64,000 nt of DNA. Source: an uncultured Eudoraea sp. (lineage in GTDB: Bacteria; Bacteroidota; Bacteroidia; Flavobacteriales; Flavobacteriaceae). The translations under genes were made by a program, and so were the position numbers. Shown one piece after another: positions 1 through 64,000 of the stretch. Location of the stretch: positions 62,001-126,000 of the forward strand of contig CAMYIE010000012.1 in the NCBI GenBank assembly GCA_947258405.1, written 5' to 3'. The first letter of the stretch is position 1. Each line of letters opens with the position of its first letter. The notes beneath the pieces are model-generated. The model made no database searches and was not told where the DNA came from. It was given only the letters and a program-made list of their open reading frames with translations.

Positions 1-259
1 ACTGCTTCACATCACTGTATTCCAAAGCATTAACCTTTTTAGGAAAAATACTAAAGTCTATTTTTTGAAGTTTTCCAAGTGAGGTATATTTCCAGGCCTC
101 TTCCTTCCGGTTGGGAAATCCTTTGATCTCAAAATTCCGGATTGCTTCAGATCGGATATCGTGGACAGGATGATCCACATCCACGTGGCTCTGAAATGCC
201 AGAAAAGACGAAACCAACTTTTCTCTGAGGTCAATATTTTCGGTGTGCTTGCTTCCCAT
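1..259 (-). CDS. sufD: SufD, Fe-S cluster assembly scaffold component (N-terminal part only)
   Basis: This is the first 86 codons of a gene that runs off the left edge of the window. The ATG is at 259-257, just after the sufC stop. The translation begins MGSKHTENIDLREKLVSSF and contains FPNRKEEAWKYTSLGKL near residues 49-65, which matches the 'R-x-E-x-W-(K/R)-Y-T' motif of SufD N-termini. SufD pairs with SufB in the SufBC2D scaffold that builds Fe-S clusters in the cytoplasm. It lies directly downstream of sufC (11-base gap), so it is the next gene of the same operon. Identity follows from the motif and context; most of the protein cannot be seen. Confidence 0.9.
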   Translation of the reverse strand, partial: MGSKHTENIDLREKLVSSFLAFQSHVDVDHPVHDIRSEAIRNFEIKGFPNRKEEAWKYTSLGKLQKIDFSIFPKKVNALEYSDVKQ

Positions 260-270
260 ATCTCTTCCGT

Positions 271-1026
271 TTACTGAGGAACAACTTCATCTTTTAACCA
301 GTCATAGCCCTTATCTTCCAGCTCGAGTGCCAAATCTTTGGATCCCGATTTTACTATTTTACCCTCCTGAAGTACATGTACAAAATCTGGAATAATATAA
401 TCCAGTAACCGCTGATAATGCGTGATCACAATCACTGCATTATCCTTGCTGCGTAATTTATTCACCCCATGGGCAACAATACGCAGGGCATCGATATCCA
501 AGCCGGAATCGGTCTCATCGAGAATGGCTAGTTTTGGTTCGAGCATTGCCATCTGAAAGATCTCGTTCCTTTTTTTCTCGCCACCTGAAAATCCCTGATT
601 CAATGACCTGGACAGGAACTTTCTGTCTATTTCGAGCAATTCTGATTTTTCCCGTATCAGCTTTAGCATTTTATTGGCCGGCATTTCTTCCTCACCTCTT
701 GCCTTACGCGATTCGTTAATTGCGGTCTTGATAAAATTGGTCACCGAAACACCAGGTATCTCAACAGGGTACTGGAAGGACATAAATATTCCCTTATGCG
801 CCCTTTCCTCAGGTGCTGCATCCTCCAGATCTTCTCCTTCGAATTCTATGTGCCCTTCGCTGATCTCGAATTCTTCCTTTCCGGCGATCACCGCTGCCAA
901 AGTGCTTTTTCCTGAACCGTTAGGCCCCATTATAGCGTGAACTTCTCCCGGATTTACCTCAAGGTTTATCCCGTTGAGAATCTCATTCTCTTCTACGCCT
1001 GCGTGTAAATTTTTAATCTTTAACAT
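271..1026 (-). CDS. sufC: SufC, Fe-S assembly ABC-type ATPase
   Basis: This cytoplasmic ATPase of the SufBC2D complex has 251 residues, the usual SufC length. Visible motifs are Walker A GPNGSGKST (residues 34-42), the SufC-type signature FSGGEKKR (146-153), Walker B LAILDETDSGLD (167-178) and the H-loop ITH (201-203). The SufC-specific 'SGGEKKRNE' signature separates it from transport ATPases, and no permease is nearby. ATP hydrolysis by SufC is thought to remodel SufB/SufD so the nascent cluster can form. It sits between the inserted MBL lipoprotein gene (14-base gap) and sufD. Confidence 0.97.
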   Translation of the reverse strand: MLKIKNLHAGVEENEILNGINLEVNPGEVHAIMGPNGSGKSTLAAVIAGKEEFEISEGHIEFEGEDLEDAAPEERAHKGIFMSFQYPVEIPGVSVTNFIKTAINESRKARGEEEMPANKMLKLIREKSELLEIDRKFLSRSLNQGFSGGEKKRNEIFQMAMLEPKLAILDETDSGLDIDALRIVAHGVNKLRSKDNAVIVITHYQRLLDYIIPDFVHVLQEGKIVKSGSKDLALELEDKGYDWLKDEVVPQ

Positions 1027-1040
1027 CTCTGTCTTTGTCT

Positions 1041-1919
1041 TTATTTTAAATACTCAGGTGCCTCAGGCATACTGAGAAAGTCCTCTTTTTGGTGTTGTAA
1101 ATAAACCTTAGCGTTCTTTTCCTCTGCAAAAGCTTCAAACAGACTCATACTCCTCCTTGTCTGTTCGAGGTCGTAATTGAAAATCGGAATCCTTTTGAAT
1201 TCCCTGTTCTCTGAAAAATGATAGAGGTCTCCCGAAAGCAAAACTGGTCCGTGCTTTTTGAGATCGAGAAAAAGGACCTGATGCCCGGGTGTATGTCCCG
1301 GCATATATTTTAAGACTACCGTGCCATCTCCAAAGACATCGTGATCTCCATTGACGATCTTTATTTTGCTAAGGTCCTTTATCGCATTGTAACTATCTGG
1401 GTTCTGCTTTCGAACCTCATCGCCGGTTACCCATTTATATTCGTCTTCCTGAACAAGCCAGGTTGCACTCTTGAGTGCCGAAGCATGTCCTACATGGTCG
1501 AAGTGAGTATGGGAGAGGGCGATATATTTAAAGTCGTCTGTGGTTAATCCGATCTTCGCCAACTGGTGATGAAGCGAATCTTTCCTGGATACCGTAAAAG
1601 CACCTTCCGGGGTAGTAAAGGGTTCGTCCATTCCAACAAGAGCTTCAGGGAGGCCTGCATCCCACATAAGATTTCCATCAGGGTGCTGCACTACGTAAAA
1701 GGCATTGGCAAATTCCTTACTCTGCCCTTTATAGGTATCGTCTTGTGCAAAAAATCCCAGAGCATTTACCATCACCGTACCCCCGTCGAAGGTATATAAG
1801 CGTAAAGTGGCCCGGCCTTCGGAAGATTCCAGGTTGGCCTCCGCTATTGGCTTGGGTGCTTCTTTGCAACCACTAAGCGAGAGGATGGCGATAAACAGTA
1901 TTGCAATTGTTCTCATCAT
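1041..1919 (-). CDS. Metallo-beta-lactamase-fold lipoprotein, N-acyl-homoserine-lactonase-like
   Basis: The 292-residue protein begins with a lipoprotein signal (hydrophobic MRTIAILFIAILSLSGC, lipobox LSGC, Cys18). The mature part is a metallo-beta-lactamase fold: zinc motif HTHFDHVGH (137-145), PGHTPGH (207-213), SGD (229-231) and LQH near the C-terminus. The layout resembles the AttM/AiiA lactonase branch of the superfamily, but substrate cannot be read from the sequence. It should be tethered outside the inner membrane. Its ATG starts one base after the sufB stop, so it is translationally coupled inside the suf operon, an unusual place for a secreted hydrolase. A second ATG is the next codon. 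Family is fairly sure, function is not. Confidence 0.88.
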   Translation of the reverse strand: MMRTIAILFIAILSLSGCKEAPKPIAEANLESSEGRATLRLYTFDGGTVMVNALGFFAQDDTYKGQSKEFANAFYVVQHPDGNLMWDAGLPEALVGMDEPFTTPEGAFTVSRKDSLHHQLAKIGLTTDDFKYIALSHTHFDHVGHASALKSATWLVQEDEYKWVTGDEVRKQNPDSYNAIKDLSKIKIVNGDHDVFGDGTVVLKYMPGHTPGHQVLFLDLKKHGPVLLSGDLYHFSENREFKRIPIFNYDLEQTRRSMSLFEAFAEEKNAKVYLQHQKEDFLSMPEAPEYLK

Positions 1920-1920
1920 G

Positions 1921-3366
1921 CTATCCTACTGAGCCTTCCAGGCTTATTTCCAATAGTTTTTGAGCTTCAACCGCAAACTCCATCGGGAGCTTATTGAGAA
2001 CTTCCTTGCTGAAGCCGTTTACAATAAGCGCTATGGCTTTCTCGGTATCGATCCCCCGCTGATTACAGTAAAAAATCTGATCCTCTCCGATCTTGCTGGT
2101 GGTCGCTTCGTGCTCTATCTGGGCGCTCTTATTTTTTGCTTCGATGTATGGAAATGTATGCGCTCCGCATTTATTCCCCATCAAAAGTGAATCGCACTGT
2201 GAAAAATTCCTTGCGTTATCGGCCCTTTTATTGACCTGAACCAGCCCGCGATAACTGTTTTGCGATTTCCCGGCAGATATCCCCTTGGAAATAATGGTGC
2301 TTCGGGTATTTTTGCCAAGGTGGATCATTTTCGTTCCGGTATCGGCTTGTTGGTAATTATTGGTCACGGCGATGGAGTAAAACTCGCCTATAGAATTGTC
2401 TCCTTTAAGAATACATGAAGGATATTTCCAGGTGATGGCCGATCCTGTTTCTACCTGAGTCCATGATATTTTAGCGTTCTTTTCGCACAATCCCCTTTTG
2501 GTGACGAAATTATATACTCCGCCCTTACCTTCCTTATCACCAGGAAACCAGTTCTGAACGGTAGAGTATTTGATCTCCGCATCATCTAGTGCAATGAGTT
2601 CCACCACTGCGGCATGTAACTGGTTTTCATCGCGTGAAGGAGCGGTGCACCCTTCCAGGTAACTTACATAACTTCCCTTATCGGCGATTACCAAAGTTCT
2701 TTCGAACTGGCCGGTCCCTGCCTGGTTGATCCGAAAATACGTTGAGAGTTCCATCGGGCACCTGACCCCTTTGGGGATATAACAAAAAGAGCCATCTGAA
2801 AATACAGCCGAATTCAGCGCGGCATAGAAATTGTCTTTTCGTGGCACAACCTTTCCGATATACTTCCTGATCAATTCCGGGTGGTCCTGAATCGCTTCGG
2901 AAATAGAGCAAAAAATAATTCCCTTTTCCGCCAGTGTTTTCTTAAAAGTCGTGGCTACCGAAACAGAATCCATTACGATATCTACAGCTACTCCTGCAAG
3001 TTTTTTCTGTTCGTCTAAAGAGATCCCAAGCCTCTTAAAAGTATCGAGCAGTTCGGGATCTACTTCATCCAGACTATTGTATTTTGGTTTTTTGTTCGGA
3101 GCAGAGTAGTAGGAGATATCCTGGAAATCTGGCTTTTTATAATGAATGTTAGCCCATTCCGGTTCCTCCATTTCCTTCCATGAGCGAAATGCCTCCAGTC
3201 TCCATTCTGTCATCCACTGAGGTTCTTCTTTCTTTTTGGAAATGGCCATGACGATTTCCTCATTCAGACCTTTAGGAAGGGTGTCGGATTCTATATCGGT
3301 ATAGAAACCATATTCATATTCCTTGGTTTCCAATTCTTTTTTTAACTCTTCTTCAGTATAAGCCAT
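1921..3366 (-). CDS. sufB: SufB, Fe-S cluster assembly scaffold
   Basis: SufB is the main scaffold subunit of the SUF Fe-S assembly system. The 481-residue length is typical. The N-terminus has the usual acidic region followed by [20 protein letters not shown]. The beta-helix core includes [20 protein letters not shown] and [20 protein letters not shown], and the C-terminus contains [20 protein letters not shown] with the Cys thought to accept sulfur or ligate the cluster. It follows the iscA-like gene by 22 bases and is followed after one base by the MBL lipoprotein gene. It acts in the cytoplasm with SufC and SufD. Confidence 0.97.
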
Positions 3367-3388
3367 AGACCCATTGTTTTACCAAATG

Positions 3389-3718
3389 TTAGAGTGAAAA
3401 GCTCTCCCCGCAACCACATGTGCGCTGCGCATTAGGGTTATTAAAAACAAATCCTTTGCCGTTAAGGCCACCGGAATATTCTAGTATCGTACCCACCAAA
3501 TAGAGAAAACTTTTCTTGTCTACGATGATGCGCACCGAATTATCTTCAAAAACCTTGTCAGCCTCATCTTTTTCATGATCGAATTTTAACTCATAGGATA
3601 ATCCGCTACATCCCCCGCTCTTCACACCAACTCGAACGAAATCCTGAGAGGCATCAAAACCCGATTCCGTCATCAGAGAGATGACCTTTTCTTTTGCCGT
3701 GTTCGATACTTTGATCAT
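3389..3718 (-). CDS. sufA: HesB/IscA/SufA-family Fe-S carrier
   Basis: This 109-residue A-type Fe-S carrier has the three conserved cysteines of the family: GGCSGLSY (Cys37) and the C-terminal TCGCGESF (Cys101, Cys103). Members accept Fe-S clusters from SufBCD and pass them to apoproteins. As the first gene of the suf operon, with a Bacteroidota-type promoter box just upstream, it probably works as SufA. The symbol could also be iscA or erpA, because sequence alone does not separate these. Upstream 3719-3855 holds the promoter candidate and no gene. Confidence 0.92.
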   Translation of the reverse strand: MIKVSNTAKEKVISLMTESGFDASQDFVRVGVKSGGCSGLSYELKFDHEKDEADKVFEDNSVRIIVDKKSFLYLVGTILEYSGGLNGKGFVFNNPNAQRTCGCGESFSL

Positions 3719-3748
3719 TCTTAATTTGGATTAATTCTAAATAGTTTA

Positions 3749-3756
3749 CAAATATA
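3749..3756 (-). promoter_or_regulatory. Candidate -7 box of the suf operon
   Basis: On the minus strand this reads TATATTTG, an exact match to the Bacteroidota sigma-A -7 consensus TAnnTTTG, 30 bases before the sufA start. No clear -33 TTTG is seen at the usual distance, so the call rests on the -7 element and position. Confidence 0.5.
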
Positions 3757-3855
3757 AGCTTTAAGCAGTGTTTTACAGCATTTAGTAACATTATTATAAC
3801 GTATGGAGTAATAGGGTTTATCTATTCCCGAAAAGCGTAGGATTGCCGTTACAGG

Positions 3856-5205
3856 TCAGTTTATTTTGATGATCACCAGATCACCGCCCCCTTTGTGAGA
3901 ATCGGGATTGAAATCGGCGCTGCCACTCTGACCTACCAGCAAGATCTCGTTATCACCGTGTTCAATAACATCAAAACCAAAATCAATGCCGGTTCCACCA
4001 AAAGATTTCTGCCATTCGAGTCGCCCCATGATGTCGGTCTTAATTACCCAGATATCATTTTCGCCAAAGTTCTCCTCAAGATCCTGGTCATTGCTGCGTG
4101 AATTACCGGCGATAAGAAATCCGCCATCCTGAGTTTGCTTTACGCTGTTGGCATTATCGAATGCCGAACCTCCATAGGTGTTTTCCCATAGGAGTTCTCC
4201 AGAATCGCTGATCTTGATCAACCATATGTCGGATTCCCCATGGCTCGACCCGATATCCTTATCTGTACTAAAGGTATGACCTACAACAACATAGGCACTA
4301 TCAGCAGTTTTTTCAATATCATAAGAAACATCTATCCCCGTTCCACCAAAAGAATGCTCCCAGACCAAAGTACCCCCGCTGTCTACTTTTATCACCCAGA
4401 AATCGTAGCTTCCTTTGGTATTGGAGATATCGGTATCATCGCTTTCCGAAAATCCCGTCATAATATAGCCCCCATCTGAAGAGGTCACCAGGCCATATGC
4501 CCTGTCATTATTTGTTCCGCCAAAGAATTTTTGCCATTCCAGGTTTCCCAGGGCGTCGATCTTGGTTCCCCAGAATTCCCCTACACCATGATAGGCCAGA
4601 AAATTCCCCTTATCCGAATTACCCTCGCCTCCCGATGCGACTACATCGAGAAATCCTGAAAAGAAATATCCTCCATCGGCAGTTTCAACCAGATCGTAGG
4701 CATGATCATGACCTGCAAAACCAAAGCTATTTTCCCATTGTATATCGCCAGTTGCGGTGAGCTTAAGAAGCCAATGATCGTGGAACCCTTGATTCTGACT
4801 GGCATCTCCGTCACTGCTTTTAGAATATCCAATTATTGCATATCCCCCATCACTGGTTTGTACCACTGCCTGCCCGCGGTCATCCTTACTGCCTCCATAG
4901 GTCCTATGCCATTGGAGATTTCCTTCCGCATCGAATTTTAGCAACCAATAATCGTTTACAGCCAGGGCTTTGCCCTCCAGTTCCCCATCCATACTATTGG
5001 TAAAACCTAATACGGCAAACCCACCATCCGATGTTTGTATAATGGAGCGCGCCTGTTCGGATCCACTGCCCCCGTAATTTCTGATCCAATCGATCTCCCC
5101 CGAAAATCCAGTTTGATCGGAAAAATCGGCCACAGGAACTCCATCATCACTGGAACAGGATAACAGCAACAACCATATCAGCAAATACGCTATACCCTTT
5201 TTCAT
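3856..5205 (-). CDS. Seven-repeat propeller-like lipoprotein
   Basis: The 449-residue protein starts at ATG 5205-5203 with a lipoprotein signal, MKKGIAYLLIWLLLLSCSSD. The longer reading frame upstream overlaps the neighbour and lacks a signal, so this start is chosen. The mature part has seven copies of a 45-55 residue unit, W(E/Q/H)xxxGG(T/S)xxDxxxx(V/L)xxTxDGGYxxxG, each followed by a DxWLxK(F/L/I)D strand. Seven copies suggest a seven-bladed beta-propeller on the outer or inner membrane surface. No catalytic motif is seen and the function is unknown. It is cotranscribed with the frameshifted gene 4 bases upstream; both begin with a CSSDD lipobox. Confidence 0.85.
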   Translation of the reverse strand: MKKGIAYLLIWLLLLSCSSDDGVPVADFSDQTGFSGEIDWIRNYGGSGSEQARSIIQTSDGGFAVLGFTNSMDGELEGKALAVNDYWLLKFDAEGNLQWHRTYGGSKDDRGQAVVQTSDGGYAIIGYSKSSDGDASQNQGFHDHWLLKLTATGDIQWENSFGFAGHDHAYDLVETADGGYFFSGFLDVVASGGEGNSDKGNFLAYHGVGEFWGTKIDALGNLEWQKFFGGTNNDRAYGLVTSSDGGYIMTGFSESDDTDISNTKGSYDFWVIKVDSGGTLVWEHSFGGTGIDVSYDIEKTADSAYVVVGHTFSTDKDIGSSHGESDIWLIKISDSGELLWENTYGGSAFDNANSVKQTQDGGFLIAGNSRSNDQDLEENFGENDIWVIKTDIMGRLEWQKSFGGTGIDFGFDVIEHGDNEILLVGQSGSADFNPDSHKGGGDLVIIKIN

Positions 5206-5209
5206 AAGA

Positions 5210-6360
5210 TTAGTTGGAGGCTTCAATAACGAATAAGCCGGAATTAATGTCATTAACAACGATCTTACCGCTCGGAAAATATGGATAAAGACTCCATACG
5301 CCCTCAAAAGCAGCCGTATTATTACTAGGATATGTATCAAAAAATCCGATTTCATCAAGACTTCCTGAAGCAATATCCGAGATATCCACAACCCGAACTC
5401 CTGCCGTGTAGTTTGCCAGGAAGAACTGGTTCCCTAGAACATAACCATTGTGATCTATTGCCGAGGTAGGGCCGGAATAGGTGGTATGGAATATGGGGTT
5501 GTCCAGATCGGTAAAATCAAAAACCAGGGATCGGGAATTAATTCCCGTATTGGATTCATCGAGCTCATCCCCCAAAATAAAAAATCGCTGATCTGCAGTA
5601 AACCAACCCTGATGGGTATACCAAAGATTCGAATACTGAAACTGACTTATCAATGTGGGATTGGACTTATCGGTAACATCAACGATGACAACAGAAGCCT
5701 CATTTGGGTATACCCGCTTGCTCCATATCCGCCTGCGGCCACAGGATTTTTGGGATCTGATATATCAACAAAATGAACGCCTCCATTATAGGCATCATTC
5801 CTTGCCCCGACAGGATAAGCAAACCCGGTGTTCTCATTGATTACAATATTATGGGAACTGCCAAAATCGTCATAGACGGCATCTGCGTCGAATGTAACAG
5901 GCGGACTGGCCAAATTGCGGAGTTGGGTAAGATCGAAAACCTGCATACCATGGCCACCGGCTTCAGAGCCTATAAATGCATGATCTTGAAAAACCTTGAT
6001 ATCCCTCCATGTACTTGTTGTGGTTTGCGTAGGTAGTTTCCCCAGATAAACCAGGTTTTCCGTATCGGTGATGTCTACAAAGGCCGTCCCATTGTCCAAT
6101 CCGACCAGGGCATATTCTTTACCACCGTTCGGATCGGTCCATCCCCAGATATCATTGCCCGAACCGGCATTCATCTCCGACAAACTAAGACGGGCCAGCA
6201 GATCGAAGCCATCACAGGGATATTGGCCGGCCAATCCGTTGGTACAGGGTGTGAATCCCAAAACGGGGTTGTCATCATTATTATCATTGGCAGATGAATC
6301 GTCGCTGGAGCAACTGGTCAACACAACAAGGAAGGCAAGCAACAGTGCAATTTTCTTCAT
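5210..6360 (-). pseudogene. LVIVD-repeat (choice-of-anchor-B-like) lipoprotein, frameshifted
   Basis: Two overlapping frames make one protein. The 5' part starts at ATG 6360-6358 (MKKIALLLAFLVVLTSC, lipobox then SSDDSS) and runs to a stop near 5650. The 3' part continues in another frame from about 5690 to 5210. Joining them after GYGASGYTQ gives ASVVIVDVTDKSNPTLISQF, a perfect continuation of the 'VxIVDVTDxxNP' repeats seen earlier (FVDITDTENLVYLGKLPT, FVDISDPKNPVAAGG). One missing base in the AAAT run at 5698-5704 explains the break. It may be a real mutation or a sequencing error in a short A run. The family forms surface propellers of unknown role. Confidence 0.8.
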
Positions 6361-6408
6361 AGCCAATTCTTTTTCAGGATAAAGATAAGATTTCTATAGG
6401 ATCATATC

Positions 6409-6416
6409 TATTTTTG
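6409..6416 (+). promoter_or_regulatory. Candidate -7 box of thiL
   Basis: TATTTTTG matches TAnnTTTG and ends only 4 bases before the thiL ATG, which would give a leaderless or nearly leaderless transcript. No -33 element is evident. Confidence 0.35.
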
Positions 6417-6420
6417 CACC

Positions 6421-7470
6421 ATGCTCGACGATAAAAACCCTGCCAGAACCGATTTAAGCGAATTGGGAGAATTCGAACTTATAGACCATCTCACCAAGGA
6501 TTTCCCTATCCTTCACAAGTCGACCGTTATGGGTGTTGGTGATGACGCAGCTATACTCGATTTTGGAGATGAGCATACCTTGATCACGACCGATCTACTT
6601 ATTGAAGGGGTTCATTTCAATCTTAATTATACACCTCTTAAACACCTGGGATATAAGGCGGTTATGGTGAATCTTTCCGATGTCTATGCGATGAACGCCA
6701 TCGCTACGCAGATTACCGTTTCTATAGCTGTATCGAACCGTTTTTCGCTCGAAGCTCTGGAAGAACTCTATGAAGGCATCGCTTTGGCTTGTAAGATCTA
6801 TGGTGTGGATCTCGTTGGGGGCGATACCACTTCTTCAAATAAAGGGTTACTTATAAGCGTTAGCGCCATCGGTTCGGCCAATAAAGACAAGATCGTTATG
6901 CGGCGGGGAGCAAAACCCAATGATCTTTTAGTTGTAACCGGAGATCTTGGAGCTGCGTATATGGGGCTCCAGGTTTTAGAACGTGAAAACGAAGTATTTA
7001 AGGTGAATCCGCAAAACCAGCCAGATCTTACCTCCTATGCATATCTGATAGAGCGCCAATTGAAACCTGAGGCGCGTAAAGACATGGTGGAATTACTAGA
7101 AAAGCTTGAAGTGCATCCCACTTCGATGATCGATATAAGCGATGGACTTTCATCAGAGATCCTTCATCTTTGTAAAAACAGCGAGGTAGGATGTAATCTC
7201 TATGAAGATAAAATTCCCCTCGATCCCACAGTTATATCGGCTTGTGAAGAATTCCGTTTAGACAGTACCCTTGTTGCACTAAGCGGTGGAGAAGACTATG
7301 AATTATTATTTACTATAGATCAAAAAGAATTCCTGAAAATAAAAGGTAATCCCAATCTTACTGTCTTGGGGCACATTACAGATAAGAATGAAGGGACGCA
7401 CTTAATTTCCAGGAATGACTCTAAAATTCCTTTAACAGCTCAGGGCTGGAATGCGTTCGAAAAAGACTAA
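6421..7470 (+). CDS. thiL: Thiamine-monophosphate kinase
   Basis: ThiL phosphorylates thiamine monophosphate to thiamine diphosphate with ATP, the last step of vitamin B1 cofactor synthesis. The 349-residue protein shows the PurM/ThiL superfamily motifs: GVGDDAAI (38-45), the region VGGDTTSS that binds Mg-nucleotide, and LSGGEDYELLF near residues 284-294, which is characteristic of ThiL. Acidic metal ligands are present in the DDAA and GGDT motifs. It stands alone on the plus strand. Its stop overlaps by four bases the stop of the small zinc-ribbon gene on the other strand. No other thiamine gene is in the window. Confidence 0.96.
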   Translation: MLDDKNPARTDLSELGEFELIDHLTKDFPILHKSTVMGVGDDAAILDFGDEHTLITTDLLIEGVHFNLNYTPLKHLGYKAVMVNLSDVYAMNAIATQITVSIAVSNRFSLEALEELYEGIALACKIYGVDLVGGDTTSSNKGLLISVSAIGSANKDKIVMRRGAKPNDLLVVTGDLGAAYMGLQVLERENEVFKVNPQNQPDLTSYAYLIERQLKPEARKDMVELLEKLEVHPTSMIDISDGLSSEILHLCKNSEVGCNLYEDKIPLDPTVISACEEFRLDSTLVALSGGEDYELLFTIDQKEFLKIKGNPNLTVLGHITDKNEGTHLISRNDSKIPLTAQGWNAFEKD

Positions 7471-7685
7471 GCTACTTGCTGATCTGTGCGGTGTCTTTTC
7501 TGGTAGATAAGTTCTAAAGTGTCATTGATCTCCCGAAGTTGTGGAGTCAAAGCCGAAAGGTTACCACTAACATCTGTTGTAACTTGTTTTCCGCAGTGCA
7601 CACACTTATACTCCTTAATGTGGGAAGTAACTTTTTTTGAAACCGAGTAGTGGTGCCCAAAAATATTGCAGAATATTTTTTTCAT
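7467..7685 (-). CDS. Small zinc-ribbon-like protein (DUF1660-like)
   Basis: The 72-residue protein starts at ATG 7685-7683 (MKKIFCNIFGHHYS); a longer frame adds six residues from a weaker start. A Cys-x-x-x-x-His-His element (CNIFGHHY, residues 5-12) and a later CVHCGK pair look like a zinc ribbon. The pattern recalls small DUF1660-type proteins, but that comes from memory rather than a search. The C-terminal half is a likely helix (QLREINDTLELIYQKRH). It stands alone, convergent with thiL. Confidence 0.65.
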   Translation of the reverse strand: MKKIFCNIFGHHYSVSKKVTSHIKEYKCVHCGKQVTTDVSGNLSALTPQLREINDTLELIYQKRHRTDQQVA

Positions 7686-7936
7686 AATGTAGGTTTTAGG
7701 CAAGATTAAAGCGGGATTGGGGTGCCGCTGAACGCATACTTTTATTGGTTAATTATTTGATTGTTAAGATCTGAGAACATCTTTATATCTCAACGTCCTC
7801 ATTGCTCATTTTATTGGGTACAGGCAGAGAAAATCTCTACTAAATCGATGAAATTCTTTTTTTTCGACCAACTGTCAATATATATCGATGAACTGCAGGG
7901 TTTGTCCCGGCTCTATTTTGCGCTATCTTGGGTTGC

Positions 7937-9220
7937 GTGAAACGGACCCGTGAAATACTACTAACAGCCCTCGCTCTCTTCTCGCTTTTTTTCGGGGCGG
8001 GCAACCTTATTCTGCCTCCACTACTGGGCTATACCGCCGCCGAATCCTGGTGGCTCGTCGCTTTGGGGTTTTGTATCTCTGCGGTGCTGATTCCTATTCT
8101 GGGGATTTTGGCACACGCAAGGCTTCAAGGCACCATGTTCGATTTTGGGAACAAGGTATCACCGGGCTTCAGTCGGGTCTATTGCTACTTTGTTTATGCT
8201 ATCTCGATAAGCCTTCCTTCTCCCAGAACTGCAGCCGTTACCCACGAGATAGGCGTAATGCCATTGGTGGACAGCTCCTCTCTGATCACAAGTATTGTAT
8301 ATTTTTCGTTAGTCTTTTTATTCGTGATCAACCGGGGTTGGATCCTGGATGTGATTGGAAAATTCCTATCCCCGGCCATATTGTTGGTGCTGTTTGGAAT
8401 GATCGCTGTCTCCTTCTTTCGATTCCCTTTTGAATTTGACGCTTCCGGATTTTCCAATCCCATTTCAAGCGGAATCCTTGAGGGATATCAGACCTTCGAT
8501 GCTATCGGTGCCGTGGTAGTAGGAGGTGTAATAATAATATCGATCAACATCAAAGAAAGGGAAATGTCCTTTTCATCTAAAAGAAAGATTATTGCCAGAG
8601 CCGGATGGTTAGCCGGGTTAGGTCTTTTTCTTATATATGGCTGTCTGATACTGACTGGCGCACTGTTTCACGGCAACTTCTCTGAAGATGTTACGCGTAC
8701 TGCCCTGTTAAGCGGTATCAGCAAAGCCACTCTTGGAAATTCTGCCAACCTCCTGCTGAGCATACTGGTGAGTTTAGCGTGTTTTACTACCGCGGTTGGA
8801 ATTATTACGGGGACCGCAGATTTCGTAAAATCCCAATTTCCCAAAATTAAAAGCGCCTATTTGATCACCTCCATTATAGCTAGTTCTCTGGGAATTCTAA
8901 TGGGTCAATTCAATGTTGGCTATATCATTGCCGTAGCCTTGCCAGCCCTAATGTTTATTTATCCTATTACTATAGCGCTTATTTTACTGAATGTTCTCCC
9001 TTCGCGTTTCACTTCCCCATCGATCTTTAGAGCTGTGGTCCTTACCACAATTGTTTTTAGCCTTCCAGATTTTTTGGGATCTTTTGGAATAGAACTCGAT
9101 TGGTGGACGTGGATACCTTTAAGCGACTTTAAAATGGGGTGGGTATTGCCATCTTTAATTGTTTTTTTTGCCCTTTTAATCAGGGAAAAAAAACCTTCGC
9201 CCATGGGTAAGTACAAGTAG
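7937..9220 (+). CDS. brnQ: Branched-chain amino acid:cation symporter, LIVCS family
   Basis: This is a 427-residue inner-membrane transporter with about twelve hydrophobic segments. The N-terminal signature LTALALFSLFFGAGNLILPP is diagnostic of BrnQ/LIVCS proteins, which import Leu, Ile and Val with Na+ or H+. The start chosen is GTG 7937 (MKRTREILL), because the family begins this way; a TTG three codons upstream is also possible. It stands alone, with 230 bases of upstream spacer in which no clear gene is seen, and is convergent with pepP. Regulation is not visible. Confidence 0.93.
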   Translation: MKRTREILLTALALFSLFFGAGNLILPPLLGYTAAESWWLVALGFCISAVLIPILGILAHARLQGTMFDFGNKVSPGFSRVYCYFVYAISISLPSPRTAAVTHEIGVMPLVDSSSLITSIVYFSLVFLFVINRGWILDVIGKFLSPAILLVLFGMIAVSFFRFPFEFDASGFSNPISSGILEGYQTFDAIGAVVVGGVIIISINIKEREMSFSSKRKIIARAGWLAGLGLFLIYGCLILTGALFHGNFSEDVTRTALLSGISKATLGNSANLLLSILVSLACFTTAVGIITGTADFVKSQFPKIKSAYLITSIIASSLGILMGQFNVGYIIAVALPALMFIYPITIALILLNVLPSRFTSPSIFRAVVLTTIVFSLPDFLGSFGIELDWWTWIPLSDFKMGWVLPSLIVFFALLIREKKPSPMGKYK

Positions 9221-9234
9221 TTTGTAAATGAATC

Positions 9235-10530
9235 CTAATTCGAATTCATCAGCTGCTCAATTTCCTCGGCCTCAATCGGGATATTCTTCATAAGATTCAG
9301 CGGTGAGCCTGACTCCTGAATCACCACGTCATCTTCGAGCCGTATCCCCATTTTTTCGTTGGGAATATAAATCCCCGGTTCTACGGTGAATACCATATTA
9401 GCCTTCATCGGGGTTTTCAATGCCCCATAATCGTGAGTGTCTAGCCCCATATGATGACTGGTCCCGTGCATAAAGTATTTTTTATAGGCCGGCCAGTTGG
9501 GGTCTTCATTCTTTACATCAGCCTTGTCGAGCAGGCCAAGCCCCAACAATTCGCCGGTCATGATCTTACCCACTTCGATATGATATTCCTCCCAATCTGT
9601 TCCGGGCACCAGCAATTGGGTGGCCTTATTCTTTACCCTGAGGACGGCCTGGTATACATTTCTCTGGCGGTCGGTAAATCTTCCGCTTACCGGTATAGTG
9701 CGGGTCATATCACTGGCGTAGTTGGCATATTCCGCTCCCACGTCCATCAAAACCAGATCTCCGTCTTTACAGGGTTGGTTATTCTCGATATAATGCAGAA
9801 CATTGGCATTATTCCCTGAAGCGATAATTGGTGTGTAGGCAAATCCCCTGGATCGGTTCCTGATAAACTCATGCAGGTATTCTGCCTCGACTTCGTACTC
9901 CATTACACCTGATTTTAAGAACGACAATACCCGTCTGAATCCTTTTTCTGTGATATTGCAGGCCTTTTGCAACTGTTCGATCTCCTCAGGCTCTTTTACC
10001 CCTCTGATCTCCTGCAAGATGGGGTTGCTCTTCGCATACTGATGTGCCGGAAAATCCTTTTTACACTTCTCGATAAAACGGGCTTCCCTGGTTTGTGTTT
10101 CAGAGGATTGCCTGTAATGCTCATTGGTGTTAAAGTATATGGTGTCTGCTTCTGTCATCAGGTCAAAAAAGACTTTGTTGAACTCATTCAGCCAATATAC
10201 GGTTGCTATCCCCGATACTTCGGTGGCTTTTTCTTTGGTAAGTTTTTCTCCTTCCCAAATTGCTATATGCTCGTTTGTCTCTCTTACAAAAAGTACTTCC
10301 CGGTGCTTTTCCTTAATAGAAGATGGAAAAAGAAGTAGTATGGATTCTTCCTGGTCGACCCCGGATAGATAAAAAATATCCCGGTGTTGCTGGAACGGCA
10401 TGGTACTGTCTGCGCTTATGGGATATATATCGTTCGAATTAAAGGCCGCAATCGCCCCGGGTTTCATATGCTCCATGAATTTTTGTCGGTTCTTGATAAA
10501 TAATCGGGAAGGAATAGGTTCGTATTTCAT
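9235..10530 (-). CDS. pepP: Xaa-Pro aminopeptidase (aminopeptidase P family, M24B)
   Basis: This 431-residue protein has the two-domain aminopeptidase P architecture: an N-terminal AMP_N domain (about 1-130) and a C-terminal pita-bread M24 domain. The dinuclear metal ligands are visible: Asp263 (LMDVGAEYANY), Asp274 (SDMTRT), His360 (HGTSHHMGLDTHD), Glu384 (VEPGIYIP) and Glu399 (IRLEDDVV). The enzyme removes an N-terminal residue preceding proline, and no signal peptide is seen, so it is cytoplasmic. It has its own promoter and is divergent from the large sortilin-like gene. Confidence 0.93.
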   Translation of the reverse strand: MKYEPIPSRLFIKNRQKFMEHMKPGAIAAFNSNDIYPISADSTMPFQQHRDIFYLSGVDQEESILLLFPSSIKEKHREVLFVRETNEHIAIWEGEKLTKEKATEVSGIATVYWLNEFNKVFFDLMTEADTIYFNTNEHYRQSSETQTREARFIEKCKKDFPAHQYAKSNPILQEIRGVKEPEEIEQLQKACNITEKGFRRVLSFLKSGVMEYEVEAEYLHEFIRNRSRGFAYTPIIASGNNANVLHYIENNQPCKDGDLVLMDVGAEYANYASDMTRTIPVSGRFTDRQRNVYQAVLRVKNKATQLLVPGTDWEEYHIEVGKIMTGELLGLGLLDKADVKNEDPNWPAYKKYFMHGTSHHMGLDTHDYGALKTPMKANMVFTVEPGIYIPNEKMGIRLEDDVVIQESGSPLNLMKNIPIEAEEIEQLMNSN

Positions 10531-10550
10531 AATCTTTGAAGAAGTTTCAT

Positions 10551-10581
10551 CAAAATTAGGGATTCAACGCTTGAGATCAAA
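10551..10581 (-). promoter_or_regulatory. Bacteroidota sigma-A promoter of pepP
   Basis: On the minus strand TTTG (10581-10578) and TAATTTTG (10558-10551) are separated by 19 bases, matching the -33 TTTG and -7 TAnnTTTG elements with the expected spacing. The -7 box lies 20 bases before the pepP ATG. This is the best-formed promoter noticed in the window. Confidence 0.65.
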
Positions 10582-10654
10582 GATAATAGTGGCGAGGTTT
10601 CCCCTTGTCATAGGGATGGTAAATTCATACATTCGCCAAAATAACTGCCTTTAT

Positions 10655-13510
10655 ATGATTTTTAGAACTCTACTCTTCTTTCTGATATTGGGATCTGCAC
10701 AAAGCTGGGCCCAAACCCCCTCAACTTCTGCCCAAAGCATTCGGGAATCGCTGAATCAAAAAAGAGAAATGCAGAAGCAATCTCTAGTAAAGAATATCAG
10801 ATTTAATAATATAGGGCCCACTATAATGAGTGGCCGGGTGGTGGATCTCGATGTTAACCCGGAGAATACGGAAGAATTCTATGTCGCCTATGCCTCGGGA
10901 GGGCTTTGGCATACCAACAACAATGGCACCAGTTTTATACCGGCAATGGATTCCACCTCTACCCAAAATCTTGGTGATATCGCTGTGCATTGGCAAAGTG
11001 GCACCATATGGGCCGGGACCGGTGAGAGTAATGCCTCACGCTCATCCTATGCGGGTATCGGCATCTTTAAATCTACAGATATGGGGAAAAACTGGCAGCA
11101 TATGGGGCTGGCAGATTCTCACCATATAGGTCGTATCCTGATCAACCCTGAAAACCCGGATGAAGTGGTGGTCGGGGCCACCGGACACCTTTATTCGGCC
11201 AATGAAGAAAGGGGAATATATAAGACCACTGATGGCGGGCAGAACTGGAAACAGGTTCTGTATATCGACAATCAAACAGGGATTATAGATCTTGCCACGG
11301 CAGCTGATAATTTTAATATTCAATATGCCTCTGCCTGGGAGAAAGATCGCAAGGCATGGAATTTTAGAGGCAATGGTGAGAATTCGGGGATTTATAAAAG
11401 CATCGATAGTGGAAAAACCTGGAAGAAAATGAATATCGAGGGAAGTGGTTTCCCTACCGGGGAAGGAGTTGGCCGAATTGGGTTATCGGTCTTCGATGAC
11501 AATCTGCTTTATGCCATTCTTGATAATCAATATCGTCGCGATAGAAGAAGTCCCGAGGTTGAAGAACCAGGTAAACTGACCAAAGAGGATTTCAAAAAAA
11601 TGACAGCAACCACACTGGAGCAATTAAGTGATGATGAGCTAGATGCCTATTTAAGGGATGAAGATTTTCCTGATAAATACACGGCCTTAGAGGTCAAAGA
11701 AATGGTTCGTTCAGGAACGATAGAGCCTAAAGATCTCAGCAGCTACCTCGACAATGCAAATTCTCTGCTATTTGAGGTTCCGGTAATCGGTGCTGAAGTG
11801 TATCGGAGTGAAGATGGAGGTGTTTCGTGGACCAAAATGAATGAGGATTACATAGATGATCTTTACTATAGTTACGGATATTATTTTGGTCAGATCCGGG
11901 TAGATCCATCTAACCAGGACCGAATATATATCTCTGGAGTGCCCATTCTGAAATCTGAGAATGGCGGCAAAACTTTTCAGGATATCAGCGGAGAGAACGT
12001 CCATGCAGACCATCATGCTTTGTGGATCAACCCTAACAACCCTCGTCATATCATTAATGGCAATGACGGCGGTGTGAATATAACCTATGATATGGGTAAA
12101 CACTGGATAAAAAATAATGCTCCGACCGTAGGTCAGTTCTATGCCATAAATGTAGACTATCAGGAGCCCTATAACGTTTATGGCGGACTTCAGGACAACG
12201 GGGTATGGATGGGCCCCCATAATGCAAAGGAGAATACCCGCTGGCATCAGACTGGTCATTATGCGTGGAAAATGATCCTTGGAGGCGATGGGATGCAGGT
12301 TCAGATAGATCGCAGTAACCCTCAACTGGTATATACGGGTTTCCAATTTGGAAACTATTATCGGATAGACCTCGATTCGGGTTCTCGTACAAAGATCCAA
12401 CCCAGACACGATCTCGGTGCCGAAGCTTTCCGATTCAATTGGCAAACCCCGATCTTGCTCTCTCCACATAACCAGGACATCCTTTACCTGGGAAGCAATT
12501 TATTGCACCGTTCTATGGACCAGGGCGATACCTGGGAATCGATTTCAGGAGACCTTACCCAGGGAGATAAAAAAGGTAATGTAGCCTATGGAACGATTAC
12601 TTCCATTTCCGAATCTCCACTAAAATTTGGGCTGGTCTATATTGGCACAGACGACGGACTCGTTCAACGCACCGATGATGGAGGTGCTTCCTGGACCACC
12701 ATATTCGGCGAACTCCCCGGCTCGTTATGGATCAGTGAAGTAGTGGCTTCCCGGCACAGCGTCAATCGTGTTTATGTAAGTCTGAACGGATATCGCCAGG
12801 ATGATTTTACCACATATATCTACAGCAGTGATGACGGCGGAAAGAGTTGGAAAGACATCTCGTCGAATATCCCGGATGCGCCGGTTAATGCCCTTGCGGA
12901 AGATGCACTTTCTGAAGACCTGTTATTTGCAGGAACCGATAATGGTCTCTATGTGAGTTTCGACAAGGGGAAGCAATGGGAAAGCTTTCAAACCGGAATC
13001 CCTAATGTTGCCATTCACGACCTGGTGATCCAGGATGAAGCCAAACACCTGCTGGTGGGCACCCATGGGAGAAGCATCTACCAGGCCGATATTTCGATCC
13101 TCCAAAAGTTGAACGAAAGCATTAGGAATTCTGCCCTGACCGTATTTGATCTGCAAACCATTGAGTATTCGGATGATTGGGGTAATCCCTCCACTGTCTG
13201 GGCAGAACCGAATACCCCTGGTTTAGATATTTCCTTTTTTGCCGGAAAACCGGGAAATTATGGTGCAAAAGTTCGTTCCCTTGAAGGAGTTGTTGTTAGC
13301 GATACTGAGGTTGATGCCATCAGAGGATTAAATATCCTTTCGTACGATATGGCCTTTTCAAAAAAAGGAAAATCAATTTATCTGAAAAAATATAAACGAA
13401 GGCTGGCCACTGCAAAAAATGGTAAAACCTATCTGCCCGCTGGAAAGTACGAGGTTGAGATCAGTGGTAATGGATCAATGCAAGTAAAACAATTTGTTAT
13501 CAAGGACTAG
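10655..13510 (+). CDS. Secreted sortilin/BNR-repeat (Vps10-like) propeller protein
   Basis: The 951-residue protein starts at ATG 10655 with a signal peptide (MIFRTLLFFLILGSAQSWAQ, cleavage after AQ). The ORF extends upstream, but that part overlaps pepP and has no signal. The mature protein carries many BNR/Asp-box motifs (STDMGKNWQHM, TTDGGQNWKQV, SIDSGKTWKKM, SEDGGVSWTKM, TDDGGASWTTI, SSDDGGKSWKDI, SFDKGKQWESF), the pattern of sortilin/Vps10 and xyloglucanase-like propellers. Such proteins are often labelled glycosyl hydrolase, but no catalytic residues can be assigned. The tail, LPAGKYEVEISGNGSM..KQFVIKD, resembles the end of a type IX secretion C-terminal domain without a clear PNP motif. 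It is probably exported. Confidence 0.85.
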   Translation: MIFRTLLFFLILGSAQSWAQTPSTSAQSIRESLNQKREMQKQSLVKNIRFNNIGPTIMSGRVVDLDVNPENTEEFYVAYASGGLWHTNNNGTSFIPAMDSTSTQNLGDIAVHWQSGTIWAGTGESNASRSSYAGIGIFKSTDMGKNWQHMGLADSHHIGRILINPENPDEVVVGATGHLYSANEERGIYKTTDGGQNWKQVLYIDNQTGIIDLATAADNFNIQYASAWEKDRKAWNFRGNGENSGIYKSIDSGKTWKKMNIEGSGFPTGEGVGRIGLSVFDDNLLYAILDNQYRRDRRSPEVEEPGKLTKEDFKKMTATTLEQLSDDELDAYLRDEDFPDKYTALEVKEMVRSGTIEPKDLSSYLDNANSLLFEVPVIGAEVYRSEDGGVSWTKMNEDYIDDLYYSYGYYFGQIRVDPSNQDRIYISGVPILKSENGGKTFQDISGENVHADHHALWINPNNPRHIINGNDGGVNITYDMGKHWIKNNAPTVGQFYAINVDYQEPYNVYGGLQDNGVWMGPHNAKENTRWHQTGHYAWKMILGGDGMQVQIDRSNPQLVYTGFQFGNYYRIDLDSGSRTKIQPRHDLGAEAFRFNWQTPILLSPHNQDILYLGSNLLHRSMDQGDTWESISGDLTQGDKKGNVAYGTITSISESPLKFGLVYIGTDDGLVQRTDDGGASWTTIFGELPGSLWISEVVASRHSVNRVYVSLNGYRQDDFTTYIYSSDDGGKSWKDISSNIPDAPVNALAEDALSEDLLFAGTDNGLYVSFDKGKQWESFQTGIPNVAIHDLVIQDEAKHLLVGTHGRSIYQADISILQKLNESIRNSALTVFDLQTIEYSDDWGNPSTVWAEPNTPGLDISFFAGKPGNYGAKVRSLEGVVVSDTEVDAIRGLNILSYDMAFSKKGKSIYLKKYKRRLATAKNGKTYLPAGKYEVEISGNGSMQVKQFVIKD

Positions 13511-13552
13511 TGTGCTTTCTCAGCTAAACCTTATCCTTAAAAAATAATTCCT

Positions 13553-13942
13553 ATGGAGCTCTCCTTAACTATTCCTGCCCTGCTGTTCCCGGCAATTTCA
13601 TTAAGCATGCTGGCCTACAATGCCCGCTATCTGGCCATTGCCGCCCTTATAAGACAATTGCACAAACAGTACTTAGAAACACGGTCCAAAAACCTCGACC
13701 GGCAAGTAAAACAATTGCAGAAAAGACTAACCATCATCAAGAATATGCAGGCGGTGGCCATACTGAGCTTTTTATTCAGTGCTATTACCATGTTCCTGAT
13801 CTATGTAGGACTTGGCTTCTGGGCCAACATGGCCTTTGGGGTTAGTCTGATGGCCCTGATGCTGTCGTTGATCCTGTCGCTTGTAGAAGTACAACTTTCA
13901 ACCAAAGCCCTGGGGATCCAGTTAAACGATATGGGCCAATAG
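13553..13942 (+). CDS. DUF2721 family membrane protein
   Basis: The 129-residue protein has an N-terminal hydrophobic helix (LTIPALLFPAISLSMLAYNARYL, cited here only in part), a basic middle region (RQLHKQYLETRSKNLDRQVK) and two further membrane segments. The pattern 'lPAllFpaIslxmLaYnnRyl' followed by an R-rich loop is typical of DUF2721 proteins. Function is unknown. It lies 42 bases after the sortilin-like gene and 28 bases before the DUF1624 gene, so the two membrane proteins may share a transcript. Confidence 0.85.
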   Translation: MELSLTIPALLFPAISLSMLAYNARYLAIAALIRQLHKQYLETRSKNLDRQVKQLQKRLTIIKNMQAVAILSFLFSAITMFLIYVGLGFWANMAFGVSLMALMLSLILSLVEVQLSTKALGIQLNDMGQ

Positions 13943-13970
13943 GACCTTAAAAGCCACCAAACCAACCAAA

Positions 13971-15173
13971 ATGACTTTAAAAACACCCAGAGGAAAACGG
14001 ATCAGTTCTATCGATATGCTAAGAGGACTGGTAATGGTGATTATGGCCCTGGACCATGTGCGCGATTACTTTCACAAAGATGCATTCTATTTTGATCCGA
14101 CAGATCTGGAACAAACTAATGTCGCATTATTTTTTACCCGTTTCGTCACGCATTTTTGTGCCCCGGTTTTTGTTTTTTTGGCAGGTACTTCTGCCTTCTT
14201 CGTCGGTCAGCGACGTGATAAAAAATTCCTTGCCAAATGGTTATTGAAACGTGGAGTATGGCTAATATTTGCCGAATTCACGATAATTAAACTAGCCTGG
14301 GCATTTAAGCTCGATTTTAGCGTAATCATGCTGCAGGTAATCTGGGTGCTGGGGCTAGGGATGATATTCCTGGCGGCCTACATTTACCTGCCTAGAAAAC
14401 TAGGACTGGCATTGGCGTTGATTGTGGTTCTTTCGCATAATTTATTGGACATTTACAGTACCGGTGATCCCTTCACCCCTGCTGTAGGAGCAGGTGAAAG
14501 TATCTGGCGGGTTCTGCATGTTTTTGGTCTGGTTCCCATGGGAAGCAGTATTGTCCTGGCAGCATATCCGGCAGTACCCTGGATATTTGTAATGCCCCTG
14601 GGGTACTATTTCGGTGCCCTCTATAAACCGGACGTATTGCCTGGCTTCAGGATTAAACGACTCTGGCAGATAGGCCTTGGGGCGACCTTGCTTTTCCTGG
14701 TTTTGCGCTTGCTGAATATCTATGGAGACCTCTATCCCTGGAGTCCTCAGGGAAATCTTTCTTTTACTATAATGTCTTTTCTGAATGTCACCAAATACCC
14801 GCCATCGTTGCTCTTTTTATCAGTAACTCTCGGGCCTTCGATTATCTTTTTAGCACTTGCTGAAAAGTTTAAGGGTTGGTTCTTCGAACAATTGGTGATT
14901 ATCGGACGAGTCCCAATGTTCTTTTACGTTGTACATCTTTACGTGATCCATTTGCTGGCATTAATCGCGGCAGTAGCCATGGGCTTTAACGCATCGGATA
15001 TGATCATCGACATCTGGATTAACATGCAATCAGAATTACAGGGCTATGGTTTTGAACTGTGGGTGGTTTACCTTGTGTGGATTGGAATAGTGCTGGCCTT
15101 GTATCCGGTATGTATTTGGTACAATCGCTATAAATCTGAAAACAGAGATAAGTGGTGGTTGAGTTATTTATAA
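13971..15173 (+). CDS. DUF1624/heparan-alpha-glucosaminide N-acetyltransferase-like membrane protein
   Basis: The 400-residue protein has about ten membrane segments. The N-terminal motif RISSIDMLRGLVMVIMALDH (13-32), followed by VRDYFH, is the hallmark of the DUF1624/HGSNAT-like acyltransferase group: Arg-Gly after the first helix start and Asp-His at its end. Members are thought to transfer acetyl groups across the membrane to sugars. The acceptor here is unknown. It is likely cotranscribed with the DUF2721 gene and is convergent with rimK. A weak GC hairpin lies between the two stops, at about 15204-15223. Confidence 0.85.
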   Translation: MTLKTPRGKRISSIDMLRGLVMVIMALDHVRDYFHKDAFYFDPTDLEQTNVALFFTRFVTHFCAPVFVFLAGTSAFFVGQRRDKKFLAKWLLKRGVWLIFAEFTIIKLAWAFKLDFSVIMLQVIWVLGLGMIFLAAYIYLPRKLGLALALIVVLSHNLLDIYSTGDPFTPAVGAGESIWRVLHVFGLVPMGSSIVLAAYPAVPWIFVMPLGYYFGALYKPDVLPGFRIKRLWQIGLGATLLFLVLRLLNIYGDLYPWSPQGNLSFTIMSFLNVTKYPPSLLFLSVTLGPSIIFLALAEKFKGWFFEQLVIIGRVPMFFYVVHLYVIHLLALIAAVAMGFNASDMIIDIWINMQSELQGYGFELWVVYLVWIGIVLALYPVCIWYNRYKSENRDKWWLSYL

Positions 15174-15236
15174 TCCATTTCCGATAAACGCTCATCTTAG
15201 ATTCGGCCGACTTTCCGGTCGGTTGTAATGGCGTTC

Positions 15237-16142
15237 CTACTGATAATACTTTTGTTTTTTTCGTCGATATCTGTTAAGCTCAACGTATTTTATAATCTCC
15301 TGTGCTACATTGATCCCGGTAGCTTCTTCAATTCCTCTCAACCCGGGAGAAGCGTTTGCCTCGAGCAGCAAAGGACCTCGATCGGACCGTATCAGATCTA
15401 CTCCGGCAACGCCTAATCCGAGATGTTTTACAGCTTTAATGGCCATAGCCTGTTCTTTAGGCGTAGGGATTATGGCCATGGTCTCGGCACCCTGGTGAAC
15501 ATTCGAACGAAATTCTTCCAGTGCACTTGATCGCTTCATACTCGCGATTACCTTATTTCCAACAACAATGATACGGATATCCTCGCCCCTGGCCTCTTCG
15601 ATATATTCCTGTATAAGTATACTGGTGTCTAACTTGTAAAAGGTATCCAGGATAGATTTCGCCGACTTCCTGGACTCTGCCAGAATGACCCCCATACCCT
15701 GCGTTCCTTCCTGCAATTTTATAATTACGGGTGTGCCTCCCAGGATCTCAATTTGTTCATTGATATTCTCCGGATTGATAGAGAAAAGTGTTTCCGGAAT
15801 AGGAATACCCTTCTTTGTCATGATCTGAAGAGTTCGGACTTTATTCCTCGCACGGGTAATCCCTAATGATCTGGCCGTGCTGAAAACCCCATTCATCTCA
15901 AACTGTTTTACAATTGCGGCCCCGTGACGGGTAACATTAGTGCCAATTCGTGGAATAATCACATCAAAATCATCAGAAATATTCTCATTACCAAGAAAGA
16001 TCTGAGGATTACCGGATACCAGTTTTACCGAGCATTTAGTATGATCGATCAATTCTATATAATGCCCACCTCTTTCCACTTCTTCCGCGATCCTCTTAGT
16101 AGAGTATACGCTCAGGCTAACCGATAAGAGTCCGATGTTCAT
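15237..16142 (-). CDS. rimK: RimK-family alpha-L-glutamate ligase (ATP-grasp)
   Basis: The 301-residue ATP-grasp ligase begins MNIGLLSVSLSVYSTKRIAE. The N-terminal domain contains VIIPRIGTNVTRHGAAIVKQ, the ATP-binding part contains PVIIKLQEGTQGMGVILAES, and the C-terminal part has GVDLIRSDRGPLLLEANASP with the Mg-binding Glu and Asn. These match RimK, which adds Glu residues to the C-terminus of ribosomal protein S6, or related ligases making poly-Glu or coenzyme F420 tails. The usual partner gene, an ATP-dependent zinc protease/RimB-like gene, is not next to it, so the substrate is uncertain. Confidence 0.88.
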   Translation of the reverse strand: MNIGLLSVSLSVYSTKRIAEEVERGGHYIELIDHTKCSVKLVSGNPQIFLGNENISDDFDVIIPRIGTNVTRHGAAIVKQFEMNGVFSTARSLGITRARNKVRTLQIMTKKGIPIPETLFSINPENINEQIEILGGTPVIIKLQEGTQGMGVILAESRKSAKSILDTFYKLDTSILIQEYIEEARGEDIRIIVVGNKVIASMKRSSALEEFRSNVHQGAETMAIIPTPKEQAMAIKAVKHLGLGVAGVDLIRSDRGPLLLEANASPGLRGIEEATGINVAQEIIKYVELNRYRRKKQKYYQ

Positions 16143-16352
16143 GGCTGGTGTTCTGATAGGATTATCGTCTCTAATATCGCTAAAATAATGATATCTCAGA
16201 TGTTAGTTCAATTTTTATCCCGGTGAAAACTAGAATATTAGAGTGTTTTTTGTTTAAGATGTTAGCTCGATTTGTGTATGTTTAAATCAAAAAATTAAAC
16301 AGCCTGGTTTTGTTGCTTATAATGAATCTAAATACTGAATATTAAAGTGCCC

Positions 16353-16360
16353 TAAGTTTG
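16353..16360 (+). promoter_or_regulatory. Candidate -7 box of sdhCAB
   Basis: TAAGTTTG matches TAnnTTTG, 48 bases before the sdhC ATG. There is no good -33 element. The 265-base spacer before sdhC also contains an imperfect direct repeat (see findings), so this promoter may be regulated. Confidence 0.4.
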
Positions 16361-16407
16361 TTAATAATTGGCCCGTAGTGTAAATTAGCGCAGTTAAATC
16401 CAATGGA

Positions 16408-17076
16408 ATGAGTGCACTGATAAAATCGTCCATTGCCCGCAAAGTGGTGATGGCTCTTTCTGGTCTTTTTTTAGTTCTTTTTCTGCTCCTTCACCTTACT
16501 ATCAACCTTTCCTCGGTCATCAACCCCGACATATTTAATCAATGGTCCCACTTTATGGGTTATAATCCATTGGTTCAGTACCTGATGCAACCGATACTTA
16601 TCGCCGGGGTTGTAGTTCATTTTGTAATGGGGATTGTTTTAGAACTTCAAAATAACAGGGCAAGAACCGTAAAATATGCCCAGTTTAAAGGTAGCGCCAA
16701 TGCCTCATGGGTTTCAAGAAATATGATCATCTCAGGATTGGTGGTCCTGGCCTTCCTGGGCTTGCATTTCTATGATTTCTGGATTCATGAGATGGCGTAC
16801 AAATATGTGGAGGTTAATCCTCAGGACCCGACAAGATATTATGCAGAAACCGTAGAAAAATTTGAACCCATATGGAGGACCGTGATCTATGTGGTTTCTT
16901 TTATTTTGCTTTCCATGCATTTATGGCATGGTTTCGCCTCCTCTTTCCAAAGTATGGGCCTCAACAACAAGTACACGCCCAACCTTAAAAAGTTTACAAA
17001 AGTCTATGCGCTGATCGTTCCTTTAGGTTTCGTATTTATCGCATTATACCATCATCTTAATCCGTTAACACATTAA
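16408..17076 (+). CDS. sdhC: Succinate dehydrogenase cytochrome b subunit
   Basis: The 222-residue membrane anchor of complex II has about five membrane helices and several histidines in helices that can ligate two hemes ([44 protein letters not shown]). A single fused anchor of this kind, with no separate SdhD, is the type B arrangement common in Bacteroidota and epsilonproteobacteria. The N-terminal [20 protein letters not shown] is typical. It is followed by sdhA after only 2 bases and by sdhB, giving the C-A-B order. Confidence 0.95.
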
Positions 17077-17078
17077 TT

Positions 17079-19082
17079 ATGGCTGTTCTGGATTCAAAAA
17101 TTCCTACAGGGCCCCTTGCCGAAAAGTGGACCAAGCATAAGAATGAAATAGACCTCGTTAACCCCGCCAATAAACGAAATATTGATATTATCATAGTGGG
17201 TACCGGCCTTGCTGGTGGTTCAGCTGCAGCCACACTGGCAGAATTGGGGTACAACGTAAAAACTTTTTGCTACCAGGATTCGCCCAGGAGAGCACATTCC
17301 ATCGCCGCCCAGGGAGGTATCAACGCCTCTAAAAATTACCAGGGTGATGGAGATAGTGATTACCGCCTTTTCTACGATACAATCAAAGGAGGGGATTATC
17401 GTTCAAGGGAAGCTAACGTTTACCGACTGGCAGAAGTATCAGGTAATATCATAGACCAATGCGTTGCACAGGGGGTTCCTTTTGCACGTGAATATGGTGG
17501 GTTGCTAGACAACCGATCTTTTGGGGGCGTATTAGTGTCCAGGACCTTTTATGCAAAAGGGCAAACAGGGCAGCAATTATTACTCGGTGCTTATGGAGCG
17601 ATGAACCGACAGATCCAAAGGGGTAAAATAAAATCGCATACCCGGCATGAAATGTTAGACCTCGTTCTCATAGACGGAAAGGCTCGCGGCATTATTGCCC
17701 GTGACCTTATCAGCGGAGAAATAGAGAGGCATTCGGCCCATGCCGTGGTTTTAGCTACTGGTGGATATGGTAATGTCTTCTACCTTTCCACAATGGCAAT
17801 GGGATGTAATGTAACCGCTGCATGGCGTGCACACAGACGGGGTGCTTTTTTTGCCAATCCATGCTTTACTCAAATTCACCCGACCTGTATCCCGGTCTCT
17901 GGAGATCATCAGTCGAAATTAACGCTCATGTCCGAATCTCTCAGGAATGATGGGCGTATCTGGGTCCCAAAAAGAAAGGAAGATACCCAGGCCATTCGTG
18001 AAGGCAAGTTAAAACCAACAGAACTAAAAGAAGAAGATCGCGACTATTTCCTCGAAAGACGTTATCCGGCATTCGGTAACCTGGTTCCCAGGGACGTTGC
18101 TTCTCGTGCTGCTAAAGAACGATGCGATGCAGGCTTTGGCGTTAATAAGACCGGTGAAGCAGTTTATCTGGATTTCTCCTCGGCCATTGCAAGGTACGGC
18201 AATGAAAAGGCACTGACATCAGGTATTAAAAATCCGGATAAAGACACCGTCACCAAACTCGGAAAAGAAATCATCGCCGCAAAGTATGGCAACCTCTTCC
18301 AGATGTATGAAAAAATAGTCGATGAGAATCCATATAACACGCCGATGATGATTTATCCGGCGGTTCATTATACTATGGGCGGACTCTGGGTAGACTATAA
18401 CCTGCAAACCACTATTCCTGGTTGTTACTCGGCAGGTGAGGCTAATTTTAGTGACCATGGCGCAAACCGATTAGGAGCTTCGGCCTTGATGCAAGGTTTG
18501 GCTGATGGCTATTTTGTACTCCCTTATACCATAGGCGATTATTTATCTGATGATATTCAGACCGGCCCAATTTCTACCGATTCTCCGGAATTTGAAGAAG
18601 TGGAAAAGGGAATAAAGGAGCGTATTGACAGGCTGATGAGTGGCAGTGGAAAGCATTCTGTGGATTATTACCATAAAAAATTGGGTAAAATCATGTGGAA
18701 TAAATGCGGCATGTCCCGTAACGCAGAAGATCTTAAAAGTGCGATAGACGAAATTGCAGCTTTAAGAAAAGATTTTTGGGAAAATGTAAAAGTTACCGGA
18801 GGCAAGCAAGGAATGAATACAGAACTGGAGAAGGCCGGGCGTGTTTCAGACTTTTTGGAACTTGGAGAGCTTTTCGCCAAAGATGCATTACAAAGAAACG
18901 AATCTTGCGGCGGGCATTTCAGGGAAGAATATCAAACCCCTGAAGGTGAAGCCCTAAGGGATGATGAGAATTTCAAATATGTAGCGGCCTGGGAGTATAA
19001 AGGTGAACCTAAGGATGCTGTTTTGCACAAGGAAGAGCTCGTATACGAGAATATAAAGGTTAAAACAAGAAGCTATAAATAA
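17079..19082 (+). CDS. sdhA: Succinate dehydrogenase flavoprotein subunit
   Basis: This catalytic subunit oxidises succinate to fumarate. It has 667 residues. The FAD-binding dinucleotide fold is at [20 protein letters not shown] (37-56) and the covalent FAD histidine is His73 in [15 protein letters not shown]. Later motifs include [15 protein letters not shown] and the substrate/capping region [14 protein letters not shown], plus the FAD-binding [17 protein letters not shown] at the C-terminus. The length and FAD motifs fit the type B SQR group. It acts on the cytoplasmic face of the membrane with SdhB and SdhC. Confidence 0.97.
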
Positions 19083-19123
19083 GTAGGCCCGACAGGACTA
19101 TCAGAATTAGAAAAAGAAAGGAT

Positions 19124-19870
19124 ATGAACCTACATTTGAAAATATGGCGTCAGCAGAATGCAAATTCAAAAGGTAAGATGGTAGATTATCCCATCAGTGG
19201 GGTGGAATCGGATATGTCTTTCCTTGAAATGCTCGACGTATTAAACGAATCTCTCATAAACAAAGGAGAAGAGCCCATTGCCTTTGACCATGACTGCAGA
19301 GAAGGGATTTGTGGCACCTGTTCATTGATGATCAACGGAGAACCGCATGGGCCAGATCGTCTGATCACAGCCTGCCAACTTCATATGAGAAAGTTCAAAG
19401 ACGGCGACACTATCGTTATTGAACCTTTCAGGGCGAAGGCCTTTCCAGTGATCAAAGATCTGATCATAGACAGGACTGCATTTGACAGGATTCAGCAGGC
19501 GGGTGGATATATCTCCGTTAATACTTCCGGAAATACGGTGGATGCCAATGCCATTCCAATCGAAAAGCATAAAGCAGACGAAGCCATGGATGCGGCTACC
19601 TGCATCGGCTGCGGAGCTTGTGTGGCAGCTTGTAAAAATGCAAGTGCCATGCTGTTTACATCAGCCAAGGTATCTCAGTTTTCCCTTTTACCTCAGGGTA
19701 GAGTGGAAGCGACCGAAAGGGTACAGAATATGGTGCGACAGATGGATTTGGAAGGATTCGGGAATTGCACCAATACCGGAGCCTGCGAGGTTGAATGCCC
19801 AAAGGGAATTTCTTTGGAAAATATCGCCAGGATGAACCGCGAATACCTGATGGCTACCTCTAAAGGATAA
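19124..19870 (+). CDS. sdhB: Succinate dehydrogenase iron-sulfur subunit
   Basis: The 248-residue electron-transfer subunit has all its clusters visible: the 2Fe-2S set [15 protein letters not shown] with a downstream ACQ, then [11 protein letters not shown] and [14 protein letters not shown] for the 4Fe-4S and 3Fe-4S clusters. It passes electrons from the SdhA flavin to quinone bound at SdhC. It lies 41 bases after sdhA and is followed 27 bases later by an intrinsic terminator that closes the operon. Confidence 0.97.
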
Positions 19871-19897
19871 CCACAAACTACATATAATTCCAACCAG

Positions 19898-19926
19898 GTC
19901 CTGCCATTGAAGGCAGGACATTTTTT
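19898..19926 (+). terminator. Intrinsic terminator of sdhCAB
   Basis: Perfect 8-bp stem GTCCTGCC / GGCAGGAC with a 6-base loop (ATTGAA), followed by A and six Ts. It sits 27 bases after the sdhB stop. Confidence 0.9.
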
Positions 19927-19990
19927 ATAGTCGAAATCTCCAAAAATCGTTGCCGGAGGAATTCCCTACTTTTACTAAATATTGTTTATT

Positions 19991-21148
19991 ATGTCATCAT
20001 CAACGCTTTCTATACGCCCCAAACTGCCCAACTTACCGCAATCTATTTTTACCACCATGAGTGTCATGGCGAAAGAATACGGAGCCATCAACTTATCCCA
20101 GGGTTTTCCGAATTTTGATCCGGACAGGAAATTACTGGAGCTGGCCACAAAGGCTATGCATGATGGTTTTAACCAGTATGCACCCTTAAGTGGTATCTAC
20201 TCCTTAAGGGAGGTGATCTCGGAAAAAATTCACAGCCTGTATTCCAGAGAATACCATCCCGATTCAGAAATAACGATTACCGCAGGTGCCACCCAGGCTA
20301 TTTATACCGCGATAGCGGCCTTTGTCTGGCCAGGTGATGAGGTAATTGTTTTAAAACCAGCTTACGACTGCTATGAACCGGCTATTATTGCTCATGGAGG
20401 ACGCCCTGTCCTCGTTCAAATGGATCCTCATGAACATGAAGTTGACTGGAAGTTGTTCGAGAAGGCGATTGGTGATAAAACCAGAATGGTGATTATCAAT
20501 ACTCCTCATAATCCAAGTGGCAAGACATTTAGTGCCGAAGATATGAAGACACTGGAGCGATACTTGCATAACACAGACATCCTTGTTCTCAGCGATGAGG
20601 TGTATGAACATATTGTTTTCGATAAGGTCAGGCACGAAAGCGCCTCAAGATTTGAAGACTTGGCCTCCAGAAGTCTTATCTGTGCTTCATTCGGAAAAAC
20701 TTTTCATGTAACCGGTTGGAAAATGGGCTATTGTGCAGCCCCAGACCACCTCATGAAGGAATTCCGAAGGGTTCATGAATTCAATGTATTCTGTGCTAAT
20801 CACCCTTTGCAAAGGGCTTTGGCATCCTATCTTAAAACCCCGGACCACTATTTAAACCTGGGACCATTTTTTCAGCAAAAACGGGATCTGTTCCTTTCCG
20901 GTCTTCAGAGTTCGAGATTTAAGTTCAATCCTTCGGAGGGTACCTATTTTCAATTATTGGATTTCTCTGATATTACAGACGAGGGGGATGTGGAATTTGC
21001 CAAACGGCTAACTGTGGAAAAAGGCGTCGCCAGTATACCCATATCTGTGTTTAACAAAGATGGGCAAGATCACGGGTATTTGCGATTCTGTTTTGCCAAG
21101 ACCGAAGATACTATACTCAGGGCAACTGAAATATTAGGCAAGATCTAG
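19991..21148 (+). CDS. PLP-dependent aminotransferase, methionine/kynurenine aminotransferase-like (YbdL-like)
   Basis: The 385-residue class I aminotransferase starts at ATG 19991 (MSSSTLSIRPKLPNL); a TTG three codons upstream is less likely. The PLP lysine lies in ICASFGKTFHVTGWKMGY, and the cofactor-binding Asp/Tyr are in LVLSDEVYEHIVFD. N-terminal INLSQGFPNFDPD is typical of the YbdL/kynurenine aminotransferase branch, which prefers methionine and aromatic amino acids. Substrate is inferred from memory of the family only. Its stop shares the CTAG with the stop of the convergent serine hydrolase. Confidence 0.88.
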   Translation: MSSSTLSIRPKLPNLPQSIFTTMSVMAKEYGAINLSQGFPNFDPDRKLLELATKAMHDGFNQYAPLSGIYSLREVISEKIHSLYSREYHPDSEITITAGATQAIYTAIAAFVWPGDEVIVLKPAYDCYEPAIIAHGGRPVLVQMDPHEHEVDWKLFEKAIGDKTRMVIINTPHNPSGKTFSAEDMKTLERYLHNTDILVLSDEVYEHIVFDKVRHESASRFEDLASRSLICASFGKTFHVTGWKMGYCAAPDHLMKEFRRVHEFNVFCANHPLQRALASYLKTPDHYLNLGPFFQQKRDLFLSGLQSSRFKFNPSEGTYFQLLDFSDITDEGDVEFAKRLTVEKGVASIPISVFNKDGQDHGYLRFCFAKTEDTILRATEILGKI

Positions 21149-22302
21149 TTGACAGCCTGATACAGAAGTTTTAAGAACTCGTCCATTTTTGAAGGTTCCA
21201 TCCAGCGTGTGATGATGACCAATTGCCTTTGCCTGTCGATAACAATATAGTTTCCGCCAAACCCCTGAGCCGAAAAAAGGTTATCGGGTGCGCGTTCCCA
21301 ACGGTCGTCCCCGGGTGTATTGAGCCACCACATAAATCCGTAATTGACGTTGGGTTCAGAAGAAGTAAGTGCCTCGGCTATCCATTCCTCACTGATAATC
21401 TTCTGAGTTTTCCAGCGCCCGTTATTCATAAATAAAAGTCCGAAGCGAGCCATGTCTTCCGCATTGATAAATATTCCAGCTCCTGAATGACCTCCGCCCG
21501 TAACAGACTTCATCTTTATACCATCTACTTCGGTCCAGGCATGGTCATAGCCAAACCACCTCCAGGTAGTAGAGGCTCCAATAGGATCCATAAGATGTTC
21601 TTTGAGCACTTTTGGCAAAGGGTTGCGCCATACTTGAGTAAGGGAATATGCAAGTACGTTAACCCGAACATCGTTATATTCCATAACCGTGCCCGGAGTT
21701 TTTAATTCCCTGTACTTCCAGTCATCGAGGCTTCCTTTCCGTGGTGGTCTGTCTGCCCAGTCTTTTATGCCCCATAATTCACCCGACCAGTCTGAGTTTT
21801 GCTGTAGCAAGTGTTTCCAACGGATCTGGCTGTTGTGAGGACCCTGAAAAGTTCCATCCCATATATAATCGGCCAGCAGATCATTAGCGCTGCCGATAAG
21901 CTTTCGGTCCACCGCCAGGCCTGCTACCGTTGAAAGGAAACTCTTGGTAACGCTAAAGGTCATGTCGACCCGCTGCGTATCGCCCCAGCTACCGATCATA
22001 TATCCATTTTTAAGTATCATGCCTGCCGGGCCACCTCGTTTCTTTGTAGGGCCCAGTATCTCATGAAATGGTTCGCGGGTAAATCCTTTTAATATGGCTA
22101 TACGCAGGTCTCGGGATCCTGAATATTCATTTTCAAGAGCAAATTGGACTGCCCGATCCAGCTGTTCTTTATCTACATTAAATTCTTCGGGGGTACGTAC
22201 TTCCCAATCGGTGTTTCGATCTGGAAAATAAATGGATTGAGAAAATCCTTGAAGTGAACATAGGCAAATACTAAAATATATAAGAAGTTTCCCAGGAGTC
22301 AT
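21145..22302 (-). CDS. Exported serine hydrolase, beta-lactamase class C family
   Basis: The 385-residue protein has a signal peptide (MTPGKLLIYFSICLCSLQGFSQ, cited in part) and the class C/D-peptidase fold. The nucleophile motif SxxK is SVTKSFLS, a Tyr-containing second motif is MEYNDVRVN, and a GG-rich C-terminal motif is QGFGGNYIVID. These proteins are mostly esterases or peptidases of unknown substrate, and there is no reason to call it an antibiotic resistance gene. It is exported to the periplasm or outside. It has no operon partner: the GNAT gene upstream ends at 22320, 18 bases before it, so the two may share a transcript. Confidence 0.88.
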   Translation of the reverse strand: MTPGKLLIYFSICLCSLQGFSQSIYFPDRNTDWEVRTPEEFNVDKEQLDRAVQFALENEYSGSRDLRIAILKGFTREPFHEILGPTKKRGGPAGMILKNGYMIGSWGDTQRVDMTFSVTKSFLSTVAGLAVDRKLIGSANDLLADYIWDGTFQGPHNSQIRWKHLLQQNSDWSGELWGIKDWADRPPRKGSLDDWKYRELKTPGTVMEYNDVRVNVLAYSLTQVWRNPLPKVLKEHLMDPIGASTTWRWFGYDHAWTEVDGIKMKSVTGGGHSGAGIFINAEDMARFGLLFMNNGRWKTQKIISEEWIAEALTSSEPNVNYGFMWWLNTPGDDRWERAPDNLFSAQGFGGNYIVIDRQRQLVIITRWMEPSKMDEFLKLLYQAVN

Positions 22303-22319
22303 AGCGTGTATATTTGGCG

Positions 22320-22844
22320 CTACAATTTAGGGATATCCAACCGCATTAACCAATCGGTTTGTTTATCTTTTCCAATATAAAAAGCGTGTTTCCTGAATTT
22401 TATAAAACCCAGTTTTTGGTAAAATCGGATCGCAGGCTGGTTTTCTTCCCAAACACCCAACCAGAGATACTCTGTTCCGGTTTTTTGTGCAAAATAGATG
22501 ATTTGAGCCATTATCCAGTTTCCGATTTTCAATCCCTGATACTCTCTTCGCACATAAAAACGTTCTAATTCGAGTGAGTCAGTGTCGGCTATGTCTGTTT
22601 GGGATGCCGCCCGATTTACTTTGAAATAGGCTACGGTTTTTCCTTCATTATAGACCAAATAATAAGAGAGCTCACTATTTTTCAATTCATTTTCGATCTT
22701 AGTCTTGTCGAAAGCGGTCTCTAAATATGAATGAAAATCCTTAGGGTCATTGAGGTGTTCAAAGGTATCTCTAAATGTCGATCTGGAAATCTCCACTAGT
22801 ACATCGAGCTGGTCCGTTGTACATTTTAAAAGGCTAAGTTCCAT
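22320..22844 (-). CDS. GNAT-family N-acetyltransferase
   Basis: The 174-residue protein has the acetyl-CoA-binding motif A of the GNAT fold: LERFYVRREYQGLKIGNWIM, with the R/Q-x-x-G-x-G/A-type turn, followed by AQIIYFAQKTGTEYLWLGVW and the motif B NQPAIRFYQKLGFIKF. The last pattern is the most diagnostic. It is likely to acetylate a small molecule or protein amine; the target is unknown. It lies upstream of the serine hydrolase (18 bases) and could be transcribed with it. Confidence 0.9.
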   Translation of the reverse strand: MELSLLKCTTDQLDVLVEISRSTFRDTFEHLNDPKDFHSYLETAFDKTKIENELKNSELSYYLVYNEGKTVAYFKVNRAASQTDIADTDSLELERFYVRREYQGLKIGNWIMAQIIYFAQKTGTEYLWLGVWEENQPAIRFYQKLGFIKFRKHAFYIGKDKQTDWLMRLDIPKL

Positions 22845-22941
22845 ACTGATTCTTTTACCGAAATTTAATAAAAGATTCTTTCTTCAGTATACTGGCTAAG
22901 CTCGGTTTTTGCTTGTATTTATGTTGTCTTTTTATGCCAGG

Positions 22942-22972
22942 AAATAAAAAAAGCAAACTATAAAGTTTGCTT
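22942..22972 (-). terminator. Intrinsic terminator, minus strand, after the small ORF
   Basis: Perfect 9-bp stem AAGCAAACT / AGTTTGCTT with a 4-base loop. On the minus strand it is followed by a T run (TTTTTTTATTTCC after the stem). It lies 25 bases after the stop of the 35-codon ORF at 22998-23105. Confidence 0.8.
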
Positions 22973-22997
22973 GTACTAATTGTCAGGTTGTGTTTGC

Positions 22998-23105
22998 TTA
23001 CAGCATAAAGAGTTTTCTAGCCAACATTATGATTCCACTCAGGAATTCATTTCTGTAAATCTGAACTTCTTCTTCAACTGGCGTATGGTCTATCTGGGCT
23101 TCCAT
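22998..23105 (-). CDS. Possible small protein, 35 residues, unrecognised
   Basis: This is an ATG-started open frame of 35 codons in the 412-base spacer between the GNAT gene and scoB. The translation is MEAQIDHTPVEEEVQIYRNE followed by FLSGIIMLARKLFML: an acidic first half and a hydrophobic, basic-tailed second half, as in a membrane-associated peptide. A strong minus-strand terminator follows after 25 bases, which supports transcription of this strand. The remaining spacer (23106-23256) holds no recognised gene and no exact -7 box. I cannot name a family. Confidence 0.4.
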   Translation of the reverse strand: MEAQIDHTPVEEEVQIYRNEFLSGIIMLARKLFML

Positions 23106-23256
23106 AGCGATTACGTATTTATAGGTTAAATGGGGTTAAAAAAATTAAGGAAATAAATATAGGATATAATAACGTATCAATCAATGGATTGTTGTGAAGA
23201 TTTCAAAAACTGTGGTGAAAATTCAAAAGGGGTGTCGTTCGTCGATAAAACCAAAA

Positions 23257-23910
23257 TCAGATCTCCATCTCGGGAACCTCATCCGGAACGATCAGTTTAC
23301 CTTCGGTAGCCTCTTTGATCGCTTCAACACTAATCCCCGGAGCTCTTTCCAACAACTTAAAACCTTCATCGGTTATTTCGAGTACAGCCAGGTTAGAAAC
23401 GATTTTCTTTACACAACCAACACCGGTTAAAGGGAGTGTACAGCGTTTAAGTAATTTAGATTTACCCGCCTTATTGGTATGCATCATGGCAACGATTATA
23501 TTTTCGGCAGAGGCCACAAGATCCATAGCTCCACCCATCCCCTTCACCATTTTTCCAGGTATCTTCCAGTTTGCGATATCTCCGTTTTCTGACACTTCCA
23601 TAGCCCCCAGTATGGTGAGATCTACATGTTGTCCGCGGATCATTCCAAAGCTGGTGGCAGAATCAAAAAAAGAGGCTCCCGGTAAGGTGGTGATGGTTTG
23701 TTTGCCTGCATTAATAATGTCGGGGTCTTCTTCGCCTTCATAAGGGAAAGGTCCCATTCCTAAAACGCCGTTCTCACTTTGAAATTCAACACTGATATCG
23801 GATCGCACAAAGTTGGCAACCAAAGTGGGAATACCAATTCCGAGATTTACGTAGTAACCGTCTTTAACCTCGCGGGCAATCCTTTTTGCTATTCCATTCT
23901 TATCCAGCAT
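23257..23910 (-). CDS. scoB: Succinyl-CoA:3-ketoacid CoA-transferase subunit B
   Basis: The 217-residue beta subunit of a 3-oxoacid CoA-transferase contains the catalytic Glu in SENGVLGMGPFPYEGEED. Other family pieces are GYYVNLGIGIPTLVANFV and HTNKAGKSKLLKRCTLPLTG. With ScoA it moves CoA from succinyl-CoA to acetoacetate, or the equivalent acyl acceptor, in ketone body or branched-chain degradation. Its ATG overlaps the scoA stop (TGATG), showing translational coupling. No further ketone-body genes are nearby. Confidence 0.94.
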   Translation of the reverse strand: MLDKNGIAKRIAREVKDGYYVNLGIGIPTLVANFVRSDISVEFQSENGVLGMGPFPYEGEEDPDIINAGKQTITTLPGASFFDSATSFGMIRGQHVDLTILGAMEVSENGDIANWKIPGKMVKGMGGAMDLVASAENIIVAMMHTNKAGKSKLLKRCTLPLTGVGCVKKIVSNLAVLEITDEGFKLLERAPGISVEAIKEATEGKLIVPDEVPEMEI

Positions 23911-24611
23911 CAGTCTCGTTTTCTTACCGTCCGTTGTTCAATTCTTTTTTCGTAATGTGGTCCCTGGAAAATCCTCTGTACGAAGATCCCCGGAATATGA
24001 ATCTCATTTGGATCCAGACTGCCGGCAGGAAGCAATTCTTCGACCTCAGCAACTGTAATTCCCGAAGCCCCGCACATACAAGGGTTAAAATTCCTTGCTG
24101 TACCCTTAAATACCAGATTTCCGGCTTCATCGCCCTTCCATGCTTTTACAAAGGAAAAGTCGGAATTATAAGCATATTCCAACACGTACATCTTACCATT
24201 AAACTCCCTGGTTTCCTTGCCCTCGGCTACCTCAGTGCCATAGCCGGCAGGTGTATAAATAGCCGGAAAACCTGCTTGGGCAGCCCTGCATTTCTCGGCA
24301 AGTGTTCCCTGAGGGGTTAATTCCACATCGAGTTCCCCGCTAAGCATCTGACGTTCGAACTCATCGTTCTCTCCTACATACGATGAGATCATTTTGCGGA
24401 TCTGTTTTTTTTGTAAAAGAAGGCCAAGGCCAAAATCATCAACTCCGGCATTATTGCTGATACAGGTGATATCCTTTATCCCAAGACGTACCAGCTCGGC
24501 AATGGCATTTTCCGGTATCCCGCAAAGGCCGAACCCCCCAAGCATAAAAGTCATGCCATCCTGCACTCCGCGCAGTGCTTCCTGTGCATCGGCCACCGTT
24601 TTCCTTATCAT
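23910..24611 (-). CDS. scoA: Succinyl-CoA:3-ketoacid CoA-transferase subunit A
   Basis: The 233-residue alpha subunit has the glycine-rich CoA-binding motif MLGGFGLCGIPENAIAELV and the family segment ISSYVGENDEFERQMLSGEL. The C-terminal part includes FNPCMCGASGITVAEVEELL. It forms the heteromeric transferase with ScoB, which begins inside its stop codon. The upstream spacer (24612-24725) shows no clear promoter box. Function as an acetoacetate transferase is the family default and is not proven here. Confidence 0.94.
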   Translation of the reverse strand: MIRKTVADAQEALRGVQDGMTFMLGGFGLCGIPENAIAELVRLGIKDITCISNNAGVDDFGLGLLLQKKQIRKMISSYVGENDEFERQMLSGELDVELTPQGTLAEKCRAAQAGFPAIYTPAGYGTEVAEGKETREFNGKMYVLEYAYNSDFSFVKAWKGDEAGNLVFKGTARNFNPCMCGASGITVAEVEELLPAGSLDPNEIHIPGIFVQRIFQGPHYEKRIEQRTVRKRD

Positions 24612-24725
24612 ATGATACAGATTCTGCTACAAAAGAAAAGGCTTTTGAAGCGTTGCCACTAATTTACACTATTAGCGTGAAAATGTGAAGGTAAAAATAG
24701 TTGAGTTCTTGCCGATCCTCTGTCT

Positions 24726-27068
24726 TTAAAAGTCGAGATCATCCAGATCATCATCCAGGTCGGGCAGGTTTTCCGTTTCTTCCTGAATCTTTGTACAATT
24801 CACATTGATCGACAAGTTTTCCGGTTCCACAAACTCTCCTTGAGAAACGCCGAGATCCTCATCGGCATAATTCATCTTCATATAAAGACCCCAGATCGGA
24901 AGTGCCATAGAGGCTCCCTGCCCATAAACTATACTCCTGAAGTGGGTGGCCCGTTCCTCCCCGCCTACCCATACGCCTGTCACCAGGTTAGGAACCATGC
25001 CCATGAACCAGCCATCGCTCTGGTTTTGCGTTGTACCGGTCTTACCGGCAATCGGGTTGGTAAAACCATAGGGATATCCGGTAATAATCTCTTTATATAC
25101 CCTTTGTTCTTTCAGGCTACTATGGCGCAAACGCATCCCGGATCCACTTTGAGTAACCCCTTCCATAAGATTTACCATAGCATAGGCCACATCTTTATTA
25201 AGGACGTCATTTGTTTCGGGGACATATTCGTAGAGCACGGTGCCATTCTTGTCTTCTATCCGTGTCACCATTACCGGTTTCACATAGACCCCCTGATTGG
25301 CAAAAGTACCATATGCTCCAACCATCTCATAGACATTAAAATCTGGCGTGCCCAGTGCAATCGAAGGAACTTCCGGGATTTCTTTAGAAAAGCCCAGTTT
25401 TTTAACGATCGATACCACTGGTTTTGGCCCGATGCGATCAATGAGTTGCGCGGTCACCGAATTGACAGAATTGGCAAGAGCATGTTTCAGGGTGTACATA
25501 TTGCCTGAATATTTTCCATTTGAGTTCTTCGGGCACCAGGGTTCCGGGTTACCATGTTTGTTTGCCTCTATACAATACTGGCTGTCGGGTAAAGCATCAC
25601 AAGGTGAAAGGCGCAATTGATCTATCGCTGCCGCATAGACAAAAGGTTTAAATGTAGATCCGGCCTGGCGCGCGCCCTGTATAACGTTGTCGTACTGAAA
25701 ATGTTTGTAGTTTAATCCCCCCACCCATGCTTTCACATGACCGGTTTGGGGTTCCATTGACATCATGGCTGCCCTAAGAAAAGTTTTGTAGTACCTTATC
25801 GAATCCAATGGGGTCAATATGGTGTCTTTTTCTCTGGTTTCGCTCTCCCAATCGAAAACGGTCATTTCGGTTTTTTCATTGAAAGAAGCCCGGATCTCCT
25901 CTTCTGACGCTCCTGCCCTTTTCATCGCCCTCCAGCGCTCCGAGGTTTTCATGGCTCTTTCCATGATCGATTTAATTTCAGATCGTTCGAGTTCCAGAAA
26001 TGGGGTGGTGGGATTTCTCTGGGGGGTATTCTGAACGAAAAATTCGGCTTGAAGTCGTTTCATATGTTCCGCCACAGCTTTTTCTGCATTGGCCTGCATC
26101 CGCGAATCGATCGTTGTGTAGATCTTAAGTCCGTCTAAATACATATTCCATTTCCCTTCATCTCCATTTTCTTCGATCTTCGGATTCTCCTGAATCCATC
26201 TTTTTAGATAACGCTGAAGGTACATCCTGAAATAAGTGGCCAGTCCTTCTCTATGTGATTCAGGGCTGAAATTGATATCCATTTTCAATCCCAGTAATGA
26301 ATCTCGCTGAGCCTCAGTGATAAAATCATACTTGGCCATCTGACCCAGAACCGTATTCCTTCGATTTAATACCAGTTCACTGCGTCTGATCGGGTTATAC
26401 AGTGAAGAGTTTTTTAGCATCCCCACCAGGACGGCCGACTCTTCGGTTTTAAGCGTATTGGGTTCTTTCCCGAAATAGATACGTGCCGCAGATCTGATCC
26501 CATCCGCATTGTAACCAAAATCGTATTCGTTGAGATACATCGACATGATCTCTTCCTTGGTATATTGTCGCTCCAGCCTGATGGCGATTACCCACTCTTT
26601 AATCTTCTGTATGATTCTGCCAAATACCCCACCTGATGGTCTTTTGGTAAACAGGAGTTTAGAAAGTTGTTGAGGGATGGTGCTGGCCCCGCCTCTTTTT
26701 CCTAAAAATATCATTGCTCTAAGGGTACCCCTGGCGTCGATCCCCGAATGTTCGTAGTAGCGAACATCCTCAGTGGCGACCAGAGCATTCACCAGATTTT
26801 GAGGAAGTTCCTCGAAGGGGACCCAGGTCCTGTTGTCTTCGAGGTAGAGTTTCCCAAGGGTTTCTCCATCGGACGAGATGATTTCTGTAGCCAGGTTAGT
26901 TTGTGGATTTTCAAGGCGCTCGAAAGTGGGCATCTCCCCAAATACGCCCCAAGACGCCAACACAAATAGGAGCAGGACGGCAATTACCCCTGCACCGAAC
27001 AGTATCCAGAAACCCTTTATAAAAGGATAAAAAATGCCCCTTTTCGCAGTCGTTTTCTTCTTAGCCAT
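24726..27068 (-). CDS. Penicillin-binding protein 1A (bifunctional transglycosylase/transpeptidase)
   Basis: The 780-residue class A PBP has an N-terminal membrane anchor (about 15-40), a GT51 transglycosylase domain (ATEDVRYYEHSGID, GGASTIPQQLSKLLF) and a transpeptidase domain (SxxK in AGSTFKPFVYAA; SVN; KTGTTQNQSDGWFMG). It polymerises and cross-links peptidoglycan in the periplasm. It overlaps the gldH stop by one base, so it is the last gene of a ricT-gldH-PBP1A operon. Flavobacterial genomes often keep this order (from memory). Confidence 0.95.
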   Translation of the reverse strand: MAKKKTTAKRGIFYPFIKGFWILFGAGVIAVLLLFVLASWGVFGEMPTFERLENPQTNLATEIISSDGETLGKLYLEDNRTWVPFEELPQNLVNALVATEDVRYYEHSGIDARGTLRAMIFLGKRGGASTIPQQLSKLLFTKRPSGGVFGRIIQKIKEWVIAIRLERQYTKEEIMSMYLNEYDFGYNADGIRSAARIYFGKEPNTLKTEESAVLVGMLKNSSLYNPIRRSELVLNRRNTVLGQMAKYDFITEAQRDSLLGLKMDINFSPESHREGLATYFRMYLQRYLKRWIQENPKIEENGDEGKWNMYLDGLKIYTTIDSRMQANAEKAVAEHMKRLQAEFFVQNTPQRNPTTPFLELERSEIKSIMERAMKTSERWRAMKRAGASEEEIRASFNEKTEMTVFDWESETREKDTILTPLDSIRYYKTFLRAAMMSMEPQTGHVKAWVGGLNYKHFQYDNVIQGARQAGSTFKPFVYAAAIDQLRLSPCDALPDSQYCIEANKHGNPEPWCPKNSNGKYSGNMYTLKHALANSVNSVTAQLIDRIGPKPVVSIVKKLGFSKEIPEVPSIALGTPDFNVYEMVGAYGTFANQGVYVKPVMVTRIEDKNGTVLYEYVPETNDVLNKDVAYAMVNLMEGVTQSGSGMRLRHSSLKEQRVYKEIITGYPYGFTNPIAGKTGTTQNQSDGWFMGMVPNLVTGVWVGGEERATHFRSIVYGQGASMALPIWGLYMKMNYADEDLGVSQGEFVEPENLSINVNCTKIQEETENLPDLDDDLDDLDF

Positions 27069-27553
27069 TATTCTTCCCGTCGTTCAATCTCAATACCAAC
27101 GTCGGTTATGCCTTTTAAATTGTTTAAACCTTCTACCTGTCCGGTTTGTCTCATAGCATGAACAAGTTGTATTGTATATACGCCCGGATTGGAAAAAACG
27201 ATGTTTTCCTTATACCAAAGTTTGTTTTCGATAACACTTCCATATCCCTTCCCCAGCCATCGGCCATCGGGGAGCGCCATTTCATATTCCAGGGTGTCTC
27301 TGATTATTTGATCATCGGGTGTCTGGATATCTGCTATTAAAAAAAGGTTGCTGAAAGGAAAGGTATTGTCGTTCCTCACCATAATGAAAACGTTGTAGGG
27401 CTGGATGGAATCCAGGGAACTCACTTCAAATTTCTTTACGTCGTCTTTGTTCCATGCTCCGTTGGTGGTCGCTTTGTAATCCGAGTATACCAATGCCTCA
27501 TTACAACCTGTGGCAATCAGCAATATTATGGAAAAACAAAATCTGCTAAACAT
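27068..27553 (-). CDS. gldH: Gliding motility lipoprotein GldH
   Basis: The 161-residue protein starts at ATG 27553 with a lipoprotein signal (MFSRFCFSIILLIATGC, lipobox ATGC). The longer ORF has an extra N-terminus that would run inside ricT, so this start is preferred. The mature start, NEALVYSDYKATTNGAWNKD, and NVFIMVRNDNTFPFSNLFL match GldH, one of the lipoproteins needed for Bacteroidota gliding and type IX secretion. The gene starts eight bases inside the end of ricT and its stop overlaps the PBP1A ATG. Confidence 0.9.
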   Translation of the reverse strand: MFSRFCFSIILLIATGCNEALVYSDYKATTNGAWNKDDVKKFEVSSLDSIQPYNVFIMVRNDNTFPFSNLFLIADIQTPDDQIIRDTLEYEMALPDGRWLGKGYGSVIENKLWYKENIVFSNPGVYTIQLVHAMRQTGQVEGLNNLKGITDVGIEIERREE

Positions 27554-28706
27554 TCCTCGACCGGCTTTTTTTGGCAGATCTCTGATTTCTGCCTTTCTTC
27601 CTTTTTTTCTTTCGTCTGGGTCGATCAAAACGGGTAAGACTGTCCTGTCCTACTACATTCTCGAAAATCAGATTGTCGGTTTTGATGTTTTCCGAGGCGA
27701 ATTCCTCTAAACTCATCACCTTTTCCTTCATCCTGTTCGCTTTCATGATCTGATGGACCTGGTCTTTACTAAGTTCATGCCAGGTAGAAGGGTCGTCCTT
27801 ATAGGAATACCACAGCGCTCCTTTGAAGATATCAGCCTTCTGACAAAAAGCGATCCCCTTCTCTGTCTGCAGTTTTACATCCTGAGACGGGAAATCATTC
27901 AGGGCTTCCATATAGAGGTCCAGTTCGTAATTCAGGCAACATTTCAGTTTGCCACATTGGCCCGCAAGCTTTTGGGGATTGAGAGATAATTGCTGATATC
28001 GCGCAGATGAGGTACTGACTGATCTGAAGTCGGTGAGCCAGGTAGAACAACATAATTCTCTGCCACAGGAACCGATACCCCCCAGTCTTTGAGCCTCTTG
28101 CCGGTATCCGATCTGTCTCATTTCTATCCTGATTCCGAACGCTTTGGCCATATCTTTGATCAGCTGCCTGAAATCGATTCTTTCTTCAGCGGTATAATAA
28201 AAAGTGGCCTTGGACCCATCGCCCTGGAACTCAATGTCGGAGATCTTCATTTGAAGCCGTAATAAAATAGCCATCTCCCGTGAACGCTTCTTTACTTCTT
28301 CCTCCTTATCCCTGCATTTTTGCCATTTATCAATATCCTTTTGGGTGGCTTTTCGGTAAATTTTTGGTAGATCGTCTTCCGGATTTACTTTTTTCTTTCT
28401 CATCTGGACCTTTACCAGCTCGCCGGTAAGGGTTACAATACCAACATCGTGCCCCGATTTGGCTTGTGTCGCTACAATATCGCCAATGGAAAGCGGGAGG
28501 TTATCTGTATTCCTGAAGAATTCCTTGCGACTGTTCTTAAAGCGCACTTCGACACAATCGAATGCTGTGGCCCCGTCGGGTAAGGACATATTGGAAAGCC
28601 AATCGAAAACGGTAAGTTTATTGCAGCCATCCGAACCGCAGGTCCCATTGCTCCTGCATCCTCGAGGCTGTCCCCCCGTTGTGGTTGAACAACTGTTGCA
28701 ACCCAT
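27546..28706 (-). CDS. ricT: RicT/YaaT-like PSP1-domain regulatory Fe-S protein
   Basis: The 386-residue protein has a cysteine-rich N-terminus (MGCNSCSTTTGGQPRGCRSN) and a PSP1 C-terminal-type core with GIGSCGRELCCSTWL and LAGQCGKLKCCLNYELD. These cysteines are those of the RicT/YaaT family; Bacillus RicT is a cluster-binding subunit of a complex that helps mRNA processing. Extra lysine-rich tail (KKKRKKGRNQRSAKKSR) is predicted to bind nucleic acid or be disordered. It lies upstream of gldH, sharing eight bases. Its role in Bacteroidota is not known to me. Confidence 0.88.
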   Translation of the reverse strand: MGCNSCSTTTGGQPRGCRSNGTCGSDGCNKLTVFDWLSNMSLPDGATAFDCVEVRFKNSRKEFFRNTDNLPLSIGDIVATQAKSGHDVGIVTLTGELVKVQMRKKKVNPEDDLPKIYRKATQKDIDKWQKCRDKEEEVKKRSREMAILLRLQMKISDIEFQGDGSKATFYYTAEERIDFRQLIKDMAKAFGIRIEMRQIGYRQEAQRLGGIGSCGRELCCSTWLTDFRSVSTSSARYQQLSLNPQKLAGQCGKLKCCLNYELDLYMEALNDFPSQDVKLQTEKGIAFCQKADIFKGALWYSYKDDPSTWHELSKDQVHQIMKANRMKEKVMSLEEFASENIKTDNLIFENVVGQDSLTRFDRPRRKKKRKKGRNQRSAKKSRSRNV

Positions 28707-28880
28707 ATTTTTTATCTTGATTTGGACAAGAACCAGAGTTCTTTGCCAAAAAAGGTTCGTACTTTATTTACATCTGTAAAGATAGGATAAATTTAAAAGG
28801 GAAGTAAACCACCTGATGGACTAATATCTTCCAAACAAAGAAAGTGAATCCTTTTTGTATATTTATTCAAAATTTTTAGT

Positions 28881-29648
28881 GTGAAATTTCTTACTGGAAT
28901 ACTATTGCTTTTCTGCGCAGTGCCATCAGAAGCTCAGAAAGTCAAAACCAAGATTGAGAAAAACAGCTATTTCAAAGAAATTTATCAGATAGACAAAGCC
29001 AGTAAACTAAAGAACGGGGCTTATGTTCAGCTGAATCCGTTAAATAAAGATACACTTTGTGCTGGAAGATTCAGTAAAGGTGAACCGATTGGTCTTTGGA
29101 AGTTTTACTCGAAGGATGGGCCTCTAACCCATACTTACGATTACAATAGCCAATCGTTTCGGAAAATTATAAATACAGGATCGGATTCTATTGAGCTTCC
29201 CGTAATGAGAAACGGCGCATTTCCAATAGAAAGTGTTGATCGTGAGCCCTTCTACCTAGGCTACAATGAAGAATTTAAAGACCGGATACTACTTCATTTA
29301 GATATAGAAAAAATAATAAACCTTGCCAAGAAGAATCAGGGGATAACCGTTCTATCGCTAGTTGTGGACCCTCGTGGGCAACCGAGAGCAATACGGACTG
29401 AAGAAACCCATGATCTTGAAATTGCCAAACTGTTGATAGCGGCGATTAAGCAGGTCGAGGGAGCATGGTTGCCCGCTATTCAGAGTGGTATTCCAGTAAG
29501 CACCAAAATCTATCTCTTGCACGACCTGCGTTTTAGCGCCGGGAACACTACAGCATCTGCCATGCCAGAATTTAATGAAAGGCCTGGTGTTTATGTCCTA
29601 AATACTCACTTTATCGGGGTTCGTCGCGCTATACCCTCCAATAGGTAA
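28881..29648 (+). CDS. Secreted protein with TonB-C-like C-terminal domain, unknown function
   Basis: The 255-residue protein starts at GTG 28881 with a signal peptide (MKFLTGILLLFCAVPSEAQ). An N-terminal part (YVQLNPLNKDTLCAGRFSKG, then GLWKFYSKDG) resembles MORN-like or toxin-antitoxin-like repeat units that describe state. The later segment, VVDPRGQPRAIRTEETHD, followed by LLIAAIKQVEGAWLPAIQSG, resembles the C-terminal domain of TonB/energy transducer proteins without a membrane anchor. I do not recognise a specific family. It is convergent with trhO, with only eight bases between the stops. Confidence 0.7.
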   Translation: MKFLTGILLLFCAVPSEAQKVKTKIEKNSYFKEIYQIDKASKLKNGAYVQLNPLNKDTLCAGRFSKGEPIGLWKFYSKDGPLTHTYDYNSQSFRKIINTGSDSIELPVMRNGAFPIESVDREPFYLGYNEEFKDRILLHLDIEKIINLAKKNQGITVLSLVVDPRGQPRAIRTEETHDLEIAKLLIAAIKQVEGAWLPAIQSGIPVSTKIYLLHDLRFSAGNTTASAMPEFNERPGVYVLNTHFIGVRRAIPSNR

Positions 29649-29656
29649 GCTGAAAG

Positions 29657-30718
29657 CTATTTCCTGATGTCAGGCTTTGTAGGTTGCGATCTTTTGAACT
29701 TCAGAACCTCAGACCTGCCCTTTTTAAATATTTTATTGCTCACCACTTTGCCGCGTCTCAGTCTTTTCTGTTCTTCAAATGGCAATGCATTGATCTCCTT
29801 GCACGGATCACTACAACAGTTATCCATTTTTTCTGCGCAGGTTTCGCATTGAATAAAAAGCAAATGACAGGCTTCATTGGCGCAATTTACATGAGTATCA
29901 CAAGCTTCACCACACTGGTGGCATTGGGCGATTATGTCGTCTGAAATACGCTCACCCCTCCTTTGATCAAAAACAAAATTCTTTCCTGTAAACTTATTTT
30001 CCAGCTCTTTCCGGCGCACCTGCCTGGTGTACTCTATGATGCCTCCCTCGAGCTGAAATACACGTTGAAAACCCTTGTGTTTATAGTAGGCGCTGGCTTT
30101 CTCGCATCGGATCCCTCCGGTGCAATACATCACCAGGTTCCTATCTTCTTTATGTTCGGCCAATTGTTCTTCTATGATGTCAAGGGAATCCCTAAAGGTA
30201 TCCACATCGGGTGTGATGGCGTTCTGGAAATGTCCGATCTCACTTTCATAATGATTCCGCATATCCACCAAGATGGTATCCGGGTCATCAAGGATAGTAT
30301 TGAACTGCTCCGCGTTCAGGTGAACTCCCCTATTTGTCACATCAAAACTTCCATCGTCCAGACCATCTGCAACAATTTTTTTACGCACCTTTATTTTAAG
30401 TTTTAAAAAAGATTTATTGTCTTGTTCAATGGCGATGTTCAGACGTACTCCTTCCAGAAAACCAATGCTGTCGAGATGGTCTTTAAAGTCCTTAAAATTT
30501 TCTGAAGTAACGGATAATTGGGCATTAATGCCTTCACGGGCCACATAGATCCGCCCTAATACATCCAAATTGTTCCAGTGAATAAAAAGGTAATCCCTGA
30601 AAAGCCCCGGGTTACCAATATGTGCGTACTTATAGAAAGAAATAGTAAGTCTGTCCTTACCGGCTTTATCGATAAGGGCTTCCCTTTCCTTAGCACTTAA
30701 AGTATTGTACAGTTGCAT
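29657..30718 (-). CDS. trhO: tRNA uridine 34 hydroxylase, rhodanese family TrhO (YceA-like)
   Basis: The 353-residue rhodanese-fold enzyme has the active-site loop YCTGGIRCEKASAYYKHKGF. The N-terminal half carries the UPF0176/TrhO acylphosphatase-like domain. The C-terminal tail has many cysteines (CHQCGEACDTHVNCANEACH, plus CETCAEK and CCSDPC) that may bind zinc. TrhO adds oxygen to uridine 34 of some tRNAs, together with prephenate-dependent TrhP in E. coli. No partner is next to it. It is convergent with the secreted protein at 28881. Confidence 0.9.
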   Translation of the reverse strand: MQLYNTLSAKEREALIDKAGKDRLTISFYKYAHIGNPGLFRDYLFIHWNNLDVLGRIYVAREGINAQLSVTSENFKDFKDHLDSIGFLEGVRLNIAIEQDNKSFLKLKIKVRKKIVADGLDDGSFDVTNRGVHLNAEQFNTILDDPDTILVDMRNHYESEIGHFQNAITPDVDTFRDSLDIIEEQLAEHKEDRNLVMYCTGGIRCEKASAYYKHKGFQRVFQLEGGIIEYTRQVRRKELENKFTGKNFVFDQRRGERISDDIIAQCHQCGEACDTHVNCANEACHLLFIQCETCAEKMDNCCSDPCKEINALPFEEQKRLRRGKVVSNKIFKKGRSEVLKFKRSQPTKPDIRK

Positions 30719-30786
30719 GCTATACCAATGATTAAGTTTAAAGAATAGTCCGGGGTAAAATTAGAGATAATTATCAGGTAGACAAT

Positions 30787-30818
30787 GAAAAAGAGCTTTG
30801 AAAGACTTCAAAGCTCTT
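30787..30818 (-). terminator. Intrinsic terminator, minus strand, upstream of trhO
   Basis: Perfect 12-bp stem AAGAGCTTTGAA / TTCAAAGCTCTT with a 4-base loop and a short T run on the minus strand. It lies between trhO (starts 30718) and recA (starts 31020), so it must end a minus-strand transcript that begins within this spacer, or act in both directions. Confidence 0.7.
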
Positions 30819-30844
30819 AACTGGCCATCCCGCTGTCTTCTTTT

Positions 30845-30949
30845 TCATAGATAGTCCATTGAGGTAATGGCCTCAGCTTTTTCAGCTGCAATAACCTTGG
30901 ATTTATAGGTGTGGTACGAACACTTTGTATTATGATACTGTTGATCCAA
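30845..30949 (-). CDS. Possible small protein, 34 residues, unrecognised (TTG start)
   Basis: An open frame of 34 codons from TTG 30949 to TGA 30845 lies just before the minus-strand terminator at 30787-30818. The translation begins MDQQYHNTKCSYHTYKSKVI and continues AAEKAEAITSMDYL. There is no ATG start, and an in-frame stop (TAA) lies a few codons upstream. Coding is supported only by the composition and by the adjacent terminator. It could also be a small RNA gene rather than a protein. Confidence 0.25.
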   Translation of the reverse strand: MDQQYHNTKCSYHTYKSKVIAAEKAEAITSMDYL

Positions 30950-31019
30950 AAAGGTTGCTTACTGCATTGTTATATCCAAAATGAATGGTAATTTAGCTCT
31001 CCTATCAAAAAAACTGTAA

Positions 31020-32024
31020 ATGAGCGAGAAAGAAGCGAAATTAAAGGCGTTAAAACTCACCCTTGATAAACTTGACAAGACATACGGCAAAGGTGCCGTA
31101 ATGAAGATGGGTGATCATGTAATAGAAGACGTAGAAGTGATCCCCTCGGGTTCTATAGGCCTCGATCTGGCAATGGGTGTAGGTGGCTATCCAAGAGGCC
31201 GTGTAATCGAGATATATGGCCCGGAATCATCTGGTAAGACCACACTTACCTTGCATGCTATTGCAGAGGCACAGAAAAATGGAGGGATTGCTGCCTTTAT
31301 CGATGCAGAACATGCTTTTGATAGGTTTTATGCGGAAAATTTGGGGATCGACATTGATAATCTTATCATATCGCAACCCGACCATGGCGAGCAAGCATTG
31401 GAAATTGCAGACAATCTGATTCGCTCGGGTGCCATAGATATTGTAATTATCGATTCGGTGGCTGCGCTTACACCAAAAAGCGAAATCGAGGGTGAAATGG
31501 GAGATTCAAAAATGGGACTTCATGCCCGACTGATGTCTCAGGCGTTAAGAAAGCTGACTGCATCGATCAGCAAAACCCGATGTACCGTAGTTTTTATCAA
31601 CCAGTTGCGTGAAAAGATCGGCGTTATGTTCGGAAATCCCGAAACTACCACCGGCGGAAACGCTTTAAAGTTTTATGCTTCAGTACGCCTCGATATCCGG
31701 AGATCTACTCAAATAAAGGATACAGACGGCAGGGTGCTGGGCAACAAGACCCGCGTCAAAGTGGTTAAAAATAAAGTGGCTCCCCCTTTCAAAATGGCAG
31801 AATTTGATATTATGTACGGGGAAGGGATCTCCAAGGTTGGTGAGATACTGGATCTTGGTGTGGATTATGAAATCATCAAGAAAAGTGGTTCCTGGTTCAG
31901 CTATGGCGATACAAAACTCGGCCAGGGCCGGGATGCTGTAAAAGCTCTTCTCAGTGATAACCCTGAACTTCTTGAAGAACTTGAGGAGAAGATAAAGGAA
32001 GCCATCCAGACCGTGAAAGCATAG
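31020..32024 (+). CDS. recA: RecA recombinase
   Basis: The 334-residue RecA is the ATP-dependent strand-exchange protein of homologous recombination. Walker A is GPESSGKTT (67-75), the Walker B region is [17 protein letters not shown], and L1/L2 loop motifs ([13 protein letters not shown]) are intact. The C-terminus is shorter and less acidic than that of E. coli RecA, which is usual in Bacteroidota. Upstream there is no obvious LexA-type operator I can defend. Confidence 0.98.
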
Positions 32025-32117
32025 TCTAAAAAGGCTTCTCTATTTTAAAAGATACGTTTTCTAAGCAACCTTTAACCCTAGTTTTCATCCTTTTGTTAAT
32101 GATATTGCGTGATGATC

Positions 32118-32534
32118 ATGAAGAAAACGTTCTTACTCATACTCTGCTGTATCGCCATTACTATTACTTCATGCAGCCTTAATGACGACAGTGTAGAATT
32201 TAATTTTGTTCCATTACAGATCGTAGATGCAGAGTTTCCGGAATCATTTACCCTGAACGAAACTTACAATATCAAGATTACCTATGTCATTCCCAACAAC
32301 TGTATAGCCTTTGAAGGATTTGATATAAGTAATATTGATATAACCAGCAGGAACATTGTGGCCATCGGCTCTGAACGTCTGGACGAGGTGTGTAATCTCG
32401 TTGCGGTTGAAGCTGAAGGATCCCTGGATTTTATTTGTTTATATGAAGGCACGTACTTTTTCAGAATGTGGACTGGAGAAGACGAAAACGGAGAACAGCA
32501 GTATATCGAATTGGAGGTCCCGGTAGTACCGTAG
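32118..32534 (+). CDS. Small lipoprotein, unknown function
   Basis: The 138-residue protein begins at ATG 32118 with a lipoprotein signal (MKKTFLLILCCIAITITSC, lipobox ITSC then SLNDDS). In-frame starts at 32109 and 32112 give two or three more residues. The mature domain (FTLNETYNIKITYVIPNNC, YEGTYFFRMWTGEDENG) looks like a beta-sandwich of the kind found in flavobacterial surface lipoproteins. I do not recognise the family. It precedes the ECF sigma gene by 36 bases, so it may be part of the same regulon. Confidence 0.7.
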   Translation: MKKTFLLILCCIAITITSCSLNDDSVEFNFVPLQIVDAEFPESFTLNETYNIKITYVIPNNCIAFEGFDISNIDITSRNIVAIGSERLDEVCNLVAVEAEGSLDFICLYEGTYFFRMWTGEDENGEQQYIELEVPVVP

Positions 32535-32570
32535 TTAAAGCCCAGGACCGATAATATTCTAACCAACATT

Positions 32571-33104
32571 TTGAGTAGCATAGAGGAACTCATATCAGGT
32601 TGTAAAAAGGGAGACAGGAGATCCCAGGAACAATTGTATAAGAAATATTCTAGCAAATTGTTCGGTGTATGTCTAAAGTATTCCCGTACCAGGGTGGAAG
32701 CGGAAGATAGTCTTCATGATAGTTTTATGACGATCTATGATAAAATTGAGCAGTATAAATCCAAAGGATCTTTTGAAGGTTGGATGAAAAGGATCGCGAT
32801 CAATACGGTCTTACAGAAATATCGCAAGGAACAGCGCCTCAAACTGGTAAATGACAACCTTATGGAGGAGATCGACAGAGAAGAAATGTATGGTGATATA
32901 GGTCTTCAGACCTTATTGAGATATATACAGGAACTACCCAATAAGTATAGGTTAACCTTTAATATGTATGTTCTTGACGGATATTCCCATAAAGAGATCA
33001 GTGAGGCCCTGGGAACATCATTGGGGACATCGAAATCTAATCTTGCAAGAGCAAGGATGATTTTAAGAGAAAAGATCAAAAAGCAAAATATCAACATTGC
33101 CTAA
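32571..33104 (+). CDS. ECF-type RNA polymerase sigma factor
   Basis: The 177-residue sigma-70 family protein has region 2 (LYKKYSSKLFGVCLKYSR; AEDSLHDSFMTIYDKIEQYK; GSFEGWMKRIAINTVLQKYR) and a region 4 helix-turn-helix (LPNKYRLTFNMYVLDGYSHK, then EISEALGTSLGTSKSNLARA). It is a TTG start in this reading; no ATG fits. Bacteroidota ECF factors of this size control surface or stress functions. It overlaps by eight bases with the longest frame of the anti-sigma partner, whose preferred ATG at 33115 lies ten bases after this stop. Confidence 0.9.
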   Translation: MSSIEELISGCKKGDRRSQEQLYKKYSSKLFGVCLKYSRTRVEAEDSLHDSFMTIYDKIEQYKSKGSFEGWMKRIAINTVLQKYRKEQRLKLVNDNLMEEIDREEMYGDIGLQTLLRYIQELPNKYRLTFNMYVLDGYSHKEISEALGTSLGTSKSNLARARMILREKIKKQNINIA

Positions 33105-33114
33105 AACCAATGGC

Positions 33115-34620
33115 ATGAACAAAAAGGATATAGATAAATTGTTTCAGGACAAACTGGGCGATTTCCGTGAAATACCCGATGAAAAGGTATGGAAATCCAT
33201 TGAGCAGTCCCTGAATCAACGCAAAAAATCGAGGAGGATTATTCCGATCTGGTGGAAACTTGGAGGTGCCGCGGCTATCCTCGTTCTTGGCCTAATGTTT
33301 TGGAATCCGTTTTCAGGCCCGGAGCTGGCAGCTCCTGCCATAACCGATGTGGAAAAAGTGGTGCCAGATAACCCCGCGAATAGTAAAGTTGACCCGAACC
33401 AAATGCAAAATGGTGAATCAGAAATTAAGTCTTCTGAAATCACCAACACGGATGATGATATAAATCCGAAAACGGAAACGAACAAGTTTCAGAAACCATC
33501 GTTCGATGAAAAATATCAGGTAGCCTCAGAGGATGGATCAGATAAAACAGTCTTGCCTTCTAAATCTCTCAGTGGGGAAGCAGCAGATCCTGTTGAAACA
33601 TTAGTTGACAAAAGCACGGCAGATGAATACATCGATCCGGCGAACGCAACCAATCGATCTGAGGAAAATGTGGCCCAAATCGAGCAAAACCAGAAACAGC
33701 TTGATAATACCAACAGTGTAATTGCTGATCGTCAGGAGAAATTATCGGAAACGGAAACAGATCCACGGGCCTTACCAGAACAAACAGAAATCGCCCAGCA
33801 AGAAACGGAAAAGAATATCATAGAAGAATCGGGGAAAAAATCCATTTTCGATGAGATCAACAAGGAAGACGATCTACTGGCAGAAGTTTCAGGTCCTAAA
33901 TGGTCTGTAGGACCGAGCATCGCCCCGGTCTATTTCAACTCATTTGGCGACGGATCACCTATACATTCCAATTTTGCTACTAATTCCAAGACAGGGAATG
34001 TTAATCTGAGTTATGGGGTGGCGGTGAGCTATGATGTTTCAAAGAAGTTAAGCGTAAGGTCGGGTTTACATAAAGTAGATTATGGCTATAACACTAATGA
34101 TATAAGTTTTTCTTCTTCATTGGTGGCATCGACCAGTTCAGAGATCACTAATATTGATTACAACAGCAATTCCAGGAATCTTGTGGTTGAAAGCAATTCT
34201 TCGCGGTCTAACTCCGAGGATTTTTCAGCCAATGATATCATTGCTCAAAGCCCATCGAGAAATGGCACTATGGTTCAGGAGTTTGGCTATCTGGAGGTGC
34301 CATTAGAACTCAACTATGCCTTGTTAGATAGAAAGCTTAGCATAAATCTGGTGGGTGGTGTTAGTTCACTTTTCCTGGTCAATAATTCGGTAACCCTTGA
34401 ATCTGAAGGTGCCTCTACTGAAATGGGAGAAGCCAATAATTTGAACGACCTGAATTTTAGCACCAATGTTGGGCTGGGCATTAACTACAAACTGAACAAC
34501 ACAATGAAGGTTCATCTCGAACCAATCTTTAAATATCAATTAAACATGTTCTCGGACGTAGAAGGGAATTTTCAACCTTATTCCCTTGGAGTTTATACCG
34601 GGATGAGTTTTAAGTTTTAA
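33115..34620 (+). CDS. Membrane-anchored anti-sigma-like protein with C-terminal outer-membrane barrel-like domain
   Basis: The 501-residue protein starts at ATG 33115 (MNKKDIDKLFQDKLGDFREI). Residues about 1-40 (DEKVWKSIEQSLNQRKKSRR) resemble the sigma-binding helix region of Bacteroidota anti-sigma proteins. A single membrane span follows (WWKLGGAAAILVLGLMFW). The middle is a long acidic and Asn/Glu/Ser-rich linker. The C-terminal third (WSVGPSIAPVYFNSFGDG; LSYGVAVSYDVSKKLSVRSG; VGLGINYKLNNTMKVHLEPI) looks like an outer-membrane beta-barrel domain ending in Phe. It lies directly after the ECF sigma gene. Cytoplasm, inner membrane and outer membrane are therefore all implied by one chain. 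Confidence 0.8.
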   Translation: MNKKDIDKLFQDKLGDFREIPDEKVWKSIEQSLNQRKKSRRIIPIWWKLGGAAAILVLGLMFWNPFSGPELAAPAITDVEKVVPDNPANSKVDPNQMQNGESEIKSSEITNTDDDINPKTETNKFQKPSFDEKYQVASEDGSDKTVLPSKSLSGEAADPVETLVDKSTADEYIDPANATNRSEENVAQIEQNQKQLDNTNSVIADRQEKLSETETDPRALPEQTEIAQQETEKNIIEESGKKSIFDEINKEDDLLAEVSGPKWSVGPSIAPVYFNSFGDGSPIHSNFATNSKTGNVNLSYGVAVSYDVSKKLSVRSGLHKVDYGYNTNDISFSSSLVASTSSEITNIDYNSNSRNLVVESNSSRSNSEDFSANDIIAQSPSRNGTMVQEFGYLEVPLELNYALLDRKLSINLVGGVSSLFLVNNSVTLESEGASTEMGEANNLNDLNFSTNVGLGINYKLNNTMKVHLEPIFKYQLNMFSDVEGNFQPYSLGVYTGMSFKF

Positions 34621-34692
34621 TATGAAAGAGAAAGCAGTGCTTAACAACGAAGTTGGTTAGATAAGTTATAGCATTAATGCGTTAACTATCCG

Positions 34693-34724
34693 AACACCCT
34701 GTATCCACAATGCGGGGTGTTTTT
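34693..34724 (+). terminator. Intrinsic terminator after the sigma/anti-sigma operon
   Basis: Stem AACACCCTG / CGGGGTGTT (nine pairs including one G-T) with an 11-base loop, followed by TTTTTG. It lies 73 bases after the anti-sigma-like stop, in the spacer to plsC. Confidence 0.75.
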
Positions 34725-34753
34725 GTATAACTGCTTTTATAACCCTATCGGGC

Positions 34754-35497
34754 TCAGCTGGAATTTTTTAGCAATTCATTTATAATGACATTTCGGACGA
34801 TTTTTCTGAGTTCCGATTTTTCGCGTTCATGAAGCTTTTCTGTATTAAAAAAGCGATGGATCTTAACTCTTAGTGGTCCTGGCCCACCGGCGTAAAAAGT
34901 AAATGGAAACCTTCGCTTGTTATCACAAAATGTCATAGGGACCACAGGTATATTGTGGGCGATAGCCATTTTGAATGCTCCATCTTTAAAATCATCCAGG
35001 ACAACGCTTTCATCGGGTACACCGCCTTCCGGAAAAATACAGATACTAAGGCCTTTGCTAAGCCGTTTTTGAGCACGAATATATACAGCGGTACGGCTTC
35101 GGCTATCCTCCCGATCGACCATTATACAAACCCGTTTGTAAAAAAAGCCAAAAACAGGGATCTTAACCAGTTCCTTTTTCCCAACGAAAACAAAAGGATT
35201 TTTGCTCGCGCGTAACATCAGCATGATATCGAGCATACTGGTATGGTTGGCCACCAGCATATAACTCTGACCCCTGATCATCTTTTCTTCTCTGAAGATC
35301 CGGGGTGCGCAACCCATACCATACAGGATTACATTTGCCCAGATATTTCGGGCCAGCCAAAAGAATTGACGATATGTTTTATCCGAAATGGTAAAGGCAA
35401 CGAGAAAGGGGAAAAGCAAAAAAATGGGAATCGCAACCAGGATATAAAACCAAATTCGATATAAGGTCTGTCCTATTTTAAGGAGATTGGCAGGCAT
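34754..35497 (-). CDS. plsC: 1-acyl-sn-glycerol-3-phosphate acyltransferase
   Basis: The 247-residue membrane-associated enzyme has the PlsC catalytic motif NHTSMLD (H-x4-D) and the substrate motif FPEGG. One or two N-terminal membrane segments (IWFYILVAIPIFLLFPFLV) anchor it to the inner membrane. It acylates lysophosphatidic acid to phosphatidic acid. It is divergent from trpS; the two starts are 72 bases apart and each has its own candidate -7 box. Confidence 0.92.
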   Translation of the reverse strand: MPANLLKIGQTLYRIWFYILVAIPIFLLFPFLVAFTISDKTYRQFFWLARNIWANVILYGMGCAPRIFREEKMIRGQSYMLVANHTSMLDIMLMLRASKNPFVFVGKKELVKIPVFGFFYKRVCIMVDREDSRSRTAVYIRAQKRLSKGLSICIFPEGGVPDESVVLDDFKDGAFKMAIAHNIPVVPMTFCDNKRRFPFTFYAGGPGPLRVKIHRFFNTEKLHEREKSELRKIVRNVIINELLKNSS

Positions 35498-35502
35498 AAA
35501 TT

Positions 35503-35510
35503 CAAAAGTA
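35503..35510 (-). promoter_or_regulatory. Candidate -7 box of plsC
   Basis: Minus strand TACTTTTG matches TAnnTTTG, only five bases before the plsC ATG. No -33 element is obvious. The position implies a very short leader. Confidence 0.35.
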
Positions 35511-35540
35511 ACAATTTTAGTAGGGTTCTGGGATTTCTTT

Positions 35541-35548
35541 TACTTTTG
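35541..35548 (+). promoter_or_regulatory. Candidate -7 box of trpS
   Basis: TACTTTTG matches TAnnTTTG, 21 bases before the trpS ATG. With the plsC box 30 bases away on the other strand it forms a compact divergent promoter pair. Confidence 0.45.
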
Positions 35549-35569
35549 TCATTCCGATAAAATTTGGGT

Positions 35570-36538
35570 ATGAAAAGAATACTTACCGGCATACAAAGTA
35601 CAGGGACTCCTCATTTGGGAAACATACTGGGTGCTATAATTCCCGCCATCGAAATGGCAAAAAAGGAGCAGACCGAGTCTTTTCTTTTTATTGCGGATAT
35701 GCATTCGCTGACTCAGATCAAGGATGGTAGTAGCCTGCGCGATAATACCTATGCCACTGCCGCAGCCTGGCTCGCTTTCGGACTGGATGCTGAAAAAACC
35801 GTTTTCTACAGGCAAAGCGATGTCCCCCAGGTGACCGAACTGGCCTGGTATCTGAGTTGTTTCTTCCCCTACCAGCGTCTTACTCTGGCACATTCATTTA
35901 AGGATAAAGCCAATCGCCTTGAAGATGTCAATGCAGGCCTGTTTTCTTATCCGATGTTAATGGCCGCTGATATCCTACTTTACGATGCAGAGGTAGTACC
36001 GGTAGGCAAAGATCAGCTTCAGCATCTGGAAATGACCAGGGATGTCGCCTCAAGATTTCACGCCCAGATGGGTGATACTTTTGTGCTCCCGGAAGCTCAG
36101 GTCCAGGAGGAGATGCAGATCGTACCTGGTGTAGATGGGGAAAAAATGAGCAAAAGCAAAAACAATACTATCGATATATTTTTGCCTGAAAAAAAATTGC
36201 GCAAGCAGATCATGGGTATTGTAACCGACAGTACTCCATTGGAAGAACCCAAAGATCCGGATTCAGATAATGTTTTTGCTTTATATCGCCTTCTTGCTTC
36301 CAGCGATCAGATTGATGCTATGCGTAAAAACTATTTAGAGGGCAATTATGGATACGGGCATGCCAAACAAGCGCTGTTCGAATTGATCCTCGAAAGATTC
36401 GCTCCGATGCGACAAAAATTCAGCCACTATATCCAGCATCCTGAAGAACTAGATGACATCCTTAAACAAGGAGCCACCAAAGCTCATTTAGTCGCTGAAG
36501 ATGTGCTGGCCAGAGTTCGTTCGAGACTTGGATATTAA
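35570..36538 (+). CDS. trpS: Tryptophan-tRNA ligase
   Basis: The 322-residue class I aminoacyl-tRNA synthetase charges tRNA(Trp). The start is ATG 35570 (MKRILTGIQSTGTPHLGN), with a TTG two codons upstream rejected. HIGH-type motif is TPHLGN and the KMSKS motif is GEKMSKSKNNT. The substrate-binding region FIADMHSLTQIKDG is typical. No leader peptide or T-box-like structure is visible upstream, and the gene has its own promoter. Confidence 0.96.
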   Translation: MKRILTGIQSTGTPHLGNILGAIIPAIEMAKKEQTESFLFIADMHSLTQIKDGSSLRDNTYATAAAWLAFGLDAEKTVFYRQSDVPQVTELAWYLSCFFPYQRLTLAHSFKDKANRLEDVNAGLFSYPMLMAADILLYDAEVVPVGKDQLQHLEMTRDVASRFHAQMGDTFVLPEAQVQEEMQIVPGVDGEKMSKSKNNTIDIFLPEKKLRKQIMGIVTDSTPLEEPKDPDSDNVFALYRLLASSDQIDAMRKNYLEGNYGYGHAKQALFELILERFAPMRQKFSHYIQHPEELDDILKQGATKAHLVAEDVLARVRSRLGY

Positions 36539-36553
36539 CAATTGAAAATGCGT

Positions 36554-37657
36554 TTACACTGCTTCAAATACCTTACCCGGCAGGCAGCGGACCACTCCCT
36601 TCATTTCCATCTCCAATAAGGCAGAGGAGACCTTAAAAACTGGTAATTCACAGTTGATGGCTATGGAGTCTAGTTGTTGTTTGCCATCCTGTAGCAAAAA
36701 TTGATAAATGGTTTTTTCCGATTCCTGTAATTCGACGAACAAGCGTTTTTGTACCGATCTTTCTTTTGCCGGGTCCAGGGTCCAGTTCAGCAGATAGATC
36801 AGATCGGCTGCCGAAGTTATCAAATGAGCCTTTTGTTGCTTAATGAGGTTGTTAGTGCCAACACTGAAGCGGTCTCCAGGTCTGCCGGGAACAGCAAAAA
36901 CGTCTCGGTTATAACCAGCAGCAAGGTCGGCGGTAACCAGACTTCCTCCTTTTTCAGCCGATTCCACCACAACTGTGGCCTGGGTCATCCCGGCGATAAT
37001 TCGGTTTCTTCTTAGAAAGTTTTCACGCTCAGGTTGACTGGTGCTCCAGAATTCTGTTAGAAAACCGCCGTTGTCCACTACCTGTGCCATATAACGCGAA
37101 TGTATCCTGGGATAAATCTGATTGAGGCCATGGGCCAGGCAACCAATGGTCTGCAATCCATGTTTTATTGCTGCCTTATGCACGCAGATATCCACGCCAA
37201 GCGCAAAACCGCTAACTATTACAGGATTCAGTGCCGCAATTTCTTCTATAAATCGCTCACAGAAAGACCTCCCAAATTCCGTCATATTCCGGGTGCCTAC
37301 AACAGAAATTATTTTTTGATCCTGAAGCCTTATCCTGCCCCTGGCAAAGAGTAAAATAGGTCCGTCTGGACAGTGCTTGAGATACTCAGGATAGTCAGGA
37401 TCGCTAAAAAGCTGCATACGAATATCACTGCCCTTTACATAATTATATTCTTCAAGTGCAGCATCGAGATATCGCGAGTTAAACAATCCCCTAAGTGTAT
37501 ACTCTCCGACTCCTTCTATCCTGAGCAATGCTTTCTTTTTATCGCTAAAAACTGCGGATGGACTTCCACAATGGGCGATGAGCTTTTTGGCCGTAATATT
37601 CCCTATATGAGGAATGTTTTGTAGCCTTAAAGCCGCAATATGTTCATTATTAGTCAT
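36554..37657 (-). CDS. dprA: DNA-processing protein DprA (Smf)
   Basis: The 367-residue protein protects incoming single-stranded DNA and loads RecA during natural transformation. It has an N-terminal helix-hairpin-helix region (GNITAKKLIAHCGSP; LLRIEGVGEYTLRG), the Rossmann-like DprA core (IISVVGTRNMTEFGRSFCER; IVSGFALGVDICVHKAAIKH; VVVESAEKGGSLVTADLAA), and a C-terminal winged helix. It is convergent with trpS (16-base gap). Other competence genes are not in the window, but the presence of dprA is compatible with DNA uptake. Confidence 0.93.
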   Translation of the reverse strand: MTNNEHIAALRLQNIPHIGNITAKKLIAHCGSPSAVFSDKKKALLRIEGVGEYTLRGLFNSRYLDAALEEYNYVKGSDIRMQLFSDPDYPEYLKHCPDGPILLFARGRIRLQDQKIISVVGTRNMTEFGRSFCERFIEEIAALNPVIVSGFALGVDICVHKAAIKHGLQTIGCLAHGLNQIYPRIHSRYMAQVVDNGGFLTEFWSTSQPERENFLRRNRIIAGMTQATVVVESAEKGGSLVTADLAAGYNRDVFAVPGRPGDRFSVGTNNLIKQQKAHLITSAADLIYLLNWTLDPAKERSVQKRLFVELQESEKTIYQFLLQDGKQQLDSIAINCELPVFKVSSALLEMEMKGVVRCLPGKVFEAV

Positions 37658-37763
37658 TTATGATAGAACAGTGCTTTCTCTACAAATTACACAATATTTT
37701 ATGTTAATAAAAAGTTATATAGCAAGGTTTGAGGGGCCACTAATTTTTTTGATCTTTGTAAAA

Positions 37764-38708
37764 ATGGGAGCAATTGGATACATAGAAGAACTTCTGTATC
37801 GCTATAACTGCGTGGTAGTGCCCGAATTTGGTGCTTTTCTCACTCAGAATAAACCAGCATATATCCACAGGCCCACAAATACCATTTTTCCTCCAGCCAA
37901 ACTCATTTCTTTTAACGAACAATTATCTTCAAACGACGGCCTGCTTGTTTCCTATATGGCGAATGCCGAGGGTACGTCTTACGAAGAGATGTTAAAGAAC
38001 CTTTTGGAAGAGTCAAAGCATTGGATGCATCAATTGAAAAAAGGTGAAAGATTAGGGCTAGATAATATTGGTGAACTATGGCTGAACCGGGAAGGAAAAA
38101 TTCAATTTCAACCCAATAAGAAAATCAACTTCCTCACTTCCTCGTTTGGGCTGAACTCTATCATTACCTCCTCTGTCACAAGGGAAGTGCTGAAAGAACA
38201 AGTCGAAGAACTGGAAGAAAAGATCCCATTTATTATCACCCCTGAGGAGCGCAGCAAAGGATCCTATAGAGAAGTATTCAAATACGCGGCTGTGATTCTC
38301 CTTGCCATCTCTACCGGTCTTACCGGCTTTAAGATCTATAATGAAACCATTTCTACCCAGCAAATGGTGCATCAGAAGGCCCAGGAAATTGTATCAAAGA
38401 ACATACAGGAAGCAACATTTTTTAATTCAAAGCCTTTTGAATTACCCGTGCTTTCTATCGATGTAAATAAGGAAGCAGGTCCGCGACACCATATCATTGC
38501 TGGTGCGTTCAGGGTAATGGAAAACGCCGATAAAAAAGTGCGTCAGTTAAGAGAAAAAGGATATCAGGCAGAGTATTTGGGCAAAAACAAATTCGGATTG
38601 CACCAGGTTACTTATGGCAGCTATGCAGAGCCAAAGGAAGCGCTCAAATTCCTGAAACAAATTCGGCAGACAGAATCGGCCGATGCCTGGTTACTCTCGA
38701 GAAAATAA
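37764..38708 (+). CDS. HU-CCDC81-like plus SPOR-domain membrane protein
   Basis: The 314-residue protein starts at ATG 37764 (MGAIGYIEELLYRYNCVVVP); the longer ORF overlaps dprA on the opposite strand and is not used. The N-terminal region (to about 130) looks like the bacterial HU-CCDC81 pair of domains. One membrane span (VFKYAAVILLAISTGLTGFK) lies around residues 173-192. The C-terminal region (HHIIAGAFRVMENADKKVRQ; GLHQVTYGSYAEPKEALKFL) is a SPOR domain, which binds septal peptidoglycan stripped of stem peptides. A DNA- or partner-binding cytoplasmic domain linked to a periplasmic SPOR domain suggests a role at the division site. Confidence 0.85.
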   Translation: MGAIGYIEELLYRYNCVVVPEFGAFLTQNKPAYIHRPTNTIFPPAKLISFNEQLSSNDGLLVSYMANAEGTSYEEMLKNLLEESKHWMHQLKKGERLGLDNIGELWLNREGKIQFQPNKKINFLTSSFGLNSIITSSVTREVLKEQVEELEEKIPFIITPEERSKGSYREVFKYAAVILLAISTGLTGFKIYNETISTQQMVHQKAQEIVSKNIQEATFFNSKPFELPVLSIDVNKEAGPRHHIIAGAFRVMENADKKVRQLREKGYQAEYLGKNKFGLHQVTYGSYAEPKEALKFLKQIRQTESADAWLLSRK

Positions 38709-38738
38709 AAAACTCCTTTCTCTTAATCCTCTAAGCCA

Positions 38739-38746
38739 TATCTTTG
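38739..38746 (+). promoter_or_regulatory. Candidate -7 box of the thioesterase gene
   Basis: TATCTTTG is an exact TAnnTTTG match, 14 bases before the ATG at 38761, with TTTC at about the -33 position (38717-38720). Confidence 0.45.
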
Positions 38747-38760
38747 CGGAAATTTTTAGA

Positions 38761-39276
38761 ATGAAAGCCAAACATCCGCGTGATTCCAGAACTATAATGA
38801 CTGATATGGTTCTTCCCAGCGAAAGCAATCCCCTCAATAATCTTTTCGGAGGTGAATTACTGGCCCGAATGGACCGGGCAGGCAGTATTTCGGCAAGAAG
38901 ACATAGCAGGAGGATAACCGTAACAGCTTCAGTAAACCATGTAGCCTTTAACCGCTCGGTGCCACTTGGCAGTGTTGTAACCGTTGAAGCGGCCATATCC
39001 CGTGCATTTAACACCTCCATGGAAGTCTATATAGATGTGTGGATGGAAGACCGGTTCAGTGGTGAAAGGATTAAAGCCAACGAAGCCATATATACGTTTG
39101 TAGCTGTAGACGATGCAGGAATACCTACTGCAGTCCCAGAATTAGAACCCGAAACAGAACTGGAAAAAGAGCGTTTTGCGGGGGCTTTACGCAGAAAACA
39201 GTTAAGCCTGGTCCTAGCCGGTAAAATGAAGCCTGCTGAGGCTACGGAACTTCGTGCTCTTTTTATAGATAGCTAG
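38761..39276 (+). CDS. Acyl-CoA thioesterase (hotdog fold)
   Basis: The 171-residue protein starts at ATG 38761 (MKAKHPRDSRTIMTDMVLPS). The motif LPSESNPLNNLFGGELLARM is the hotdog-fold thioesterase sequence with the catalytic Asn/Asp region, and VNHVAFNRSVPLGSVVTVEA follows. It belongs with the YciA/Acot-type acyl-CoA thioesterases, which hydrolyse acyl-CoA in the cytoplasm. Substrate chain length is unknown. Confidence 0.9.
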   Translation: MKAKHPRDSRTIMTDMVLPSESNPLNNLFGGELLARMDRAGSISARRHSRRITVTASVNHVAFNRSVPLGSVVTVEAAISRAFNTSMEVYIDVWMEDRFSGERIKANEAIYTFVAVDDAGIPTAVPELEPETELEKERFAGALRRKQLSLVLAGKMKPAEATELRALFIDS

Positions 39277-39285
39277 TGAACACTA

Positions 39286-40122
39286 TTAGAAATCGAAAGT
39301 GTCCGGATCTGGACCGAAGCGCTGGCCTCGGTCGAGTTGGTCTAAAAAGGCTACATCTTCAGCCGATAATTCGAAGTCGAATATGTCGGCATTACTCGCG
39401 ATCCTTTCCTTTTTAGAAGACTTGGGTATAGTGACAACTCCCTTCTGCAAATCCCAGCGCAGTACTATCTGTGCGATGCTTTTCTCATACTTTTGGGCCA
39501 TTTCTTTAAAAGTCTCCATTGCAAAAATTTTACCCTGCATCATAGGAGACCACGCTTCGTACCGTATACGGTGGGTACGGCAATAATCGAGCAGATCCTG
39601 TTGTACCAGATAAGGATGGAATTCCATTTGATTGACCATTGGTACGATTTCAGCTGAAGTTAGGAGATCCTCCAAATGGTGTTGCAAAAAATTACTCACC
39701 CCTATTGACCTGATCCGCTTATCGGCATAAAGCCGTTCCAGAGCACGCCATGTTTCCTTGTATTTCCCAGCTACCGGCCAATGTATCAGGTAAAGATCTA
39801 AGTAATCGGTGCCTAACTTTGCCAGGCTATCATCAAAAGCTTTAAGAGTGCGGTCGTAACCCTGATCCGAATTCCAGACTTTGCTTACCAGGAAAATCTC
39901 CTCGCGTGGTACTGAAGATTCCTTAATCCCCTGTCCTACTCCAGATTCATTATTATAAACCGAGGCGGTATCGACATGCCTGTATCCTTCTTCAAGCGCC
40001 CATTTAACAGAATTTATTACTTCCTGACCATCTTCTGAAAGATAGACCCCAAGTCCAAAATACGGCATCTCTACGCCATTGTGAAGCGTAAATGTTCCCT
40101 TGATATCTGTAATGGCGCTCAT
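39286..40122 (-). CDS. Aldo/keto reductase
   Basis: The 278-residue NADPH-dependent oxidoreductase has a complete catalytic tetrad: Asp51 and Tyr56 in RHVDTASVYNNE, Lys81 in FLVSKVWN, and His114 in LYLIHWPV. The C-terminal cofactor motif is VVTIPKSSKKERIASNADIF. It matches the DkgA-like branch (2,5-diketo-D-gluconate reductase family), but the natural substrate is unknown. It is downstream of the envC-like gene (11-base gap) and may be a late gene of that operon. Confidence 0.92.
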   Translation of the reverse strand: MSAITDIKGTFTLHNGVEMPYFGLGVYLSEDGQEVINSVKWALEEGYRHVDTASVYNNESGVGQGIKESSVPREEIFLVSKVWNSDQGYDRTLKAFDDSLAKLGTDYLDLYLIHWPVAGKYKETWRALERLYADKRIRSIGVSNFLQHHLEDLLTSAEIVPMVNQMEFHPYLVQQDLLDYCRTHRIRYEAWSPMMQGKIFAMETFKEMAQKYEKSIAQIVLRWDLQKGVVTIPKSSKKERIASNADIFDFELSAEDVAFLDQLDRGQRFGPDPDTFDF

Positions 40123-40133
40123 AATTTATGATA

Positions 40134-41360
40134 TTAAAGCCTGTAGATCCACTCCTCAGGATTCAGGCGGGTTGCATCCCGATAAAGATAAAATTTTAGT
40201 TGGGTAAGTCCATTAAACCGATTGGTATATATTTCTCCCAATTCATCTTTGACTATTACCTTGTCTCCTTTTTTAACATAGAGGTTCGAAAGATTATAAT
40301 AGGTGCTTATATAATTACCGTGTTTGATCTGGACACCTTTGTTTCCTCCGGGAACCGCCAATATCGCAATAACTTCCCCGTCGAAAACAGCTCTTGCTTT
40401 TGCTCCTTCATCGGTGGCGATAATAACACCATTACTCCTGTGTTTAATCCCGGGGTAAAGTGCATCTTTATATACGCCATAGCCCTGCCTTTTAACACCT
40501 CGTTCCACAGGCCATATAAGTTTACCCTTGCTTTCGGAAAAATTCCTGGCCATCAGACTTGCCTCGGGAGTCATTACGAAACTACTGCTGTTTGCCGATC
40601 CACCTGCTTCTTTGTTTGCCGCTGCGATCGCAGACCGGATAAGCCTCTCGATCTGCCTGTCGAGCTTTTTAGTCTCTTCGGTTTTTTTACGAATTTGTGT
40701 GGCGTATTTGCTTTCATTCTGACGAATCGATTTTAGGAGTTCTTTCTGTGACTTGATCTCTATCAGCATTTGATTCTTAGCCTTTAAGTTATCAGCGATT
40801 AAAACGTCCTTGGTTCTTTTCTGTTCAGACAACTCCTGGTTTAACTGTGTGAGTTCTGTAGTTTTCTCAGCGATTTCCTCCCCCTGCATTTTTCTGTATT
40901 GAGTATATTGTTTCATATACTCTAACCTCTTCAACGCCTGAAAAAATGTTTCTGAAGATAAGAGGAACATCAAACGATTCTGTTGAGATTTGTTTTGATA
41001 TGACTTTCTGATCATCTCGGCATACTCGTCTTTCAATACCTCAAGATCTTCACGAAGTTTACTGATATTCCGTATGTTCGTATTGATCTGCCGGCTTAGC
41101 AAATTTGCCTGTTGATTCGTCACCCTGATCAGTTGTTGCCTAACATTGATCCTTTGGTCGAGTACTTCGAGTTGATCCAATATGGTGCCCTTTTGTTTTT
41201 TCTCGACAACGAGCAATCGATTGATCTCATTTATCTCCTGCTGGAGTTGTTCTCTTTTAGCCTCCAGCTTTTTCTGTTCGTTAGTTTGGGCAGATAAGGA
41301 ATAGCCTCCGCAGAATAACACTGCGATCAGAAAGAAAATATATGGAACTTTAATCCGCAT
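40134..41360 (-). CDS. envC: Murein hydrolase activator EnvC-like, coiled coil plus degenerate M23/LytM domain
   Basis: The 408-residue exported protein has a signal peptide (MRIKVPYIFFLIAVLFCGGY, ending ...SAQ). A long coiled coil follows, with about 220 residues of Q/E/K/L heptads (EQKKLEAKREQLQQEINEIN and later segments). The C-terminal LytM/M23 fold (HRSNGVIIATDEGAKARAVF; VQIKHGNYISTYYNLSNLYV) lacks the H-x-x-x-D and H-x-H zinc ligands at their usual places, as in EnvC, which activates amidases rather than cutting peptidoglycan itself. It likely acts in the periplasm on cell separation. The gene follows the DUF4292 lipoprotein with no gap (its ATG touches the preceding stop). Confidence 0.88.
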   Translation of the reverse strand: MRIKVPYIFFLIAVLFCGGYSLSAQTNEQKKLEAKREQLQQEINEINRLLVVEKKQKGTILDQLEVLDQRINVRQQLIRVTNQQANLLSRQINTNIRNISKLREDLEVLKDEYAEMIRKSYQNKSQQNRLMFLLSSETFFQALKRLEYMKQYTQYRKMQGEEIAEKTTELTQLNQELSEQKRTKDVLIADNLKAKNQMLIEIKSQKELLKSIRQNESKYATQIRKKTEETKKLDRQIERLIRSAIAAANKEAGGSANSSSFVMTPEASLMARNFSESKGKLIWPVERGVKRQGYGVYKDALYPGIKHRSNGVIIATDEGAKARAVFDGEVIAILAVPGGNKGVQIKHGNYISTYYNLSNLYVKKGDKVIVKDELGEIYTNRFNGLTQLKFYLYRDATRLNPEEWIYRL

Positions 41361-42161
41361 TTATTTTACCAGTATCTCATCGTAACCCTTGGGAATCCTG
41401 TAGGGGAAATTTAGATCTCTGTCGAATTCAATATTTTTATAGGTGATTTCTATAAAGGTACGCTGCATAGATTCAATGGCCATGATACCCACCTCGTGCG
41501 GAAGAACCCTATCACCGTATTTTAAATAGTTTTTATAGTGAATATCCAGCAATCTTTTCTCGACAGGTTGTGACAATTGTTGTCGTGCAAGTTTATAGTT
41601 TTCCGGTTCAACAAAGAACAGGGATTTGAGAATTTCCGAACTTTTTTTAGGTGTTAGTTCGTAATACTTACCATTGGGTTGGGCATTATACTTCAACTCT
41701 CTTAAGTCGAATAGTGCTTCCCCGGTCAGTAAGTTCTGGATTTTGAAGTAATCGATGTCGAATCCAAGGATATCACTGAAATAGGAAAAATCTCCATCGA
41801 AATATTCGTTCTGTAACTTGTTATAAAATGATACCCTGCCCGGAGTGATGTAAGCTTTTATAACCCCCAGCGGGGCGCTTATCCAGATAGCCTGGTCTTT
41901 TTTCATGCGAAAACTAACCCCCACACTCTGTGTGCTGCTGCCCTCAGAATAATCGATCTTTATTTTTCCGCTAATGGTCGTGAAGTCCAGTTTATTCTTA
42001 TAGTGATTTGCAATAATTGTTTTAGCCGGGATGTCTTTAGTAATTTCTTCCCCTGTAATGGTTTTGGCAGATTTACAGCCGACAAATAGAAAAATGATCA
42101 ATCCCAGCAATAGTGTCTTTGCCTTTATAAGACCGATATATATATTGGGATCAGGAGCCAT
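41361..42161 (-). CDS. DUF4292 lipoprotein
   Basis: The 266-residue protein starts at ATG 42161 (MAPDPNIYIGLIKAKTLLLG) with a lipobox at FVGC. A 20-codon upstream extension is not used. The mature domain (FTTISGKIKIDYSEGSSTQS; ISAPLGVIKAYITPGRVSFY; LTGEALFDLRELKYNAQPNG) fits DUF4292, a LolA/LolB-like fold found in Bacteroidota. A role in lipoprotein or lipid handling is a guess from fold. It overlaps the end of the TPR gene by 11 bases. Confidence 0.85.
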   Translation of the reverse strand: MAPDPNIYIGLIKAKTLLLGLIIFLFVGCKSAKTITGEEITKDIPAKTIIANHYKNKLDFTTISGKIKIDYSEGSSTQSVGVSFRMKKDQAIWISAPLGVIKAYITPGRVSFYNKLQNEYFDGDFSYFSDILGFDIDYFKIQNLLTGEALFDLRELKYNAQPNGKYYELTPKKSSEILKSLFFVEPENYKLARQQLSQPVEKRLLDIHYKNYLKYGDRVLPHEVGIMAIESMQRTFIEITYKNIEFDRDLNFPYRIPKGYDEILVK

Positions 42162-43071
42162 TTTTAATTTTTCTAAGATACATGTTTGCCTTTGTCGGAT
42201 TTCCCAAAATCTTGTAAACATCGGCTAATTCTCTGTAAATCTGATCAACGAGAGCTGTGTCGTCGAGCAAAAAATCAAGAGAGGATTCCAGAACCTTGGC
42301 CGCCTCTTCTGCGTTGTTGTTCAGGGCAAGGGCTTTCCCCATCATCAGATAAAAATAGGGTTGGGAAGGGAATAATTCAAGGGCTTCGGATGCCGCAGAT
42401 TCAAGGCCTGTGTAGTCCTTTTGAGCCAATAGATTCTCGAGTTTCTTTTTGTATTCCTCCAGCGGATCTTCTTCAATATCTTCTTCTGATTCTTCAGGAA
42501 AGTTGTCCTTCATCCTTTTCGAAGCCATATCGATCGAATCTTTGATTTTGGCCGTAAGATCGCTGGTGAAGCTCGAAACTCTCATTTCTTTCAGGATCTT
42601 TAGCGATTCCTTATAATCTCTCTTCTTGTAATAGATCAACGCGAGATTCTGCTTGAGCATTTCATTTTGAAAAGGGATCCTGGAGCTTAAATCGGTGGAT
42701 GAGCGCCCCAACTGCTGAAGTGATTCGATAAAAGTACTGGCATACCAATAATTTTCGGGCTTACTTTTCAGCGCATCTATACTGTATTCCAAAGCAGAGG
42801 CCCAGTCTTTCTGTTTTAGATATAACTTAGCCAGTTCGTGATCGATGGTGGCAATGCCGGGTTCCAACTGTCTGCATTCGAGCAGAAGATTGATGGCTCT
42901 GTCATAATTCTCGATCCCTTTTTGTTTTAGTGCCTCAAAGAAAAGTTCCTGAAATTCGTCGGTATATTCTTCCAGGTAGAATTCTGCGCTTTCCTCTTCC
43001 TGGGCATTTGCCAGGCCCAATCCCATTAATACCAACACCAGGAATACTATCTTGCCAACATTCATCTTCAT
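42151..43071 (-). CDS. Secreted tetratricopeptide repeat protein
   Basis: The 306-residue protein starts at ATG 43071, preceded by GAGGAAGGGAAA, a rare good Shine-Dalgarno sequence in this genome. A second ATG two codons later (43065) is also possible. It has a signal peptide (MKMNVGKIVFLVLVLMGLGL, ending ...ANAQ) and TPR-like repeats (YDRAINLLLECRQLEPGIAT; WASALEYSIDALKSKPENYW; YKESLKILKEM; YTGLESAASEALELFPSQPY). It probably scaffolds other envelope proteins. The 63-codon longer frame runs back over dut and is rejected. Neighbours are dut upstream and DUF4292 downstream. Confidence 0.85.
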   Translation of the reverse strand: MKMNVGKIVFLVLVLMGLGLANAQEEESAEFYLEEYTDEFQELFFEALKQKGIENYDRAINLLLECRQLEPGIATIDHELAKLYLKQKDWASALEYSIDALKSKPENYWYASTFIESLQQLGRSSTDLSSRIPFQNEMLKQNLALIYYKKRDYKESLKILKEMRVSSFTSDLTAKIKDSIDMASKRMKDNFPEESEEDIEEDPLEEYKKKLENLLAQKDYTGLESAASEALELFPSQPYFYLMMGKALALNNNAEEAAKVLESSLDFLLDDTALVDQIYRELADVYKILGNPTKANMYLRKIKNGS

Positions 43072-43117
43072 TTTCCCTTCCTCTGTTTCATAACCTCTTT
43101 TGTGTTGAGTCGTCTCG

Positions 43118-43561
43118 CTACCGAGTCCCCGTACTTCCAAATCCGCCTGTACCTCTCGCAGTTTCACTGAGTTCTTCCGCCTCCGTCCAGATAATCCTTT
43201 CGTGTTTTGCCACCACCAATTGTGCGATACGCTCGCCATCTTCCAGTGTATACGGTTCATTGGATAGATTCACAAGAATTACGCCAATCTCCCCCCGGTA
43301 GTCCGCGTCGATGGTTCCCGGTGTATTTAAAACCGTAATGCCAAATTTTGCCGCCAAACCACTGCGCGGCCTAACCTGGGCTTCAAGACCTATTGGAAGC
43401 TCTATAAACAAGCCGGTTTTAATCAATGACCTCTCTAAGGGTTGCAACGTAACAGGGCTACTTATATTGGCCCTGAGATCCATTCCGGCAGATGCGATGG
43501 TTTTATATTCAGGTAGTTTGTGGTTGGATCTGTTTATGATCCTAACATCTATACTCGACAT
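43118..43561 (-). CDS. dut: Deoxyuridine 5'-triphosphate nucleotidohydrolase
   Basis: The 147-residue trimeric dUTPase removes dUTP and yields dUMP for thymidylate synthesis. All five motifs are seen: [48 protein letters not shown] and [10 protein letters not shown]. It begins one base after the flippase stop. A nucleotide enzyme in an envelope-gene operon is a common conserved arrangement in flavobacteria (from memory). Confidence 0.97.
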
Positions 43562-43562
43562 A

Positions 43563-45044
43563 TCAGTTTGATTTGCGTGTAAAACTAAGGATAATCCTTC
43601 TTAAAATTTCTCTCTCCATACGATAAACCAAAGTCAAAAATACCAAAAGAAGCAACGATCCCACGATAAGATTTCGGTCGAAAACATAAAAAGAAAGGGC
43701 AGAAAACAAAATGGAAATCAGAGAATAGAAAATTATCTTTCGAAGATTATACGGTATTCGATAATATTTTCTGCCATAGAAAAAAGAGAGGAACATCATC
43801 GTTGAATAGGCAGCCAATGTAGCCAGTGCGGAAGCATAGTACCCTATTTTTGGTATAAACAAATAGTTGATAACTATGGTGATCAAAGCACCGAACAAGG
43901 AGAAATAAGCCCCATATCGGGTTCTGTCGGTTACCTTATACCAAACCGAAAGATTATGATAGATACCCAAACAAAAACTAGCAAGCAATATTATCGGTAC
44001 AACAGGAAGGGCCTCCCAATAGGCTTTTTCAATAATCAGTTTTAGAACATCAGAAAATACAACTACGACCAAAAGTATCACGCTGCCCAGCACAACAAAA
44101 TAGTCTGTGATCAGAGCGTAGGCTTTCTTGGGGTTTTCTGATGAAGCATGACTAAAAAAGAAGGGTTCGATACCCAGGCGAAATGCAGTGGCAAAAAACG
44201 TCATAAACAGTGCCAGCTTATAGCAGGCCGAATATTTACCGAGTTCACTCTTGGCGATATTCTCGGGGAGCAACTCGGCCAGCAGTATCCGGTCGAAGAC
44301 TTCATTTATTGTATAAGCGATCCCGGCCACCATAACAGGCAGGCTATATCTCAGCATTTGACGCCAAATTTTTCCATCAAAGACATATTTAGTTCGGAAA
44401 TAGGTGCTGCTCATTATGATCAGGGTAACGGCACTTGCGACTAAATTGGATATAAATATGTACGATATCTCAAAATCCAGAATATAAATGGCATTGAGCA
44501 ATCCCTTTGGGTTGTAAGTAGCCAGTTCAGGAAGCAGCAGCAGGAAAAAGAGATTCAACCCAAGGTTCAATGACACATTGAATATTTTGATCAGCGCATA
44601 TTTAAGCGGTTTTTCGGCCGCCCTCAACCATGCAAAAGGTATAATCACCAGAGCATCGAGAGATAGAATGATAATAACATACTTGATATATCGATATTCA
44701 ATATTAAGGGCCTGTGCAAGTGATTCTCGAAAAACGGTGGCCAGCACCAAAAAAAGCACAGTACTTGCCAAAATGGAGATCAAAGAAGTGGAGATTACCT
44801 TTTGTTTATCGGATTCCCGGTTAAAAAAGCGAAAAAAGGCCGTTTCCATACCATAGGCCAGAATTACGTTAAAGATGGCAAACCATGTGAAAATAAGTGT
44901 GACTTCGCCATAGGAGCCTGGTGGCATTACCCTGGTGTAGAGTGGCACCAGGATAAAAGACAGCATACGAGGCAGAACGGTGGCCAGACCGTATATAAAT
45001 GTATGTTTAAAGAGTTTTTTGAATAAGCTCAACCCGTTGCGCAT
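43563..45044 (-). CDS. Oligosaccharide flippase (Wzx/MATE-like polysaccharide exporter)
   Basis: The 493-residue membrane protein has about 14 hydrophobic segments. It begins [20 protein letters not shown], the amphipathic start typical of the polysaccharide biosynthesis/Wzx MOP-superfamily proteins. Such proteins flip lipid-linked sugars across the inner membrane. The cargo (O-antigen, capsule, or a cell-wall precursor as for MurJ) cannot be told apart here. It heads the set flippase-dut-TPR-DUF4292-envC, so a cell-envelope role is likely. Confidence 0.88.
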
Positions 45045-45172
45045 TAGGTAGGGTCTAAAAGTAGCTATTTATGGGCTTTGAACAAAGTCGGTTAGAGCTC
45101 AGCTGCCAGGATTGGCATTATTATTTAGGTTAGTGACTTAGGCGGTAACCAACATTATTTTATAGTGTGGCA

Positions 45173-45200
45173 TAAAAAAGCCTCCACCGGAGGCCTTTTA
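45173..45200 (-). terminator. Intrinsic terminator of the atp operon
   Basis: Stem GCCTCC / GGAGGC with a 3-base loop (ACC on the plus strand), followed on the minus strand by TTTTTT. It lies 26 bases after the atpG stop and before the flippase gene. Confidence 0.85.
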
Positions 45201-45225
45201 TATTTAGAAAAAAGAATATTTCTAT

Positions 45226-46086
45226 TTAATTATTAAGCGCTTCCGCACCACCTACAATTTCGAGAATCTCATTGGTGATCGATGCCTGACGTGCCTTGTT
45301 ATAAGTAAGGGTGAGTTCATCTATAAGTTCAGATGCATTATCTGTGGCCTTGTGCATGGCAGTCATTCGCGCTCCGTGTTCACTTGCATATGAATCCCGT
45401 ACTGCTTTATAAAGCTGCGTCTTTAATGATTTGGGAATCAGATGAATAACGATCTCTTCAGACGAAGGTTCAAAAATGTAATCAGCTGATGACTCATTCT
45501 CTTCTGCTGATGGCAGAATGGGAAGGAATTGTTCCTTCATAAGGATTTGTGTTCCAGCATTCTTAAAACTATTGTACACCAGAAGGATCTTGTCATAGGC
45601 TCCTTCTGAATAATAGTTCATTAAGTTATCTGCAATCTGTGCAATGTTCTGAAAGCTAAGGTCATCGAATACCTGGCTGTGGTCTTCCACTATCGAAAAT
45701 TTCTTTTCGAGCAAATCGTGCGCCTTTTTTCCAATCGTGATCAGATCGGCCTGTTGGTCCGAAAATTCGTTTTCGATCACCTCACTGCACTCCTTTATAA
45801 CATTGGAGTTAAAAGCCCCACATAGACCACGATTTGATGTTATTGCCACAATAAGAACCTTGTTCACAGGTCGTTGATCTGCGTAATCACTAATGCCATC
45901 CGATTCGAGATTAGAACTGAGACCCTGTAGCAATTCTGTAAGCTTATTCGCATACGGACGCATTGCCGTAATAGCATCCTGAGCCTTTTTAAGTTTGGCA
46001 GCAGATACCATTTTCATGGCACTGGTGATCTTCATGGTTGATGAAACCGATGAAATCCTGTTCCTAATTTCCTTTAAATTAGCCAT
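45226..46086 (-). CDS. atpG: ATP synthase gamma subunit
   Basis: The 286-residue central stalk subunit of F1. N-terminal MANLKEIRNRISSVSSTMKI and TSAMKMVSAAKLKKAQ are diagnostic, and the C-terminal part TDNASELIDELTLTYNKARQ, followed by ASITNEILEIVGGAEA, is the family's rotor helix. It is the last gene of the minus-strand operon and is followed by a terminator. Confidence 0.98.
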   Translation of the reverse strand: MANLKEIRNRISSVSSTMKITSAMKMVSAAKLKKAQDAITAMRPYANKLTELLQGLSSNLESDGISDYADQRPVNKVLIVAITSNRGLCGAFNSNVIKECSEVIENEFSDQQADLITIGKKAHDLLEKKFSIVEDHSQVFDDLSFQNIAQIADNLMNYYSEGAYDKILLVYNSFKNAGTQILMKEQFLPILPSAEENESSADYIFEPSSEEIVIHLIPKSLKTQLYKAVRDSYASEHGARMTAMHKATDNASELIDELTLTYNKARQASITNEILEIVGGAEALNN

Positions 46087-46112
46087 GTACTGCTGTGCTG
46101 ATTAGCGTTCTG

Positions 46113-47693
46113 TTAGTCTTTGTACTTATCGGCCAGGTCCTTACAAACCTCAGTCAAAGTAACGGTAGCATTTTCCGTTAGTTTCCCTTGCTTGAGGGCA
46201 TCCAAAACATCGCGATGTTTTGCTTTTAAAAACTCAAGAAAGTCTCTTTCAAATTCTCTGACCTTATTCACCGGAACATTTTTTAACAGGTTCTTAGATC
46301 CTGCAAAAATGATCGCAACCTGTTCTTCTACCGTAAATGGGTCGGCCTGTGCTTGCTTGAGAATCTCTACATTCCTTCGACCCTTTTCGATAACACTCAG
46401 GGTAGCTGCATCCAGATCCGATCCAAATTTGGCAAAAGCCTCCAGTTCACGGAATTGTGCCTGGTCGAGTTTCAAAGTCCCTGCCACTTTCTTCATCGAT
46501 TTAATCTGGGCAGCACCACCTACACGGCTTACAGATATACCAACGTTAATCGCCGGTCTGACACCCTGGTTGAAAAGATCCTGTTCCAGAAAGATCTGTC
46601 CATCGGTAATAGAAATCACATTGGTAGGGATATACGCAGAAACATCACCTGCCTGTGTCTCAATTATCGGAAGCGCCGTAAGTGATCCACCTCCTTTTAC
46701 TTTCGGCTTTAAAAAATCTGGTAAATCGTTCATATTCTCGGCTACACTATCATCATCAATAACCTTGGCAGCACGCTCCAAAAGACGACTATGAAGGTAG
46801 AAAACGTCTCCGGGATAAGCCTCACGCCCTGGTGGTCGTCTTAGCAAGAGAGAAACTTCCCTGTAAGCCACAGCCTGTTTTGAAAGATCGTCGTAAATGA
46901 TCAGGGCCGGACGGCCGGTATCCCTAAAGTACTCGCCAATGGCTGCCCCGGCAAAGGGTGCATAAACCTGCATTGGTGCCGGATCTGAAGCGTTTGCCGC
47001 TATGATTGTAGTATAGGCCAGTGCTCCTTTGTCCTCGAGAGTTTTGGCAATTAGCGCCACGGTAGACGCTTTTTGTCCGATAGCCACATAGATACAGTAA
47101 ACTGGTTCTCCCGCATCGTAGAATTCCTTTTGATTGATGATTGTATCGATACAAACTGTAGTTTTCCCTGTCTGTCGGTCACCGATCACCAATTCACGTT
47201 GCCCCCTACCGATCGGGATCATGGCGTCTACCGCCTTAATACCTGTCTGCAGCGGTTCACTAACCGGCTGACGATAAATTACGCCAGGTGCTTTTCGTTC
47301 GAGCGGCATGTCGTGTAATTCACCGCTAACAGGTCCTTTTCCATCAATCGGAACACCCAGGGTATTTAAAACCCTGCCTACAACACCTTCTCCTACTTTG
47401 ATTGAGGCGATCCTTTGAGTACGTTTTACCGTATCCCCTTCCCCGATCTCCTTTGAGGGAGCCAGTAATACGACACCAACATTATCTTCTTCCAGGTTAA
47501 GTACAATACCTTCCAGACCTCCTTCAAATTCAAGAAGTTCGCCGTATTGAGCGTTAGAAAGCCCGTAAACACGAGCAATACCATCACCCACCTGGAGTAC
47601 GGTACCAATTTCATCTAGAGATGCTGTTGCATCGTAACCTGATAGTTGTTCTTTTAAGATTGCTGAAACTTCAGCGGCTTTAACTCCTGCCAT
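46113..47693 (-). CDS. atpA: ATP synthase alpha subunit
   Basis: The 526-residue F1 alpha subunit has the nucleotide-binding P-loop GDRQTGKTT (171-179) and the family's [15 protein letters not shown] context. The Arg finger region is in [16 protein letters not shown]. It forms the catalytic hexamer with beta, which is not encoded in this operon. It lies 26 bases upstream of atpG. Confidence 0.98.
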
Positions 47694-47726
47694 AATCTAA
47701 TGTATCTCGCTTCCCTTTCGGGTTTG

Positions 47727-48263
47727 TTAGCTATTTGTAAATTCTCTTTTCAAATTGTTTAACTGATTGGCTATACTTGCGTTGAATTGCGTATCACCAA
47801 TGCGGAGGATAAATCCGCCAATAATATTTTCATCAATAGTATTTTCCAGTGCTACTTTATTACCTGTTAATCGCTCCACTCGTTTTAGGAGTTGCTTTTC
47901 CAGATCTGAGGTTAACGGAACCGCAGTAGTAACCTGTGCGATTTTTTCACCTTTCAAAAGGTCGTTTAAGTAGATAAATTTACCAGCGACCTCCCCAAGG
48001 TGGGAAATGCGTTTATTCTCAACCAACAGGGTCAAGAGGTTTTTTGTGATCTTATCACACTGGTCGAAAATTTTAAGAAGTACATTTTTCTTCTGATCGC
48101 CAGTGATAACGGGGCTAAACAACACTTCACCCAATTCAGGACTCCCCTCAAGTGTTGCCAGGATAGAACGCATATCTCCTTCCACAGCTTTAGAGGCATT
48201 GTTCTCTAATGCATGCTCCAGGGTCGCTTTTGCGTAACGTATCGCCGCTCTTGATTCGTTCAT
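47727..48263 (-). CDS. atpH: ATP synthase delta subunit
   Basis: The 178-residue peripheral-stalk subunit (OSCP type) begins MNESRAAIRYAKATLEHALE and ends with the conserved LTGNKVALENTIDENIIGGF and LRIGDTQFNASIANQLNNLK. It links the alpha/beta head to the b-subunit stalk. It is seven bases after atpF and 33 before atpA. Confidence 0.96.
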   Translation of the reverse strand: MNESRAAIRYAKATLEHALENNASKAVEGDMRSILATLEGSPELGEVLFSPVITGDQKKNVLLKIFDQCDKITKNLLTLLVENKRISHLGEVAGKFIYLNDLLKGEKIAQVTTAVPLTSDLEKQLLKRVERLTGNKVALENTIDENIIGGFILRIGDTQFNASIANQLNNLKREFTNS

Positions 48264-48270
48264 GAGTCTG

Positions 48271-48771
48271 TTAATCTAGTTTTATGTCATTCAGCATATT
48301 ATCGACCAACTTGAGTTGTTTGTCTTTGTTGGCCAATTGTTCTTTGATAATCTTCTCTGCGATATCTACCGAAAGCTCTGCCACCTGATTCTTGATGTCG
48401 GTAACCGCTGCTTTCTTTTCGCTCTCAATGGTTGCCTGTGCCTGCTTAATTAATTTATCGCCTTCTACCTGAGCCTGTTCCTTAGCTTCGGAAACAATTT
48501 TTTCTTTGATTTCCCGGGCTTCTTTCATCATCAACTCACGCTCGGCTCTTGCTTCTTTTAAAAGCTTCTCACTGTCGGCAGTAACATTCTGCATTTCCTT
48601 TTTAGCATCTTCCGCAGCAGCCAAAGCATTCTTAATCCCCTCTTCACGATCATTTACCGCATTGAGAATTGGCTTCCAGGCATAACGCCAAAGCAAAAGG
48701 ACAAGGGCTATAAATAATAAGGTCTGCCAGAAAAATAACCCTACTGAGAAATCTTCGATAAGCTTTTCCAT
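48271..48771 (-). CDS. atpF: ATP synthase b subunit
   Basis: The 166-residue b subunit has one N-terminal membrane helix (LFFWQTLLFIALVLLLWRYA) and a long charged coiled coil (AAAEDAKKEMQNVTADSEKL and on). It forms the peripheral stalk of the F-type ATP synthase. It lies 80 bases after atpE; that spacer holds a strong stem-loop. Confidence 0.96.
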   Translation of the reverse strand: MEKLIEDFSVGLFFWQTLLFIALVLLLWRYAWKPILNAVNDREEGIKNALAAAEDAKKEMQNVTADSEKLLKEARAERELMMKEAREIKEKIVSEAKEQAQVEGDKLIKQAQATIESEKKAAVTDIKNQVAELSVDIAEKIIKEQLANKDKQLKLVDNMLNDIKLD

Positions 48772-48808
48772 AATATCTTTTACTTAACTATTTTACTATT
48801 AACATTAA

Positions 48809-48841
48809 CAATCAGTCGTAACCAACCGTTACGACTGATTG
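48809..48841. other. Perfect 14-bp stem-loop between atpE and atpF
   Basis: CAATCAGTCGTAAC and its reverse complement, with a 5-base loop, 10 bases after the atpE stop. On the minus strand no long T run follows (TTAATGTTAATAG), so it is not a plain terminator. It is probably an mRNA stability or partial-attenuation element that raises the amount of atpE message relative to the downstream genes. Confidence 0.7.
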
Positions 48842-48851
48842 TCTAAAGATT

Positions 48852-49052
48852 TTAGCTCTCTGTAGTTGCAAACAACGCAGCGAAACCAATACCTTCGATC
48901 AGTGCCGCAACGATCAACATCGCAGTCTGGATCTTTCCGTAAGCCTCAGGTTGTCTTGCAATGGCTTCCATAGCCTGGCCACCGATTCTACCGATACCCA
49001 CACCAACACCAATTACAATCAGTCCTGCACCTACAATTCTTGGAATTGTCAT
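48852..49052 (-). CDS. atpE: ATP synthase c subunit (proteolipid)
   Basis: The 66-residue rotor-ring subunit has two helices, GAGLIVIGVGVGIGRIGGQA and TAMLIVAALIEGIGFAALFA, with the proton-binding Glu in ALIEGIGF. The RQPE loop motif (IARQPEAYGK) binds F1. The short N-terminus is normal for Bacteroidota. No Na+-type signature (Gln32/Ser66-like) is claimed. Confidence 0.97.
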   Translation of the reverse strand: MTIPRIVGAGLIVIGVGVGIGRIGGQAMEAIARQPEAYGKIQTAMLIVAALIEGIGFAALFATTES

Positions 49053-49082
49053 AATAGTATATTTAATAATTAAACATTCAAT

Positions 49083-50204
49083 TTAATGCGCCTCAGCATG
49101 TTCGTGTTCTTCAGAGGCAAAACCGAAGTACAGGGCCGAGAGCATGGTAAATATATAAGCCTGTAATACGGCCACCAGGATCTCAATAATGGAAATGGCA
49201 AATGCCAGTCCAAAGGATAGTGTACTTCCGATCCAATTTTTAAAAATAAACATGAGGCCGATCAGACTCATGATCACGATATGCCCTGCCTGCATGTTGG
49301 CATACAAACGGATCAACAATGAGAAAGGCTTGATAATTAGCCCCAGTAATTCGATAGGGACCAGAATAATATACAGAGGAATCTTTGCGATCCAGGGCAT
49401 TGAATCCCCGAGCGGATCGAACAGGTGTTTCCAATAATCCGAAGTTCCCGTAAAATTTGTCAACAGGAATGTCAAAATTGCCAAAGCGGTTGTAATCGCA
49501 ATATTACCAGTAACATTTACCCCCAGAGGTGTCATTCCGAACATATTCAAAAACCAAACGAAAAAGAAAATCGTCAGCAGAAAAGGCATATATTTTCTAT
49601 ATCGCTTTTCACCAATTGTTGCAATTGCAATATCGTCGCGGATATAGAGAATGATCGGTTCGAAAAAACGACCGACACCCTTGGCTATATTATTGTTTTT
49701 TGAATAGGATACCGCCAGGCTTCTAAAAAGCAGAAACATCAGAAACCCTGTAATTAGAATCATTACTACACTTTTGGTGATGGAGAAATCCACGGGTTTT
49801 ATATTGGTGGGGTGATGTGATTCGTCGTAATTAATAGTTCCTTCACTATCTGTTTTATAAATCTTCCCATGATACGCCTTGTAATAATTTCCCCCAGCCT
49901 CAGCTACCGATTCCCCATGGTGTAGTTTTGATGAGGAGAATAATACCAGGCCATTATCCCAAAGAATTACCGGCAGTGGAAGGCCCACATGATGCGTTAT
50001 GTTTTGGTCGTCTGAATAGGAAAACAGGGAAAAATCGTGTGAGTCTTTCAGGTGATGCTGAATATAATCACTAATCTCGGTTTTTAAATCTTTTCCTTCG
50101 GCTTCACTGGATATTTCATCGGTGCCAGCAAAGACCGACTGACCTGTACAGGCCATCAAAAAAGAAAGGAATATGCTTAAAAAAGAGGTACGCACATCGT
50201 CCAT
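49083..50204 (-). CDS. atpB: ATP synthase a subunit
   Basis: The 373-residue a subunit is longer than E. coli AtpB (271). The N-terminus carries a signal-like segment (MDDVRTSFLSIFLSFLMACT, ending ...SVFAG) and about 100 polar residues before the first true membrane helix, which would sit in the periplasm. The conserved proton-channel helix with Arg is in FSLLIRLYANMQAGHIVIMS. Long a subunits with an N-terminal extension are common in Bacteroidota (from memory). Confidence 0.93.
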   Translation of the reverse strand: MDDVRTSFLSIFLSFLMACTGQSVFAGTDEISSEAEGKDLKTEISDYIQHHLKDSHDFSLFSYSDDQNITHHVGLPLPVILWDNGLVLFSSSKLHHGESVAEAGGNYYKAYHGKIYKTDSEGTINYDESHHPTNIKPVDFSITKSVVMILITGFLMFLLFRSLAVSYSKNNNIAKGVGRFFEPIILYIRDDIAIATIGEKRYRKYMPFLLTIFFFVWFLNMFGMTPLGVNVTGNIAITTALAILTFLLTNFTGTSDYWKHLFDPLGDSMPWIAKIPLYIILVPIELLGLIIKPFSLLIRLYANMQAGHIVIMSLIGLMFIFKNWIGSTLSFGLAFAISIIEILVAVLQAYIFTMLSALYFGFASEEHEHAEAH

Positions 50205-50227
50205 GATACGGGCTTCAAAAATCGGTG

Positions 50228-50235
50228 CAAATGTA
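50228..50235 (-). promoter_or_regulatory. Candidate -7 box upstream of atpB
   Basis: Minus strand TACATTTG matches TAnnTTTG, 23 bases before the atpB ATG, inside the spacer after the DUF6168-like gene. It would be an internal promoter of the atp operon. No -33 element is evident. Confidence 0.35.
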
Positions 50236-50309
50236 AACTATTCTCCTAAAAAGAAAAAAGCATTTAGCCTTTTATTTTCAAGCTTTATTCAGCATTTGGA
50301 CATCTTATC

Positions 50310-50696
50310 TCAGCTTAGTGTTCTAAGCAGCTTTACCAATGCAACGGTCTCGACTCCCAGGGATGCCAAATAGGGAACAAAAAAGAGGAAGAATTCAACC
50401 CTTGTAAGATCCCCGTCTTGTTTAAAAAGTGGATCAAAAACGAGAAAATAAACCACAAATTTCAGGGTGCTGCCCACAAGGAAAATAAAGCCAAGATACT
50501 GACTCTTATCTTCTGCCAGCCTTAGCAGGCTAACGAATATAACCAGAGCCATAATAAAATTGATCAGGTAACAAAATCCGAGGGTTTTAAAGTCGATCGG
50601 AATTTCACTGACATATAAATAGGCCCAATGCATGCCAGCTATAAGTGCCAGCACCAGAAATAAGCGAAATGCGAAAATGAGACTTCCCTTGATCAA
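50310..50696 (-). CDS. Small membrane protein of the atp operon (DUF6168-like)
   Basis: The 128-residue protein has four hydrophobic segments and no known motif. It starts at TTG 50696, overlapping the atpZ stop by four bases (TTGA); no better start exists. Its place between atpZ and atpB mirrors the position of atpI/uncI-like genes in other phyla, so a helper role in ATP synthase assembly or Mg2+ uptake is an inference from position only. I recall this family as DUF6168 in flavobacteria. Confidence 0.75.
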   Translation of the reverse strand: MIKGSLIFAFRLFLVLALIAGMHWAYLYVSEIPIDFKTLGFCYLINFIMALVIFVSLLRLAEDKSQYLGFIFLVGSTLKFVVYFLVFDPLFKQDGDLTRVEFFLFFVPYLASLGVETVALVKLLRTLS

Positions 50697-50908
50697 GAAT
50701 TCAGTTTTTTGGTTTGCTTAATAACCAGGTACATCGAAATGGCAACCGATAATAATGTTAAGACTACTGTGTAGGTGGTGCCAGATTCGGCATAATTCTC
50801 ATCTAGCCATTGCCCTGCTTTTGCCCCTGAGAAAATGATAATACCCATTTGTATAGCAATCCCGGAAAGGCTTAACCAATAGTTGGGTTTCTTTTTGTTC
50901 TCTGTCAT
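50693..50908 (-). CDS. atpZ: AtpZ/AtpI family protein
   Basis: The 71-residue protein has two membrane helices separated by a short loop (MTENKKKPNYWLSLSGIAIQ; GAKAGQWLDENYAESG; VVLTLLSVAISMYLVIKQTK). The G-x-x-x-G-x-x-L-D pattern is typical of AtpZ/AtpI proteins encoded at the start of atp operons, which help c-ring assembly. It is the first gene of the operon and has a -7 box upstream. Confidence 0.85.
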   Translation of the reverse strand: MTENKKKPNYWLSLSGIAIQMGIIIFSGAKAGQWLDENYAESGTTYTVVLTLLSVAISMYLVIKQTKKLNS

Positions 50909-50927
50909 TTTCTATGGATGTATCGTA

Positions 50928-50935
50928 CAAAACTA
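50928..50935 (-). promoter_or_regulatory. Candidate -7 box of the atp operon
   Basis: Minus strand TAGTTTTG matches TAnnTTTG, 19 bases before the atpZ ATG. The upstream hairpin that ends the bactofilin operon is directly adjacent, and the -33 position falls inside that stem-loop. Confidence 0.45.
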
Positions 50936-50972
50936 TCAAAAATTAAAAGTGCCACGATGATCGTGGCACTTT
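50936..50972 (-). terminator. Intrinsic terminator of the porW-bactofilin operon
   Basis: Perfect 12-bp stem AAAGTGCCACGA / TCGTGGCACTTT with a 3-base loop (50946-50972), followed on the minus strand by TTAATTTTTG. It lies 78 bases after the bactofilin stop and just before the atp promoter. Confidence 0.8.
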
Positions 50973-51050
50973 AAAAAAATTTTATGTAGTGTTCCCTTAA
51001 AATATCTTTTTGGCCAAAGGAACCTGAATCCTATATTTCCTTAGACCGGT

Positions 51051-51548
51051 TTAGGAAGCTTTTGCCGGCTCACCAGACTTGCTCGAACCAGAACTCAAGG
51101 AGGATTTATACCCCTGAGCTGTTCCGCCCGTTGAGGCAGATCCTGTACTGGCTGATGAGGATGCAGAACTGCTACTGCTAAGTCCGCCTTTACCCTTCAT
51201 GGTACAGGAGGCATTAAATGTAGCCCCTGGCTCCACCGCCAACTTATTCACAGAAACATTACCCTCGATCACTGCTGAAGCTTTAAGAGAAAGAAGTTCA
51301 GATACATTGAGTTCACCATTGAAACTTCCTTCTATGTCTGCATTTACGCACTGTACCTTTCCGTGAATATATCCATCCTTGCCAATAACCACCTTACCGG
51401 AGGTTTTAACATTGCCATCTAATTTACCGTCAATCCTGAAGTCTGCTTCAGAAATAATATCACCCTTAATTTTGGTGTTTTTTTCAATTCTGTTGGGCTG
51501 TCCGCCGAGTTCGCTCATAGTTCTAGGTTTTTTGTTATCCGAAAACAT
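51051..51548 (-). CDS. Bactofilin (polymer-forming cytoskeletal protein)
   Basis: The 165-residue protein has the right-handed beta-helix bactofilin core (KIKGDIISEADFRIDGKLDG; NVKTSGKVVIGKDGYIHGKV; VIEGNVSVNKLAVEPGATFN) and a Ser/Gly/Ala-rich C-terminal tail. Bactofilins form filaments at the inner membrane and often help cell shape or local peptidoglycan synthesis. It follows porW/sprE by five bases, so the two are in one operon; this is the reverse of the usual separate location of bactofilin genes. Confidence 0.9.
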   Translation of the reverse strand: MFSDNKKPRTMSELGGQPNRIEKNTKIKGDIISEADFRIDGKLDGNVKTSGKVVIGKDGYIHGKVQCVNADIEGSFNGELNVSELLSLKASAVIEGNVSVNKLAVEPGATFNASCTMKGKGGLSSSSSASSSASTGSASTGGTAQGYKSSLSSGSSKSGEPAKAS

Positions 51549-51553
51549 TCTGT

Positions 51554-54109
51554 TTATGGTTTTGGGGTTAATACCTGGTCCTTATAATCCTCTAAGTTTT
51601 TATGGACCTGAATGATTTTATAGTTAGAGGATAAAATTACAAAATTCTCAAGATCAATACGGTAGTCCTTGTTTACTTTTAACAATTCTACGTAGCCAAG
51701 GGCAAATTCTTTGGATTTAAAGCCGTGGACCACTACAAATTCATCTTCTAAATTGTAAATATCTTTTGAGATCACATTTTTATATCCCAATTCTACCACA
51801 GATTCTTCCAGGCGTTTTTTCAGGATTTCGGCTTTTTCATCTTCATGCCTTTTAAAAGGAAATACTACCTTCCAGTTTCCAGTGCCTGTAGCTCCGGTTT
51901 CCTGAGAAAATTCCTTGGGTTCTAATTTCGGGAGTTGCTCTTCGATCATTTGTTCTGCCTTTTTTCCCTCGGGATTGTTGGGATAATTCAGAGCTACATA
52001 ATTTAAAGCCTCCTTGAATTGATCGAAACCCTGTAATCTGCCAATGGCATTGGCCTTTAGCATTTCAAACTTCGGAACGATCGGGTCGCCGGTGAATTGA
52101 TTGATATTCTCTTCGGCTCTGGTGATAACAGTAAGAAATTGCTGTTCCCGAAATAGCTTGAATAGATCTTCATATTTACGTTCCGGGCTGTTCTCGGCCC
52201 CTGCTATCACCGCCTGTGGATTTAGCAGTATTTCAGCGTAGCGCGACTCAGGATGATTCTGAATGATATTTTCCTTCATCTGTTCTGCTAGAGAGCTGTC
52301 TGACTCCTCGTAAATTTTGTAAAGATTGTATTTTGATGGTAATATCAGCCGTTCTTCGGGATCCGATTTCAAAACATCTTCTAGCTTCCCGGCAGCGAGA
52401 AGGTTCTCTTTGAATTTTTCCTTGTAAATAAGCCCGAGTTGATAATTGGCAAAATTTCTCTCGACGGCAAGACTGTCTATAATTTCGGGATCTGTGGGGA
52501 TCTTTTCCAAATAATACTCCAGCGAATACTTCTCCTCTTCAGAAATCGGACCGTCCTGATCATCTCCCACATCTACGAGTTCACCTGTATCTTCGGCAGG
52601 CAGGCTTCGGTTTTTATTCGCCCATCGCCAATCATCCTCAAGAACCCGATCCCCCCAGCGATTTCGGAAATCGTTTTTTCCATAGCCCAGGCTGGCAATA
52701 TTGTAGAAGTAAAATTTACCCTTATTCTGTTGGCCTCCTTTGGTTTCGGCAAAGGCCGCAAAACCGGCAGTAGTTCTTTTTTCTTCCGCAGCCGCCGCTT
52801 CTTCAGCCTTTTTCTTAAGATCGGCGATATAACGATCAAAATAGGCAACTCGCTCCGGCTCGGTCATATTGTATAACATCAATACGCTGTCTGCATGCTG
52901 TACAATGTCTTCGTATTTTATGACATCTTCAAGGTTGTCGAATTTCTTTTTAACCGCCCTGTATTTTTTACTGTTTTCCGGGAGATTGGTCAGTACACTG
53001 TCGTAATATGCCCCTGCTGTTTTATAAATATTCTCATCAAAAAAATGCTCTCCAAGGTATTCATAATTCAGGGCATTAAGTTGTGGTATATTCCGACTGG
53101 CGCGTAAGGATTTGTTGTAGTAAGCTAGCGCAAGACTATCTGACCCATTGCTCTCGTGGAAATAACCAATCTCATGAAAAATCTTATCCAGGTAAGGACG
53201 ATTTTCACGGTTTTCTTCCAGATCGGTCAGATATTCCAAAATCTCTTGCTTGTTCTCCGGGGTCACTTTGGTATTTCTTACCTTTTGAAGATGTGCATTT
53301 ATCATATAAACCCTTGGTGACCTGCGATTGAGTTCGATGATCTTATCGAAAACAAAATTGGCACTGTCGCGATATCCCAATTGATTATACAGCTGCCCGA
53401 TTATAAAATAGTAACGGCCTTTTTCCCCGTTATTTTTGGTATAGGCGGAGGCCACCTTTAGATGCTGAAGTGCGGTTGCAGGTTCCTTTATATTGATATT
53501 CGCCTGTGCCATCATGGCATTTGCATCGGCATAATCCTGTGCCTTAAGTTGTTCGTAACGAAGCAGATTCTTAAGGTTCTTTATGGCAAGCTCTTCATTC
53601 TGCAGTCGGATATTTGTCTTTTCTCTCCAGATAGAAGCCTCATCGAGCTTATCGCTCTTAGGGTACTTTCTAAGAATATAATTAAAGGCTTCTACGGCCG
53701 GGATATATCGCTCATCAAAATAGCGTGCCTTTCCCAGCAGAAGAAAGGCTTCATCGGTCTGGGGATTCCTCTCTTCACCATCGATTTCCATTCCGTGTTT
53801 TTGGATGGCTTTTGTGGCCTTTTCTTCGGCGATGACAAAATTCGGATTGTTATCTTCAGAATCGAGTCGTACTTCACCGGACACCTGTAGTCTTTCTACC
53901 GGCAGTATTTCCCAATAATTATCCTGATATGTGGTATTGAGTTGTTCCCGCCCTTCATCAAAAGCGATATTACCGTTATACAGCACGTTATACTTCGTTG
54001 TTAACGCGTGCCAATTACGGTTTACAAAGGTGTCTTTCTTGGTTGAACAAGCAAATAAGAGTGTGCCCCCAAGAACACCAATGACAATTCGTTTGATATG
54101 AAGCTTCAA
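51554..54109 (-). CDS. porW: Type IX secretion/gliding lipoprotein PorW (SprE)
   Basis: The 851-residue protein starts at TTG 54109 (an in-frame stop lies eight codons upstream, so no ATG is possible). It has a lipoprotein signal, MKLHIKRIVIGVLGGTLLFA, with lipobox LFAC. NRNWHALTTKYNVLYNGNIA is the characteristic start of mature PorW/SprE, and the rest is TPR-like (ERLILPSKYNLYKIYEESDS and others) with a C-terminal SPOR-like part. It is needed for gliding and type IX export in Flavobacterium. It heads the operon with the bactofilin gene. Confidence 0.92.
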   Translation of the reverse strand: MKLHIKRIVIGVLGGTLLFACSTKKDTFVNRNWHALTTKYNVLYNGNIAFDEGREQLNTTYQDNYWEILPVERLQVSGEVRLDSEDNNPNFVIAEEKATKAIQKHGMEIDGEERNPQTDEAFLLLGKARYFDERYIPAVEAFNYILRKYPKSDKLDEASIWREKTNIRLQNEELAIKNLKNLLRYEQLKAQDYADANAMMAQANINIKEPATALQHLKVASAYTKNNGEKGRYYFIIGQLYNQLGYRDSANFVFDKIIELNRRSPRVYMINAHLQKVRNTKVTPENKQEILEYLTDLEENRENRPYLDKIFHEIGYFHESNGSDSLALAYYNKSLRASRNIPQLNALNYEYLGEHFFDENIYKTAGAYYDSVLTNLPENSKKYRAVKKKFDNLEDVIKYEDIVQHADSVLMLYNMTEPERVAYFDRYIADLKKKAEEAAAAEEKRTTAGFAAFAETKGGQQNKGKFYFYNIASLGYGKNDFRNRWGDRVLEDDWRWANKNRSLPAEDTGELVDVGDDQDGPISEEEKYSLEYYLEKIPTDPEIIDSLAVERNFANYQLGLIYKEKFKENLLAAGKLEDVLKSDPEERLILPSKYNLYKIYEESDSSLAEQMKENIIQNHPESRYAEILLNPQAVIAGAENSPERKYEDLFKLFREQQFLTVITRAEENINQFTGDPIVPKFEMLKANAIGRLQGFDQFKEALNYVALNYPNNPEGKKAEQMIEEQLPKLEPKEFSQETGATGTGNWKVVFPFKRHEDEKAEILKKRLEESVVELGYKNVISKDIYNLEDEFVVVHGFKSKEFALGYVELLKVNKDYRIDLENFVILSSNYKIIQVHKNLEDYKDQVLTPKP

Positions 54110-54198
54110 AATATCGGTATTCTTACCTAATCAAAACTAAAAAAGAAAGCGTTTAGTATGCCGGTATAGCGCAAATTTGGTGTAAAAAATCTCATTCA

Positions 54199-54221
54199 CA
54201 AAAAATAGCTCGTTGGCTATT
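54199..54221 (-). terminator. Possible weak terminator after the ABC gene
   Basis: Minus strand stem AATAGC / GCTATT with a 6-base loop, followed by TTTTTTG, 35 bases after the ABC ATPase stop. The stem is short and AT-rich, so this is a weak call. Confidence 0.4.
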
Positions 54222-54255
54222 GTTAAAAGTATGGCATTGACCGCCATCCAGTGGA

Positions 54256-54951
54256 CTAACCGGCAAAAAAAAGTTCCAGTTCTTTCAGGGTCTCATTCGA
54301 GGTTTTAATATCGCGTACGATTTCCCCTTTTTCAAGGACTACAATGCGCTCGCAAACCTCAGTAACATGGATCAAATCGTGGCTCGATACAAGCACTGTT
54401 CTTTCCCTGTTTTCCATAAGGACGCGAATTATCTTTTTTAACCTGATCTGGGTGGTGGGGTCGAGATTGGCAAAGGGTTCGTCGAGAATGATAACTCCGG
54501 GTTGCCCGATTAGTGCAGCGACAATACCTACTTTTTTTTGGTTTCCCTTCGATAGGTCCCGCAGGTATTTCTTTTGCCCCAGTACTTCCTGGTTAAAAAA
54601 ATCCTCGAATCCACTGAGCATTGCCTCAACATCGGCCTTATTTAAACCCCGAAGTTCCCCTATAAAATAAAAATATTCCTCCGGGGTAAGGTATCCTATC
54701 AGGAATGATTCATCTATAAAAGCAGAGGTTATAGGTTTCCAGGCTTCACTTTTGTTTACCTGAATCCCATTATTGAAAATCCGCCCGCTGCTGGGTTGAA
54801 TCAGGTCGAGTATCAGGCTGAAGAAAGTGGTTTTTCCGGCGCCGTTATTCCCTACCAGGCCAAAACTCTCGCCTTTTGGTATTTCCAGACTTTCTATATT
54901 CAATACTGTCTTCTCACCATATCGCTTACTCAGACTATTCGCTTGTATCAT
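54256..54951 (-). CDS. ABC transporter ATP-binding protein
   Basis: The 231-residue ATPase has Walker A GNNGAGKTT, signature LSKGNQKKVG (a variant of LSGGQ), and Walker B VIILDEPFANLD, followed by VSSHD as the H-loop. It is linked by 21 bases to the DUF5687 membrane gene, so the two form a transporter. The substrate is unknown; the 'LSKGNQKK' signature is common in ABC-2 type exporters. Confidence 0.92.
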   Translation of the reverse strand: MIQANSLSKRYGEKTVLNIESLEIPKGESFGLVGNNGAGKTTFFSLILDLIQPSSGRIFNNGIQVNKSEAWKPITSAFIDESFLIGYLTPEEYFYFIGELRGLNKADVEAMLSGFEDFFNQEVLGQKKYLRDLSKGNQKKVGIVAALIGQPGVIILDEPFANLDPTTQIRLKKIIRVLMENRERTVLVSSHDLIHVTEVCERIVVLEKGEIVRDIKTSNETLKELELFFAG

Positions 54952-54972
54952 TGATAGTAGCTATTATAATTA

Positions 54973-56445
54973 TCAGTTTTTCTGCTGGTACGCCTTTAGC
55001 GTTTTATATTTTTCTTTTTTATATATCGATTCTATTTTCCTAAAAACCGAGTTTTTAAAAGCAAAACCCAATAGACCGGCAAAAGCAACGAATGCATAAC
55101 CAGCCACCGGGCTGATCCAGTAATGCCCCAGTCCGTAGATCAGCATGGGTAAAAGAATTTTGGGAAGGATCAGTAGGAGTGTTTTAACATTAAATGCCTG
55201 TTTATCGCCTAAGACATTTCTGTTAGAGGTAAGGTGTATAGGCGTTTTAATATAAGCCCCACCCCATAAGACCAAATGTGAGTTCACACCCATGTTATAA
55301 ATGGCTCCTACCAGTACTGCCAGGTAAGCCTCCCACCCAAAATAGAGATAGAACAAGGCCAATACCGCACTGAGGGCGGTAGCGAATATGACCAGGTACC
55401 ATTTAGACATGATGTATTCCCGATACCTTATATTTTGACTCATTATCAGCGGGTAATAGGCACTGTCCCAGCTGGGCACAAACTGCCCGAAGCTGAAGAG
55501 AAAGCCACCGGAAACAAAAATACCGGCAAATATATTCCAGGCCGGATGCTCATAGGAATCTATACCTCCCGGGAAAAAAACCAGCCCATAAAACAAAAAT
55601 AGTCCGCTCATTATCACAGTAGTCCGGGATCTTTTATTTCTTTTGATCAGCTTGATATCATTCTTGAGAAAGCTGCCCAGATTCCCCAATCGGTTAAGCC
55701 ATTCAAAATCTTCTGTTTTGGCAATTTCCCTTTTGATCTGCAGGCCGCCATCGAGGTACATCCTGTTTTTGAAATAACGGGCTGCATTCCATATAACAAT
55801 GACCAATACTAGCCATGAGGCAATTGCGGTCACCGGCAGTGTATAGAACATATTAAAAACCTCAAAAGAATAACGGGTAAGATCGAACCAGCCATAATAC
55901 TGCGAAAGGCCAGTAATAGCAAGTAGTCCGAGGAGTGAATAGAATAGCTTGTCCTTGTTGTTAATTAATATATTGATAAAGTTGTTGCAATAGAAAAGGG
56001 CCATAATCCCCAGATGCCAACCTATCAACCCCTCAAATGAATATCCTTCTTTCCAGAGTACGATGGTAAAAGGAAGGAAAAAGAAGGCATGTGCCCAGTT
56101 GAAAAAAGAGGTGGCGGTTTTCGCCAGGGAAAAATATACGATTTCGTTCTTTTTAAATGGCAGGTAAAGCATCGGCCTGATGTTCATCACAGGCATACGC
56201 TGCAACATATAGCGCATATATAAATCCCCTGCCAGATAATAGATCATATACCGATTGACCCATTGCAAAGGGTCGCTTACGCCTGCATCCCTGATGAGAT
56301 AAAATGATCCTACTCCGAGTGCAAGAAAAACCGCGACAAAATATAATACTCCAAAGATCATCAAGATCCGGAAGGCGAGATTAGTCTTAAATGAAGCTGC
56401 CCGGAAGAAGGATTTCCATTGAAGTCTGATAAAATGTCTGAACAT
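54973..56445 (-). CDS. DUF5687 family ABC-2-like membrane protein
   Basis: The 490-residue protein has about ten hydrophobic segments. It begins MFRHFIRLQWKSFFRAASFK, as do DUF5687 proteins, which I recall as the usual permease partner of ABC ATPases in Bacteroidota. The following ATPase gene supports this. The cargo is not known. Its upstream spacer is shared with the divergent reductase gene at 56571. Confidence 0.85.
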   Translation of the reverse strand: MFRHFIRLQWKSFFRAASFKTNLAFRILMIFGVLYFVAVFLALGVGSFYLIRDAGVSDPLQWVNRYMIYYLAGDLYMRYMLQRMPVMNIRPMLYLPFKKNEIVYFSLAKTATSFFNWAHAFFFLPFTIVLWKEGYSFEGLIGWHLGIMALFYCNNFINILINNKDKLFYSLLGLLAITGLSQYYGWFDLTRYSFEVFNMFYTLPVTAIASWLVLVIVIWNAARYFKNRMYLDGGLQIKREIAKTEDFEWLNRLGNLGSFLKNDIKLIKRNKRSRTTVIMSGLFLFYGLVFFPGGIDSYEHPAWNIFAGIFVSGGFLFSFGQFVPSWDSAYYPLIMSQNIRYREYIMSKWYLVIFATALSAVLALFYLYFGWEAYLAVLVGAIYNMGVNSHLVLWGGAYIKTPIHLTSNRNVLGDKQAFNVKTLLLILPKILLPMLIYGLGHYWISPVAGYAFVAFAGLLGFAFKNSVFRKIESIYKKEKYKTLKAYQQKN

Positions 56446-56546
56446 CTGCTAAGAATTCCCATCTAAGTTAGTGTTGTGTTAACCAAAAATGTTACAGTTC
56501 TTGGTTAAAATTTAGTTATCGACTGTTTAAAAGACCCGGCATTTTT

Positions 56547-56554
56547 TAGATTTG
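56547..56554 (+). promoter_or_regulatory. Candidate -7 box of the flavin reductase gene
   Basis: TAGATTTG matches TAnnTTTG, 16 bases before the ATG at 56571. The -33 region (56524-56528, TGTTT) is a weak match. Confidence 0.5.
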
Positions 56555-56570
56555 CAAAAATTTTTACACC

Positions 56571-57620
56571 ATGAGTGAATTCCATCCATTAAAAGTAGTT
56601 CAGCTTGACCGCTTGACCCCAAATTCTGTTGCGATCACTTTTGAAGTTCCAGACCAATTAAAACCAGTATTTGAGTTTAAGGCCGGACAATATATTACGA
56701 TCAGACATTATTTCGATGGTAAAGAAGTCCGCCGTGCCTATTCCATATCCTCAGCCCCCGGGCATGATCGTTTTACTATCGGAGTAAAAAAGGTTCCCTC
56801 AGGCTTGTTTTCAGTATATGCCAATACCGAGATTAAAGTAGGTGATATTATGGATGTGATGCCACCGGAAGGCAGATTCGTATATGATCCCGGATCTAAT
56901 GCGAACCATATTATTGCCTATGCCGCAGGCAGTGGGATAACACCAATTATGAGCATCTTGCAAACCGCCCTGGAATCTCAACCGGAAAGTACCGTAGTCC
57001 TTCTATATGGGAACCAAAATAAAGAGGAAACGATGTTCTATAAAGACATCGAAGAATTATCTAAATTATATACCGATAGGTTTTTTGTTCAGTGGGTCTT
57101 TAGCAGATCCAGGGAGGAAGATGCGCTGTTTGGCCGGATTGAGGCTTCAACGGTCAATTTTATCAACCGGAATAAGTTTAAAGAGCGTGTATTTGATGCT
57201 CATTACATCTGCGGCCCGGAATCGATGATCAAAACCGTAAACACATGCCTTGTTGAGAAAGACATAAAGGCCGATCGAATTTTCACTGAATTATTTACCA
57301 GTTCTGAAACAGCTGCAGTACCACTGCCAACTGAGGATGGCTCCACAGAAATAAGTGTTACCCTAGACGATGAGGAATTTACTTTTAGAATGAAAAAGGG
57401 GCAACTGTTGCTCGACGCGGTGCTGGACCAGGATATAGATGCTCCTTATTCCTGTCAGGGAGGTGTTTGCAGTACCTGTATTGCCAAAGTAACAGAAGGA
57501 CAGGTCACGATGGAGCAAAATCAAATCCTTACCGATGGTGAAGTTGAAGATGGCCTTATCCTCACCTGTCAGGCCCATCCCACCACCGATGTGCTAAAGA
57601 TTGATTATGACGATGTATAA
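56571..57620 (+). CDS. Ferredoxin-NADP(H) reductase-like protein with C-terminal 2Fe-2S domain (PaaE/PaaK-like)
   Basis: The 349-residue protein has an N-terminal FAD domain (RRAYSISSAPG), an NAD(P)H-binding domain (AYAAGSGITPIMSILQTALE; YICGPESMI) and a C-terminal plant-type 2Fe-2S ferredoxin domain (APYSCQGGVCSTCIAKVTEG, with a later LTCQAHP). This is the architecture of phenylacetyl-CoA oxygenase reductase subunits and related hybrid reductases. No oxygenase gene is nearby, so its partner is unknown; many flavobacteria carry such a stand-alone gene. It is divergent from DUF5687. Confidence 0.92.
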   Translation: MSEFHPLKVVQLDRLTPNSVAITFEVPDQLKPVFEFKAGQYITIRHYFDGKEVRRAYSISSAPGHDRFTIGVKKVPSGLFSVYANTEIKVGDIMDVMPPEGRFVYDPGSNANHIIAYAAGSGITPIMSILQTALESQPESTVVLLYGNQNKEETMFYKDIEELSKLYTDRFFVQWVFSRSREEDALFGRIEASTVNFINRNKFKERVFDAHYICGPESMIKTVNTCLVEKDIKADRIFTELFTSSETAAVPLPTEDGSTEISVTLDDEEFTFRMKKGQLLLDAVLDQDIDAPYSCQGGVCSTCIAKVTEGQVTMEQNQILTDGEVEDGLILTCQAHPTTDVLKIDYDDV

Positions 57621-57791
57621 TCTGAACATTCGATCGGTTTAATAGCTCTGAGGTTATTTTTAGTGTGAGTGGATTAAGAGTTCGTCAGGGCCAGATCCAT
57701 TTTTGAGATCTTGGCGGTCTGCAATAGCCCTTATCAGGACTAATTTTGAGGGAAATACAGCCTTTTTCATATTTTTTTATTCTTCATCACA

Positions 57792-57803
57792 GACCAATCG
57801 GTC
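57792..57803. promoter_or_regulatory. Candidate TetR operator, GACCAATCGGTC
   Basis: A 12-base imperfect palindrome with GACC/GGTC arms and a 4-base centre. It matches ten of twelve bases of the core of the strong palindrome before the TetR gene (GACCAAGTGGTC at 60357-60368). It lies 236 bases before the first gene of the cluster. Inferred, not shown. Confidence 0.4.
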
Positions 57804-57915
57804 AGAAATAAAAATCTTTTGTTGAATTTATGACCCCCAATGATGTCTTTATCGGGGAAAACAGTCTGCTTAGCCTTTTACATATAAAAAAGAGCCCTGT
57901 TTACAATTAAATAAC

Positions 57916-57933
57916 AAACCAGCTAGTTGGTTT
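57916..57933. promoter_or_regulatory. Palindrome AAACCAGCTAGTTGGTTT upstream of the cluster
   Basis: An 18-base near-perfect palindrome (one G-T mismatch) with AAACCA/TGGTTT arms, the same total length as the 60354 site but with a different centre. It may be a second operator or a chance palindrome. It lies 106 bases before the transferase ATG. Confidence 0.3.
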
Positions 57934-58038
57934 TTGATCTATAGCCCGATTCTTATTAAATGTCCTTTTTTGTAATGAAAAAAAAGCGGTCTCGACCAAT
58001 ATTTCAGGATCTAATTATTGTATGTTTACGGATCAGAT

Positions 58039-58746
58039 ATGAAAATGAAGACCGACGGGCATTCCAAAACCGCTATTCTTATTTTCGCCAATTCTCCAGA
58101 AGAGGAATCCAGGCGTAAATCTCTGCTTCATGGTACGGAGTTATTCAGGGATATCATGACCAGGACATTGTTGGAGGTAACAAAAACAGGATTGCCATAT
58201 TTTCACTTTGATGAACAACATCAAAGAGGGTCAGATTTCGGAAGTCGTTTTTTAAATGCGATGGAAGATGTTTTTGATATAGGATACCAATATGTGATCG
58301 CCATCGGTGCCGATATACCTCGGATTTCTGCCTCACAAATACTGTCCGCGGCTGATAGATTAAAGAAAGATGAAATTGTAATAGGTCCGAGTACCGATGG
58401 AGGTTTTTATCTTATCGGGCTTCACAAATCTCAGTTTTTAAAACAGGAAATGATTCAATTGCCCTGGCAAACTTCGGATCTAAGAGCCCATCTGGTCAAT
58501 AATATAAGCTCTAAAGGTCTGAATATCTGTATATTAAAAATTTTGTCGGACATCGATAGGGTAGAAGACCTTGACGGACTGATATTAGGACATAAAAATA
58601 TACCATATAGTATATTTAAATATCTTTCTTTGCTTACCAGATGTGAGCGTATAGCAGAGATAACCATAGAAAAACACTTCGATTCAACTTTCCTTAAATC
58701 CCATTATAATAAGGGGTCCCCTGAACACGGGCTTTTCAGCTATTAG
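58039..58746 (+). CDS. DUF2064/TIGR04282-like transferase (arsenosugar biosynthesis glycosyltransferase-like)
   Basis: The 235-residue protein starts at ATG 58039 (MKMKTDGHSKTAILIFANSP). QRGSDFGSRFLNAMEDVF, YVIAIGADIPRIS and VIGPSTDGGFYLIGLHK match the rSAM/selenodomain-associated transferase 1 family, named by NCBI as an arsenosugar biosynthesis glycosyltransferase. The usual N-terminal G-x-x-K-T-R-L nucleotide loop is missing or greatly changed (FANSPEEESRRKSLL), which is odd. It is the first gene of a set with a CMD-domain protein and ArsS. Activity on any substrate is unproven. Confidence 0.75.
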   Translation: MKMKTDGHSKTAILIFANSPEEESRRKSLLHGTELFRDIMTRTLLEVTKTGLPYFHFDEQHQRGSDFGSRFLNAMEDVFDIGYQYVIAIGADIPRISASQILSAADRLKKDEIVIGPSTDGGFYLIGLHKSQFLKQEMIQLPWQTSDLRAHLVNNISSKGLNICILKILSDIDRVEDLDGLILGHKNIPYSIFKYLSLLTRCERIAEITIEKHFDSTFLKSHYNKGSPEHGLFSY

Positions 58747-58845
58747 CAAAAGCCATATTTCCAAAAATGAAATTTCCACTTCTGTTGTCACTTTAAGCTG
58801 ACATCAGAATTCAATAATTACATATAATTCACAATACGAATAAAC

Positions 58846-59181
58846 ATGGCAAATACATATTACGATCCGGCCGATCTCAGAAAATTTGGCGATATCACCG
58901 AATGGAGTGAAGAACTGGGTACAAAGTTTTTTGAATACTACGGAAAAGTATTCGAGGAAGGAGCGCTTTCAGCAAGAGAAAAATCCCTTATCGCCCTTGC
59001 TGTTTCTCACGTAGTAAAGTGTCCATATTGCATTGATGCCTATACCAAAGACGGTTTACAACGAGGTATCACCAAAGAAGAGATGATGGAGGCTGTCCAT
59101 GCAGCCGCAGCTATCGAAAGCGGCGCCAGCCTTGTTCACGGAGTGCAAATGATGAATAAGTATAACAAATTAAGTATGTAG
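58846..59181 (+). CDS. CMD/AhpD-domain peroxidase-like protein, arsenosugar-cluster type
   Basis: The 111-residue protein has the carboxymuconolactone decarboxylase/AhpD fold. The Cys pair CPYC lies in ALAVSHVVKCPYCIDAYTKD, and the Glu-rich C-terminal helix follows (GITKEEMMEAVHAAAAIESG). The N-terminus, MANTYYDPADLRKFGDITEW, is typical of the small 'arsenosugar biosynthesis-associated peroxidase-like' proteins found next to ArsS. It is separated by 99 bases from the transferase and by 32 from the ArsS gene. It may protect the product or act as a redox partner. Confidence 0.85.
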   Translation: MANTYYDPADLRKFGDITEWSEELGTKFFEYYGKVFEEGALSAREKSLIALAVSHVVKCPYCIDAYTKDGLQRGITKEEMMEAVHAAAAIESGASLVHGVQMMNKYNKLSM

Positions 59182-59213
59182 GTTGAGAATATCTCGGCTT
59201 ACAGAAATATTGA

Positions 59214-60287
59214 ATGCATAATGTAAAAACTATGGCAACAAAGTCGCTCAAAGCAAGGCATAAGGCACTTTCCGATACTTCCAATCAATTGGAGATCCTA
59301 GAATCGGGTATGTTTGAAGATGGTGAGCTCCCCTATTTCAGAGATAAGATCGCCAATATCGGCCATTTCCCGCTGCGGCCAAAGAAACTCGAAATACTAC
59401 AGATCAATGTGGGCTATATGTGCAACCAGGTTTGCGAACACTGTCATGTTGATGCCGGCCCCGACAGGAAGGAGATCATGACCAGGGAGACCATGGAACT
59501 CTGTCTCGATGTGATTAGAAATACAGGAGCGCATACCCTGGATCTTACGGGCGGAGCCCCTGAAATGAACCCGAATTTCCGCTGGTTTGTGGAAGAGGCA
59601 GCAAAAGTGGGCATCAAAGACTTTATTGTTCGTTCGAATCTTACCATCATCCGGGCCAATAAAAAATACCATGATCTGCCGGAATTCTTTAAAAAACACA
59701 ATGTCCATGTAGTCTCTTCAATGCCGCATTATACCCGGGGAAAAACAGATAAGCAAAGAGGAGAAGGTGTTTTCGACAAATCGATAAATGCCTTACAGGC
59801 TCTTAATAAAGTAGGCTATGGGATTAAAGACAGTCCATTAAGGCTCGATCTGGTATATAATCCATCCGGTGCTTTTCTTCCGGCCGATCAGCAGGCTATG
59901 GAACGCGATTTTAAGAAAGCACTGATGGAGGATTTTGGCATTACATTTCACAATCTTTTTGCGATCACCAATTTGCCCATTTCACGTTTTTTGGATTATC
60001 TCATCGCCTCAGAAAACTATGAGGACTATATGTATGCCCTGGTGGAGGCCTTCAATCCTGCGGCAGTTGAAAACGTAATGTGTACCAATACCATTTCGGT
60101 AAGTTGGGATGGTTGGTTGTACGATTGCGATTTTAACCAAATGCTCGATTTAAAAGTTGCAAGTCGAGTAAAACACATAAGGGATTATAATGAAGATGTT
60201 CTAGCCGACCGGAATATTATTATCTCACAGCATTGTTATGGTTGTACTGCCGGGGCAGGAAGTAGTTGTCAGGGATCAGTAGCTTAA
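59214..60287 (+). CDS. arsS: ArsS-like radical SAM protein (arsenosugar biosynthesis)
   Basis: The 357-residue radical SAM enzyme has the CxxxCxxC motif in MCNQVCEHCHVDAGPDRK, which binds the 4Fe-4S cluster and S-adenosylmethionine, and the SAM-binding TGGAPEMNPNF (GGE-like) region. The C-terminal DUF3641-type domain has cysteines for extra clusters (MCTNTIS, YDCDFNQML, CYGCTAGAGSSC). It matches the ArsS family, which adds the adenosyl group to a methylated arsenical to start arsenosugar synthesis. Cys, not selenocysteine, is used where a (seleno)protein form exists. A second start at ATG 59232 (MATKSLKAR) is equally possible. Confidence 0.88.
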   Translation: MHNVKTMATKSLKARHKALSDTSNQLEILESGMFEDGELPYFRDKIANIGHFPLRPKKLEILQINVGYMCNQVCEHCHVDAGPDRKEIMTRETMELCLDVIRNTGAHTLDLTGGAPEMNPNFRWFVEEAAKVGIKDFIVRSNLTIIRANKKYHDLPEFFKKHNVHVVSSMPHYTRGKTDKQRGEGVFDKSINALQALNKVGYGIKDSPLRLDLVYNPSGAFLPADQQAMERDFKKALMEDFGITFHNLFAITNLPISRFLDYLIASENYEDYMYALVEAFNPAAVENVMCTNTISVSWDGWLYDCDFNQMLDLKVASRVKHIRDYNEDVLADRNIIISQHCYGCTAGAGSSCQGSVA

Positions 60288-60353
60288 ATCGTTTAAAATT
60301 TCCTCCCGTAAGTACATATTTTTATAGCATTTTGCAGTTCATCGATACTTTTT

Positions 60354-60371
60354 ACCGACCAAGTGGTCGGT
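60354..60371. promoter_or_regulatory. Candidate TetR operator, ACCGACCAAGTGGTCGGT
   Basis: A perfect 8-bp-arm palindrome with a 2-base centre, in the 233-base spacer between arsS and the TetR gene. Length and GACC/GGTC core are like known TetR-family operators. It lies 150 bases before the TetR ATG, so it may control TetR itself. Confidence 0.55.
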
Positions 60372-60492
60372 GAGGTTATGCCTTTTCACTGCTAATGGTC
60401 GATGATTTAACCTCTTGTCGATTTTATATTGACGTACATCCTTGTATCTCCAAAAAAAACGCAATTCGCAGGTTCTTAGATATAGACGAACT

Positions 60493-60505
60493 GGTCTGTT
60501 AGACC
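60493..60505. promoter_or_regulatory. GGTCT/AGACC palindrome just before the TetR start
   Basis: GGTCTGTTAGACC is a perfect 5-bp-arm palindrome with a 3-base centre. It shares the GGTC/GACC sequences of the 60354 site in reverse orientation. It lies 15 bases before the TetR ATG, where it could overlap the transcription start. Confidence 0.35.
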
Positions 60506-60520
60506 TAAAACCCAAATCTC

Positions 60521-61138
60521 ATGGATAAGAATCTAAAACGAATGGCTACCATGCATCGAATGCAGGTAAAAGGACTGGAGTTATTCTACCAAAATGGCTA
60601 TTATAACACCAGTGTAGATGATATATTAAAGTCGCTGTCTTTATCAAAAGGGGCTTTTTACCACCACTTTCAATCTAAAGAGGATTTCTTTATCAGCATC
60701 ATCCAGAATTTGATCGTTCAGAAAGTATATTCGATGTTGATCGAGCCTATAGAAAAATGTGACAACCCATTTAGGGCCTTAGAGTCTTGTTTCGATAATG
60801 CCCTGGAAACGGCTCAGTACAACGAAATGGACTATGGATTTATATTGAGCAATTTCATGACCGAATTCAACAGGCGGAATACGGAAATCTCCAATTATCT
60901 CCGCGATATATATAAGGTATGGGAAGTTAATCTTGTCACTACACTGCAAAGAGCAAAGACCGATGGTTATCTGGAAAGGCATGTAGATAGTGAAGCTGTG
61001 GCCACTTACCTGATCTCTTCATATATCGGAATACGCACATTAATGGTCGAAGGAAATTGCAAAGCATTGCGATACCAATATATGCAGCAATTAAAGACGT
61101 ACTTCAAATCCATTGAGCACAGTACACTGGTTTCCTAA
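60521..61138 (+). CDS. TetR/AcrR-family transcriptional regulator
   Basis: The 205-residue protein has an N-terminal helix-turn-helix (LELFYQNGYYNTSVDDILKS, then LSLSKGAFYHHFQSKEDFF), which is a clear TetR DNA-binding domain. The C-terminal region is a ligand-binding helical bundle with no family-specific motif I recognise. It follows arsS in the same direction. TetR proteins mostly repress neighbours and respond to small molecules, so this one is a candidate controller of the arsenosugar-type genes, in place of the usual ArsR. Confidence 0.92.
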   Translation: MDKNLKRMATMHRMQVKGLELFYQNGYYNTSVDDILKSLSLSKGAFYHHFQSKEDFFISIIQNLIVQKVYSMLIEPIEKCDNPFRALESCFDNALETAQYNEMDYGFILSNFMTEFNRRNTEISNYLRDIYKVWEVNLVTTLQRAKTDGYLERHVDSEAVATYLISSYIGIRTLMVEGNCKALRYQYMQQLKTYFKSIEHSTLVS

Positions 61139-61142
61139 ACCA

Positions 61143-62189
61143 TCAGATGGTCAGCACAGATTCAATTTTGTCTAAAATCTGGGCAGGTGTTATGGTGCCA
61201 ATGGCCTTGTCATAGCCTTTAGGAAATTTGTTTCCATATACCGATGTGGGCAGCAAGGGAAACAAGTTTCTGTCGGGCAGCACAGAGTAGCTCTGATCGT
61301 GGCCAAAGGGAGCAAAACCAGCATAGGGATGAGTAACCCCCCATATAGTAACAGCCGGTACGTCAAACATTGCTGCAAGATGTCCGTTTCCGCTGTCCAT
61401 AGATACCATAAGATCCAGGTTGGAAATCACGGCCAGTTCTTCCTGGAAAGTATATACTCCAGCCATATTAACAGCATTGGCATACTTCTCGGCAAATCCT
61501 TTGAGCACAGTTACTTCCTCATCACCAGCTCCGAAAAGCAACAATTTATACTTATTGGTATTGTTCAGGCCTGCAATGACTTCTTCCATCTCTTGAAGGG
61601 GGTACATTTTAGAGCGAAAGGCTGCAAAGGGAGCAATCCCTATCCATTTGGCTGTGCTCCGTTTCAGATCAGGTTTGTTCTCAAAAGAAAGTGGAAGCCT
61701 CGTTTGGGGTCTTGACTCCTCCAGATCAATATCGAATCCCAATTGTCGAAAAACATCTGCATATCGCTCAAAGGTCGACTTTAGAGGGCCGAATTTTTTA
61801 TTTAATGGCCTTGTCAATGCCCTTTTTTCCTTGCGCCCCTTGTCGATTTGTACAAAGGGAATCTTGCTTAACAAGAAATATTTTTTAAGGATCTTAGTGC
61901 GTAGTACGTTATGTAAATCAGCAACGGCATCGATTTCCATCTTAGCGAGATGAGAGTATAATCGGCCCATTCCGGCAATTCCCCTATGTTTTCCTTTCAG
62001 GTCTGCACCTTCTACATGAACATTCTCCAGACCGTTAAAAATTGGTTTGTAAAATGGCCTGGTGAGAAATGTGATACGGGTATCTGGAAACCGATTTTGA
62101 AAAGCGGTAAGAACCGGCACGGTCATGGCTACATCTCCCAATGCCGAAAAACGAATAACGAGAATATGGCATGGTTTATTTTTGACCAC
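61143..62189 (-). CDS. Glycosyltransferase family 9 (heptosyltransferase-like)
   Basis: The 348-residue protein begins at GTG 62189 (MVKNKPCHILVIRFSALGDV). The N-terminal 'IRFSALGDVAMTVPVL' motif is the GT9/heptosyltransferase start. The C-terminal part contains DLMVSMDSGNGHLAAMFDVP, which resembles the conserved D-S-G-x-x-H-x-A-A region of GT9 sugar-nucleotide binding. These enzymes build LPS core oligosaccharides. The start overlaps the end of the DUF4254 gene by 14 bases. Its stop is four bases past the TetR stop on the other strand. Confidence 0.9.
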   Translation of the reverse strand: MVKNKPCHILVIRFSALGDVAMTVPVLTAFQNRFPDTRITFLTRPFYKPIFNGLENVHVEGADLKGKHRGIAGMGRLYSHLAKMEIDAVADLHNVLRTKILKKYFLLSKIPFVQIDKGRKEKRALTRPLNKKFGPLKSTFERYADVFRQLGFDIDLEESRPQTRLPLSFENKPDLKRSTAKWIGIAPFAAFRSKMYPLQEMEEVIAGLNNTNKYKLLLFGAGDEEVTVLKGFAEKYANAVNMAGVYTFQEELAVISNLDLMVSMDSGNGHLAAMFDVPAVTIWGVTHPYAGFAPFGHDQSYSVLPDRNLFPLLPTSVYGNKFPKGYDKAIGTITPAQILDKIESVLTI

Positions 62190-62778
62190 GAAGGACAGGG
62201 TTTAATTCCTCGTCGTTGTACATTTTCATCTGTTTGTAGACCTTCATATACTTGTTTCCAGCCTCAATATCATCAAGGAGTTGATCGATAGCCGTGGAAA
62301 GGTCTTTTTTCTGTTCCAGCAAAACGTTTAGTTTCTCGTTACAGGTATTGCGATGTTTCTCTGAGGCATCGGCTCGTTTGGCCTCCTCACGCATATGGTA
62401 TATCTTTAATGCTAATATCGACAGCCGGTCTATGGCCCAGGCAGGACTTTCGGTATTGATATTAGCCTTTTCTTTAATAGAAACCGATTGGTATTTTTGT
62501 AGAAAATAACTGTCGATATACTCCACCAGATCAGTCCGGTCCTGATTACTGGCGTCGATCTTTCTTTTTAAAACAAGAGCCGCTTCCGGATCGATTTCCG
62601 GGTCCCTGATAAGGTCCTCATAATGCCATTGTACAGTATCGATCCAGCCTTTTCGGTATAGCAGGTGTTTTATATCACCTGCGGAATACGGATTATGGAA
62701 ATCTTGATCTACCCGGTCTACCCTATGGTAGGTATTGATGCACTCATCAAAAATATCAAAGGCAAACTTGCTAAACAT
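62176..62778 (-). CDS. DUF4254 family protein
   Basis: The 200-residue soluble protein is largely alpha-helical. The N-terminal part is MFSKFAFDIFDECINTYHRV and DTVQWHYEDLIRDPEIDPEA and KRKIDASNQDRTDLVEYIDS follow; these match DUF4254 as I recall it in Bacteroidota, often next to glycosyltransferases. Function is unknown. Its end overlaps the GT9 start, so they are coupled. Confidence 0.85.
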   Translation of the reverse strand: MFSKFAFDIFDECINTYHRVDRVDQDFHNPYSAGDIKHLLYRKGWIDTVQWHYEDLIRDPEIDPEAALVLKRKIDASNQDRTDLVEYIDSYFLQKYQSVSIKEKANINTESPAWAIDRLSILALKIYHMREEAKRADASEKHRNTCNEKLNVLLEQKKDLSTAIDQLLDDIEAGNKYMKVYKQMKMYNDEELNPVLRGQK

Positions 62779-62807
62779 CCTGTCTTATTTTGATATAAAT
62801 ATACCCT

Positions 62808-63746
62808 TTATTTAGCAATCAATTCGCCGATGAAAATCATAAAAGGCACCACAATCGATAGAATAAGTGTGAGTTCCTTAATGTTGGCTTTTTTGATCAC
62901 CTCCACGTATTTAGTAAAAAGTATGGAAGCTGGAAAAAAGGTGATCATTACAGGTGAGATGGTTTCCTGAGATTTGAGAATGGTAACGACCATACCTACA
63001 AAAAATGCAATGGTGATAATCCGCATAGTTACGATTTTACCCATTCCAAGTTTACCGAGTTTTATGAAGGAAACAATCATGGCAACCACAACCAAAATGA
63101 GGTATAACAGGATTTTTACACTTCCCTGCATACTATAGAGGATATTGGAATTTGCTGCGATCTTGAATTGATAATGCTCGAGTATAAAGGCGGTTTCTCC
63201 AAAAAGAATCAGGCTTGTATATAATAAGGCAGTCGTACAGACCAGGCATAAAATCGGTACCAGCCAGTTCCTTATGTTCTTGGGTTCATAAAAATAGATA
63301 CAGATATATACCAGGATCACAAATAACAAGACCCAATCGTAGAAAAGGCTGGATACGACGATCCAGAATGTGGCATCGAAGAGTTTTAATTTGATATCTT
63401 TTAACGATTTCAAGCTAATCAGCCTTCTGAGGGCTAAGAGGAGGAAATAGCTGCTCAGGATTGCATTGTGATCTACAAGCACATCAGGAAAGAGCACAAC
63501 CAGCAAGGTATAGTAGAATATAGTAAAATCGTTAGTGCCTGAAATCTGGTTGCGTTTCACTATAAAGTTCACCACCATAATACTGAAAAGCAAAATGGCT
63601 AATACCAGCAATCGAAGTATCAGATCTTGAGCCGATTCGGCCGAAAACAAGCTGTCAAAACTCAGCACCCCATAGAAAAGGAGCAGAAAACCAAGAATGA
63701 TGACGTAATTTATGGGCTTAGACTGTCCAAAAATGCTGGATATCAT
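62808..63746 (-). CDS. DUF6427 family membrane protein
   Basis: The 312-residue protein has about ten hydrophobic segments (for example INYVIILGFLLLFYGVLSFD and ILLYLILVVVAMIVSFIKLG). It fits DUF6427 proteins of Bacteroidota. I know of no assigned function. It lies 29 bases upstream of DUF4254, in one transcription unit with it and the GT9 gene, and is divergent from the partial gene at 63786. Confidence 0.8.
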   Translation of the reverse strand: MISSIFGQSKPINYVIILGFLLLFYGVLSFDSLFSAESAQDLILRLLVLAILLFSIMVVNFIVKRNQISGTNDFTIFYYTLLVVLFPDVLVDHNAILSSYFLLLALRRLISLKSLKDIKLKLFDATFWIVVSSLFYDWVLLFVILVYICIYFYEPKNIRNWLVPILCLVCTTALLYTSLILFGETAFILEHYQFKIAANSNILYSMQGSVKILLYLILVVVAMIVSFIKLGKLGMGKIVTMRIITIAFFVGMVVTILKSQETISPVMITFFPASILFTKYVEVIKKANIKELTLILSIVVPFMIFIGELIAK

Positions 63747-63758
63747 TTTGGTTTTTTA

Positions 63759-63766
63759 TATTTTTG
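63759..63766 (+). promoter_or_regulatory. Candidate -7 box of the gene at 63786
   Basis: TATTTTTG matches TAnnTTTG, 19 bases before the ATG at 63786. It also overlaps the 5' region of the divergent DUF6427 gene. Confidence 0.45.
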
Positions 63767-63785
63767 CCATGTAAAGATAACCAAG

Positions 63786-64000
63786 ATGAAAGCATTTTTT
63801 GAAGGCATTGAAGATTTATTCGTCAACGGAATTTTTTGGCCTTACGATTTTTTCAGATTTATGGAAAACTGGTGGACGGCCAATTTGGTAAACTGGCTCT
63901 TTGCAATCATGGGTGCTGTGGCATTCATCTATTGGATGAGACAATTAAAAATATCTCATGACAATGGTGAAGAAGACAAGAGCATTACTTCTCACAGTTA
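63786..64000 (+). CDS. DUF6341-like small membrane protein (right edge, nearly complete)
   Basis: The 71 visible codons start at ATG 63786: MKAFFEGIEDLFVNGIFWPY, then FFRFMENWWTANLVNWLFAI, then MGAVAFIYWMRQLKISHDNG. The last two visible bases are TA, which could begin a stop. The pattern is that of a short flavobacterial inner-membrane protein (DUF6341 from memory). It is divergent from DUF6427, as in other flavobacteria in my recollection. Confidence 0.7.
   Translation, partial: MKAFFEGIEDLFVNGIFWPYDFFRFMENWWTANLVNWLFAIMGAVAFIYWMRQLKISHDNGEEDKSITSHS

Follow-up and report, generated by a model that had tools for sequence, protein, structure and literature searches.

A sigma and anti-sigma pair of the Dma/Reo type beside recA in Flavobacteriaceae, with lipoproteins and a small structured RNA as its apparent targets

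Envelope stress in Escherichia coli is read by sigmaE-RseA, in which the envelope sigma factor is held at the inner membrane and released by the action of a periplasmic and then an intramembrane protease on RseA, and which works with the small RNAs MicA, RybB, and MicL. In the FecA-FecR-FecI system, an outer-membrane barrel signals across the periplasm to an ECF factor. For Bacteroidota, in our view, little is settled about how damage to the outer membrane is relayed to the cytoplasm.

The closest described systems are those of Bacteroides and Phocaeicola, and the architecture of the protein analyzed here is already published as a kind, as Dma1/2 and EcfO-Reo of these genera. Dma1 and Dma2 of Bacteroides thetaiotaomicron, with Das1 and Das2, share this architecture and have published genetics; according to excerpts of that work, dma1 mutants and dma2 mutants hypervesiculate, and the dma2 phenotype requires the sigma gene das2 (PMC13088901). 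In Phocaeicola, excerpts describe an anti-sigma factor (M0N98_03760) that is predicted to cross the periplasm and to carry a C-terminal barrel (PMC9308784). The M0N98_03761/03760 pair is named EcfO-Reo in the corresponding excerpts, its anti-sigma mutants act via the sigma factor, and it is required for NigD production, with three nigD lipoprotein genes in its regulon (PMC9308784, PMC13114119). NigD3293 appears upon deletion of reo and, in mice, is not seen when ecfO-reo is lacking (PMC13114119, excerpts).

The window, that is, the whole stretch of DNA analyzed, comprises 64,000 nucleotides from an uncultured Eudoraea sp. (assembly GCA_947258405.1, contig CAMYIE010000012.1, positions 62,001 to 126,000). 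A sequence-only reading had picked out from it an ECF sigma gene paired with an anti-sigma-like gene, and both assignments held. The sigma gene (32571 to 33104, forward strand) codes for 177 amino acids from a TTG start (alignment A2 of 16 sequences), and its product belongs to the ECF sigma factors, as it contains sigma-70 regions 2 and 4 (Pfam Sigma70_r2, 1e-13; Sigma70_r4_2, 2.1e-15) in a protein of ECF size and reaches 81.8 bits with the NCBIfam model TIGR02937, against a cut-off of 42.9. TTG or GTG stands at the conserved start position in 42 of 47 lipoprotein-linked loci, although two of the 42 (L037 and L039) have an in-frame ATG a few codons upstream; with such a start, the sigma factor may be translated little and be scarce.

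The partner ORF, delimited mechanically, runs from 33097 to 34620, but the alignment with its relatives begins only with the ATG at 33115, so the protein starts there (33115 to 34620, forward strand) and has 501 amino acids. The alignment (A1), an AlphaFold model (AF2), and fold searches all portray it as an anti-sigma-like protein with an outer-membrane barrel, of the Dma/Reo type, and the succession of parts anticipated by the sequence-only reading was recovered in full, each on the forward strand. The N-terminal region of about 42 residues (33115 to 33240), with model helices at residues 3 to 14 and 23 to 37, is conserved and would be the cytoplasmic part that binds the sigma factor. It is followed by a single predicted transmembrane helix at about residues 45 to 66 (33247 to 33312; residues 45 to 62 in the model), where P44, W46, G51, A53, and A54 are invariant in the 17 rows of A1; as a basic stretch, KKSRR, precedes this helix, the N terminus is expected to lie inside. 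The linker of 195 residues (33313 to 33897) is predicted to be disordered, with a pLDDT of about 30, and its 45 D/E versus 19 K/R make it acidic. The remainder (33898 to 34617) is a predicted outer-membrane beta-barrel of about eight strands, whose last residue is Phe. Pair identity over 45 homologues is about 49% in the N terminus with the transmembrane helix and about 49% in the barrel, versus 15% in the linker, a distribution that excludes chance. With the window protein as the query, no paralogue was found in its own genome at an E value of 0.01.

The sequence score of the barrel is marginal (OMP_b-brl_2, PF13568; 27.4 bits with a cut-off of 27), and a search for solved structures related by sequence to the partner gave none that was meaningful, with one chance match at an E value of 0.32. 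The model has a mean pLDDT of 51 and no residue that reaches 90, with much of the barrel between 70 and 86. Its best 50 Foldseek matches are outer-membrane beta-barrels, headed by OmpA (E value of 8e-5, TM score of 0.63 by target), and the best VIA-align matches are OmpW, OmpA, NspA, and OprF, with Z scores of 13 to 14.5 over 131 to 175 residues (OmpW, Z of 14.5 and rmsd of 3.0 over 169 aligned residues; OmpA, Z of 13.0 to 14.3). A soluble beta-sandwich, the fold that would have undone the original proposal, finds no support in silico, as these best matches are all to outer-membrane barrels. The further suggestion that one chain reaches from the cytoplasm to the outer membrane is supported by the predicted barrel and by the published examples of the same architecture.

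We consider it probable that the pair is a flavobacterial version of the Dma/Reo (dual-membrane-spanning) anti-sigma system, in which a disturbance of the outer membrane would free the sigma factor onto promoters of the form MGCAACC-N15-YATCT. The barrel would be inserted in the outer membrane, the linker would cross the periplasm, the helix would span the inner membrane, and the short N terminus would hold the ECF sigma factor. An outer-membrane disturbance that the barrel senses or the linker passes on would then free the sigma factor through cleavage, pulling, or the conformation of the barrel, and the freed factor would raise the expression of its own operon, of lipoproteins, of membrane micropeptides, and of an RNA divergent from recA.

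How the signal would arise and be passed on can be read in other ways. The barrel could be an anchor or substrate whose failed assembly sets a periplasmic protease on the linker, after which an intramembrane protease frees the N terminus, as happens with RseA. To such a cleavage switch we give slightly less than an even chance, as a long and unconserved linker would lend itself naturally to proteolysis and the Phocaeicola pair is induced by antibacterial toxins, with envelope stress named as the likely signal in excerpts of that study (PMC9308784); against it, the linker columns of A1 show no obvious conserved motif. That the barrel instead recognizes one particular ligand at the cell surface, for example LPS or a glycan, and is not a stress sensor is rather unlikely. 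Residues 335 to 354 and 363 to 379 have low model confidence and are variable in A1, so they may be long outer loops, and the authors of Dma2 hypothesize an unknown glycan (PMC13088901, excerpts), but barrels of 239 amino acids (standard deviation, 4.5) with 49% identity across genera among the 45 homologues suggest a shared cue. Improbable, in our judgment, is a mechanical tether, in which the linker signals how far apart the membranes are or whether they are attached, and stretching or vesiculation pulls the N terminus off the sigma factor. Linker lengths cluster near a median of 192 amino acids over the 45 homologues while the sequence drifts, which would suit a tether, as would the hypervesiculation of the dma1 and dma2 mutants (PMC13088901, excerpts). 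However, a range of 74 to 305 amino acids implies a loose constraint. The contour length, about 70 nm by a simple estimate, also exceeds the width of the periplasm, which is 20 to 30 nm.

The flavobacterial Dma/Reo reading also concerns the genes around the pair, and a search for the same pair in relatives, suggested as a check at the outset, was successful. A sigma gene lies directly upstream of the partner homologue in 82 of the 83 loci with a match (L001 to L083, which include a few repeats of the same place). The order lipoprotein-sigma-anti-sigma is found in 20 of 20 database loci and recA lies upstream of the operon in 19, the remaining contig beginning at the lipoprotein gene; the nearest named relative found is a Robiginitalea MAG (70% identity). 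Within the phylum, the partner matched 94 of 296 genomes searched for the order and 48 of 296 for the phylum. We found no mention of a recA-lipoprotein-sigma-anti-sigma locus of Flavobacteriaceae in the literature searched. In the window, recA (31020 to 32024, forward strand, from the ORF list) lies between two putative promoters, and the first gene of the operon codes for a small lipoprotein (32118 to 32534 from the first ATG, forward strand; the ORF opens with a GTG at 32109), which occupies the same place in all 20 loci and whose Cys19 is invariant in the alignment. Its model is all-beta (pLDDT of 87), and its best three VIA-align matches are Bacteroidales proteins (5bmt, Z of 6.8; 3k0y, 6.4; and the NigD-like 3qwn, 6.3), matches that are weak, with Z under 8, and tied with the next, complement proteins at 5.9. 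Foldseek gave no match at an E value of 0.001, the search for solved structures related by sequence gave none meaningful (one match at an E value of 3.3), and Pfam detected no NigD family in 17 members of the lipoprotein family at an E value of 0.1.

The same N-terminal region adjoining a sigma gene is joined to other C termini in relatives, as seen with Pfam in 20 chosen proteins. Barrels were found in L052, L065, and both proteins of L083, three of the four under the Pfam cut-off, while a VWA/YfbK region plus a TonB-plug-like domain follows the N terminus in L067 (2997 to 5396), L068, L069, and L072, and a plug-like domain alone is present in L081. L070 (665 to 2908, also with a plug-like domain) and L071 (1677 to 3911) combine VWA with a T9SS sorting tail (Por_Secre_tail, E values of 2e-12 and 4e-10, respectively), that is, an inner-membrane protein whose far end resembles surface-secreted cargo. 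No C terminus was recognized in the other nine, among which L060 has a barrel region by alignment A1.

The putative ECF-type promoter of the operon, AGCAACC-N15-CATCC, lies at 32064 to 32090 on the forward strand, and a second, divergent copy, AGCAACC-N15-TATCA, at 30933 to 30959 on the reverse strand. Among 45 distinct loci whose sequence extends 100 nt or more beyond the lipoprotein gene on its upstream side, 41 have GCAACC followed by YATC there, with a spacer of 15 nt in 39 and of 14 nt in 2; the misses are L042, L047, L046, whose stretch is cut short, and L051, where the lipoprotein gene comes after the anti-sigma gene. We also counted MGCAACC-N15-YATCT in 100 Flavobacteriaceae genomes of 100 genera and sought the partner in the same genomes. 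The 83 genomes with a match to A1, which can include paralogues, contain 440 sites including the operon's own (mean of 5.3, minimum of 1; reversed control, 43). The 17 genomes without a match contain 3 sites (control, 5), a difference (Mann-Whitney P value of 8e-11) partly confounded with genome size and shared ancestry, as 14 of the 17 are small (1.3 to 2.2 Mb); the other three, at 2.6, 3.1, and 4.8 Mb, contribute 1, 0, and 0 sites. Among five relaxed sites in the genome from which the window comes, the operon copy and the copy divergent from recA alone resemble promoters, and in each the second box is weaker. In a class sample outside the family, 141 of 247 genomes have at least one site, with the control often matching and no clear excess by eye. 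The GCAACC-N15-YATCT promoter was not found in the literature searched, and the text descriptions of the six motifs of Flavobacterium psychrophilum are without GCAACC in the excerpts of that paper (PMC9723704).

For 36 sigma genes at loci without a detected lipoprotein gene, the motif lies within 300 nt upstream in only 3 (one of them, L038, adjoins recA), so the assignment of the promoter rests on linkage and co-occurrence, and the paralogues at these loci probably use other promoters. The same scarcity at related sigma genes would favor another ECF factor as the owner of the GCAACC promoters, with the operon merely one of its targets, a very improbable reading, given that 41 of 45 loci carry the motif ahead of the operon and that it is nearly absent where this partner type is absent. 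If transcription is by the sigma factor of the operon, the GCAACC promoter would be a direct reporter for what the barrel senses.

The candidate regulon was examined in nine genomes chosen from these 100, at all 50 listed sites besides the operon and the copy divergent from recA. Of these, 33 closely precede a lipoprotein ORF and 6 a transmembrane peptide of 28 to 35 amino acids, 39 in total. The lipoproteins were recognized by a lipobox rule at 27 sites and by eye, from a Cys after a signal stretch, at four (L182, L183, L189, and L203); the remaining two are L205, at 93 nt, and L190, whose ORF is cut short by a stop. The other 11 sites precede neither type of ORF, nine of them lying inside longer ORFs on one or the other strand, L235 lying 66 nt before an ORF of 287 amino acids, and L231 before none. 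The lipobox rule applies to 27 of 31 ORFs after a site versus 11 of 55 other ORFs of the same stretches, a set that may hold non-genes (P value of 1e-9). Many of the candidate lipoproteins have acidic residues after the Cys, which we take to resemble the surface-export signals of Bacteroidota. Pfam searches with four of them gave one DUF6970, plus Lipocalin_4 and Big_1 below the cut-off. Clustering of the regulon products with blastp placed 36 of 40 in clusters and was discounted, as the clusters are partly joined by signal peptides. The micropeptides directly after the GCAACC promoter (L185, L191, L195, L202, L219, and L221, one site in each of six genomes) are conserved, with a single transmembrane segment and a pattern like MKILxxISILIVINLILLxFSVNKKTDP, of which L221 is a divergent member.

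The divergent copy of the promoter is present at 18 of 23 recA loci, on the strand that points away from recA; among the misses, the sequence of L038 covers just 70 nt upstream, GCAACC is paired with a different second box in L015 and L018, and no copy is seen in L021 and L047. In the window, this promoter would be followed by an RNA of about 145 nt (30781 to 30926, reverse strand, its start placed from the promoter) that closes with an intrinsic terminator (30791 to 30818, reverse strand), a 12-pair stem with a T-rich tail. In the alignment of 16 sequences (A5), 97.5% of the cells in two helices are paired (100% in the terminator helix), and both sides have changed in 15 of 20 base pairs, with 36 such cells versus 11 in shuffles, a level reached by 0 of 500 of them in an alignment that was made without structure but from which the structure was derived, and whose rows were chosen as the compact form. 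Slid controls were far lower, and the fold z score is -2.4. This covariation points to a conserved structured RNA. Rfam gave no match at the gathering score for the window and eight loci, and three subthreshold rows only for eight more; a conserved structured RNA beside recA was not found in the literature searched. A conserved ORF in the window-type RNA was rejected by inspection, as the reading frame that follows the ATG is not the same from locus to locus. The divergent sites of the window and L002 to L020 yielded no ORF that ends in DGG.

In more distant genera, the transcript instead encodes a peptide of 30 amino acids with (C/F)KxDGG at its end. This holds for 13 of the 38 sites that we examined; one of the 38 (L177, on the minus strand) is the promoter of the operon, located where a contig ends. 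These loci are L049, L162, L163, L165, L167, L168, L170, and L172 to L177; synonymous codon changes are visible in the DNA of the peptide, and its stop codon falls, by eye, within an apparently conserved stem. Neither micropeptide family (the transmembrane peptides of 28 to 35 amino acids and CKxDGG) was found in the literature searched. Downstream of the RNA terminator, the window contains a gene (29657 to 30718) that is, presumably, trhO/yceA-like, as we recognized it from its sequence. With the terminator between the divergent promoter and this gene, trhO is less likely to be the product of the promoter in the window. Excerpts of the F. psychrophilum study place yceA with another ECF motif, SM6, and it is possible that the RNA is the same as Rfp18 or Rfp11 of that study (PMC9723704). 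Altogether, lipoproteins and a small structured RNA appear to be under the control of the switch beside recA.

Compared with the E. coli response, the flavobacterial system resembles sigmaE-RseA in having an envelope sigma factor that would be held at the inner membrane and that may also drive a small RNA, which could, by analogy only, act on the mRNAs of outer-membrane proteins as MicA and RybB do. RseA, unlike the flavobacterial partner as predicted, stops short of the outer membrane, and the transcript, unlike the sigmaE RNAs, resembles a peptide mRNA in other genera. FecA and FecR divide barrel and inner-membrane regulator between two proteins, whereas the window partner is one chain. We see even odds that this system serves Bacteroidota as a counterpart to the sigmaE small-RNA response, with a single protein chain as its direct readout from the outer membrane.

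The likeness to Dma/Reo is closer and is one of architecture and published descriptions. By its sequence and predicted fold, the partner has the features that define the Dma type in excerpts of the original paper, and Dma1/Das1 and Dma2/Das2 share with the window pair the anti-sigma N terminus, one transmembrane helix, the disordered tether, the barrel, and the adjoining ECF sigma gene (PMC13088901). The Dma systems differ in belonging to Bacteroidales and in that dma2 shares an operon with BT_1557 and das2; their known outputs are vesiculation, nigD1, and PULs, and the excerpts do not mention recA linkage or an RNA (PMC13088901). What is described here is a system of Dma/Reo architecture across Flavobacteriaceae with a putative promoter and a list of candidate targets, although earlier literature may already note its presence there. 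EcfO-Reo, as the excerpts describe it, is likewise a sigma factor with an anti-sigma factor said to span from the cytoplasm to the surface. The flavobacterial lipoprotein matches NigD weakly by fold and not by sequence, but the nigD lipoprotein gene M0N98_03762 is numbered next to 03761-03760, just as a lipoprotein gene adjoins the flavobacterial pair, and these locus numbers suggest that nigD-ecfO-reo of Phocaeicola has the same gene order as the flavobacterial operon.
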